DNA of 64,000 nucleotides, taken from NCBI RefSeq assembly GCF_022458985.1, contig NC_061782.1:7085672-7149671 (forward strand). Direction: 5' to 3'. The translations under genes were made by a program, and so were the position numbers. Each line of letters begins with the position of its first letter. Positions within the stretch are counted from its first letter, which is position 1. The stretch comes from Mugil cephalus (taxonomy: Eukaryota > Chordata > Actinopteri > Mugiliformes > Mugilidae). Shown here one piece after another: positions 1 through 64,000 of the stretch. The notes under the pieces are model-generated. The model did not search any database. It was not told where the DNA came from and saw only the letters and a list, made by a program, of their open reading frames with translations.

Positions 1-112
1 AAGCAAGATTAGACAGTTTATTTGTGGTCTGATTTCCCATGTGATCTTCGAGCTTTGTGAAGAAATTACTCTTTCCTTGTTCCCTCTTCATAGTTTCGCT
101 TTCTATTTTCAG

Positions 113-4111
<3,999 letters not shown>

Positions 4112-6540
4112 GAGATGACCCCCTAACGACTTAAGTGTAATACCCAAGCGGACGCAGACACCTCTTTTCATCCGGACGGGTGCTGTGGTTAAAAGAAGGG
4201 CACGGGCCGTATTCACAAAGCCTTTGTAGCCGTTTGTTTTGCTCCTAAACAACCAGTTTAACAAGCAAATGAAAGTCAGTTACACTTAGAAGATTATTTG
4301 ATGGTAATTCCTTATCCAGTTTCAACAAAAAATTGGTCTTGGGCATTTAAACTAAAGCCAAACCAAACGTCTATGTCCCAAGTTTTTCTTTTATAATTTT
4401 TTTTTTTTTAAAGGATATAGCCACCTTTTGAATGTTTGGCTCTGTGAAACTTTACCTGGTGTGTGACAAGAGGATATCTCCACAGAGAGGGTCGACCAGT
4501 GAGCCAAACCATCAAAAAGTCCGAGTAGTAAAAATCCAAAAATGTGCACATAACAGCCGATTTATCTAGTGGATCTTAAAGCACACAAACTAGCTAAAAG
4601 CCATCTTGTTACTCCGGCAGCTCGCTGGAATACGACGAGGATTAACATCCCTAGAAACCTCACACAGACATAAACATTGAACTCTCAAGTCTATAGCAAT
4701 ATCTGCTTTCAGTTTAATATTTTAATGTGCATTTGCTTGTCATACCTGGGCATTATCTGTCATTTTCTACCGAAGACAAACTTCCACTCAAGTCTCTAGC
4801 AGTGATTTAGCCGGTTAATGTGGGGTCAGCTTTCCCACACTTAACTGCACTGAGCCACAAGAGTCAACTCAGATGGTCTCTAAGACATTCAGTCGTATTC
4901 TCATAAACTCAAGGATGAAATGCTTTGTGAATAGAGGCCCTGGAGCGGTAGTTTACTTTTCCATGACATGTGAAGAAACTGTGTGTGAGTGTGTGTGTGT
5001 GTGTGTGTAAACTACCGTGGCTTTAAAGGAGGTTTTCTCTTTGACAAACTTTGTGTACAAAGAACATTTCACCCACACAGCAGCTCGGAAAGCGCAAAAA
5101 AAAAAAAAGCAAAAAACAAACAAAAAAAAATGTTATTAGAGATTTCATGTTTTGTATTGGAGTGATAAGCATGTTATTTGCAGACTTTGATGGACTTTAG
5201 TTTACACCTTATTGTAGCCTAGAGTGACTAATTTATAATCATGTGTCTCAAAGGAAAGGCTATAGCACACGCTCACTGTATAAAGAAAATAATGTTTTAA
5301 AAAAAAATAAAATTACTTAACCTCTTCCTCCTCCTCCCCCCCCTCAAAAACTTTGTAAAGGTAACAAAACTCTTGATTCTGGGGCTGGTTTCCTAGAGGA
5401 GTATTGAATCTTAAGTATTTTCTTCCTCCTTCCTAACCTCAGTTCATTTCTAGCCATTTCTTTCCAGTGTGGCTTTTAGAGCCTTTTTGTGTATAAAACG
5501 AAAACAAAAACAAAAAAAATCCCACAAAAATTAATTAATTTTGTACAAAAACCAGCCCCTAATTGTAATGCGTCACATTTACATAACTTTACTTTTACTT
5601 CCCCCGACTTGTGTAACGGCAGAACTATCACATATGTTTTAGGCTTTACAACTAATTGGGGAGGGTGGTGATCTTACGTTAAATTTTAAAAATAACTTTT
5701 TGGATATGAATGAATATTTTGCGATTATTTCCATTAATCGCAGGTAAATTATTTTAAAGAGTCACTGACAAATTGATGACGGGGAGATTTCTCTGACATC
5801 CTGCCATTCGGGTTTTATTATTTGTGTATGTGCCATTCTGTACAGTGTATTAGACAGACTCCCGCCTTCCTGTTGAGCTCGCCAACAAACTGGATGATGT
5901 TTTTTGTTTGTTTGTTCGTTTTGAGCTTTGGACGGAGGGACGGGAGGGGTGGCGGCGGCGGTGGGGAGGGGGCCGGTTAATCATGAAGTAAAACAGGTTT
6001 TGAGAATGTAAATATAAAAACCTCCATCACCAACCTTCATGAAACCTAATGTACATACTGTAGGTAGAATGTTACGAAATTAAATGCCATCATTAAATTA
6101 CAGCAATATAATTTATGACCGAGCCTTAATTGATTTGTTGGTAAATTTCAAACTTTGTGTTTTATTTAAAGAAGCTCCATTATAAATCTAAATTCTTATT
6201 TTTTTTCCCCACTGGATTTTTCCCTTTTCTTTCTTTTTCTTTTTTTTTTAAGTTTGTGTGCCATTTTCAGGGTGTAGCAGGAAGCAGGTGACGCATCGGC
6301 TTGAACTGCACGCTTTCTGACGTGTAATATATGTGTTGCTTCAAACATTGAATGTAACGGCAATTTCGCTTTTCATGACTATACAAATAAGTTGAACAAC
6401 GAAAGTGATGTTTAATAATAAAGGATGAAATCACTTGTTTGTTTTTTTTTTTTTGTTTTTTTCCGTGTAACGGGGGTTAAAAAAAAAAAAGAAAAAAACT
6501 CAGTGAGACGCTTCAAATAAAGAAACATTTGAACCTCGTC
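4112..6540 (+). other. tial1: tial1 3' untranslated region (end inferred)
   Basis: About 2.4 kb of AT-rich sequence without convincing ORFs follows the tial1 stop. It holds several possible polyadenylation signals, near 5305, near 6416 and AATAAA at 6516-6521. The last is followed by a T/G-rich stretch and is the best candidate for the distal end. U-rich and A-rich runs are frequent. A GT microsatellite lies at about 4983-5007. The extent is inferred from signals only. Confidence 0.6.
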
Positions 6541-7250
6541 GTTAAGTGCGTTTATTGGACACTTGTGCAGACGGCAAAGCTCACGTACACCGCGTTAAAC
6601 AGACATTTAAATAACCGAGGTACTGACGTGTATACTCTCTGTTAAATATACTACAGCACGTGCTTCTTACGCATTTGATCAAAAAGAAAGAAAAACAACC
6701 CGACTACTCTATAATAAAGTTACAGATCGGGTTGTTTTATGTTTAAATATGGGAGTATGAATGAAGAGCGGTCAATACTGCTTCATCAGCTCACGGTCGA
6801 TGAATGATAATAACTGAACCACTTTGGTGGAAAAGCTGTAGCAGAACATTGATTAACATTAAAGTGACTAAAGCAATGCTAATATTCACTTAGATGCTAA
6901 TTTTGGATTATATATAACAAACTTAACTAACCCACTGTTGACATAGTATGTCCATAATACACAATACTAATGATTTACATAAAGTCTTCTTTAAATATAT
7001 ATATGTATCTGAGCTTAAATAGTTTCTCATGTTAGCTCTAGTGCAGTCAACTAGGAAGCAAAAAACATTTATACAGTATTTACATATTTCCATGTAATGA
7101 ATGTAACTGTGGATGTTCCCACGTCTAACGACTGTAAGTGGGTTGTTATCGGGTGATAATTGATATTTTTTCACCGGGCTGGATTGTGAACGTTGTAAAG
7201 TGTCGTCTGATTTCCAGGTAACCTGCGCTTCTGTTTCCTCGGGAGGTTGA
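6525..7250 (-). other. pkd2l1: pkd2l1 3' untranslated region (end inferred)
   Basis: This AT-rich stretch follows the pkd2l1 stop codon on the minus strand and contains no recognisable gene. The most distal minus-strand AATAAA lies at 6551-6556, so cleavage would fall around 6525-6540, beside or inside the end of the tial1 3' UTR. Confidence 0.5.
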
Positions 7251-10200
7251 TCACATGTGGAAGTTGTCCGTGGAGTTAGGGTGAGTCGGTGGTCTCCGGG
7301 ATGACAGATTGGCCGTGGTTGCCCTGTCCACGCACACCAGGACGGCGCCGTCTGAGGCTGAGCCATCGCTCTAGATAGGGGTAATTTAAATATATTAATT
7401 ATAGAGTAAATAAGAAACCTGTTGGGAGTCCTAAGCACTAAATATGCTCCTTGCACATATTTGATTATACATTTAAATTCCTCTAGTGTTCGTATAGTGT
7501 CAGGACATGATGCAAACATATGTACTCACATCACGATCAGTTTGGTTCTCCTTCGCTTTCTCTTGTAATCCCAGTTTCTCCAAAATCAGCTCAATCCTGG
7601 ATGTGATTCCGGCTACAGAGCTTTCAAGGCTGAGCACCTGTCTGGCCAGCCTGTTTCACGTTTCAAGAAATTCAGTTAATTTTGCGACCAAATTCATTAA
7701 CTCTTGTTTGGAGAATAAGAAACGTCTCCTACCGTAGAAACTCTTCTCGATCCACGAAGGTTGGACCAGAGGGGTTCTTTGCCTCGTTGGATGTGGCCGC
7801 AGGCTTCTCCAGTAACTCTTTGTTGTAGTTCATTCCCATGTTGTTGAGTTCAGCACTCAGAGCATCCTGTCGTACGTTGAAAAGAAGGTCTGTGTCAATC
7901 CTGCAATTTTATTTATTTTTACGAACGTCCATTTGAGTCGAGTTACAGAAGAGAAAACACACAAACCCTTTTCTCCTCCAGCTCGATTTTCATCCTCTCT
8001 TGTTCGTCCTCATCCAGAATGTGGTTCCCGTCGCGGTCGAACTTCGAGAAGGCCGCAGATATTTCGTGATCGGCGTGTCCCATCCTGGGAAGATCAATAA
8101 TCAGTCAGCGGTTATGCTGAAATTAACACTTTGATATTTTCTCACTTACTCTTTGAGAGTTTCTCTGAAGTCCTTGAATTCGATTTCTCCAGATCCAGAA
8201 CGTAAAGCCTTCTGGACATCTGATATTTTCTCCTTTTTAAGTTTCAGCTTCATAAACGTCTTCAAGTAGCTCTGAATTACAAGACAAAAAAAAAATATGT
8301 TTCTTCTTATAAATCACCCCTGATATAGCCATGAATACATGAACTTGATTTAATTTTCCTTTACCTGTTTGATGATGTCGGTAATTTGCAGCTCATCTTT
8401 CTGGGATGAGAGCTCCTCCTTAACCTCCGAGTATGTGTCATTGATGATGGCCAGGAACATGTTCTGGGGGGAAAGATGCACAAAGAGATAAAAACAACTG
8501 CTCGGATTTTATCCTTTGAAAAGAAAGCATCTTGAATGACTCACCAGGAGAACAAAGAAAACAAAGAAGACATAAGTGACGAAGTAGATTGGCCCCAGAA
8601 CTCTGTTAGCACGGTCAATGGCATCATAGTCAAAGTCTCCGAGAATGATTCTGAACTGAGTGAAGCTGCAGGATAAAAGGAAAATGATTTATTATTTCAT
8701 GGCCGGCCTTAAAAAAGGAAATATTTGTTGTTGCTGTTGTTTTAAACTCTGCTTACATGCACTTTACGAATGTGCTGAAGGATTCGACCTCGGTTCCGAA
8801 GAGCAAATATCCAAGTTGAGCGTAAGCGAAGAACACGATGAAGAACATGATGGCGAATCCCAGGATATCTTTAGCGCATCGGCCCAGCGTGGAGGACAGC
8901 TGAGTCATCGTCTTATTAAAACTGATGTACTTGAACACCTACGAGCCGGAGAGAAGCATGCAGACGTTCTTTGAATCAGAAGGAAAACCGAAAATTATTT
9001 GAGGCCGAGCTGTGAGAGATGTCAGTAGTTTACCTTGATCCACGCAAAGAACAGGTTCACGGCGTTCATGTTGTTATACTGAGTTTGCCAGAATGCCAGG
9101 AACTCAAAATCAGCGTAGATGTCGGGCTGCTCCAGCAGAGAGCCAAGCAACTTGTCAACTTTGACAGTCCGGAAAATATTAAATACGATGGCAACAATAG
9201 CGAGCTGGAAAGAAGAAGAAGAAGAAGAAATGTTAGGTCTTTGAGGCCAACATGTTCGACATTTTTCTTGATTTTAATATTTTTTTCTTACCATTATTAC
9301 AACAATGTCCAGTATATTCCAGATGTTTTTGAAATAGGAGAACTTGTGTATGCGCAGCTCGAGGATCTCCTCCACCACGTAGTAGAAGATGAATACGCAG
9401 AAGACCATCTCGCAGCCCAGGATGAAGAAATCCCAGTAGGTGATGTAGCGAATCAGCTTGACTGTTCTGATCTGGTAGGAAGGAATCGCTCCACCCGTCG
9501 CTGGGAACTCAACCACCAACCTGAGAGATGAAGAAACGTCGGTCAAACAGTGGACTCGGCACCAAACCAGTTGGGTTGTTTTCCCTCAGTGATGCTTCTT
9601 ACCTGATGACACAGAACATGTTGATGTTGGCGTTGTACGTGGAAAAGTCGACGAAGGCCGCCCTGGTTCCTCGGTCCAGCCAGAGGTTGTCTATCAGCTC
9701 CGTCAGTATGACGGCGCTCTCCTCTTTGGTCTTACCCAGGTCTTGGTAGTACCCTGCTCCGCTGTAGGTGGTCAGTAAGCCCCAGTGAGAGGAACCCTTG
9801 ATCTCTTTCTCCGTGTGGTACGTCCAGCTGCAAGAAGAAGAACAAAAGATAGGTTGGAAAACTTAAAGGTGGAGTTGTTGTTGTTGTTTATATTAGAAGC
9901 ACGCGAGCTTACGCGGTGCCGTTGATGAGACCGAAGCTGAGGTCGTCCTCCTTTTTCTCGTTGTACACATCAAAACATCCCGTGATCTCGTCTTCAAAGT
10001 CTTTGTGGACCTTGCAGGAGTTGTTCTTGATCTTGATCTGCCTCATCCTGGGGACGCCCAGCAGCATGTTCTCGTAGTAGATGAAAGACTGGTTCCCGCT
10101 GTCCATGGACTGGTTGTTGTACCATTTCGTCCAGTAGAGGCCATCCAGCAGCGGGCCCTCGGCGTACTGTTCGCAACGAGAGAGCGGACTCAGTTCGATT

Positions 10201-11771
10201 TGCTCTGCTTTGTGGTTTCATTTGGCTTCGACAAAAATAATAGTGATTGAAATGAATGTAGGGGGGGAAAAAAAAACTCACGGTCCAGAAGTCGGCCATG
10301 GAGCCAACAGACTGAAACCTAACCCCGCTTTCACCGGCCGTGTTCACAAACAGGTCCGTCATGGCTTTGGTGTAATAGTAGGTGCTCGAGCTGGTCATAC
10401 CATACGTCACTGAAAGACATCACATTGTTAGCGTCTGCTCGTCAGCTCCTATCTGGCTTTGCCCAGGCTCCGCTCTTAATGTTGCTCCATTGAGCGGCTC
10501 AAGATAAGACAACCTCAGACACGCAAGGTCTGCATTGAGGACTTGTTGTTTGGTTGTGGGTTCTTTTTTTTTTATTTTGTGTGTGTGTGTGTGTGGGTTT
10601 GTCCCTGCTGCAGTCAAATAGATCCCGATCAGAGGCCGTAATTTGTTTGCAGAGAGAGCACACTGTCCTGACGCAAACAGCCTCATCAAACAGTGTAAAT
10701 CTAAGCCAGACAAAGCGACAAAGGACGGGGCCAAATGCTCTTATCGCTAAAAGGCAAGAGAACAGTACCCTTATCCCTTTCACACCACACAATGGCCCTT
10801 GGGCAGAAAGATGGGATGGGCATTCGTTGTAGTTATTATTGCAAAGTGGAAACATTTCACGATAAATCAACATTTCAAAGTGTGCTAACATCCTGTCAGA
10901 TGGTCGACGCTTCAGGGTGACGGGAAATTGCAATTAGCGTTTATAAAGTGATGCATTTAGTGTTGAACAAACTCATCCCGAGCACTAATTTGAAATAACA
11001 GCGTCTCTAGAAGTAAATCTGACGCTTCCGTGACAATGCATCAGGTGTTTTATGGTGTAAATTAAATCCAGGAAACGTTTAAGTTAAGTGCAAACTTTAA
11101 CTTGAAAATGAATAAATTATATTTTTTCTGGGTCACACGCAGGAGAAAGGTGCTTTTTTTAAATCCTGTTGGTACAAATGGTATCAGTGGAATACTTACG
11201 GAGGCATATATCGACTAGAAACACCACATAGACCAGTAACTCCCGTAGCGTGGTTCGGACAAACAGTTCTCTGTTGTTGGAGGTGTTTTCGGTCAACGTT
11301 GTGCCCCACAAACCTACGGAAAACACCAGTTGTAGAGTTATAACCTTTTAATGCAGAGGTTAATGTTGACCCTCAGTCTAAGAAACAAAGATGTCGAGTG
11401 ATAATGTCTCCAAGCTTCTCGAGGACTTCTTCACGCTCATTAAACTAGATATTCAGAGCAGATACCACGTCAGGAACTAGCGTGTCCCTACCTTTGACAA
11501 GAGAGCAGCAGCCTCTTCGTTCCTTCGTCGGACTCTCGACGGCGGGTCGCGGTTCCTCCGGGAACGGGCCCGGGGTGTCCAGTTTATACAAGCTATCCAT
11601 GGAGCCCTGGAAGAGGGGCTGGGGGTTGTACACGGTGCTGACAACCCGGGGTAAGATCGGAGGGGAGCCGCAGTAGCCCTGGTTCACCCAGGCTCCGTTG
11701 ACCACGCCGTCCATCTCGCACTCCACTCGCCCGGTCAGGTGGCTCTCGGCCCGGTTGTTCAGACACTTCAT
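7251..11771 (-). CDS. pkd2l1: Polycystin-2-like 1 cation channel (PKD2L1/TRPP3)
   Basis: TRPP-family non-selective cation channel of the plasma membrane and cilia. In fish it is known from CSF-contacting neurons. Fifteen exons in 5' to 3' order: 11492-11771, 11200-11313, 10282-10409, 9913-10166, 9603-9827, 9292-9520, 9034-9204, 8757-8938, 8545-8665, 8365-8463, 8150-8271, 7967-8084, 7733-7866, 7530-7641, 7251-7370. They give 802 residues (human about 805). TM1 is near residues 110-131; the extracellular polycystin domain follows to about 335 ([32 protein letters not shown]). S2-S6 run to about 590, with [17 protein letters not shown] and the pore stretch ILGDFDYD near 535-541. An EF-hand loop, [12 protein letters not shown], lies at 658-669, followed by a probable coiled coil. 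The start was chosen at the Met of MKCLNN; in-frame Met codons further upstream exist. These blocks match PKD2L1, not PKD2. Confidence 0.95.
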
Positions 11772-13490
11772 GCCCGCGGGACGGCGGTGTTTCTTTCTGC
11801 GCGGACTGTTTAGATGAGGAGCGGAGAAGCGAAGGCGAGCAGCTTTCGAGCACCTGCTGGAGAGATGTTTATAAAGAGCGGATGACAAAAGCTTGGCGGA
11901 GGGAGGAGCTGCTGGTCCCCTTTTGTGGCCTTGAGACTTAGACATGAACATGTTTCCTGTTATGCAACTCGAATCCAAACACATTAGGCTGTTTATTTGA
12001 GTAAACCAACCAAAGTAAAAAATCTCATTCAAATCAAATTTGAGCAACTCAAAGGAAAAACGTCTCGTCGTAACGTGAATAATTCATCACTTTAGAGACA
12101 TTTGAATCTGTTTTCTCCTCTCACTTACTTCCATGCTGAGCACATTGTTGTCACTATCGATTAACAGCTCATCCAGTAACGTGCTCATGTTGAGAAAATC
12201 AATTAATTGCATGTCGATTATATTCTCTGTCGCCAACTGTTTCGCCACTTGTGGCTGAATTAATGAGGAGCGTAATTGCGGTGCCTCCGCCTCATTACCA
12301 TTGCACAGTTTTAGCTCTGACATCTATTCAGTTTCGACATGCTAACTGTCAGAAAGAGTTTATTAGCTATGCAAATATTCACTGTGGCGTATGAGTCATT
12401 AGGACCATCTGCATCAGTGCTCGGCATGTTAGCAATCTGCAGCAAGTGTTATAGGCTAATGTCAGGGATTAGTTAAGAAGTAATTCATTTTTTAGCAATG
12501 ATTTGGTTTATTTTATTTATGCACATATTTAATTTTGTATATATATATATGTGTTTCTTTGTGTGTTGTTAGAAGCATTAAACCACATAAACTAGAAACC
12601 ATTTCAAATCCTGCCACTCAAACAAACTGCAGGCTAATGAGATCTGTATAGTTTATTACCGGTCACGCATTGAAGCTAACACGCCGCTGTAGATGCCTGC
12701 CACTTAATGCAGAAAAGAGTTTGGGTCCAGCTATGGGCGCTCACGCCTCAGCGGCTCTGAACAGAGCCATTACACGCAGCCATTACCTCACAATGGAGTT
12801 TAATTTCTGCTCCCCTGCCGAAGCTGTGGCAGGATCTGGCACACAGGCTTCCTTAATCTGCTGCGGCTTGTGCCACCTTTCAAATTTATTCAGATCTGCA
12901 GTAATCACTTTTCAGTGGCTGGCTGGTTGCCATTTAAAACTGTAGCCGTGCGGCGCCGCAACATGGACGCTCACAGATCACGTGGCGTCACTCTTTGCTC
13001 ACTTTAGACTGAACAAGGATAAAAATTATGATTTAAAACTGCAAGATGTGTGATTTGTGCCAAGGGGATTTAAGAATAGACTGGATAAATGTTTCTTTAA
13101 TCCCAAAATAACATTTCCTCCCTAGTGACGTAGAAGTGTCTTATCTCAAAGCGCAGGAACTCTGCACAAAAGGGTGATTTATTACCCGGGGCACGACGTT
13201 CATGACCTGCAATCGCTCCTACTGAGAACTTGGCACATGCAAAACACACCACGCTGTGATTTATTTGTTGACTGTTGTAACCCTTATTGTAAGAAGTCAG
13301 ATTATGATGAAATGAGAACAATTATTCAGTACGTTTTGTAAGAAAGTGCCAGTTTGTTCTATTGTGTTTTGCAACACTTAGTGAGACACTGGCCACCGTT
13401 CCATACAGTGTAGCACCCACAATAATTAGCTCGTGGCTTTGCACAACAGGGAGGGCAATAAAAACAAGACAAATTCCTTTTCATAGAAAA
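11772..13490. other. Intergenic DNA between pkd2l1 and atoh7
   Basis: No gene seen. The parts at about 12150-12460 and 12670-12950 look less repetitive than the surroundings. They contain homeodomain-type AATTAATT (12201-12208) and an octamer ATGCAAAT (12369-12376). They may be non-coding regulatory DNA, but nothing here proves it. Confidence 0.4.
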
Positions 13491-13940
13491 TATTCTTTTT
13501 TTTATTATTATTATTGGTGAAATTAAACAAAAATAGAGGTCTATTTTTCCAGCTCTACAAACATTTTTTGCTCTGCGACTAAGACCACAGTGATTTTTCT
13601 CAGAATCCATTGAACATTGCACAGCATTTTAGGGCCACATTAAAATACACCTGATAAAAATAAAAAAAATAATTAAATTAAAACACTCCTCTAACTGTCA
13701 TTGTAACAACTGACTTGGAACAAAACATTTGCTCAACATTGATGTTTTTTTTTAGAAAAAAAACTCGCACAAAAGCTTTAAAAGCTTGAAACAGAAGTCT
13801 CTCTGATAGAAGAATAAAATAAACGAAAATAATAATGCAATACAAATGTATTTACTGTCTCCTAGACTGGAGGGAGAATATTCACATTGTCACTCACATC
13901 CAACAACATGACTGGTTTTCTACCAAACGGCAGCAGCGGT
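13490..13940 (-). other. atoh7: atoh7 3' untranslated region (end inferred)
   Basis: AT-rich non-coding sequence after the atoh7 stop. A minus-strand AATAAA at 13501-13506 is a plausible polyadenylation signal. It sits in a TTA microsatellite, so the exact end is uncertain. Confidence 0.4.
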
Positions 13941-14363
13941 TTAAACGTGGACCTGATGTCCGTCCAGCTGGTAGGAGAACGACGAGTGCAGGTACTCCTG
14001 TCCGCTGGGGGACTCGTACCTCATGAGGCAGGAGTAGTTCTCAGGCTGCACGCAGTCAAACTGCAGGTCCAGCCACTGCCTGTGGGGAGCGGCGTGCCTC
14101 CTGGGGTCCGTCAGGATCCGGTTCAGGGCCACGATGTAGCTGAGGGCCATCTGCAGGGTCTCGTACTTGGACAGCTTTTTGTCCTGGCCCCACTGGGGGA
14201 CCACCTTACGCAAGCAGTCAAAGGCCGTGTTCAAACCCTGCATCCTCTTCCTCTCTCTGGCGTTGGCAGCCATCCGGCGCCTGGTGGTCGTCTCGGGGCT
14301 CTTGGAGTCCGACTCCGAGGACTCGGATCCGGAGTCGGTGCAGCTGGGTCGACGGGATTTCAT
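13941..14363 (-). CDS. atoh7: Atonal bHLH transcription factor 7 (Ath5)
   Basis: Proneural transcription factor needed for retinal ganglion cell fate; it binds E-boxes as a heterodimer with E proteins. A single uninterrupted exon encodes 140 residues, as usual for this family. A Ser-rich N-terminus precedes the bHLH at about residues 28-84: basic region [14 protein letters not shown], helix 1 [15 protein letters not shown], then [15 protein letters not shown]. These are diagnostic of ATOH7. A short C-terminal tail ends in [10 protein letters not shown] cysteine stands where many atonal proteins have arginine (FDCLRKV). The gene lies upstream of mypn's 3' end, the same neighbour as in other vertebrates. 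A TATA box and two E-boxes lie about 210-250 bp upstream of the ATG. Confidence 0.97.
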
Positions 14364-14573
14364 GACTTGAGTGAATTTTCGGATGAGATTTCGGATACGA
14401 CGCAGGATTTATAACCTTCGCGGTTTCAAGTTCAATTTTCCTCAGGGGTTCCTCGTCTCCCGAGCTGCGCGTTTCTTTGTGTCCTCGAGCGTCAAGTGCT
14501 GGTAACTCCAGATATAGTGAGACAGTCTGAGGGGTCCAAGGTGTCTGTGGTCCTCCAGACAGTGAAGAAGCAG

Positions 14574-14613
14574 CTTTTATAAGCCGGAGCAGATGAACAG
14601 GTGGCAGCAGGTG
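14574..14613 (-). promoter_or_regulatory. atoh7: atoh7 core promoter: TATA box and paired E-boxes
   Basis: On the minus strand, TATAAAAG (14574-14581) lies about 210 bp upstream of the ATG. Two identical CACCTG E-boxes (plus-strand 14598-14603 and 14608-14613) lie just upstream, with starts 10 bp apart, about one helical turn. Proximal E-boxes bound by Ath5 itself and other bHLH factors are established for atoh7 in several vertebrates. The match here is by arrangement only. Confidence 0.75.
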
Positions 14614-14699
14614 GAGTCCCCCCCAACCCAAACCCTCCCGTCCACCCCGGCAACTCCATCTTCAATATTACTCATGAAGAAACACACCCATGCAGACTC

Positions 14700-14704
14700 A
14701 CAAA

Positions 14705-14743
<39 letters not shown>
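14700..14743. repeat. (CA)n microsatellite
   Basis: Near-perfect CA dinucleotide run, roughly 20 units, just upstream of the atoh7 promoter. Confidence 0.95.
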
Positions 14744-14744
<1 letters not shown>

Positions 14745-14745
<1 letters not shown>

Positions 14746-17290
14746 CCTTAATGAAATTCCAATTATCTGGGGCTGGGCTATCTGTCCGTGGCTTCACTCG
14801 GAGCCATGTGTCACAAACACCAAAAGTCTACCATCTGGTAGCTCAGCTCATCACAGCTGATGCTGCAAACAAACTTTTAAAGGCTAAAAACTGTGCATAT
14901 TTCACAGTAATTAGTGATTAAGTTATTCATTTCCCAATAGTTCCTGCATATTAAAGCTAGAAATGAACTGTTATGAAGCTTTAAGTCAGATTGAATATTG
15001 ACCTCTGAAGTTGCTTATAATAAAATCCGATTTAAAGTTAAGTCTGCAAGCAAATAACTTGAGTTTTCTATTAATAAAGAATATGTATTTCAAAAATTAA
15101 ACACGAATTTGTCTTGATTATTATCATATTTAGCTGCTGTCTCTATGTGAAACGTCTGTGCATATCATGTCTCATCATTACCTCATTTATTTCTAAATTA
15201 AAGATGCAAGATTTTTTTTTTTTAGCACCTATCTAGGCTAAGAGGTCATTAGCTTTGATTAAGTTACATAAACCGTGGAGAAGTGCCCTTTCACTTCTCA
15301 TGTAATTGCCCTCCACACGATCATAACCATAATCTGAGATTAGCCCGAGGCAACACAAGTGTAAGTGCGGTCTGTAACCTGAGGGATTTTAACAGCACAT
15401 CAGGGGATTATGGTTTTCTGACAATATGGAGCGAGATGGTTCCAGGTTCACCACCCGACCCGTTTACTTTATTGTACAGGTGTGAGTGCGTTTCCTTCTC
15501 CTCTCAATGAGCCACAGTACGCGGGACGCTTTAATGCTCCTTCCTTACGTGCTTGGGCCCACGCATGAAATAAATAATTGATCTGTTTAGTCGTCCGAGA
15601 GAATGAAACGGGACAGAATAATTTGTCTGTCTGTCCGTCCCATCTGGAAACATTGAATTCTGTAATTCAGCAGGTTTCCTGCCTAATTAAGAAAAGTGCT
15701 GATCCCAGACAAATGTAATTTGAGTTCAGAGTTATTGTGTGTAGTCTTTTTAGAATACAGTGACTATTTTTAAGTTACACATCAGACAATTAAATCAGTT
15801 AACAACTTTAACAAAACAGTATAATTATTACTAAACTAAACTTCCACATACTAAATGTTCATCTTATAAAATATGTTTTAGATTTAACTAACATTTAAAG
15901 TTTTCACACATTAATGATTGATAAAAATTATGTAAAGGAAGTTCTGCATGAATTACTTTTGTAATATAATAATAATAATAATATACGTTTGTAATATAAA
16001 ATATATATTTTAATTTTGACATGATGTTTCACTGAACTAAATTAGCCGAACTGCTTCTCTGCTTTCTGCTGCCGTCCTTTGTCACTAGTGTATTGACAGA
16101 CTGGAAGCTTGGGTTTTAGAGGCAGGTTATGAATCATTAATCAGAATAATGCCCGTCCACTGGTACTGGGTCATGCACACAAGCTGATGCTGTCTGGTCA
16201 TTCGGAGATGGACTGGTTAGATGTGCAGTTAGGCATATAATCCCATCTACCAGTTGGTTCATTGATTACAGATTGATGTAGTTTGCCAGCTGTCTTGTCT
16301 GAGGGCTCCGTCTCAGACTCGGCCCTGCCCTTACGTGCCTTTTTTTTTTTTTTTTTTCTCTGCAACCCCTCTTACGATTGGCTTGTCTGAGCACCGGTGA
16401 CTGAGCCATGCCCTCCATCAGAAACCATATGTCACAGCTGAGGAGTGATAGAAAAATGGTAAATCCAGATCTCCTTATGGAGAAACTGAGATTAGGGCAC
16501 GAAGCGGATGTTTCAGCACAAGAGAAAGTGTCAGGGAGGATTTATTCTGCACGGGGTTTGACTTAGACTTAGACTTTAATGATCTACGAGGGAAATTACT
16601 TTGTCACAGTAGCTTTGTTGTACATAAAAGTAAACACTCTTAAAAAACGCAAGAAACATAAAATAAAATCAGATTAGATTGAAATAAAATAAAAATAATT
16701 ATTATTTAGAAAAAATAAACAATGTAATCAAGAAAATTAGCATCATGACCAAATGTACAAAAGTACAAATTAGTGTCCAAATCTGATTATCATCGCAGCA
16801 AATAAATATTAATTAAGCAAGCTATGTGAATACTTTTAGAGAAATGCATTGCTGCTAAATTATTCTGGAAAATTCAGAAATGGTTATTTAAAATGTAATT
16901 CAGCACAAATTTTCCCCCAAAATTTAACAAAATCTCAAAGGATATTTACTGCGTAGAAACACACACATCACCCCGTTTGAGAAGTAGGTCCTGGCAGCTG
17001 GTCAAATGAGGCTGTGAGTATAATTAGGTCACATAAGGTGAATGTAATTTTCTGCCTATTTGAACTCTCATTCCCTCTAATTGGACTGATTAGCAATGCT
17101 TAATTGGCTCCCGAGCTTCCCAGTTTGAGCTAATAGGGTCTGATTACAGCATATTCAAAACAAGCCCTCACAACAAATGTAGATTTACTAGGTTCCTCTT
17201 TGAGGGGAACGATGATATTCTGAAAGATGAATCAGAGCAGATGATCTCAGTTACTGTCAAAACCACTTGTTCCCAGAAAGAAGACGACAA
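14745..17290. other. Intergenic DNA between atoh7 promoter and mypn 3' end
   Basis: No gene seen. Candidate regulatory stretches lie at about 15240-15520 and 16200-16500, with OTX/CRX-like TAATCC motifs (for example in the 16230s). Another at about 16960-17170 is rich in TAAT/ATTA homeodomain cores and CAGCTG. A retroelement-like segment lies at 16559-16690. This is upstream of atoh7, where retinal enhancers are known in other vertebrates. Confidence 0.4.
16559..16690 (+). repeat. Retroelement 3'-end-like fragment
   Basis: Begins with a short direct repeat of GACTTA and runs into a sentence-like fish repeat (ACTTTAATGATCTACGAGGG) followed by an A-rich tail. It resembles the 3' ends of dispersed fish retroposons. 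The family was not determined. Confidence 0.5.
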
Positions 17291-17299
17291 GTCGCTCTT

Positions 17300-18338
17300 G
17301 AATAAATATAACTTTATTCTGAGGAGGACAAAACTATTTTACAATGTGCAACTTTACATCAGTTAAATGTGCTTTCAAACTTTTTTTTTTTTTTTTTTTT
17401 TAAATCAGTATCTTTTCAAAATGACTTAAATCCATTCATAAAAACAACCTCTAAAGCAAAAAGGCGACGGACGGGCCTGTCCCGGCAAACGCTTTTTAGG
17501 CAAATGTTCCTCTGTGTAAGCGAAGAGATCATTTAAATGGCCTCCGAAAAAAAATAAAAGAAAGTGTTTTCAGTGTTTCAGCTACAAGCCACCAATGGGA
17601 CGTCACAGCAGTATTTCGACCATGAGAAGGTGCGTGTGTTTAGTCACATCTGACCGTCGCCGGCGTGCGTGCACATGTAAATCATGGTGCAAGACAAAAA
17701 AAAAAAAAAATGTGTGAACCAGTGATGAACTTCAACCTCAATAATTTAGCTAAATGTAGAAAGAATCCCACCCTGCTGGAGCCATTAATCTTTATTTAAA
17801 TAAACTCTCATCTAAATTACACATTCAAATGCCTACTAATATACTTTAAACTATTTCAAGAGCTTCTAAAGAATAACAATATAAAATTTAAAATAAACTA
17901 CTGCTACCAGTACAGGTTTATGTGACTGGCAGTAGGGAAAGAAAAAAAAAAAAGGTGGCTCTACGGCCACTTATTGAGAACTGGACTAATAATTAAGAAT
18001 CAGCTGTATTCGCCAACATTCATCAACCTCAAACGATATCAACTCCGCCGATGGCTCATGAGCTAAGACTTTGCAAATCTGTACTGTTATCATTGTTATT
18101 TTTTAAATCTGTATGTGAGACACTCTTCATATGACTTGAGTAAATAGGAATGGTGACAAACCCACTATCAGTGTTGATAGCTGTAACACAATAAATCTCT
18201 GTCCTTCTAATCTGAATGTATCACTTCAAATGCATCACACAAAATCTGCTCTCAGATGAACGCTCTCCTTTGACGCTCCTCCTCCTCCTCCACCGCTTCG
18301 ACGTATCAAGAAGGTGCAGGAAAGTGCCTCTGAGCTCC
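17300..18338 (-). other. mypn: mypn 3' untranslated region (end inferred)
   Basis: AT-rich non-coding sequence after the mypn stop. A minus-strand AATAAA at 17313-17318 is the likely distal signal; another lies near 17795. The position of the end is inferred. Confidence 0.55.
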
Positions 18339-21300
18339 TCACAGCTCCTCGCTCTCCAACCTGGCCTCGGGAGGGGAGCTGGAGAACAGGATGGGGCTGG
18401 TGTCCGACGTGGGGAAGGCCGACCTGATGTCCAGGCCCTGGCCCGTCAGGGCGGCGTAGCGGCTGCCCGTTCGCGGAGCCTTCTTCATGGGCGCAGGGAT
18501 GTTCTGATGCCACTGTGCTGAAGGCGCAGCAGGTAGCTGGTGTTAGCTCGCAGGCTGACATCATGAAAGCGCAGCATTTGTTTTTTTTTTTTTTATGCCG
18601 AAGTTGGTACTTACACGGCTATACAGAATATTTACCATAGATATCAAGTCTGCAGGTGCAAGATATGACTCCAGCCTCGTTTTTTGCCGACACCGTGTAC
18701 CAGCCTGCGTCCTCTTTCCTTGTTGGCTGGATGAGGAGGCACACATATCCAGTGGCATCCTGGGTCACACTGAAACGGACACATAATGGAAAATTTAATC
18801 TTGCTCTGGAGGCTATGAAGTGTCATTTCTGACTTTACTGGATAGATGTATACTGCATAACATTATGACCACCTTCCTAATACTGTGTAGGTCACTCTTG
18901 TAGAGACTCATCAGAGAATGGACATGTGTGGGTGTCCTGGTGTTGGTAGTGGGGGGGCTTTGGTTCCTATGGGTTGAAGGGAGGAACTTCTGTTGATCAT
19001 CCGACTGATACTTGATCAGTTTGGGATCTCGTGAAATTGGAGGCCAGGTCAAACACCTCGTACACCATCTAAATTGTACTGTGTGAGTGTGTGTCTGGCT
19101 GCATCTTGCTGGGGATGCCATCAGGGAGTGGCATTGCTATGGGGTGGGGGTGCCTGATCTGGTCTAGGTGGGTGGTGCATGTCTACGTAACATCCACCTG
19201 ATTGCCAGGTCCAGATTTCCCAGCAGAGCATTGAGTTGTCACAACAATGTTATCTACTTCCCCCTGTCAGTGGTTTTAATGTTGTGGCTGATCGGTGTAA
19301 ACCCACTGGGAACCATCCTCCAGGTCTGAGCAATGAAGCCCATGCAGTTCATGGTGTGGCCACTTGAGGCTGGATCCAAAAGGGAGCAAATCCCCATAAA
19401 GCCCCATGTTAAAAGCCCAACTTTACAGCATTATTAAACATGTTTACAGCCTGGTACAGAAAACATGACAACTCTTTCTTCTAACTCACTCGTTTATTTT
19501 TTATTAAGGTTTAAAATTCTGCCTCATTAAGGGGCGTTCCCACTTTGAGTGACAGACGGTAGCCTGAGCTAATAGCTAACAGAGAGTTGGGTGGGCGGGT
19601 CTCAACGTTCGACTGCGAGCTCCGCCCACTTCGTGCTTCATATTCAAGGCTCAAAATCCAATGGGTGACATCACGATGGGGTTTTCCATAGTATATACAG
19701 TCATTGCTACCTGCCTAAACTTCTTGGAGAGAGACAAAGCTCCTACTTACCTGAATCTGTCCTTAGCTTTCGGAATGGTCTCATTGTCCTTCTTCCAGTA
19801 GATGGCCGGAGCGGGCATACCCACCACACGACACTCCAGCCTCACTGGGGTCCCCTCAGGAATACCCATGTTCTGCAGCTTCTCCAGAAACTGAGGAGGG
19901 TGCTTCATCTCTTTTTCTAAAGCGGATAAGAGTTACAGTAATGAAACGTCCAAACGAGGCACGGGGGTCACGTCAGCACGTCAGCAAGTCACTGATTGCA
20001 TCCAGTCCTCACCCACAACTTTCAGTTCCAGACTAAAGGAGCTCTGTCCGGCTTTATTGCTCGCGATGCAGGTGTACGTGCCGGCATCGTTCTGCGTCAG
20101 GGGGTCAATGATCAGGGAGTGGATGCCATTCTCCCGCACCAGCATCTTGTGGTAAAGGTCTGGATAGATTGGCTTCCCATTGACCAGCCACATCAGCTCT
20201 GGGTTGGGTAGGCCACTCACCTGGGCGAACGAAACAGGGCTCAGAATAAGACGAGGCAAATCCTGTCAAATTAAAGACACTGGGACCTGCTACTTACTTT
20301 ACAGTCTAGTCTGCACAGCCGGCCCTCGTGAGCCAGCATGTCCCCTGGGGCCTGGAGGAAGTGAGGACGGAAGAAACGCTCCTCGGTTTGTTCACTTTCA
20401 ACCTCTTGTATGCGGGAGCGCACCCTGAACAAAGACACATTGACATCAAACCTTTATTTGACAGCCTCCCAATTTAGCATTTCCAATCGGTAGATAGACA
20501 CTGGCCTGCTTATAGTTTGACGTACGAATATGTACAACGTTACCTCCACCTGTGAGCGATACCGATGCAACTATCGATTCTGCTATCAATCCGATTCCCT
20601 TATCAATTCCTCCTGTGAATTTTTGGTTTAGAAAAAGTAGGTGTATGTGGTTCGTGCCAGAAATTTTATTGAGTTTCTAAGTGAACAAATAAGAAACTGG
20701 CCACTGGATCCTCACTAGCAACGCTTTGCTGCACGTGTTGACCGGAGATTGTCAAGATTGCTCTCTCGGTATTTAATGCCGTGTGTCGTCGACAAATATT
20801 TCATCACGTTAGTGGTGTTGCCGCCTTTGCTTGAAATTACGATGCTGCATAAACTGCACGTTGCGCTGTTACAGTCTCTTCTGGTGAAGTGAAGTCACAC
20901 TTTTGACCGTTTCGTTGTCCTCACGTGAGGATCACATGATGTGAATGACGTGATTTGACATAAAAATGATTCTTCTTCGTCTTCTACGAGTTCTTACGTT
21001 TCATGGCGGTTGGCAAACAACATTTAGGTGTGTTACCGCCACCTTCTGGACTGGGATGTAAAAATTTGTTTTGAAAAGAATCAATAAGGGAAATCGATAA
21101 GCATGAAGGCTAAAGATATCGATGAATTGAACCAGTTGAAACTGAGAATCGGTTCCCGATGCTCATCCCTACCTGTTGAGAGATGTAATTGCTTAATAAA
21201 AACTTACAAATGTTATGTTACTGAGCTTTGGTTAAATGTTTGCTTTGTGAATGGTTATTAAAGTATTATTACTCTCAGGGAAGAGAATGTGCCATTTTCA

Positions 21301-24300
21301 CATTGCACACTGGGGCCGGCTCACCTCTGAGAGTGAATAGGCGTCATTCGGTTTCGTGGAGGTCCCGTTTGGACTATCAAGTGACCCGAGCAGCTGATTC
21401 GTCCCTGATAAACATTAAAATGTCACATCACAAACCACACATGAAGCAGCTGGAGAGACGGTGGCGACAACATGAAATGATGGGGTGAGAATGAACCTGT
21501 GGATTAGCTGCCATGATGGTGTAGTTGCCATCATCGTCGCTGGTCGTGGACTCTATGTGTAAAGCACAGGTCCCGTCCCCCTCTCTTATCTTCTTGTAGT
21601 GGACGTTCTTCCTCAAGATCTGCTTCCCGTCCTTGAACCAGTAAACCTGATGGAAGGCGCAGGTGTGAATGATAAGGGCGGGAGGGACCAAAGTGAAGGA
21701 TTGCGCTTGAGTCTCCTCTCACCTTCGGAAGTGGGACTCCCACCACTTTACAGGAGAAGGTGACGGGCACGCCTTCCATCGCCCGGAAGTTTTTCAGCTT
21801 CTTGTCAAAAATGGGCGCGATGCATTTTCCAGAGGGGACGTCGTCGTGCTGCACCTCGTCGTCCGACTCCTCCACCGGCGTTCGCTCCAAGCGGAACTCG
21901 ATCTCGCTCATTAGCCTTTGCTCAAAATTGGACACTTTGTACTCCTGGAAAAGGAAAACCACTGCATAAAAGTGGCCGCGACGGTCGCCATCACTGCACA
22001 CACCCCCCTCCCTCCCTCCGTCTTTGTGCTCACACCATACATGTTAACACGCCGAGGAATGCAGGAATCGGGAACATGACACAATATGTTCATCATGTAT
22101 CGGTGGCCGTAAAGCCACAATCTATAAGAACAAAGAGGATATAGATTGTGACTTTAAACCAGGTCATGATAAGGGTCGTGCAGTGACATTTGTCTGACAG
22201 GATCAACTCCTGGTTGGTCAAACATTTTGCTCATCCAACCAAATAAATAAGACTGAGGGTAAAACAGAGAACAGAGGGAGATACTCATAGCGAAATACAC
22301 ATTTTATACCGCGTTTGATTAGTATATGTACATTATATTAAAAGGTATTTTAATAATTTAATACACTCATACCAAAGTAATCCATCTCAATCACCACTTA
22401 CGAGCCACTAGAAATGTGTGGGGTTGAATATACTGGCTGAGAATCTGCCCTCTCCCTGCATTTCCTACTTATTATCTTTTTATTTTGATGTGTTCAGGAC
22501 ATTGGATAGCACAGCTCCCAGCAAATCTCCAGCCATCACGGATGCATATATAATAATGCACCACCCTCTTGCATGGATTTGCGGTGGCGTGCTCTGGAAC
22601 ATAATGTTTTTTTTTTTACTCTCGCTTACGCCGCTCCCTCTTTTCATGTACTCTCCAGCCCCGACCCCACCTCTCTCTTGTTTGCTGATCCTCTGGGAGG
22701 AGGGTGCATGTATGAATTCGGTTATTATACCTTTAAAAAGGACACAGCTATCAGGAGATTACTGAAGTTATATGTAGGGATAATATGGATGCTTGTGAGT
22801 TGTTTCGTAAAAATGCAACTAGCAAATAGTTTTCTGGGGATGATCTAGATTGAAATCTGGAAAAACTGTGCTGTAAGCTTCAGTGGGGAAGCTTCATGAA
22901 CTGTAACCCTTAGATTTAGTTTAGTTTATTCGTGCATGTTATGTATTAGTTAACAGAAGCTTGAAGGCTTGATTAGAGATATTGATTAATAACCATGGTA
23001 TTCAGATAAGTGTATGAGAATATCCAAAAGTTCCGTAGCCTCGGTCCGAAACATTATAATAGCCCATTCAGCCTCGAGCAAAGCAGTGCTTGGGAAAATC
23101 CTTGTACCTCATCATAGTTAATGACAGTAGCAGGAATGTTTGGTCCAAGGGGTCTGCTCGCTGTTTTCCCCTCATTACTCGGCTTCTATGAGAGGATAGG
23201 GATGGATGATGAACAACAAAGACAAACTAACTGTAACACACAAACATATACTGTTGTTATTAGCATGCATATGTTGTTAAAGTACACAGAGACACTATGA
23301 AGGAATGAATGAATGAATGAATGAATGAATGAATGGTGAGGGATTGATGGTCGACACTAAGTGGGTTCATCATCGCCTCCGAGTGACCGAAGAGTTTCTA
23401 TCCTTAAACATCTATTGCAGGACAATCATCTCATAATTGTATACATATATATACATACAGTATACACCGATCAGGCTTAACATTATGACCACCTTCCTAA
23501 TATTATGTAGGTCTCCCTTGTGCCTCAGAAACAGCTGTGACCCATCAGAGAACGGACATGGGCCTTCTGAGGTTGTCCTGTTGTGTCTGGAAACAGAATG
23601 TTGTTAGTGGGGGGGGGGGGGGGGGGGGGGCTCTGTGGATCATCTCACACTTACTTGATCAGTTTGGGATCTAGTGAATTTGGAGGCCTGGTCAACGCCC
23701 TATGCTGTTCTTCATGTTTTTTTTGAGTTGTTCCCAAACCGTTTTTGTGTGTGTGTCTGTGTCAGGCTGCATGCTGCTGGGGGGTTGGGGTACCTGGTCC
23801 TGGTCTAGGTGGGTGCTACATGTCTTAAGTAACATCCACATGAATGAATGCCAGGTCCAAAAACTCCCCAGCAGAACACTGAGCTGTCACAAAATGGTGA
23901 ACGTTATTTACCTCGCCTGTCAATGGTCATAATGTTGTGGCTGATCGGTGTGTGCGAATGTATACATGTAAAAAAGCTGGAGACAATGCAGCACAGTCAC
24001 TGGTTAATACAAATTAAAAGTCATCTTTAAAAGTACAAAAACCTAAAATTGAAAAAGTTGGTTAGTTAAAAACTAGCGATCACAAACAATTACTTCAAAC
24101 TGAACATCACTGACATTCATATTCACACACTACTCTCTCTGACATCTAAGAGCGCAGGGATGCAATGGAAATCAACTACAGAATCACGCGAATCCACCTT
24201 CTGACCCTCTAAATATTTCATTATTTTAACTATTCACCACTGCACCCAAAACAAGAGAACTACTCGGTACCTGTTGATGAGTAAAACGCGGAGTCTCATC

Positions 24301-27300
24301 TTTAAAGTTCAGCTTCTTCTCGATGTCGTGGAGGATGGATTCTCTGCTCTCACGCAGTTCCTCGGCCGACGGGGGGCGCATCTTGGGCGCCTTCTTTGGA
24401 AGCCTGAAGAGACAAATGTGCAATAAAAGCAGTCAAATGTGCAGCCGTTTCGAAAAAAACTCACGTGCGTCGCAGACTGTCAGAGAAGGCGTACCCTAAT
24501 GGAGCTCCCCTGGGTAGGCCCATCGAGTTGGTGGGCTGACTGTGGGACAGCGACGGCAGGACAGAGCTGAGGAAAGCTACGGGGTTTTGAATGGGGCTGG
24601 GGCTGGAGCTGCTGGAGGTGGGAGAAGGCGCTTGCGGCGGCGACTGGGCTCGAAGGGCGAACACGCTGTTGTGGAATGGTGCTGATCCGGGCGTCGGCGA
24701 AGGGGCGAAGGACGGAGGGCTGGTGGGAGACCTGAGCACCCTCGTGGGGAGGATCCTGGTCGGAGGCGGGAACGGCGGGATCGTAGGGGAGCTGGCGGCG
24801 GAGGAGTTGAACTCGGCGGCCAGCTCGTGGAGCAGCGGCACCGGGGATTCTGTGGGGGAAGGACTTCTGACTGGTGAGAAGGTCTGAGCGGCTATGAACT
24901 CCTTGGGCCGGGTGTAGCTGAAGGTGTTGGAGGTGGCGCTGAGATTCATGAGTGAGGCGTGGGTGCTTCTCAGCAGCGGAGCGGGGGATGTGATCTGCGG
25001 CAAAGCCGGGCTTGAATCCATGGGGACTGTGCTCAGCTTTGGCGCGGCCGGAGAGAAGAATTGGGGCGTGGGCGCGGTTCGGGCGAGAGCTGCAGGGGAC
25101 ATGTTGAGGTGGGAGGCGTGGATGGTGTTAATCTGGGATACGGGCGCTATGCTGAAAGAAGGGGTTGTGTTCAGCTGTGGGGCGGGGGGAGGGGAGGTCA
25201 CCATTGAAGGTGTCTTAAGGTGAGGAGCAGAGGGAGGTGAGCTGAAAGAGGGAGTAGTGTTGAGAAGAGGTGAAAAGGTGGGGTTGGGTGATGGGGAAGA
25301 AGCCAGAGAAGAAGCAGGGGGTGCGGTGGTCAGCGGGGGTGCAGGGTGCGATGTCTGCTGCGGGGTGGTCGTCGTGTTAAGGTACGTATGGAAAGGGGGC
25401 TCACGGTGCATTCTCGGGGACCACAGCGGACCCTCCTGGGAGCTTTGGACCTCGGGTTGGACCTGGACCTGGAATGGGGGCCTGTGTTGAGGCTGGGTGC
25501 GGGTCTGGGCCGGAGGGTCGGTGTCCTGCTGCTGCTCCATGAGGACCTGGTTGTGCAGGAGCTGCAGCTGAGCCGGGCCCCTGTCGATCAAGTGAAAAGC
25601 GAAATGAGGCGAGAACTATACATGGTGAAGATGAGAGGGAGGCTCCGTGCTCCCTTCTCATAAATTTAGTCCACGCAGCGAACCCCGGCAGGAATGAGCC
25701 AAAGTCAGCATGAAGAATACTCTGCCCTTTTATGGGCTACCAACAAGTCCCAGCTTAATACACACTCAGCTTTCCCTTTAAAGATTAAAATATTCAAGAT
25801 TCGAGAAGTTTACTATCATATATACAACAAAGGTCACACTGAGCAGTGAAATTATTAGGGAGTTACCCACATTCAAGCTAAAATAAACAACTACACAAAA
25901 AAGGGAAATAAAATCACTTTAAGCGTTTTATTTATCATCTAATTACTGCAACTTCACTCAAACAACATCAGACTAATTTGTCATGTTTATCTTAATTAGC
26001 CAATACAAAAAAATAAAAAATAAAAGCAGACGACTAAACAAGGTTCAATTTACGGCTCTGTCTGAAATATCAGATTAACACGAATGCAAAGGAGCAAACT
26101 TACAGATAAAAAATGCCATCCTTTGTTTTAGAAAGCGGGTAGGTCCACATTTGAAGTCCTCACGCAGCCTTTTATGAATTGAAATGATTACAGCTGCTAT
26201 CTGCGCCAGTGGAGCAGGAACCGCCCACTTCTTCTATGCTTGTCAACACATTTATCACTCACTTAAGTAAACTACAAAGAATGTGTCCTAATATTTGGGT
26301 TGCCTCTCCTCAAAATCTCCACCTGTGGACGTTAATTCTTTTTTTTTTATTTCATGCTGTAACATCCAAATGGTAGCTTTTTTATTTTATTTTCAGTGAC
26401 TCATCTACATGTGGTGGTTTTCTCTTTGCTCTACTCACAGTTTGGGTTTAGCCAGCACGGGTGGTGGTTCTTTGTTGGCTGACGCCTGATCTGGGTCTTC
26501 GTCAGAGAGAAAGGATGCGTCACTTTGCTCCTCTTCCTCGTCCTCGGGCAGTTTGAAGTGCACGCGCAGGCCGACTCTGGAGCCGGAGCGTGAGTGTTTG
26601 TGGTTTGTCATGGTGCCTGTCTTTAGGCAGGAGTTGGGAGGAGGATCGGGCAGGGGTATCACGATGGGGGTGCCGTTCAGGTGGTTTGGGGAACCTTTAA
26701 CTTTTGGGCTTGTGTCAGGTGACGTCACTGAGGGTCTTGGCACTTCCTGCGCAGCTGAAGTCTCAGCTGCAGATGAGGCAACGAAAGGTCTTGGGTAGGA
26801 GAGGTACTGTCTGCCGCTCTGTGATTCTGGACGTGTTGCAATGGACCCGGGATGGTCCTGCTGGTTGAGGCAGAGGGGATCTAAGTTTGGGGTGCTGGTG
26901 CTGCGGGCGTTCAGGCTGGAGCTGCTGGTCAGACTGGAGGGCTCCAGACTGGGCAGGCTGGTGCGAAGAGGATCTGGGCGCAACATGCTCGAGCTGTGGG
27001 GGTCCAGGCGAAGGGTGCTGGTGTTTAAGGGGTCCAGGCGTACGGTGCTGGAGATGAGAGGGTCTAGGCGAATGGTGCTGGAGTGGGGCTTGATGCTGCT
27101 GGTCACAGCAACCTCTAGATGAGGGTTCACAGCAGGAGCCGGGGGGAAATGCTCTTGCATTGGACCGGGCTTCACCATTAAACTATTCAAAGGCCTCACG
27201 TGGTTACTGTTGCTGCCATTGCCTGAGGGACAAAGAGAATGATTGATATATACATTTCAGCGCTAGCCTCGATGTTTGTGTGAAGTGAAAGATAAACTTT

Positions 27301-30300
27301 ACCTTTGACCCTGAGTGCAGCAGTGCTAGACACGGTTCCATACTTGTTGTTTGCCGTACAAGTAAACACCCCCGAATCCTCAGGAAAGACCTCAGCAATG
27401 ACCAGAGTGCATATTTCCTCTAGAGGGAAAGGGAGAAAAGATGATACTCACATCATTAGGTTTGACATTCTACAGCTGCACCATGTCAACGTCTCACAGT
27501 GTCCCAGTGCAGCAACGAAACATAGCGTGACTTGCTCAAATGCACAGCAGTGAGGTTTCTCTGTATCACTGGGGCTGAGAGTCTGCTATATCTGCAGCTA
27601 AGGCAGGTTGAAGTGATCTGCCATGGTGGTTTGACACAGGATGAGAGGCTACCTTATATGGTCCAGAGTCAGGGAAAAGCAGCCCTGGCTTATGTACAGA
27701 AGAAGAGCAGAAGCCTCCGCCAAGGACTATAAACACTCCAGCAGAGTAATATGTACACACTGCAGCATCGTATGCAGACAGGCAGCTGCTATGATGTTGT
27801 CAACACTCTTGTTTTTGACAGATGGGGACAGGATGAAATATGTACCTGATTCAGCTGGAGATCTGGGCTCTGAAAGAGAAACAAGGAGCAGAGTCACGGT
27901 GAAAGGGCAACAGTCCTCCGGTGCATCGGCTTCACGGTCCACACGTCTGTCACGTCACGATCAGTTAATGCTCTCACTTGTCATTTTGGTGTTTTCCTTT
28001 TACATTTATTAACATTTTCAGATTATGAGCTAAAATTCTGTCATATTAAATAGAACCTTCCTTTCCTTCTTTTTTTACAGAATCCTATTTATTTTCTTGG
28101 TGCACATTAAGGTCCATAAGAAACAGTTTCAGTATTTTACTATCACAGCGGCACAGAGCTTACTTTTCTGCAGGATCCTGAAATCCGGAGAGTCGTCTAT
28201 GAGTGTTCCTTCCCTGTACCAGTCCACTCGAGGTGAGGGCGACCCCTTCACGCGACACTCTAGCACCACCAGCTGGCCTTCTGAGGCAAGGAGGTCCTGC
28301 AGGCTCTGTTGAGAGGGTGGACAGGCTGTATCCTGCATCTCTAGAGCATTTATACACTCCAACTTTCTTTTTGTGTGAGTGACTACCTTTGTGAATACGG
28401 GGGCGGCCATGATGGGTTGCCCGTTTAATCCTTGTGGATAGTTGTGGTTCGATGTTTGACTCTGAAGATTAAAAAAAAAAAAATACAAAATCAAAATATA
28501 TAAAAGTATATATATATAAGTAAATAAGATATTTGCATTATTTTACCTCAGGCTGGATTGTTTGTGCTGGAGCTGAGTTTAAAGGCAGCGATGGAGCTAT
28601 CGCCGTCTGCACAGTCTGCGGTGCAGGTAGGCCTAGGGGAGCTGTTAGCACTCTCTGGACTTCTGTAAGTCCTGCATCGCCTGAAGAAGTAGAAGTGAAC
28701 ACCTGCACAGGTAATACTGTTGCCTCCTCCTGAACAGGGTGTGCTGTGGATGCCACAGCTACTTGGGAGAATTCTGGGAGCGGAGGTACAGAAGCAGAAA
28801 TCTGGACGGGTGGAAGAGGTTCTGGGACGACTTGGTTCGTTGTTTGAGAGAAGAGCTCCTCTGCTGGTTCTTCAGTGGCTGCTGCAGGCTGGGATGACAC
28901 AGAGTCTTCCTCCTCTGCAGGGAGAGTTTGGCTTGAAGGTGGAGGTAAAGATGAGGGCGTCTGTGGTTGCTTCCTCTGCAGCCTTTGCCGATCACAAAAG
29001 AAAACCGGTGTAAAGCGTTCGTTGTTGCGCGCATTCTCATCTCATCTCTTTTAGGGTGTTAACAGAGAAAATAGAGCAGAAACTCACTGGGCTACATGCT
29101 CAAAGTGCTGCTCCACGTCAGAGTCCGAAGAGGAGGCGCCTGGAGAACAGAAACAAACATCGTCCATCTCTAGGGAAACGTTTCACACGGACTCATAAAA
29201 CCAGCAATGAGAAAGAAACAGAAGAATCACCTTCGACATAGATCTCGGCCGACGTGGAGTCGGTACCGTAGAAATTGGACGCAAAGCAGGAGTAGCGTCC
29301 CGTGTCTTCCTCGAACGCCTCGGCGATGATCAGAGAGTGAAGCTCACCATTGGTGATGATCTGAATGTCGGGGCTGTTCTCCAGCTCCTTGCCCTCACAA
29401 AACCACCTGAAATTCAAGGTAATTCAATGAGAATTAGCGTTCTTAGCTTCCTTTGCTACAAATATCTTATATGCGCAACAGCTTTCTTTTATTGGTAAAA
29501 GGACGCTCAGTTATTTGTACAAATCTTGACCCTGAACTTCACTGTAAGTCCAGCTGCAAGGGCAAGTTGGGCCGTTCTCTGCAAGTAATCAGCTTCTTGT
29601 TCCACATCAGTGATACTCGTATTTCAAGACTCCTACTCGGGCATTGTTATTTCAAACCCTGTCTCCACACTTCTCTTTACCCCCCCCCCCCCCCCCCCCC
29701 CCCCCGCCCCCGCCCCCATTAATCTTCTGACATTTGTGTCTATGAGACTGGTACCATGTGGTGTCTTTCTCACTTCCCCAATACTAATTCTGGCTCGGTC
29801 CCACTCAGTAAAGTTATGCAGGCCGAGAGGAAAACGTTTTGATGAGCAAGCCCTATCCCTTTCCTGGTAAGAGAAGAAGCGGCACCACGACGCGCCGTGC
29901 CAGCTTATCGGCCGCTGTAATGTGCCGTCGACGTTGTTGAGGATGAGGAGCATGCGGTGGCTGATATTAAGTCACCTCTGTTAACTGTCGTGTCTGGGTA
30001 CACGAGAGTAGAGATGATCCTCAGAGAGATGCACGAAATATGTAAACCAGGTTACATCGTGTCGGCATCTTGAAGCCACTAGTTTATATTAAAAATCTAT
30101 CATTTCATGCTTTTAAATTACAAGCAAGTGTGATAAATTCAAATGAAAACAAAGAGAAGACACCGGACTAAAATTACTTACCTTCTTCTGGTCCACTGCT
30201 GCTGCAGTTGGTCTATTTCTTACTTAGTAAAACTATAATGGTAAACCTCTAACTTCTTTCTCAGCCCCGACCGGCAACATATGCAGCGGCCTCTATTTTG

Positions 30301-33300
30301 AGAGGATGAGGCGCTGAAGCTTTATAAAATCCAGCCAATAAACAACCAGGAATAGGGTGATGTATTACCCTCTGGCAAGACGTCATCATATCGCCATGTA
30401 TCATATCTGCTGCTGCCACTGACATTATGATCATATTTATGCCCGTCCTTCACTTTTTTTCCTAATAAATATGGATGGAGGATTGAATAATAACGCCACT
30501 TTTGATACGTTCCAAACTTAGAACATAAACAAACTAAATCCAGACTACATCTGAGCTTTGGTATTTCTGCTGCGGTTTCCAGAGAAATCCGTTTGCCGCT
30601 GCGTGGACACAACACAGACGATGTCCTCTCCGCGTCCTGTCTGTCTTTTAATGAGTAAGGCTCTAAATTGAAAGCATGAGTAGCAGAGGACGAGGCTGCT
30701 CTGTGAGGGGGCAAAGACCCCTTTTCGCTGCACCTGTCCGGGCTATTTTACCCCCCCACCCTCTCTGGAGTTCAGAACTGGTGAGGAGATTCCCCCCCAG
30801 AGCCCGGGATCTCTGACTGGCTGACCCAAACTCGTACGCACAACGCTAAACATAGACTCAGGATACACACAATGCTATACCCTGACACACAAGAGACGGT
30901 ACACCGCTGCAAAGCGATGGGAAACATGAACCTGACAACTCTATTTTGACCCCTTTAAGTCAGACACTCGGAGAGGCTGCTACACATGACACTGTTTGGT
31001 GAACACAAGGGCTCAAGGTTAATAAAATTTTTTAAAAAATAACTAAAAATACAAGTTCCAGCTTTGTGTCATAACTTAAGCCGACACCACTGACACACAA
31101 CTCAGATCTTCAGAGAGGGTAACAACAAACCTCACGTTTAAATCATCTTACCAAACTCTTCATGCTTCTGTCAAGAGCTCAGTCGGTTCCATTATCAGAC
31201 GCAACTACAGCTCGCATTGCCAGTCCGGTCTAAAAATGGCCGGGAGCAACATTCTCCCCGGACAAGTATAAGTTAGTGGCTCAACAATGTTCAGTAGGAA
31301 TAACAAGCCCATGCCCCCTATAGTCTGACAAATCAAATTCAGCCTCCCGGGCCTCTCTTATGCTGAGCTGTGAGGGAATTAGCTGATTACAACGTATCAA
31401 ACATAAATGTTTGTTTGTCTTACGCCTTTTTCATAGTTATTTTGATGAAGATTTCTTTACCCCTGAGGACAAAACGTTTAAGCCGAATCCCTCGAGGAGT
31501 AAATTCATCTCGTATTCCAGCGCATTTTACACGCAGATCATAAATAATTAGGATGAGTTCCTAAAACAGAGCGCCTCATACGATTATCATTTGCTCCCCT
31601 GACCACACACGGACACGCACCTACGCAAACACACACTCATGCCATTCAGGGATCAGCTGTTGGATGTCGTCACATGTCACCTCTGTTTGGATCTCCTGAG
31701 AAAACTGTGGATTTTTCATCCTCACACCTCTAAGACTGGGATGATGTGAGCTTCAGATGCAGACAGGAATCAGTCAAAAGAAAGTATCAAACCCATGAAA
31801 ATATCCTCACGTTAAAAATGCATAAAACACGACTCTGTACGTGTTTGATCTTTTACATTTTGGTTCTTGAAGCACACAGATACGCTGCCAAGAAGGACTT
31901 TCCACAGCTGAAATATAAACTGACCAGTATAGATATGATGACGTGCAGGTGTCACTGAAACATGACACAGATCAGAAGACATTTAGAGGAAAATACCAGC
32001 ACAGGAACAGACAGTACGTTAATATTGTCTATACTTTCACAAAATGATTGTATCTGTCAAATGAAATGTTATATACACTATAGGAGATATAAGATTACAA
32101 ATTATACTATTAGAAATTAAACGGCTAAAGAAGCGATAATGCAAAATAAACTATTAGACATCTATTGGACAACTACTAAAGAACTGGATTATTATTGTTA
32201 TTACTAGTGTATTAGTGTTAGATTTAACTACAGCAGTTAGTGGTCTAGTTAGAACATTTAAGAACATTTAACACTATTTTAGATTATGACGATGATATTA
32301 AAACTGTTGAATAAATGCACATTTTTGGAGCTGCAGTGGAGCAGAAGTACAGAGTAACAGAAACCTCTCATCCTTAACTAAGCTGCAAAAAAACAAAAAC
32401 AGCACCTCACAGCACACTGTAAGCCTGCAATCCAGGGAATAAACAAAGGACTCCGGGAGCTTTAGAAATGACTGTTTCCTTACCGCACTTCAGGCACAGG
32501 AAGCCCTCTCACAATGCAGTCTAACTGCATCTTGCTGCCTTCAGGAACCTCCCTGCTTTTCAGTTTCTGGATGAACTGAGGGGGCTCACACACCGGCTCC
32601 TCCGCGTACGGAGTCTCTGTCGAGGCAAAGTCCTCGGCCTCTTCCTCCACTTCCTGGGGCACGGAGTTGTACTGTGGCTCCTCGGTAATCCTGAAGTCCT
32701 GAAACTCCACGTGTCCAGTCCCAGAGTCCAGCTGGACCGCTGGCTGGTGGCTAACGGCGGGGCTGGGTCCCTCCTTCTCCAGCTCCGCGGGCATGACCGA
32801 GCGCTCCCTGTTGTCAGAGGCGAGGGGGTACACGATCTCATCGTTCTGGGCCTTGTTCTGGCTCCTGCTCCTGTGGGTTTTGCAGGACCTCGGCCGCACC
32901 CGCTTGGAGCTGTTGGCCTTGAAGAGGGAGGAGAGCTCCTCGATGAAATCTGCCGCCTTGTTGAGGAACTCCTTCTTGGACTGGGTCTCCAGGCCGTACG
33001 GGGCGCTCCTCGACGACCTGTTGTAGTCGTGGAATCCTTCACCGGAGTCCCTGCTGTTCCTGATCATGTTGTCCTGCCGCGTGGACGCTTTGTGCACCTT
33101 TCTGTCAGCTGTGTATGTCGCGTTTGCCGCTGGCAGTTCTTTAAACTCTGGCTGAGCGAAGGGAACCGCCGGAGGGGCAGCTGAAGGAGCAGGAGACGGG
33201 TTAAGGAAGGGAACGGAAGGGGTTGCAGAGCAAGAAACTGAGGCCGAGGAGACGCTGGAGGGGGCTACAGGCGTGACGGGGACCTTGACCTCTGCCCTCT

Positions 33301-33580
33301 CCTCACGGGGATCGTGTCCGATGGCCTGGCAGGCCAGGTTCACACTCTCATCCAGCTCTTCCTGGCTGAGGAAGGCCGACAGGTCTGGGAACTGAGGGTC
33401 ATTGTGGCTCATGGCGTCCTCCGCCTTGCCTTTGAGCGACCCGTAGATCTGAAGGCGCGAGGACGAGGCGTCGGAGCGGCTCATCTCGCTGTGACGCTGC
33501 TGGGCTCTGGCCTCGGCTAGGTAGTTCTCCCTTAAGAGCTGAGACAGCGAGGGCGGCTGGTCGATGTTGTTCTCTTGCAT
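18339..33580 (-). CDS. mypn: Myopalladin
   Basis: Sarcomeric Ig scaffold of Z-lines and I-bands; the family binds alpha-actinin, nebulin/nebulette and CARP. CDS exons 5' to 3': 32484-33580 (acceptor at 33584), 29231-29406, 29088-29139, 28547-28982, 28387-28461, 28164-28305, 27846-27869, 27303-27419, 26439-27222, 24465-25580, 24271-24403, 21723-21944, 21497-21646, 21325-21404, 20298-20424, 20013-20220, 19751-19916, 18636-18769, 18339-18517. They sum to 1805 residues, longer than human (about 1320) because the linkers around Ig1-Ig3 are expanded. N-terminal conserved blocks include LSQLLRENYLAEAR and FLNKAADFIEELSSLFK. Five Ig domains lie near 335-423, 609-706, 1430-1520, 1555-1645 and 1655-1745. 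The end SRYAALTGQGLDIRSAF...LESEEL matches the family's C-terminus. Exon 26439-27222 carries a short peptide repeat. The exact lengths of the low-complexity exons are less certain than the Ig exons. Confidence 0.93.
18848..19299 (+). mobile_element. Tc1/mariner-type non-autonomous element, copy 1
   Basis: Lies in a mypn intron. The left end reads CATAACATTATGACCACC and the right end is its inverted counterpart, GTTGTGGCTGATCGGTG, flanked by TA on both sides. Internal phrases (CAGTTTGGGATCTCGTGAAA, GAGGCCAGGTCAAACACC, TAACATCCACCTG) are decayed pieces of a transposase gene read antisense. Length is about 450 bp, so it is internally deleted. The superfamily is assigned from TA flanks and general resemblance to common fish elements. 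Confidence 0.7.
19305..19715. repeat. Dispersed teleost repeat with CCATAGTATATACAGTC end
   Basis: Abuts copy 1 of the Tc1-type element. Phrases such as GTGGCCACTTGAGGCTGG, AAGCCCCATGTTAAAAGCCC and ACTTTGAGTGACAGACGG are those of a very common fish interspersed repeat. It contains no ORF. The family name was not established. Confidence 0.6.
20540..21178. mobile_element. Non-autonomous hAT-like element
   Basis: Lies in a mypn intron. The ends are related inverted repeats: GCGATACCGATGCAACTATC-type sequence on the left and GAATCGGTTCCCGATGCTCA on the right, with repeated ATCGAT/ATCAATAAGGG blocks near both ends. The interior is non-coding. The hAT assignment rests on resemblance to common fish elements with such termini. 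Confidence 0.55.
23299..23336. repeat. (GAAT)n tetranucleotide microsatellite
   Basis: About eight to nine perfect tandem GAAT units inside a mypn intron. Confidence 0.95.
23465..23950 (+). mobile_element. Tc1/mariner-type non-autonomous element, copy 2
   Basis: The best preserved copy in the window. The left end CACCGATCAGGCTTAACATT pairs with right end GGTCATAATGTTGTGGCTGATCGGTG; the left end is preceded by TA. Same internal order as copy 1. It holds a 22-G homopolymer at 23609-23630 where other copies have shorter G runs. The following 95 bp (23951-24045) also recur after copy 3. Confidence 0.75.
25781..25950. repeat. Retroposon-like fragment in mypn intron
   Basis: Starts with a CAAGATTCGAGAAGTTTACT-type phrase seen at the 3' end of many fish retroposon copies (typically ...TTTATTGTCATATG...). 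It has no coding content. Family undetermined. Confidence 0.4.
29407..32483. other. Long mypn intron
   Basis: About 3.1 kb between the N-terminal coding exon and the Ig1 exon. Apart from the poly-C tract I recognise no exon, RNA gene or classified repeat. Small ORFs here have no family resemblance. Confidence 0.5.
29680..29717. repeat. Poly-C tract
   Basis: A run of 26 uninterrupted C, then C-rich sequence broken by single G, in mypn's first long intron. Such tracts are prone to sequencing length error. Confidence 0.9.
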
Positions 33581-35104
33581 ATTGCTGAAATAAACGCAAG
33601 ATATTCTATTAAAAGTAGTGAAAACGGTGACGTCCACTAGCAGAGCTGATCGTGTTTGAAAAGGTCATTGCCAAATGTAAAGGAATAAAGGAATCCTGCA
33701 CAATGTTTGAGTCAAAAGACAATAACTCGTGTGCATTTAAGTGAATGTTATATCCCTGAATTGATTGTAATACAGTCAGTAGTGATGGAGCAGCCTCTGA
33801 TGTTTTAGAGTCAACACATTTTCAGAAAATTTAAATCTTTGGAACAAACATTGATACATCAAAAGAACCGTGTTGATTTAGCTTCTTTCTGTCAAACCTC
33901 ACTTCTTGAATATCAAACTTTAGCACATGTTTAAGATGCTCTACAAATCCATTTTAATACTGTGTTGTGTGACATGACACGTTAAATACATTAGTTGATT
34001 AGTGACTAGCAACCATTTTAATTTGTTGTCCTTATATTCCAACTAAAATGTCTCAGCTCCAGCTCCTCAAATGTCCGTGTCTTTAGTGACATGAAGCGGT
34101 TTTACCTTCATTTCAACCTGTATTTTCAGATTTTTCATGAAAGAGGCGTTTTATTTAATTATGAAACGGACTTGATTCATAAAGGGTAACGTGGAGTACA
34201 CACAAGTTGTAGTACGTGCACAATTGTCGCTAATTGCTAACGGTCACAAGTCTAAATAAAGCCCATTGAAATATCTTGTTTTCATCCCTTCACATTTCAC
34301 ATTGTGAAATATCGGATGCATGTGCACGGTGACTGTGGTTAAAAGCAGCGGATGTGTGGTAAAAATAGCTTTTTATTTTAGCTTAAATTCAACCTTCCTC
34401 TCGCCTCGTCGGGGTATCGGGTTCATGCTCCGACACCAGATCTAATGGGATGCAGGCGGGCTTCTTCTTCTCTTTCTTCCCTATTTTTTTTATTTTCTAA
34501 ACCCCCCATCTGCCTCACACCGACACATATGATGTTTTAGACTGTCAGCACAGCTTTTTGACACTAGTCATGAGCAAGTTATTGGGTACAGACATGAGAT
34601 AGGGCCCACACATGCTACTGACACTCAAATCAGTGCAATTAAGACAGACGGCGATGCCCTTCCAACAGACCTGAAGCTGCAGCTGTTGTGTACATTAATC
34701 CTTTGCAAACAGGCTCCAAGCCCACCGAGTCATATCTAATAATAGCGAGGGGTCGGCTTACATGAAGAAAATCAACAGAAAAAAAAAAAAAAAAGCATCG
34801 CCACTCATCCTGTGTTATCAGGATTTTCGTCAGTCACAACAGACATTAATCAAATGACTCAAACGGAACTATAATTATCATAAATGGGACCGTCCTGAGT
34901 GACACAGCAGGCTTAGAGCCCCCCCTGACCAACCACCGCAGCAGCATGCATGCATGCAGGCAGGTTAAGATAATTCAATTAAATAGGAGCATAAGCGGTC
35001 AAACAGAAATAGGCTTTTGAGGCTCAGTGTCGGAGATTTTCTGGGGGCCGATGCCAGAAGACAATCTACTGCGAACAATTGAATTAGGGGCCGGTGTGTT
35101 TTAC

Positions 35105-35260
35105 CTTCAGAATAAACCCAGCTGCCCCCCAGTGAAGGACTGGTAAATCCTCAGGGTGCACCTGTGCTGAAAGGAGGAGATTCCAGTCTTCAGCTCGCTG
35201 CCACCTGGGAAAGTCTTGGGACGCACAGGCAGCTGCCCAGCCTTCCCCGCTTTTTCTCGC
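35105..35260 (-). other. mypn: Probable mypn 5' untranslated exon and promoter-proximal region
   Basis: On the minus strand, CTGAAG is followed by GTAAAACA, a good splice donor at 35104/35105, in an otherwise non-coding but low-repeat block. The coding exon's acceptor at 33585 leaves four untranslated bases before the ATG, so at least one 5' UTR exon must exist. Four E-boxes (35119-35124, 35159-35164, 35202-35207, 35230-35235) lie in and upstream of it, fitting a muscle gene. The transcription start is not defined. Confidence 0.45.
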
Positions 35261-35741
35261 AAGCACACAGCTAACCTTGAAGTTTACAGGAAAATGTGGA
35301 GGCGAGTAGCTACGGTAACCTGTCACCAGTAAAAGTAGAAACATTTGTCAGTGCGGTAGCCGCAGGTTATTTTTGGGGAGGCCTGGCCCATGTGTCTGGG
35401 TGGCGACCCTCCTCATTGGCCAGGGGGGGCGTGCTGTAAAGGGATTCCTCCTCCAGCGGTCCGTCGGAGTCCTACAGATTTAGAAGCCTCTTGTTGAACC
35501 TCTCACACACACACTTATGTTAACACGGCAGCTGATCAAACACACTTTCCAAACAAACTCAGGCAGTAAAACACGTCTATATGTTTGACAATTACTTGAA
35601 GTCTGAGGCTTACACTCACTTTGCACTAAAACTGCTTTTTTTTTTAGCCACTCCATTATGTTTTTTTGCAAGTTGGTTGGGACATTTGCTTTATGCATAA
35701 CATAATAAACTTATTTCACTTATACTATATCATCACAATTC

Positions 35742-36412
35742 CAGTGGGTCACACATTTACTCACATACCCAATGAACTGTGCCTTTAAACTGACCCAGCT
35801 TTCCGATTGGCTCGCTGACATAGTTTTTGTCAGCTGGAGCGGTACCTGTGTGCCTACTTAAAGGGCTCATTCCTTCCTTGTTCGACGTCATGGGAAAATC
35901 TGTGTTCGTCACTGGGAGCAATTTCTAAATGCCTCAAGGTTCCACTTTTTTCTGCAAAAACAAGACTCGCACCATGAGACGGAGTAGGAAAGGAGAAGCC
36001 ACTGTTCCAAATTAGCTATAAAATTGGGCAAAAATGGAACAGGCTGACCATAATAATAATGACCATTGTTTTAAAGATCACCATCCCTACTGTGAAGCAC
36101 AGGGGCGGCAGCATCATGTTACGGGGTTGCCTCGCTTCGGGATGGACTGGTGATCATGATGAAGGAAGATTACGTGGATGAAGTAAAGGAACATCTCTGA
36201 ACATCAGCCTGGAAGTTAAAGCATTGCAAGGGCAACAAAGTGGAAGCACTGGAGTGGCCATTACAAAACTCTGAGATCAATCCAACAGAACATGTGTGGG
36301 AGGAAATGAAAAAACACCAAGCTTGTGGAAGTCTACCCACAAGTTTCTCTCAAGTTAAACAATTTAAAGGGAATGCCAATAAATGGTGACAGGGCTTATG
36401 TAAACTTCTGAT
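35742..36412 (+). mobile_element. Decayed Tc1-like DNA transposon
   Basis: The left end CCAGTGGGTCACACATTTAC followed by GTGCCTTTAAAC is the terminal region of salmonid/teleost Tc1-like elements. Then come CATGGGAAAATC and GGGAGCAATTTCTAAATGCC, transposase-gene phrases. The right part has GGCGGCAGCATCATGTTACG, a CATGTGTGGGAGGAAATG block and GGCTTATGTAAACTTCTGAT. The length is about 0.67 kb against about 1.6 kb for a full copy, with frameshifts and large deletions, so it encodes nothing intact. Confidence 0.85.
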
Positions 36413-36689
36413 CATAGAAAGTATAGAGATGGATGTGAAACTGCTCTTCAACAGTGAAGCCAAAGCAAGCAGAGCTCCCCCTGGTGGCTGGCTGCAGTGT
36501 AGGTCATTAGCTCCTCGTTAGTGGATGAGACTTTGAAGAATGGTTTGTCATTTTAGGCAGTTAAATTTAATGTCGATGCACGTTCGAGTGTCAGTTATTT
36601 GGATACGTTTTTTTTCAGGTAGAGATTTGACGCTATAGAAACAGGATGTGGCATTAACGGCGACCACCAGTTGCCATGCCAACCACCCC

Positions 36690-36990
36690 ACAAAACCTGA
36701 CCCGTGAGCGGGAAACTTTCTGGGTGGATTTTGCATGTTCTCCCTATGTCTGCGAGGGGTTTCCTCCCACCTCCAAAGACATGCTCGTTAGGTTAATTGG
36801 TGACCCTAAACTAAACTGACCCTAGGTGTGAGTGTGAATGGTTGTTTGTATCAGTGTTAGCCCTGCGATAGACTGGCGACCAGTCCAGGGTGTACCCCAC
36901 CTCTCTCCCAATGACAGGATAGGCTCCAACAACCCCAGCGACCCTAGTGAGGATAAGCGGTAGTAGAAGATGAGATGGGATGAGATAATC
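36690..36990 (+). repeat. LINE2/Maui-type 3' end
   Basis: Contains the familiar block from GGATTTTGCATGTTCTCCCT through GGCGACCAGTCCAGGGTGTA, GACAGGATAGGCTCCAACA and CGACCCTAGTGAGGATAAGC, ending in a degenerate GATGAGATGG repeat tail. It is a 5'-truncated retroposed 3' end in the mypn-cacul1 intergenic space. Confidence 0.85.
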
Positions 36991-37339
36991 CAACATTTCC
37001 TTGTAACTAGTGGAGGTAGAGCAGAACATAGGAGATGGAAGGAAGTGGGGACATATTGTCCATATTGCATCTAGTCAATGCTTCACTAGGAATGTGATGA
37101 ATGAAAGAAAAGCAGAAATAAATCTCTTTTAATTCTTAAAATGAAGTAGTAACATTAACTGATCTGAGACAGGGAGTGTTTTTACGAGAATGAAATGTCG
37201 GGAAAGGTGAAGCACTAAGTTTAAATGTATTTGCATATACAAAGCGCATATAAATCTCTGACTGCAAATTCAAGGTTTAGGGTTAGTGTTAGTGGCTTCG
37301 GAGACAACAACAACATCCTCGCAACAGATTTCTGAAACA

Positions 37340-38786
37340 GCTTTTAAGCCAAGTGGAATTTTATTCACAGTTTTAACAGGGATATTTTTTGCAGCAAGTT
37401 AAAGAGATAGTACATCCAGTGTTTGGCATCAGCAATGATTCAGATTTTCCTTTACTTCATCGGGTTTATTATAATGCCTTCTTATTGACGTCGTTTTAAA
37501 ATCTTGATCAACGAAAAAACGGAATCCTGTCTGTGTCTCGTGTCTCATGATTAATAAAAATTAGTATATCTGAAAGACGATGAGAACCACACAAGAAAAA
37601 AAAAAAAAAAGGAGAAAGAAAGCAGGACTGAATGTCTAATTACACTTAAAACAGCGTAAGGCCTTCTCGTCCGATACTTCTATCCGAGTGATTCATGTAA
37701 TAAAAATGCACCTGTGACAAAAGCTAGTGTGCACAGACGGTTACGCAAACTATTTACATCAAGAGCAGGGCATACATGTTAGGAGCAATAAATGCACAAG
37801 TGATCTAGTTGACGTGTCGACAGTCAAGTGGCGATTGAGGCAAGTCGTGAAAATCGGGGAAAAAATCCTACAATACTGTTTCTGTGGTCGCCTCAACTTT
37901 CTGGCACTCGGGTGTGATTTCCTGTACGGTAATCTCTGCTAATTCCTACACACAAGGCTAAAAAGGTCATATTTAAAGGTAGTATTTGACTCAAGACTAA
38001 TGAACACAAGGGTAAACACAGGCTCAAAACTTGTTAGTATAAAAACTTAAATGGCTCAGTGAGTTGGACAGCATACAAAATTAACAATGTCAGCTTGAAT
38101 CCGATGGGTTGCGTGTGAAGGAAGAAAAGAACCGCGAATCCTCTTTGGCATAACTGGAAAAATACAATCTGGTTTAGCGACACAGTCAAGGCATCACGAA
38201 GAAGAGAATCATAAGCTGAGGTTGATGACTTAAGTTCCCACTGGTTTTTTCACACTTGTTTTGTGTTGACTGTAACTGCGGGTGTTACACACAGTACGTG
38301 AAGGAAAACAAACAAACAAACAAACAAAGGGATATGTGGTATTAACACGTGGACAGTATTATTAGCAGCAATAGAAAGTCTTGGCTAGACCAGCCTATCA
38401 AAAATGACACATCCATGTTAAAAGGTTAGGAATGAAACACACTGCCTACCCCTCGTCAAGTTATCCAATCGAACACAACCCCATGAAGGCACTCTTCAAG
38501 TGATCAGAACACGAAGAAATCCATCTCAGCCGTTACTGAAGCTGGATGCATTAGTCTGTGTGCTTTTTTTTTTTGTTTTTTTTTTTTAGTGCAGTAGGAT
38601 TAAGCTTTTTGCTCACGTTCTCTTAGTTGTTCACAGTGTTTTCTGACCTCGAGTCGAGAAAGAGAGGAAACTGACACATTGTTAACGTTGTACCTAGTCC
38701 GGTGAGAGAACTCGTGATAAAGATGTAGGAGGCACAGTAACAGTTCTGCTTGATAAGATTCGCGGGGCGATTTGTAGGTCCTGCCA
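37340..38786 (-). other. cacul1: cacul1 3' untranslated region (end inferred)
   Basis: Low-repeat, AT-rich non-coding sequence after the cacul1 stop, with a minus-strand AATAAA near 37358-37363 as a candidate end. An AAAC tetranucleotide repeat lies at about 38309-38327. No other gene seen. Confidence 0.45.
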
Positions 38787-41700
38787 TCAGGAATCGTCGC
38801 TGGCTCGTTTGCGAGACTGGTCGCCCCTGGAAGACAAGCGGCGTAAATTAGTGATTCCGATCACTGACGTTAATCTGTCCCCGAAAACCAACGCTTAAAG
38901 AATAAACTCACCGTGGAAACCCGTTCATGGAGAGCTCCATCTGTAGCTTCTGGTCGTGAGCGGCGTAGTCCGACAGCAGAGACTCCACGGCGGGAGGGTT
39001 GATTTGGGGAATGAAGCCGGAGAAGACAGCTGGTGCTAGCTGGGCCCACTCTGAAAGAAGACCCCAGGAATAAAGTTCATCACAAGAGAATGAAAGAAAA
39101 AAAAATGTTTGTTTTATGTCAGTCTTTCAGATATATAGGTCACCTGGCCGGAGGCTGTGGAGGCCCTTGACCACGCTGGCCATTGTTGATGGCTGCACTT
39201 GAAATGGCATGGAATGAGCTTCAATGAGGAGAGCTGAAAAGAACGAGTGAATCAGAAGTTACTTGTGACATCCAGGAATAAAGTCATCTACATAGTCTAC
39301 ATCAGGGATGCTCGAAAATAACTCCAAAGTTGAATCCAGGGGGGAAGAGTCGTGAGCCAAAATGTTAAGTTTGCAGTACATTAACCTCCTGAGTTCCTGT
39401 GTCCTCATATGGGGACATTAGGTTTGTGGCAGCTTTTTCTGCTTCATTTAGACCTGTTGTACTCACAAGTGGACGTTCTAGTCTGCCATCTAGTGGTAGC
39501 AAAGGGTCAATACACGAGTCGGTGTAAATCTGTGTTTCAGCATACTCGTTCTGCGGCGGATTACGTGAAGAAAGCGAAAAAACAAAAGTTTATTTACGCT
39601 TACTAACTACTCTAGTTTGGATATGACACAAAGATTAAACAAATTCTATCTAGTAGCAATGAGATATGACGTCACTAATTAGCTTGTACTTATTTGAGGA
39701 CATTGGTACTTTACTGTTTGCAATCCCGTTTTTGCACAGTACTGGTAGTGAAATATATAGTTTTATATTTTATTACGCATTGTCAACATTGCATTTTTTT
39801 TTTTTTTTTGTCAAAAACTAGTTTCTGTCCAAAGACGATGTTTGGTTTTTATGCTTCTTAGGTCCAAATAATCCCAAATATCTTGGAGAAATGAATAATG
39901 CACTGCAAACAAAAGCTCAGGTCTCAGGACGTTAAGTTAAATATGAGTGCATGCATGTGCAAAATAAACACTATCACAAATTAATTTTGAAAAATGAATG
40001 ACACTGGTTATTGTGCTTCACATTTATGTTCAATAAATTACTGAACATTTATCTGGCTTCTTTAAACAAGAAAACTAATTGAAGCACGCTGTGCAACTTA
40101 CTAGTGCAATAAACAGGACAAAACATGCCCCCATTAATCACACAGAGTTCAATCATACAACAAACACTGCAGTGGAAGTAAAATTTAACCACATATAAGA
40201 TGTGAGAAAAACAAGAAACAAAAAAATATAAATATATAAATTTATGATGACATCTGATGTTCTAACCGTGTTTTTACGTAAGCAGCGCAACGTTGTGGTT
40301 TTGGGTGGCGTCTTTATTCATTTATCTCTTCCCTTTTTTACTTCTAAAATTGGCTCTTGGTTTAGTTATTTGAACTCTCTTCACGTTCTGTTTGTTCTTG
40401 TCCAAGAAAGAATATAATTAACATAAATTAAACACTGCACAACCAAAAGTTGGATAAGTGAAGAACTAAAACTGATAAAAATATGGTCTATGGACTTTGT
40501 CTGTGTACAGTCAATTATTCATTTGGTTTTACACTCATTCATACATTCATTTACACTTTTTCCCAATTCACTGGCACATGTCGAACGAAGGATGAAATGA
40601 TGAAATGAAACGAAGCAGCACACTCACGCATCAGTGTGTTCACATGTTTTTCTGCAACGTGATCGGCGAACAGCTTCATCAGATCCTCTCTTAAATCTCT
40701 GTTGAGCTTTGACTCGATGTAGAACTTGTTCTGAAAACATTAATAAAAGGGAAACATCAGTGAACCTGCACAAAATCAAACCGAACTTTTTATTTAAAGA
40801 ATAATAACGGCAAATGCTACCTACCAAGTATATGAATACAGGAACTATGCATTGAAGAGAGGCTGTGTATTGTGTCAGTGCAACGTTGAAGTTCTCGATA
40901 AGGTTCTCAGGTGGACTGGCCTGCAAAACATTCAAAACATTCAGATAAAAGTGACGATCTTACAGCTTCCCGTTGTGCCACACGTGATGATTTGTACTTA
41001 CTTGTAGCTGTGTGGAAACCTGCTGCAGGTGACTCGTTATTTTTGATGTCAGATCATTGTAGAGCAGCTCAGAGTGCTGCTGGCAAACACACTTGTAGAT
41101 GTAACTAGGGAAACAAAGTGACGATCAGTTCAAAGTTTATCATGTCATGTCATCACATTTCTCTCTGTGTATGTGTGGAGGTCTACTTTTAAAATCTTCA
41201 GTATGCATTGATCGTTCATATTTCTGTTAGACCAAACCATCAATTAAATATCCCCAAATGATACTCATGTGTTTGTGTAGCTGCGAATGTACTCTGTATA
41301 CACCAACTAAAATGATTAAATGACTAAAACAGTATTTTAAAATAGCTGCAAGCTCTCACATTCCCAGGTTTTTCCCCCCCTTGTTTTTCATTCTTGCCCA
41401 GTTGCACTGGACGTCGGCTTCATGGGAGCACGCAACCATTGCTTTTTAGACCAAGAGTCGACATTTAAAAGCCGTAGTCTTCTGGTTCTCTACTTGCACA
41501 TCTTTGTTAACAAAATGAACTACTTTCTCTCAGTTGTAACCATAGACTGAACCGTCTATTGTTACAACAGCGTTGTTGCTTTTGTTATTTTGCACTAATT
41601 CCTTTTTTCGTAAACCAACTGTGTGCAGTAAAAGGGGAATTATCTCATTTTTATTCAGTTAAACTCTTTTATACTGTAATTAGTTCATGGAAACAGATGT

Positions 41701-43435
41701 GTTTGACTCAAATTTTTGTCCTGCGTTTTGATATTAGATATCGGCGGTGTATTTACCTGGTTGCCCACTCCTACCCCCAACCCATAGGACCCAAAGCCCC
41801 CCCCCCCACCACACAGGACACCCTCAAAAGGCCAATGTCACAAGGGGAGACCTACACAATGGCCATAATGTTGTGATGTTATGTGTATGCTTGCTCTGTC
41901 AGCCCGTGTGAAGGGCTGCCACCACCTGCTGGTGTGGTTAGTGACTACATCTCACATGTCTAAATCTGTTTTGTTTTGTTTTTTTTTAAACTCTCAGATC
42001 AGCTGCAGTTTGAGTACCACGCAAACTGGCAAACAAATAGAAGAGAAACCACAAAGTTCACAGGTGAGCGAAATGGATCTGAAATGAAGAAATGGAACTA
42101 AAAACGCATACAGAACAATATCGCCTGCATATGAAAGGAAAGTGTGCAGAGTAACCTGTGCACGTTTGTGGACTATTTTCTCTGTGTTACAACCATAGAC
42201 TGTATAAATATAAACCTCTATACCGTCTATGGTTGCAACTCAGAACATTTCCACAGCGTGAAGCAAGAGCAGCTGCACCCTCCCAACGCTATTCTGTCTT
42301 AATATGATCCCTGAACATAGCCAAGCTCATAATATGAAACATATTTCCTGTGCAATTTCTTTTTAAGACTTTTTTTCTCTCTCTCTATCTCTTTCACACC
42401 CCCAGGGTTATGAAGGACTTGGAATGACGCCTCACTGAAAAGTTCCAGGTTTTGCAATATGTGTGTAAAAGTTTTAAAACCAGTGGCAAATCAATTTACT
42501 TTGGGGTTATCGGAAATACTAATGCATGCGTGCAAATGTATCATCTACCTCTAGTTCTTCTAACGTTAATGAAGTTATAGCTCCTGCACAAAGACATCTG
42601 TATAATATGTTCATAGTACCTCAATCAGTCACACTATTCATGCTACATGCTGCTTATTGCACCTCTGGTTAGATGCTAAACTGCATTTCGTTGCTCTGTA
42701 CCTGAATCTAATCAAATATGGCACCTTTACGGAGGTGAGGACAGTAGGAAAAAACAGTTCCACTTCTAGTGCGTGTGTGTTTTTGTTTGTTTTTTTTAGC
42801 TGCAGCATTGACATGTTCAGTCTCACCTGTATATCTGTGCATAAGAAACGGAGATGTGATCTGTGGGATTCTGAATCAGCAGGCGGTCAATTGCTTTCTC
42901 CAGGTTGGGCCAGTGGTTTTTCCGGTAGTCTTCTACTGCCATTGCATTCAGAACTGAGCGAAAAGGAGAAAAGACAGCGGGGTCGGATCTTGTTTAAAGG
43001 GCCGGGGAGCATCTCTCTGCACACGCAGGAGTAATAAAACCAGAAGCACCAGAGGCTGAGCTGCTGAGTAACCACAGGATGTCGGGCCCTGAACCCGCTT
43101 CAAGTGCACTTACGGAACTTGGAAGTAGAATCGAGGGTGAATTTTCCTTCGACAGCGGCTGGTGGAGCCGTGAAGTCGGTCTCGCTCACTTCGCTGCTCT
43201 CGCTGCCCGTGTCCGAGTCCATGAACTTTGACCGGCCGGTGCCACCGGGCCGTGGTTTCCCCTGTCGAGTGCCCGGTTCTCCGCCCGGCACCGCAGGACA
43301 AACGGGCTGCGGGACCGTCGTTACATCCGAGAGTTGGCTGCTAAGATACGTGCGGACCTTCCCGCTGCCGCTCGCACAATAGTTGTGATTATGGTCGTCC
43401 TTTACGTCCAAGCTGTCATCTTCCATCGCCTCCAT
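38787..43435 (-). CDS. cacul1: CDK2-associated cullin-domain protein 1
   Basis: Cullin-homology protein reported to associate with CDK2 and to affect G1/S progression and the antioxidant response. Eight exons 5' to 3': 43114-43435, 42827-42953, 41002-41104, 40825-40920, 40628-40730, 39144-39233, 38912-39050, 38787-38826. They give 339 residues (human about 369). The first about 107 residues are an acidic/Ser-rich disordered region unlike mammals in sequence. From [20 protein letters not shown] onward the match is strong: [57 protein letters not shown] and the tail [17 protein letters not shown]. The protein ends earlier than human. The donor of exon 39144-39233 (GTGACC) is weak but its reading frame is required. 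Confidence 0.93.
41533..41568. repeat. Foldback mini-element (15-bp arms)
   Basis: GTTGTAACCATAGAC and its imperfect inverted copy GTCTATTGTTACAAC are separated by six bases. It looks like the fused ends of a deleted inverted-repeat element, inside a cacul1 intron. Confidence 0.6.
41762..41877 (-). mobile_element. Tc1/mariner-type element, partial antisense copy
   Basis: Read on the minus strand, this matches the left third of copies 1 and 2: ACATTATGGCC, GTGTAGGTCTCCCCTTGTG, GTGTCCTG and a G-run followed by CTTTGGGTCCTATGGGTT. Truncated at both sides. Confidence 0.65.
42187..42238. repeat. Foldback mini-element related to 41533-41568
   Basis: TTACAACCATAGAC and GTCTATGGTTGCAA form inverted arms round a 24-base AT-rich centre. 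It shares the CAACCATAGAC terminus with the element 650 bp upstream. Confidence 0.6.
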
Positions 43436-44058
43436 TTTAACAATCGGTCGCTAAATAAACATTTCGATTAGGGATAATAATAATAATAAAAAAAAAAGCA
43501 ACTGTCAGACGTCTTCGGTGGTGGTGTTCATCTCCTTCTGCTGTTGTTAACTGAATTTGTGTTTTTACGACACGTCGTATCACAGGACGGCTGAGAGAAA
43601 ACTGGGAAATGTAGTTCCAAGGATTTTGACTAAATTCACCCCCCTCTCTACGCCTTGGTTATATTAATTATATGTTTTTCATCTGAACCGTTTATCTACA
43701 CACTAGATACAATAAACCGAGTGTTTACAGATACAACTACATTGACAACACAGCTTTATTTTAACGAGAAACTTTATTACACATGCGCAGGAGGCGTCAA
43801 CGGTATTGCCATTAGATTTTTAATTTTGCGTCAATTACCCGACACGTTATCCTTTATTTTTTTTTTTTATTTTTCTTTCTCCATACAGACACTTTCTTAT
43901 AATATAAAATGTAGAAATATGGCTTACTTTACTTTAATTACGCACTGAAAAAAACGGGTGTGCACAGCTGTTTTTTTAAATTCATAAAATACATACAATG
44001 TTGTAAATTATTTCTAATGTGGTTATTTCAAATTATTTCAAGGCGTTTGGGTTTATGG

Positions 44059-44366
44059 GTTGATCAGTTTGGGATCTAGTGAATTTGAAGGCCAGGTCAA
44101 AAACCATGTGCTGTTTTTTTTTTTTTTTTGTTTTTTAAGTATTTCCTAAATCGTTTTACTGTGTGTGTGTGTCTGTGTCAGGCTGCATCCTGCTGGGGAT
44201 GGGGGTACCTGGTTCTGGTCTAGGTGTGTGCTACATGTCTAAGCAACATCCACATGAACGAATGCCAGGTCTGAAAGTTTCCCAGCAGAACACTGAACAG
44301 TCTCAAAATGGTGAACGTTATTTACCTCGCCTTTCAATGGTCATAATGTTGTGGCTGATTGATGTA
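44059..44366 (+). mobile_element. Tc1/mariner-type element, copy 3 (5'-truncated)
   Basis: Matches copy 2 from TTGATCAGTTTGGGATCTAG to the right terminus GTTGTGGCTGATTGATGTA. The next about 95 bp (44367-44460) match the 95 bp after copy 2, including AGCTGGAGACAATGCAGCAC. Confidence 0.75.
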
Positions 44367-44460
44367 TGTGAATGTATACATGTAAAAAGCTGGAGACAAT
44401 GCAGCACAGTCACTGGTTAATATAAATTAGAAATCATCTTTAGAAGTGTAAAAACCTAAA

Positions 44461-44556
44461 AGTTTCCCAGCAGAACACTGAATTGTCACAAGATGATCAG
44501 CGTTATTAACTTCACCTGTCAGTGGTTTTAATTTTGTGGCTGATCGTTGTGTATCT
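44461..44556 (+). mobile_element. Tc1/mariner-type element, copy 4 (right end only)
   Basis: Begins at the internal GTTTCCCAGCAGAACACTGA and runs to GTTTTAATTTTGTGGCTGAT plus terminus. It follows directly on the sequence shared by copies 2 and 3. Confidence 0.7.
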
Positions 44557-44787
44557 TTTCACGACTAATTAACATACACAGTAAAGAAAAAAATAAATAA
44601 ATTCATAATGGCTTTTATGGTGAAATGTTTCACTGTGTGTGACTCGGTGCTCAGAGGCACCAGGTGGCGCTATAGTCCCACCTGCACCATGCAATAAAAC
44701 ATATTGATGCGTTTGCACAGAAATAACTGAATGGTCAGTGCTTTTCATTCTTTTTTCTTTTTTTACTGAGAATCCCAGGAGAGATAA

Positions 44788-44791
44788 CAAC

Positions 44792-44823
<32 letters not shown>
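44788..44823. repeat. (AAT)n microsatellite
   Basis: About eleven tandem AAT/TAA units next to the sirt1 3' flank. Confidence 0.9.
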
Positions 44824-44825
<2 letters not shown>

Positions 44826-44859
44826 TAAAAATTTCTCATTTCCTTAAACCGTAAACAAA

Positions 44860-45960
44860 ACATCACCTTGTAAATGGCATTGTGAATTACGTCGGTGTAG
44901 ACACGTATCTGGCACAATCGCTCGAACACGTCTACATGTCAACACTTTATCTTTACAGGCAGCGGAACCCTTTATCATCTATGAAGGGTGACATGGGCAA
45001 CAAAAACTGGTTTTATAATAAGGAGGGGGGGGAGAAAAAAAGTGCCATTTTTCAATGTGAATATATTCCTAAGGCTTAATATTACAACTCAGTATAACTT
45101 TGTACAGATATAAACTATCATCTACCCTTTGATGAGTATGTCTCACATCAGAGTACAAAAATAAGAGACTTGACCATAAAAAGTAGCTGCCACATGTCAG
45201 AAGGAACACCTTGTCAATTTTTTTTTTTTTTTTTTTTTTTTCCAAGATCTAAATGACAGGTTAAACATACAGAGCTTATGACAAAGAAGGAGCGCGCTGA
45301 TAAAGCGTTCTTTGGTCTAAAATTAAAGAGTACTGTTCCTTTTTTTTACGAGAGAGAGCACAACTGAACTTTCTACATCGCGGGTCAAACAATGTGTTCA
45401 AGTAAACCATGTGAAGATTTATCCATGTGTCTGAAACTCATAGTACCTATTTATCAGAGCAGTAGGCTTTCGTATTTACTTGCCTCAACGGTAACACAAA
45501 TTAACTCTAAAGCACATCATTAGACCACAGCTGACGTCACACTATGGACCGAGTTAAACGTGTGAAATCTTTACTCTGTGATGACTGCGACTGGAGAATT
45601 AAAGCTTAACCTAGTGTTGCGTTCGTGGTGCGCCACGGTAGACGAGAGCAACAGCTACATTTCTGAAAACGTGTAGGCAAAATGAGATGAAAATATGGGA
45701 AGAAGTCTTTAAGAAGGAGGAGAAAATACATCTACTGCATTCTATTTAGTAAATAGTTTACAATATGTAGTTTCAGACACAATGCATGTGACCAAACTGG
45801 GCACGGAAAGAGAAACGAGGAGGGTAAAATAAACCTGCTGCATACTCGCACAAAGGTGTCACGCAATTTCAACTTTATGAAAATAATAGTAAGGATGATG
45901 AGTCAAATATATATATATATATAAAGACAATTAGTGCTTCGTCGGCTGGGTACTTTACAT
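44860..45960 (-). other. sirt1: Likely sirt1 3' untranslated region
   Basis: Non-coding sequence after the sirt1 stop with long T/A runs, including a poly-T tract at about 45218-45241. I could not pick a single convincing minus-strand polyadenylation signal, so the end is uncertain. Confidence 0.35.
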
Positions 45961-47534
45961 TTAAAGGTGTGTGGTGCTCTGAGTCTTTTCAGAAGTTTTG
46001 TCCGTCTGCACGCTTGGTGCCGCCTCATTGTCTAAAGTGTGTTGCGTTGTGTCTCTGAGGCATGTGTCTCCGTCGGCGGCCGGCTCGCCAGCGTCCTCCG
46101 GCTCGCTGTCGTCCTCCTCCGGCCCCTCGCCGCTGCATTCCGACTCCTCGCTGTCACTCGCGCAGGAGCTCGACGTCTCGTCTTCGGAGTCAGAATAAAC
46201 CTCGGCCCCGTGGAAGATATAGTGATTTGGTGCTTGAAACAGGTACTGGCCCGCTGCGGAAAACAACAGAGGAGTCTGTCATGTCTATCATCTATTTTTG
46301 TTTCACTGCCCATTATACAACGAACTGAGGACAACAGTCTTAGAAAAAGTTCAGGGAAAGAATCACGATTTATTTTGGATGTCTGAGTACGATATGTTAA
46401 GTTGGTTCTTCAAGGACTAGATTTATGTTTTATAATAATACTGAAAAATCATGGACATGAAGACAGAAAATGCTGTATTCCACATAAGTATACAATATTC
46501 TATTGTGGTTTTGTTTATTCTGTGTACTTTTTTTGTTGTTGTTTGAGTTGATGAAGGAATAAGATTTGTTCTTTTTCTTCTTGTCATCTTTGAATTATTT
46601 AAATGTTTATTGTATAGTGTCTTGTAAGCTGGGCACAATAATGCACATGACACAACATAAACAAATAAATCAATCATCTATTATTTTTCAATGGATATAT
46701 GTATGTGGTATATTTAAAAGTGTACGTTTATATAGATATTAATGTATGTGTTATATATTTATATGGACGTTTATATAGAATAAATGACCATATAAACTCA
46801 GGAATAGTTAAAAACAGGTAGGAATTAAAAAAATGTACAAATGGTTACATGTTTTTATATATATTTTTGAAATAAATTAATTCTTGCATTCATTGATGAA
46901 ACTGCCGTTGTGTTTCTGTTTATGTGTATCTGTGGGCTCTGAATGAGATGCAGCATGAAAAGGGCATAAAAACGTAAAGGTTTAGTCAGTGGATGTGTTA
47001 CCACATGTGAAATACCTCAAAAATAATATGAGGAGCTCTGTTCTGGTTACCTCTCATTATTAGAGTAATTACAGTCACTGAATGTTTTTGTGTGTGCATA
47101 TTATGCAGAGTGATATAGACTGTTATTTCAGGACTATATTACATAAGACTGTCAGTATGGATTATGATTTTCTTGTGATTTTATTTTATGTGGATCCCAG
47201 GAAGAACACCTGTCGCCTCAGGTAAGAGCTAACGGGGATGTGAATAAACTAAACCTCTATTTGAAGCTTACCCTCAAGCCGTTTACTGATTGGACTTCTG
47301 TTGATTCGACTCATCCAGCATCGTCTACGAAATTCAAGATTTGAGGTTTGGCTCTTTAGTTCGGCTGCCTCCTCTTTTGGCGAGTCCTCTGCTGGTAACT
47401 CTGGAGATTCGCCCGCCTCCTCCTTTGGACACTGAGCGTTTGGACAAGGCTCTTGAGGTGTAACATTGTTATCAGCAGTCTCTGTGACATTCAGACTTTC
47501 CGTCTCCTCTGAAGGCAAGTTTACTGAGTCCGTG

Positions 47535-47565
<31 letters not shown>

Positions 47566-50500
47566 CCTCCTCTTCCTCTTCCTCCTGAGCTGCGTCGCTG
47601 GAAGCAGGCAAGGCCTCACTTGGTGGCTGTTCTGGTAACCGCGGAGGTTTCTCTGTGATCTCATTGAGTCTTACAGTGTTGTAGCAGAGCTGCTCAAAGT
47701 CTCCCCCGAGTCGATGGCAGAGCTCGTTGACGATGACGTCGCAGTCCCCCAGCAGCTCCACGTCGAAGTTGAGGTGAGGCAGCTGCTCCCTATTGATCAG
47801 AACCTGAGGCACTTCATGAGGAATGGAGTCTGGATGAAGACGCATGAGGGGGGAAAGAAAAAATACAAACTGAAACATCACCAGACTTAATGCACACACA
47901 AAGATACATCATGCAGAGACGATAGAAACACACGTACTTGGGATGAGGGCAACTGGTCGAACTTTAAGCGAAGAGCCGATAACAATGAGGAGGTCCACCT
48001 CGTCTTTGTCCTGCTTCATTGCTCTGTGGAACATTTCTGGAAGGTTCTCCCCAAAGAAGACGATGTCAGGTTTCATGATTGCCAGGGGAATATCTGGACA
48101 CCGTGGACAATGTGGGACAACCTGCAGGATTTAATTTACTTTATTAGCATTACAGGAAAATATTATCTCTAAGGAATGGTAGGGCGCACTTATTTCAAAC
48201 AGCAGGGGTTATAGGGAGCTGTACAGTTTTGATTTACTTTAATGATTACCTTGCTGAATACACTGATAGATGATGCAAAACCTTTGGGAAGATATTTATT
48301 TTCTGCCCAAGATTCTACTGGAGCTGAAAAGCCCTCGTTAGAGCTCAATTAGGAAATTATCTACTTCAACTACTGCTGCAAACCCAATATAATATGTGTA
48401 GACAGACTTTTAATTTAGATCAGTGAATCCGCTACGAGCATTATTTGCAGTGTGTTAATGAGGACGACCCGTCCAAGAATCACAGAAATTGACTGATTAA
48501 CTCCTATATGTTCGGGCAACACTGATTAATACTAAGTCAACAAGGATTTGTCAAAGCAGGAAAAACACAGGAGAGCAGTTGTGTATATTTTTGGTTAAAC
48601 TGTGTATTGGGTCTGTCTTGTTACACACAGAAAATGTACACCAGTGAATCTCTTTGCACTCAGCAGTGTTCTTCACTGGAGGCTACTTGTTAAGATGGAT
48701 TTTTCATGCAAATGCCACAACCTGAAAATAGGTTAGCGATACTGGACTAGAAAGTCTGTTGCATCAGATCATTTACATCCTAATTAAATAGGCACATGAC
48801 GCCTTTCTGATTAAAACAGGTGAGTGTGATGTAGCAATATCCATGTAAATGTCCTCCCCTGGCTCTGTTTGGAATGAATAAATACCTGGTTAAAGATGTC
48901 TTCCCTCACAGCCTCACAATCCACTTTGTGTTTACAGACGAGACAGGACGCGGTGGCAAACGACCCTGGAATGAAACGAATATTAATGACTTATCGCCAA
49001 CGTCTCGGACGGGTCCTGCGTAACTGAGAGCCATATATTAGCCGCATCGCTCACCGTGACACTGGATGATCCGCTGAACTCCGGCCACTTGTTCTAACGT
49101 GTCGATGTTTTGAGTGTAATTTCGCAGGAGCTTCTCCTGTTTGTCCAGCATAGATATAAATCTGTGGCAGGGCGAAGGTTGGAACTGACCGGGGTAGATC
49201 TCCTGCAACAAAGAGGAGTCATTCAACGCTTTTGTCACAATCATGCATTTCAAAACTTTCTTCAACATGTTCTCTGGAAGCAAAAAAAAAATACTAACAT
49301 CAGAAAAATAAAAAGCTGAATTGTTGTGTCTCCACAGTTTGTTCTGTATTGCAATAAGTGTGAAAGTCCTGTCTGGTCGTTGATGTATAAACAGTCTATT
49401 TCTCCCATTTTTCTCGACATTGTGCTTTTTGGATCCTTATCTTACGAGTCAGTTGCTCCATAACATGTATTTCAGTCACAATTTTTAGCCAGTCATTTTG
49501 CGTTGGTGGGCCTCGCTTCTACCACATCCTCTGGATTGGTTTCTTACAGGCTGCTTTCAAGATTTTCAGTAAATATCTGTTTTCTTTTAACACATTTCCT
49601 ATTATACTGCCTAAATAAGGAACATCTTTATTTAAAAAAAATATCTTTCTGAATACACAAACACAGGTGTGACATTTTAATGCAAAACTTACACTAATAC
49701 AGCCCAATAGTCACAACCTGCTTCCTGTCGTACACTGACTGCAAGTCAATTTGTTGAAGCCTTTGCAGAGACATCTTTTGAGAAATTGTGAGCACTCTTA
49801 AAAAAAAAGGTGGCTTAACACTCACTGTAAACTAATAAATGAATGTGCAGATCATCAAATCAAGTGCATGCTACCTTGTAGTAGAAAATAAAGGTCAAAA
49901 CGGGTAATCATCTCAGTTTTTGCTTATTGTCAAGTGTTTAAAAAACGCACAACGGACGCGACAAACAAACCTTGGCAAATTTGAAAAAGGGTCTGGGGTC
50001 CCGTCTGAAGTACTCGATGTCAAACATAGCTTGAGGATCTGGAAGATCTGGAAAATCTACAGCGAGCCGTGCATAAATTCCATCCCTGGACCGAAAGTCT
50101 GGTATTCCACACGAAACCGAAACCTACGAAAAAACAAAAAAAAGACAAAAATACGCATAAGCTTTCTGGTTTACCAGGAAGAAAGTTGCTACTGCATTTT
50201 GGATAAAAACCATTAAAGTTGTGAAGTCGTACCCCAGCACCAGTCAACACGAGGATCCTTTTGCTTTCATGGAGTAGCCTGACCACGTCTTCTAAGGTGT
50301 TTATGTCTTTCCGCTTCTTCCTCTTTGGAGGTTCAGAGATGTTGATGATGATCTGCCACAATGTCATGTCGTCTAAATCTGGCGGGAGCACAGTCTCGGG
50401 CAGCAAGTCCCTCAGGATGGCCCTGGGGTCGGTCTCTCTGATATGCTGCTGGATGAAACTGTAGGAACCTGGGCAACAACACAACAACTCGACGTGACTT

Positions 50501-51417
50501 GTTTTGCCAAAATGAGCATGCTGTGCCTCTGCCTAGTGTCTAAATGTGGTTAGCACTGGCTGCAGGGTTTTGAGGCTGCTCAAATTCTCACCTATTTGCG
50601 GCTGGGGGGTCCAGTCGCTGGAGCTTGCATGTGAGGATCTGTCATCGTCCTCGTTGATGTGGTCCGGTGTGACAGCCAGGCCATTGGAGGGAAGATCATC
50701 GTGGCCAAGAAAATCTGTGCAGCAGGTATAAGAAAGAAGATCGGAGCTCAAACTCAGTGTGGAAAGAGACACAAGCTAATAAATGCTACGCTGCTATCCA
50801 AAGTTTAGTGGCGTTCACGTTAATTAGACAAATCAGTCTTCTCTTTCTTTTTTAGCTTTAAATAAAGAAAAAGTTGCAGACTTGAGAAGTGCATATCGGC
50901 AAACACGCACACATTGTTGCAGGAGTTATTAATATTAGCTCGCATATTAACTTGTTTAACGCTGTGAAAGCTAGCTCGCCGGTTAAGTTGGTAAAACAAA
51001 ACAGAAGCCACTTTAACTCCTGCAAATACTTTCACGCTAAAAAGTTAAACCTCCGTCTCTTTTCATACCTGCACTCTCCTCCTCGGTCGCACCAAAGACA
51101 GAGCTGTCCGCTAGCTTCCCTACTGGTCTGTGGGGCTCGGAGACCAACAGTCTCAGTCCATTGTTGTCTCCGCCTAGCGCCGCTGGGGCCTCTTCTACCG
51201 CCATCACCGGCTTCGCTTCCTTCTCCGATGGCTGCGCACAATTCACCGCCGCCTCCCGGCTCTCCGTAACCGCGGAGACGCACGAAAACGGGCCCGCTTC
51301 GGCGACCCTGAATCCGTAGTCGTTCGCCGGACTGATTTTCGACCTTTTCGCGGCCGGTTCGTCCATATCGGAGGCTCCCGAAAAGGCCGTTCCGAGACTG
51401 TTCTCTCCGTCCGCCAT
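45961..51417 (-). CDS. sirt1: Sirtuin 1, NAD-dependent protein deacetylase
   Basis: Nuclear class I sirtuin that removes acetyl groups from histones, p53, FOXO and PGC-1alpha while consuming NAD. Nine exons 5' to 3': 51069-51417, 50592-50714, 50233-50468, 49971-50123, 49055-49202, 48886-48965, 47938-48121, 47272-47829, 45961-46253. They give 707 residues (human 747). The pre-domain ends in [17 protein letters not shown]. The basic nuclear signal PPKRKKRKD precedes the NAD-fold motif [32 protein letters not shown] leads to catalytic His336 in QCHG. Zinc cysteines are C344, C347, C368 and C371, all offset by 27 from human. The C-terminal activating segment ([20 protein letters not shown]) is kept. 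A 7-Glu/8-Gln tract sits in the disordered C-terminal region. Confidence 0.97.
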
Positions 51418-52620
51418 CTTCAGCCCGCAGAGCCGCTGAGTGAGCAGCTGCCCCTCCCCCTGGACAGCTGGCTCATTAGCATAGATCACGTGATTCGCCC
51501 TGCACCAATAGCGACGCCGGGGCGTCCCTCCCCGTTTTACGTCAGCGTCATAAAACCATAACAAAATTTTGCTGCGTTCAAACGCGGTCGGATAAATTCG
51601 GAGCTCAGGTGAGCGCTTTGAAATGTGCACACAAAGTTATGTTCAGATTCAGAAAACTTTATTTGTATCCAGGTGTCAATTGCGGGCACACAGAGCAGGC
51701 AACAACGAAAAGTGTGAGTGGATGAGTGGAAAAGCTCAGTTAAGAAATTAAATAACATAGAGTAAACTAATTTGAATGAATATATACATGAAATAAATGA
51801 AAAAACACACCTGGCGATGAGTAGTGCAACGACTCAACATCATATACAATATACATTAGGTAGGTAAACAATAAGCATATATCAAAGGAAAACGTCAACG
51901 TAGATATTATAGTGCCAATACAATATTTTATAAGGTCTGAATTAATCGTAAACGTTGAAATGTAATTACTGCACTTTAAAAATATAACTAAATGATCTGA
52001 AATCCTAGCTTGTGATAATACGACTAGACATCCCAGATTTCTGCGGATGACCTGTCCCCGGCTAAGCTATCCCCGAAAATGTCCCTATACTATGACTATA
52101 GCGTTTTATGAATGAGAAAAAAAATGTTGCGCGCAGACTTCAACTATTACGGTTGTCGCTGGCGCTGCTATTGACTTTACAGACATAGTAGTTTAAATAT
52201 GTTTAAATATGAACATATATATATTATATATCTTCATTCCATCTTAATGACATTAAATTATTGTTTCTTTCTTTATTTCTTTCCCTTTTTTCCATCTCCG
52301 AGCTGTAAATGTCTCCGGGTTTCATTTCATAAATCTGGTTTGTTAAATGACACCAAGAATGGGCGGGTTTTGTGCCGAGTGCGGCATTTACCGAAACATG
52401 TGAATGCAGCCCACGTCATTTGATGAGAAGCGACGGCTGAATTTTCCCAACAACTCATGAGAGATATTCCTTCAACTAATTTTACCTGTCTGCGCCTGGA
52501 CAAAAGACGTGAACGATAACTTGAGGGGATCCAGTCAGCTAGTGAGAGGAAGCCCACCACCAGCGACCCTTGAACTGAGCAGCTGTGATCTGAGGTAGCG
52601 GCGTTCACGTTGCTCCGCTA
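51418..52620. promoter_or_regulatory. Divergent sirt1/dnajc12 intergenic promoter region
   Basis: About 1.2 kb separates the two start codons, which point away from each other. On the sirt1 side are the palindrome ATCACGTGAT (51485-51494), CCAAT (51505-51509) and CRE-like TACGTCA (51538-51544). A retroposon-like segment at 51640-51730 separates these from the dnajc12 side, so a fully shared promoter is uncertain. Confidence 0.5.
51640..51735 (+). repeat. Retroposon 3'-end-like fragment
   Basis: Starts with TTCAGATTCAGAAAACTTTA, a common phrase at the 3' end of fish retroposons, then AATTGCGGGCACACAGAGCA. Short and non-coding. Confidence 0.5.
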
Positions 52621-52650
52621 AAAACACACGCATTTCTGCTACGGATTCTC

Positions 52651-55141
52651 ATGGAGGCTGTTTTAAGCTGCAAACCAGAGGACTTGGAGGACTACTACGG
52701 GTTATTAGGGTGTGATGAATTGTCATCGGTAAGTTCTGACCTCTGGGCTTTTGGCTCAGACTATTTGCTGCGCGACACAACGTCTGTCTATGTCCATAAG
52801 ACAAAATAGTCTAGAAATACAGTTGAAAAGTGGAAAATAACCAAGAGAGAGAGAGAAAGAGAGAAAACGTCTGAGAGATTTACAGGCATTCAGATATGCA
52901 CAAACTGTGTCTTCTTCAGAGGAGTCTGAACGAACAGAGACCTGTTGATGCATCTCCAAACTAGTCGTGTCATCCAACGTGAGTGCAGGTGGTGCAACAG
53001 TATTTTACTCAATTATTAATTCATATTGGTTATAACTAGTAAATTAAAAAAATAGTCAGTCGCCTGATTCTGTCAAGTCTGGAGAGACTGTGCATCATCT
53101 GTACGTCAACAGTTCATGTCTGTTTCATGATAATTACCCTTCGGGCTAAAAATAACACCAGCTACACTTGAACAAATGCAGCTGGACGCCTCAAATACAC
53201 TTAAAGCTATTGTTCACAAGGCAGAGTTGTGTAAGAATTAAAGAATTAAGAATGTAAGAATTAAATTTGATTGTTCCGTTCGTAGTCACAAAAACCTTGA
53301 ATTTCAGATATTTCAAACGTACAATAAATTACGAGAATTCATAATTCTTACAGACCGAACAGATTCTCAATGAATACAAGATCCGAGCTTTGGCGTGTCA
53401 CCCAGACAAACATCTAGACAACCCAAGAGCTGGTGAGTGAGAATCCTTTCGACAAGTTTTTTTTGTCTTTGTGTGATGTGAAGTACAAGTTAAATCATGT
53501 GTCTGTTTTTATTGGCTTTTTGGTCACACTCTGCTTACGTAGTCCACAAACACTTAATGTCTCTTTCTGATTGACTTCAAAGCAAATTATGGAAATTGGG
53601 AGCTGCTTATCATTGCATACAAAGAAAACATTGTTTACTTGTCCTTATTCTGTACGCACAATGTGCCATGTTTGCATTTTCTCTCTCTGTAACAGTGGCA
53701 GATTTCCAAAAGCTGCAGGAAGCTAAAGAAGTTCTATGCAATGAAACCAAAAGGAAAAACTACGACCACTGGAAACGAAGTGGCGTCACTATTCCCTTTC
53801 ATGACTGGCAAGCCATGAATGACTCAGTAAAAACTGTGAGTGATGTCTTTGCTTTGACATAGTCACAATACTGTGCAATCTCTGAAACATAAAATGATCC
53901 GTCTGCAGTCGATGCACTGGGCCGTGAGAAATAAGAAGGAACCGATGCTGGAGGCCGGCAAACCAGAGGGACAAGTCACCTCACAAGCAGGAGACCTTCA
54001 CTGTGAGCAGGAAGCACCAGACGTCCCTTCATATGAAGCTGTGCCACCCGCAAGTAAGTGAACTGTAATCTTTTTTTTTCTTCTTCTCATTTGCAACATG
54101 TAACAAAACATAACTGAAAAAACAACAGGCACAAAAATACTGGTTTTCCACTGGATCATGACCCCTGTTTTTATAACATTTTTAAAATCTGAAATTTGAG
54201 TTTCACCTCTATAACAGGCAATTAATAATCAACAGGAGCCCTCCAGGTAGCTACAGGAAAACTCAGGCAGCACAAGAGCCACTCGTGTGTGACATTAACA
54301 TCATAGAATATTGAAATATTGAATATTAAAGACAAGCTGCACGCCCACACTAGTTTTAATGAAGTGTTAGATTTTGCACTTCAAAGCTACCACTTTAAAT
54401 CTAATGATAACTTGGGAAGACGTCCAGAAAAGCCAGACAGCATTTCTGTTTTGTTTTTTTGTGTTGTTTTTTTCGCAGGTGCGGATGAATTTCATTTGTG
54501 AGGTTTATTGTTTCAAAAGATAATTTTCAGCTTCAAGTCCAAGTATCTAAAAAAGTATCTGATCTACTGATTTTCTTCAGGTTTTTAGCATCAGACCACA
54601 GGGCTACAGGGGTTAACTGATTCACTGTTCACTAATTCACTGTCCCTGCCTTTTCCTTTGCCAACTTCTCATTAAATACTTGTGATAAATTCACCCAAAA
54701 AGCACTGAAAAGGATGAGGTTGCATTAACAAATGTCCAAAGTTAGAAGGGAGTCATAACCTCAGTGACAAAGAGTTTTCACAGTACTGCAGTAAAACTCT
54801 CTGCTGTGTACTTGTTGAATAAAATCTCATTTTGAATGGTTATATGTGATCTTGTTATTATGACTTAATGAAATTTACATTTAATGTTTTCTATTACATT
54901 GTTGATTTTGTAGAACATTTAGTGTATCTTCATTGCATCATCATTTAAATCAGATTTGTTATTGTTTGTACTTGTAGTTCTCTTTTACAGTATGCAGTAT
55001 CTGTTTTTCTTGCAGCATGAAATCTTTCAGGATTAACTGTTTTATTATCACTGCTTAGGTGAATATTGCCATCGACGTTTCCGCTGGGCTGCTGACTCTC
55101 CGTCTAGTCTGCTGCAGAAGTTCAGAAATTATGAAATATAA
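52651..55141 (+). CDS. dnajc12: DnaJ heat shock protein family member C12
   Basis: J-domain co-chaperone of HSP70; in mammals it assists folding of the aromatic amino-acid hydroxylases. Five exons: 52651-52728, 53354-53432, 53696-53835, 53909-54053, 55059-55141, giving 174 residues (human 198). The J domain starts at DYYGLLGCDELS; the catalytic HPD is at residues 42-44, and KRKNYDHWKRSG closes the domain. Then VKTSMHWAVRNKKEPMLE, a variable linker, and the conserved tail RFRWAADSPSSLLQKFRNYEI ending at the stop. The shorter linker accounts for the length difference. It lies head to head with sirt1 and upstream of the 7SL gene. Confidence 0.95.
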
Positions 55142-56100
55142 GTACATTATGTGTTAACTGGATGTACGTTTGACTCTGTTAAGTGTAGCATATTTTTTTC
55201 CCGTCTTGCCGAAGTAGAAATTGTGACATGTTGTAAAATGTGTCTTTTGCAAGAGTGAAGCCTGTAAGAAATATGAGACCAATTCATGTTAGAATATTAT
55301 GTCTTTACTGTCGTTATGCCGTTGTCATTATGTTCACTAACACCTGATATTGATATGTTTAATGCTGTCCTGTATTTTCGTGTTGCTAATGTCAGGAACA
55401 TAAAACTGAAATATTTCATCGTCATCATTTACATTATGTGAATTATTTGTTATTGTTTTTAACAATTTCAACAAACTAATTTCTTCATTACATCTGTAAG
55501 TGCTTTTTGCTTTTACTGTTGTGCCGCTGACCCTTTGTTGCATTGTTGAGATGGGGCTGATAAGTAATACACAGATAATGCATTTTATTTTATAGAAATT
55601 ACACACTATCATACTTTGAATGCAACTCGCAACAAAGTGCACAATATTTACATATTTATAATGGTACGTTTTAGTCAACACAAGAACAAATCATGTAAAA
55701 TGTTACTGAAAACAGACTTATGCACCTTCAAATCAATTTCATTGGCAGCTTTTCAAAGCTACAAAACTACTGGAATTTTAACTATTGTCTTTGACATCAA
55801 ATCAAATAAGATAACATAAGATAAGTTAGGGCCTTGTGATGTGGAATGACCGCCCCAAAGGAATCAGGTCAACTGGGTGTGATCTCTTTTTATTTAAAAC
55901 ATACTTTTATCAGAGAGCGTTTTCCAGCTTTAATTAAATGCTGATTGAGATTTCAATTAATATTTCAATTGTATCACTGAGTGTTTTATTGTTTTTATTG
56001 ACTGTATCTTATGTGCCTGTTTTTATTTTAATTGCAGTCTTTGTAATGTTTTTGTAATGTTGCTTTAAAAGTGCTAATAAATCACATAAGTTGTACGCAA
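55142..56100 (+). other. dnajc12: dnajc12 3' untranslated region (end inferred)
   Basis: AT-rich non-coding sequence. An AATAAA within CTAATAAATCACATAAG near 56076 is the best distal polyadenylation signal, about 260 bp before the 7SL RNA start. Confidence 0.5.
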
Positions 56101-56315
56101 GGACGTGCACATGAAGAAATTAGATAGAAAAAACGTGAGTAAGTTCACAAAATACAGAATAAATATTAACAAAAACAAATGTAGGTTTATGTCCATGTTT
56201 GTTTCAAGCCGACACAAAAAATAATCACATCCAAATAAACTGAGGAGTTGTGCAGCCTCTCAGTGAATTAGGACGTTTCTCTTTCTTCACCACGGAGCGT
56301 CGCTGTGGTGCGTGA

Positions 56316-56342
56316 TGACGTCACATTTGTACACGTTAAAAG
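56316..56342 (+). promoter_or_regulatory. 7SL upstream Pol III elements: CRE/ATF site and TATA-like box
   Basis: A perfect palindromic TGACGTCA lies at 56316-56323 (-50 to -43 from the RNA start), and TTAAAAG at 56336-56342 (-30 to -24). Mammalian 7SL genes need an ATF/CREB site near -50 and a TATA-like element near -28 together with internal promoter sequences. This matches that layout. Confidence 0.85.
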
Positions 56343-56365
56343 CCCGATGAGCTCTTGTGTTTCTC

Positions 56366-56665
56366 GCCGGGTGCGGTGGCGCGCGCCTGTAATCCAAGCT
56401 ACCGGGAGGCTGAGGCTGGCGGATCGTTTGAGCTCAGGAGCTCTGAGCTGCAGCGGACTATGTCGATCGGGTGTCCGCACTAAGTTCGGTATCGATATGG
56501 TGCTCCTGGGGGAGCCCGGGACCACCAGGTCGTCTAAGGAGGGGTGCACCGGCCCAGGTCGGAAACGGAGCAGGTCAAAGCCCCCGTGCCGCTCAGTAGT
56601 GGGATCGCGCCTGTGAATAGACGCTGTAGTGCAGCCTGAGTAATATAGCGGGACACAGTCTTTTT
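56366..56665 (+). ncRNA. 7SL RNA (signal recognition particle RNA)
   Basis: Structural RNA of the signal recognition particle, transcribed by Pol III. The sequence is about 300 nt and collinear with vertebrate 7SL from GCCGGGTGCGGTGGCGCGCG to the terminal T5 run (56661-56665). The 5' and 3' Alu-domain halves are present (TGTAATCC...GGAGGCTGAGGC; GTAGTGGGATCGCGCCTGTG). The S domain is complete: GTCCGCACTAAGTTCGG, GACCACCAGGT, and the SRP54-binding helix 8 with GGTCGGAAACGGAGCAGGT (about 56558-56576). An intact S domain, an upstream promoter and the absence of a 3' A-tail argue for a functional gene, not a retro-pseudogene or Alu-like SINE. Confidence 0.95.
56661..56665 (+). terminator. Pol III T5 terminator of 7SL RNA
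   Basis: Five consecutive T directly after the conserved 3' end (ACACAGTC), the standard RNA polymerase III stop signal. Confidence 0.85.
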
Positions 56666-56689
56666 ATCATTTTCAACACCACACATGTG

Positions 56690-57345
56690 CTTATACGCTT
56701 ATACGCGAACTACTCTCGCAACACACGCCATTAAACATCTGTTTTTACGTCTTATAACACCTTCAACACTCGCTCTACATCTTCGCGTCTCCATTTAAAA
56801 CAACGAATTGCAACACCGCCTCCACCTGGAGAAGAGGAGGAATGACCAACCCTCTGAAAATCAGCATTCAACACAGAAAGTGAAAAGTAATAAACAAACG
56901 TAGAGCACAGAATGAAAGCAAATAGCTTTCATGAGAAATTATACATCATGAGAAATTATTCTGACTGCTGATTATTTCAGATACTGACATAATCAAACGG
57001 AATCCAGTTTTACTTTTCACATTATTACAAATTGAGTGCCAGATACAGTCAGTTTAGATATAACTACAGGTTTAAAGTGATTTTTAAGTTATTGTTTATG
57101 TGAAAAGGCGACTAAAAGATTCATAAATAACATTTCTAGTTCTTATTTAACACACACACCATCAAACAACAGCTTTTACATTATTACAACAGCTTCACTC
57201 GTACATCTTCTCTTCTACATTTTAAAAACCACCACTGTTTCAACACTGTCTCCACCTGGAGGAGAGGAGGAATGAACACTGGTCAACATTCAGGCCAAAT
57301 GTGGAAAATTGGAAAAGAAAGACGAAGCATAGAGAATACACTTAA
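56690..57345 (+). repeat. Diverged tandem duplication downstream of 7SL
   Basis: Blocks at about 56719-56845 and 57150-57275 correspond in order: ACACACGCCATTAAAC / ACACACACCATCAAAC, CTCTACATCTTC / CGTACATCTTC, and CCGCCTCCACCTGGAGAAGA / CTGTCTCCACCTGGAGGAGA followed by GGAGGAATGA in both. Offset about 430 bp. No coding content. Confidence 0.7.
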
Positions 57346-58260
57346 AAAGAAGACGAAGAAAATTCATTTGTGCAAAGAAGTTGCAAATGATTTAATTCAT
57401 ATTGTAAGAAACCAGGTGAGCTGAAACACATACTACATTGGAGCACCAGAAACCTATTTCTTGGATATGAACACAAGAAATCTCACATCACAGCAGCGAT
57501 AATATTAGTTTATGCTAAATTTTAGAAATCAAGCATAACTTCCACCTTGGCTCTATTGTTTCCAATGATAAAGACAATATGGAAGTTATAAAGCCAAGGA
57601 GGAAATATTTGACAGCATAACTTTATTATTTTCAATAATATGACTTTATGATTTCCAATAATAAATATATTGACAGCATAACTTCCACCAGAGGGAGTAA
57701 AATGCTTCAACAACCACATGAACGTAGCTGGCAATTCTTCAGGTTGAGTAATGCAGCCTGAACAAAGGTCAAGTAAGTTCAGCAGTTCACTTCCAGATTA
57801 TTCTAGTAGACACATCATTGTATAAGATTACCACAATTTTAATGGATTTAACGTCTGATATTACTATTGTATGCAAAATAACATTTGAATATTATAAGGC
57901 TTGAATGACACCACAGATTTGATAATATGCGTTACAACAACTTACAGTCACACACAGAATTACAGTGTATTGACATATTTACTATTGTATTGGGTATGTG
58001 TCATACAGCTTTTTAAAAAAAAAATTCACTTTGTTTTATTTATTTTATTGCCTATTATAGCTCATACATTGGTTTTATGAAGGATATTGTTGATTTATTT
58101 ATATTGTCCTGCTTGTACAGCACTTTGGTTCAATGGAGGTTGTTTTTAGATAAAATCTTATCTCATCGTATCTGTATGCCTTTTTGTAGCAGTGGTGGGG
58201 GTCGTGTGTGTGCGGTTTTGATAACACATCACGTACATTGACTGAGGTGGGTACTTTCTT
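57346..58260. other. Intergenic DNA upstream of herc4
   Basis: AT-rich. The part at 57530-57690 contains a motif (GCATAACTTCCACC or close) three times plus short inverted repeats; otherwise I see nothing recognisable. Confidence 0.4.
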
Positions 58261-58261
58261 T

Positions 58262-58390
58262 TCACCGCGGGAACGCGCATGCGCCACATCCATAGGCCGT
58301 ATGGGGGCATCTAGAACATTTCGGATGCTTCGCGACATTTCTTAGCCTCCGTGAAGCAAAACATAGCGAACGCACCACAGCTTCCGGTTA
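58262..58390 (+). promoter_or_regulatory. herc4: Probable herc4 promoter
   Basis: A locally CpG-rich patch with a palindromic NRF1-type GCGCATGCGC (58275-58284) and an ETS-type CTTCCGG (58381-58387). The coding exon has a splice acceptor (60351-60352) ahead of its ATG, so an upstream non-coding exon is expected; a donor-like ACACTG/GTAAGA lies near 58814. A second ETS-type site at 60039-60046 could mark an alternative start. Confidence 0.45.
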
Positions 58391-59151
58391 AATTGGTACG
58401 CCTTCAAATTAAAGTGCAACACATTTATAAAAAGAACCAAACGCTACTCTACAATTCTTCTAATAAGGTATTCAGATCATCTTTATGGTACTGTTAGTAT
58501 TTATTGAAACTGGAAGGCATGTTTGCACTTTCTCTCACTCATTGCCGCACTACTTTGGAAATCGAGCTTTTATATTGAAAAGAAAGAAAGCGGACTTACA
58601 GAGCTTAGTGCAGATGACTTGATGTGGGTTTTCGACAGCACCGTACAGCAGTTGTTGACAGAACTGTAGAGTGAAGGGACTTGGTAGGGTTATATTGTAC
58701 TACTACTATCTTGCACTCAGTTGGCCTTTTAATAATAAACAAACGAACAAACAAAAAAAATGGGCTGGCGTGTACGTTTTTCACAGTCGGACTGACTTGC
58801 GAGAAAAACACTGGTAAGATTTGGTGTTTTGTTTTGACGTTGCATTTCAATAACACCTGATTATGACTTGTTAAACTAACATATTTCAAGAGAGAATGAA
58901 TAACAGCTGTTTAGAGGGAGACTCTTAGCTATGCAGTTGCTTTAAGATACTAAAATGAACTCACAATTAGTTGGCTACAGTTAGCTTGCTAACAGAACCG
59001 TTAGTTGAAATCAAACTTTGTCACCATGTGTCGCACGCTTTTTTCTAAACACGTGTCATTGTGTTGTTTGCTGCCGTTTCTAAGGGGATTGTGGCAACTT
59101 AAATTACTGTCAAGTTAAAGTTGGTCAAGTTGCATTAGTCACGACTGATTA

Positions 59152-59850
59152 GTGATGTGTCATGGGCAAAAGAGCCGATGCTTGGTAGTGAATCAGGAGA
59201 GCCGATTCCCACTGAACGAGAGCCAAACGTCTGTGTTAATGTGGACAGTAGCCTCTGCGTCATTTAATGCAGAAGCATGAATTGCAGGTTAGTATTTCCA
59301 GTATTTCCAGTTGCTTGTTTTGGATCAATGAAGATGGTACACATGGAGAAAAGGTTAACTGATGAGCTTCAAAGATAATATAATACTTGTACGATATGAC
59401 TTTGGCTAAATTTCAGCCAAAGTTCCAGTCATCATTGCTGAAGGTGAAGCAGAAGTAGACACAAAAGAAATAACCCAACTGGCTAAAAAGACACAGCGCC
59501 GACTAGCGGTTTGGTTGAGTCTTTACAGAGTGAGCAAGACTGAGGAGCTCACATACATAAATGGCTCGCACTGGTGTACGCTACCTACATAGGCGAGAAT
59601 GCTTTTATAACACAATAACTGCAAAAAAAAAAGACAATTATTAGGCATCTTATAAAAACAATTGAATACAAAGGGGCTTATCAACACACAAACTGTATAT
59701 ATTTACTGTGTTGTGCTAAAATATTAGGTTATAAACGATTCAAAATACCGTAAAGAGTCGTCCGGGAGCCGAAAGAGTCGGCTCTTTTGTGGGAGATGCG
59801 AAAGAGTCGACTCTCAGAAAAGAGTCGAACTTCCCATCACTTATAACGGA
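59152..59850. mobile_element. Non-autonomous hAT-like element
   Basis: The ends are inverted: TTAGTGATG ... AAAGAGCCGA on the left and CGACTC...GAACTTCCCATCACTTA on the right, with repeated GAGTCG/GAGCCGA blocks of a type common in fish hAT elements. The interior is non-coding. No clean 8-bp target duplication was seen, so it is probably old. It lies in the presumed herc4 5' intron. Confidence 0.6.
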
Positions 59851-60398
59851 ACGTCAACAGACATGCTAGCTGTCAAAGTAAGAGGTCCACCTCCGCTTAA
59901 AACATAAGGAAATTCCTATAAATCTCACAAAAAAAACACCGAAAACATTATTTTTTATTATTACAATTGTTTTAAAAGCATATGCAATTAAATAACTCAC
60001 ATATAATGATATTTAATTTGTTAGCCCGGGCTCTCGAAACCGGAAGGGATGTTTGTGCAAGGTTTTAGCTAACCCGACGTAATTCACCTACTGCCGCTAA
60101 TTTAGCAGGCTAGTCTGTTTGCATGTCTCCAGGTCGGCTAATATTTTTGATGCACTGGCGTTATACGCGTGTATGTGTGTGTAATCCTAAAGACATGCAC
60201 GCGTGTGTTTAATGTAAGTACAGTGTTATTTAGCCCTACCGTCATGTGGCTGCCTTGCTAAAGTGAGAGGCAGCTGAAAGTGTGCCACTAAAAACTATTT
60301 TCCATGTGATTGTGCTGTGTAAGATTATTTTAGCGTAGGTATCTCTTCGCAGAGGCGGGCGTCCTGCCGGCACGTTTAACCAAAGGTGAAGAGCAACA

Positions 60399-60682
60399 AT
60401 GCTGTGCTGGGGAAATGCCTCCTACGGACAGCTAGGCTTGGGTGGCATTGATGAGGAGATTGTGGTTGAGCCACGAAAATGTGAATTCTTCCACGGGAAG
60501 CAAGTGTGTGACGTGGGGTGTGGCCGCAGACACACGGTTTTCGTGCTGGAGGATGGGACGGTGTACACCTGTGGCTGCAACGACCTGGGTCAGCTGGGAC
60601 ACGAGAAGTCCAGAAAGAAACCAGGTTGGTTGCATGTGTCTCTGTTTGGTTGCAGTGACACCTAAAAACCAGTTGTAAACAT

Positions 60683-60734
<52 letters not shown>

Positions 60735-63223
60735 ACCAGAACAGGTTGTGGCCCTGGACGCTCAGATCATAGTTGCAGTGTCATGTGGAGAGTCCCACAC
60801 TCTGGCCCTGAACGACAAAGGACAGGTTTTCTCATGGGGCTTAGGTTCAGACGGACAGCTGGGATTAAATAACTTTGAGGAATGTATTCGAGTGCCTAGG
60901 TAAATTTAACCACACACTCTTTTTTTTTTTTTTTTTTTGTGCATACCTGTTTAACATGAAACCTTTCCGCGGGACGTCTGCTCCTGCTTTGTTATTTGAA
61001 GGCACGTGCAATTAATACCCGAATAGTCCGAATGCAGCAACACAAATGAAGAAATCACTAACTGTAATGTGTTAGTTGGATATGTGTGGTGGCACGTATA
61101 TAGCGGCGGAATTGTTGATACACATACTGTATTTGTTTGTGTTGTGTGGTGTATTCTCAGGACTGTACGGACTGTGGAAACAATTTTCGTGTGAAGGACA
61201 AATATATACCTAGTTTGATTTCAAAAGGCCTTTCCTGTGTCCTTGTGCACATAATGTTATTTGTTCTGCAAGCTTAAATATTGTTTTCTTCCTCTTTAAA
61301 CATAACAGAAATATCAAGACTTTGTCAGACGTACAAATTGCTCAGGTAGCCTGTGGGCACTGGCACTCTCATGCACTTTCGAGAGGTGAGAATGCTTTGC
61401 ACCCACATAACATGTATTTATTTATTTATTTATTCCGCATGTTACGATTTCCTCACCGCGAGCCACTTCAATTATATCCGTTGTGCCACAGGGGGCCAAG
61501 TCTTCTCCTGGGGCCAGAATCGATACGGTCAACTCGGGCTAGGAAGTAACGGGCAGAGCATTCCCACGCCCCAGATCATTCAGTCTCTGCAGGGCATTCC
61601 TTTTGCTCAGATATCAGCAGGTGGTGCTCACAGCTTCGCCCTCACTCTCTCAGGGGCGGTGTTCGGTTGGGGCCGCAACAAGTTCGGTCAGCTGGGTCTC
61701 AATGACAGCAACGGTGGGTGACCTGACACTTAGAGCACGTGCGGGCGGTCAAAAAATAATCTCTGGCTAATTTTCAGGGGTTCTTTTTTCTTTTTTTCTT
61801 TTTTTCAGATCGGTATTTCCCAACCCTTCTGAAATCCCTTAGATCGCAGAGAGTGATTTACATCTCCTGTGGAGAAGATCACACAGCAGCACTCACCAAG
61901 TTAAGTAACATAGTATTTTTGTAATCTAAAAACACTATAGTGTGAACTGTGGAAGACCTTATTTAGAAAGTGGTATGTGATTAGTGATGTTCAGCCTTAT
62001 TTTTTGTTGTATTACTGCCCAGCTTTATATTTGACCCTGGGGTTATCAAATTATCATTCTAGCATTTTAGCACGATTTAAACTAAGATATAAAAACCATA
62101 AATGAGTGGAGATGATAAAATTTAGTTTGGTAACAATGTCTCCTAAGTGCAGGAGGCAGTGTTGAACCAAGAGGTAGCCCCAGAGGTGTTATTATTAACA
62201 CTTACAGTAGGTAAACATCTAAGCATCCACTTTAATCTTCTCATACTAATGATGCTTATTAAGCTGGTGTGTAATGTTGTCATAACAAGCCTCATTCATT
62301 TTCTGGCAGTTCCCTATGGGTAATAACAGGATTAAAATCATTTAATTGACTGCATCCTATGTTATGTGTTTGTTCTAGTGCCACAGTCTGTGCTTATATT
62401 TTCTACTTACGCTGTTCCCGTCCCTTCGAATGTCAGAATAACCGGTGCTGCTGATTTTACAGGAAGGAGGCGTGTTTACATTTGGAGCAGGAGGATACGG
62501 ACAGCTCGGGCATAACTCTACAAACCATGAGATCAATCCCCGGAAAGTGTTTGAGCTCATGGGAAACGTGGTCACACAGATTGCGTGCGGAAGGTAAAAG
62601 AGTAAAAAAGGGATTTTATTGTGTTGCCACAAAACGTTTCCAAACTGTTGTGTTTTTAAAAGACAGCACACGTTGGCTTTCACCCCCTCCTCTGGAAAGA
62701 TGGATTCCTTCGGGCTTGGAGGAAACGGGCAGCTCGGTACACGATCCACCTGCAACAGAAAAAGCCCCGCCCCGGTCAAAGGACCCTGGGTAGCCTTGAA
62801 TCCTTTAACAGATGCAGGAGAGGAAAGTAAGTAAAGCAGCATCAAGTGATTTCCGAGGACTAGTTGGCAGAGAGGTGCAGCATATATGTAATAATTAACT
62901 TATCAGGCTCCAAGATTCTGCTCCAATGTGGCTCATTTTATCCCCGGTTTGGTCCACTAACAGAAAATTATCTGTGTCCTTGTCCATTGTTTACTTAAGC
63001 TCTGAACAGGAAAAACGAGCAAAAGATGCAGAAATCTGGTTGTTGATTCTCAGTGGGCTCAGAAATATTACCAACACTCTTTGATATTTTATTTTATTAT
63101 GATATTGTGAACGCAAATACATGTGTTTTTCTTCCTTTTGTTACAGTCTCAGAGCAGAACTGTTGTGTCAAGAGGATTTATGCGGGGGGAGATCAGAGCT
63201 TTGCTCACTATTGCACTGCCAAT
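60399..63223 (+). CDS. herc4: HERC4 E3 ubiquitin ligase, 5' part (RCC1-like domain)
   Basis: HECT-family ubiquitin ligase; only the N-terminal RCC1-like propeller is in the window and the gene runs off its end. Exons: 60399-60624, 60740-60899, 61309-61385, 61492-61713, 61809-61900, 62463-62593, 62663-62826, 63147-63223, giving 383 codons. The start MLCWGNASYGQLGLGGIDEE is the HERC4 N-terminus. Blade signatures recur: CGRRHTVFVLEDG, CGESHTLALNDKG, WGQNRYGQLGLG, WGRNKFGQLGLND, CGEDHTAALTK, FGAGGYGQLGHNS. HERC4 fits better than HERC3. The ATG exon begins after an acceptor at 60352. The exon ending at 61900 lacks a GT donor in the required phase, and the second exon's acceptor follows a (TG)23 tract. 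Confidence 0.93.
60687..60732 (+). repeat. (TG)23 microsatellite next to a herc4 splice acceptor
   Basis: A perfect TG run ending seven bases before the exon start at 60740 and taking the place of a polypyrimidine tract. Confidence 0.95.
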
Positions 63224-63813
63224 GTAAGTTTTCACAAGGTTCTTGATACTTTAGATGTTTGTGAAGTTTAAGAGTCGAACATGACAGGAACAAAATAAGT
63301 CTCTTTTTATTGGTCATAAACTGGCAATACGTCTTTTTTTAATCATGAAGTCATGTATAAAAATTATTAATGATTTGTTATTTGAAGGAGTGATTTTTCT
63401 GGATGTCTACATTATTTCTTTAGTGTGATGCTCTGCATCCTATTTTTTATGATTTATATGTTTGAACTCAAGTAGTTATTTCAAGGTTTTGCATTTTTAT
63501 TTTTTATTTTATTCCTGTTCCTCTTAACTTTAATGTATGCCACTGGTTTTATGTCTCATTTTACTCAGCATAGACCAAATAAACAACTGGAATCAATATA
63601 TAACCCAAAATCTGTTCTAAACTTTGGACTCATCAAAGTAACCATCAACAAACTTGTGACATTCTTTCTTTCTAAAATTGAAATCAAATATTTTTCAGAG
63701 AATTCTTCCCGGTTTTATTGTAGACAATCCCAGAAATGTGGGTAGGGAGCTTTGCTTTCACTCTTCTGTCCAGTTCATCACAAACCAGCTCCATGGAGTT
63801 AAAGTCTAGAGCA
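63224..63813. other. herc4 intron with a possible decayed Tc1-like fragment
   Basis: AT-rich. The stretch at about 63690-63812 (CCCAGAAATGTGGGTAGGGA, CTGTCCAGTTCATCACAAACC, CCATGGAGTTAAAGTCTAGA) resembles antisense transposase-gene phrases, but too weakly to name. No exon found before the window ends. Confidence 0.35.
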
Positions 63814-64000
63814 CAGGTGTCAAACAAGTGGCCCGCGGGCCAAAAGCGGCCCGCCAGAGGGTCCAATCTGGCCCGCGGGATGAATTTGCAAAGTGCAAAA
63901 ATTACATTGAAGACATTAACTGCAAATTTTCCAATAAAAGTAACTACTTTTCCTACGTTTCACACAATTTTAGTAAGAGCTGTGGACATAACACAACATT
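63814..64000. mobile_element. hAT-like element, left end (cut by window edge)
   Basis: CAGGTGTCAAACAAGTGGCC followed by CGCGGGCCAAAAGCGGCCCG and GGGTCCAATCTGGCCCGCGG is a widespread vertebrate hAT-type terminus with GC-rich repeats. The rest lies outside the window. Confidence 0.6.

Follow-up and report, generated by a model that had tools for sequence, protein, structure and literature searches.

A predicted functional 7SL RNA gene with mammalian-like spacing of upstream promoter elements in a fish genome

The analysis covered a 64-kb window (the whole stretch of Mugil cephalus DNA under study), in which a single Rfam family reached its gathering score: cmscan matched one locus to Metazoa_SRP (RF00017) over the full length of the model and without being cut off, with a score of 276 bits (gathering score 70 bits; E 3.3e-75). 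The features of this locus are listed in Table 1, in which +1 is the base aligned to the first position of the RF00017 model. A sequence-only reading of the same DNA had described an intact 7SL gene with a 300-nt RNA, both domains and a T5 run, and had proposed the covariance search with the metazoan SRP RNA model as a check; that search agrees with the description, and the span given for the gene, CRE and T5 run included (56316-56665), was correct. As expected of a metazoan SRP RNA, the T run is present at the end of the RNA, and such a run serves as a terminator for RNA polymerase III (Pol III).

Table 1. Elements of the 7SL locus, with positions in the window and, for the upstream elements, relative to +1
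Feature	Position	Strand	Basis
CRE/ATF palindrome TGACGTCA at -50/-43	56316..56323	+	sequence and position; mammalian counterpart at -50/-43 or -51/-44 (PMC7279448, excerpts)
TATA-like box TTAAAAG at -30/-24	56336..56342	+	sequence and position; mammalian TATA-like box at -31/-24 (PMC7279448, excerpts)
7SL (SRP) RNA body	56366..56664	+	Alu and S domains complete; RF00017, 276 bits, model 1-299/299
Internal box A GGTGCGGTGG	56370..56379	+	comparison with human and hagfish boxes (PMC7245038, excerpts)
Internal box B AGCTCTGAGCT	56439..56449	+	comparison with human and hagfish boxes (PMC7245038, excerpts)
T5 run, presumed Pol III terminator	56661..56665	+	sequence and position

A looser Rfam search (E up to 1) gave three extra matches, each under its own gathering score, and ARAGORN found no tRNA in the window. 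The head of the 7SL RNA (56364-56414) has a weak match to mir-1268 (34.9 bits, gathering score 83), an identity which was set aside as probably reflecting a likeness of that family to the 7SL/Alu head. Elsewhere, a sub-threshold match to Phe_leader (6414-6514, minus strand, 32.2 vs 55 bits) is presumably due to chance, since this is a bacterial family.

The upstream neighbour of the 7SL locus is dnajc12 on the plus strand, identified by a match to DnaJ homolog subfamily C member 12 (E 8.5e-16), while the Pfam DnaJ match of a dnajc12 exon reached 23.7 bits, under the cut-off of 27.8. Beyond dnajc12 lies sirt1 on the minus strand, with a PDB match to sirtuin-1 (E 2e-35) and a SIR2 domain in Pfam. 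Downstream, the exons of an RCC1-repeat gene on the plus strand start at about 60390, with RCC1 found in all three frames scanned there; among the seven frames scanned with Pfam in total, frame 52594-52806 was without a match. The best solved-structure matches of the RCC1-repeat gene were to UVR8, followed by HERC1 and HERC2, and its name was therefore derived from gene order: DNAJC12, SIRT1 and HERC4 are presumably neighbours in vertebrates, and the gene is consistent with herc4 on the strength of its RCC1 matches and this order, rather than of a herc4-specific match. The placement between dnajc12 and herc4 proposed by the sequence-only reading thus stands by direct match on the dnajc12 side, and in part on the herc4 side. 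On the plus strand, an AATAAA at 56076-56081 precedes the CRE by approximately 235 bp. It may serve as the polyadenylation signal of dnajc12, in which case the Pol III promoter would directly follow the 3' end of that gene. Within the RCC1-repeat gene, a sub-threshold SCARNA7 match (60596-60797, 27.9 vs 65 bits) overlaps an RCC1 exon and a TG repeat, and is probably a chance match.

The base pairing of the RNA was assessed using our own parse of the Rfam structure line, which contains 120 base pairs. In the 7SL RNA described here, 100 of these are standard pairs (71 the same as in the Rfam consensus, 17 with a change in one partner and 12 with a change in both), and 8 of the 20 non-standard pairs are also non-standard in the Rfam consensus line; cmscan itself marks 12 positions, equalling 6 pairs, as not standard. 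Minimum-free-energy folding gave a z of -1.25, with 19/200 shuffles folding at least as well, and is hence only modestly below the shuffles; folding energy by itself does not discriminate.

We then compared the RNA and its internal boxes with those of other vertebrates. Aligned with a human 7SL RNA sequence, 258/303 columns are identical, and differences are found around helix 6. Against the boxes given in excerpts of PMC7245038, box A differs from human at 1/10 bases and box B at 2/11, whereas for the hagfish 7SL gene, where the boxes alone were compared, these numbers are 2/10 and 1/11, respectively. Zebrafish 7SL RNA has been measured by qPCR with published primers (PMC2229849, excerpts), of which the forward primer matches the window at 21/21 bases (56485) and the reverse primer at 18/19 (56563; 40 nt compared); zebrafish thus expresses an RNA with almost the same sequence at the two primer sites, an expression which concerns the zebrafish 7SL RNA and not the copy in the window. 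A 21-base S-domain pattern had no matches in collections of viral contigs and of genome contigs, which by their description are not of fish genomes. Similarly, no paper title on a fish 7SL promoter was found among the matches listed in the open-licence literature, a scope which makes this weak evidence of absence.

With regard to the upstream region, excerpts of PMC7279448 give, for mammalian 7SL genes, the consensus TGACGTCA for a CRE at -51/-44 and CTCTAGTA for a TATA-like box at -31/-24. Table 1 of that paper lists the CRE of human 7SL-1 as TGACGTCA at -50/-43, with its TATA-like box at -29/-23; for human 7SL-3 the entries are TGACGTAA at -50/-43 and, for the TATA-like box, -30/-24. Substitution of the CRE led to a 2.5-fold loss of human 7SL transcription in vitro, and substitution of the TATA-like box to a four-fold loss (cited in PMC7279448). 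The review PMC8362101, also available in excerpts, describes the same hybrid promoter for 7SL, with the addition of STAF-binding sequences. The perfect CRE at -50 and the TTAAAAG at -30 claimed from the sequence alone are indeed at these positions, and agree with the element positions reported for human 7SL-1 and 7SL-3 within about a base. The locus resembles human RN7SL1 and RN7SL3, as far as these are described there, in having a full 7SL RNA, boxes A and B, a CRE at -50/-43 and a TATA-like box at approximately -30/-24, and it combines the elements of a hybrid type 2 Pol III promoter: a CRE near -50, a TATA-like box near -30 and both internal boxes. While the CRE is identical to that listed for human 7SL-1 (and 7SL-3 differs from both), the TATA-like box is different, as TTAAAAG is found instead of the TTCTAGTA/TTCTAGTG of the human 7SL genes and departs from the reported mammalian consensus.

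Another difference concerns the accessory sites. Sp1 sites are reported in many mammalian 7SL genes but are absent from some (PMC7279448, excerpts), and unlike those many, the 115 bp upstream of the 7SL RNA described here do not contain an Sp1 box (GGGCGG or CCGCCC). Since that source states that some 7SL genes are without an Sp1 site, we do not take the missing Sp1 box as defining. A search with Sp1, STAF and octamer patterns detected no exact site in the 300 bp upstream, the nearest such site being an octamer with one mismatch on the minus strand at -137; the accessory Sp1 or STAF site of the mammalian 7SL promoter is thus absent in exact form from these 300 bp.

A real 7SL gene could nevertheless resemble its mammalian counterparts upstream by coincidence or convergence, while its activity depends on the internal boxes, and such a reading is compatible with a functional gene. 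The comparison does rest on a single fish locus with a TATA-like sequence unlike the mammalian one, and neither upstream motif is rare on its own: TGACGTCA is found four times in the 64-kb window (shuffle mean 0.82; 1/100 shuffles reached 4) and therefore is not unique to the 7SL locus, and TTAAAAG is found 27 times (shuffle mean 19.92; 3/100 shuffles reached 27), so that it is the placement which matters. The other three exact copies of TGACGTCA, all on the plus strand, are at 26720-26727, 39667-39674 and 45532-45539, and each is followed by a C, as at the 7SL copy. With regard to placement, 300,000 sequences were simulated from a first-order Markov model of the 110 bp upstream of the 7SL RNA; an exact CRE had its first base at -51 to -49 in a fraction of approximately 0.00027, and a CRE with up to one mismatch did so in approximately 0.0035. 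When 63,800 plus-strand positions were treated as mock start sites, nine combined an exact CRE whose first base is at -51 to -49 with an A/T heptamer (at least 6/7 A/T) near -30, and the real 7SL site, which is included, may with its neighbours supply up to three of these nine. It is thus improbable that chance placed both elements where they are, mainly because of the CRE; the low chance of an exact CRE within the right three-base slot under the local model, and the agreement of both positions with those reported for the human 7SL genes, make coincidence or convergence a very unlikely explanation.

Slightly further down in probability is the possibility that this is a recent, still intact but untranscribed 7SL pseudogene, arisen as a retrocopy or as a segmental copy. 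Expansions of 7SL retrocopies are reported for marsupials and guinea pig in excerpts of PMC7245038, transcription of the copy in the window is a prediction from its sequence, and a segmental copy which carried its promoter along would fit. An A tail and target-site repeats are the usual marks of a retrocopy, whereas the sequence after the T5 run is without an A tail, and no word of at least 6 bases is common to the 30 bp preceding the RNA and the 41 bp which begin at its end. The combination of A-rich tail and target-site duplication expected of a retrocopy or SINE is thus missing at the 7SL locus, there is no sign of retrocopying, and a retrocopy origin was rejected on these two counts. The only repeat found between 55900 and 57000 was a 12-nt pair with 92% identity (56247-56258 and 56626-56637), which is not a target-site repeat as the second copy is inside the RNA. 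Furthermore, a CRE and a TATA-like box at the exact positions would be unexpected in a retrocopy.

We therefore read the locus as a functional single-exon Pol III gene for the 7SL (SRP) RNA, with a probability of about 0.92, based on the full-length covariance match, the base pairing, the lack of retrocopy signs, the CRE and TATA-like box at mammalian positions and the zebrafish primer matches; the modest folding energy, the 20/120 non-standard pairs and the missing Sp1 or STAF site were counted against it. In such a gene, TFIIIC would bind the internal boxes A and B and thereby position TFIIIB on the TATA-like box at -30, the CRE at -50 would be occupied by an ATF/CREB-type factor which boosts 7SL output, and Pol III would terminate at the T5 run. 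The resulting 7SL RNA would then join the SRP proteins, and nascent proteins would be targeted to the ER.

The claim that the ATF plus TATA-like architecture known from mammals is shared with fish is supported for this one locus, where the layout is mammalian-like and the TATA-like sequence differs. We lean towards the view that the CRE at -50 and the TATA-like box at -30 represent an ancestral bony-vertebrate promoter with a spacing kept for over 400 million years, and that the dnajc12-herc4 interval may be an old home of 7SL in fish, with the promoter half of this view likelier than the old-home half. As 7SL RNA is essential and abundant, conserved control of its gene is to be expected, and the promoter likeness at this one locus extends known biology in a modest and expected way. 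The locus is useful for annotation and for the choice of which 7SL copy to test. The mammalian promoter spacing of a fish gene suggests that the ATF-dependent hybrid Pol III promoter is older than mammals, and if the promoter is indeed ancestral, then ATF/CREB control of SRP output would be ancient.
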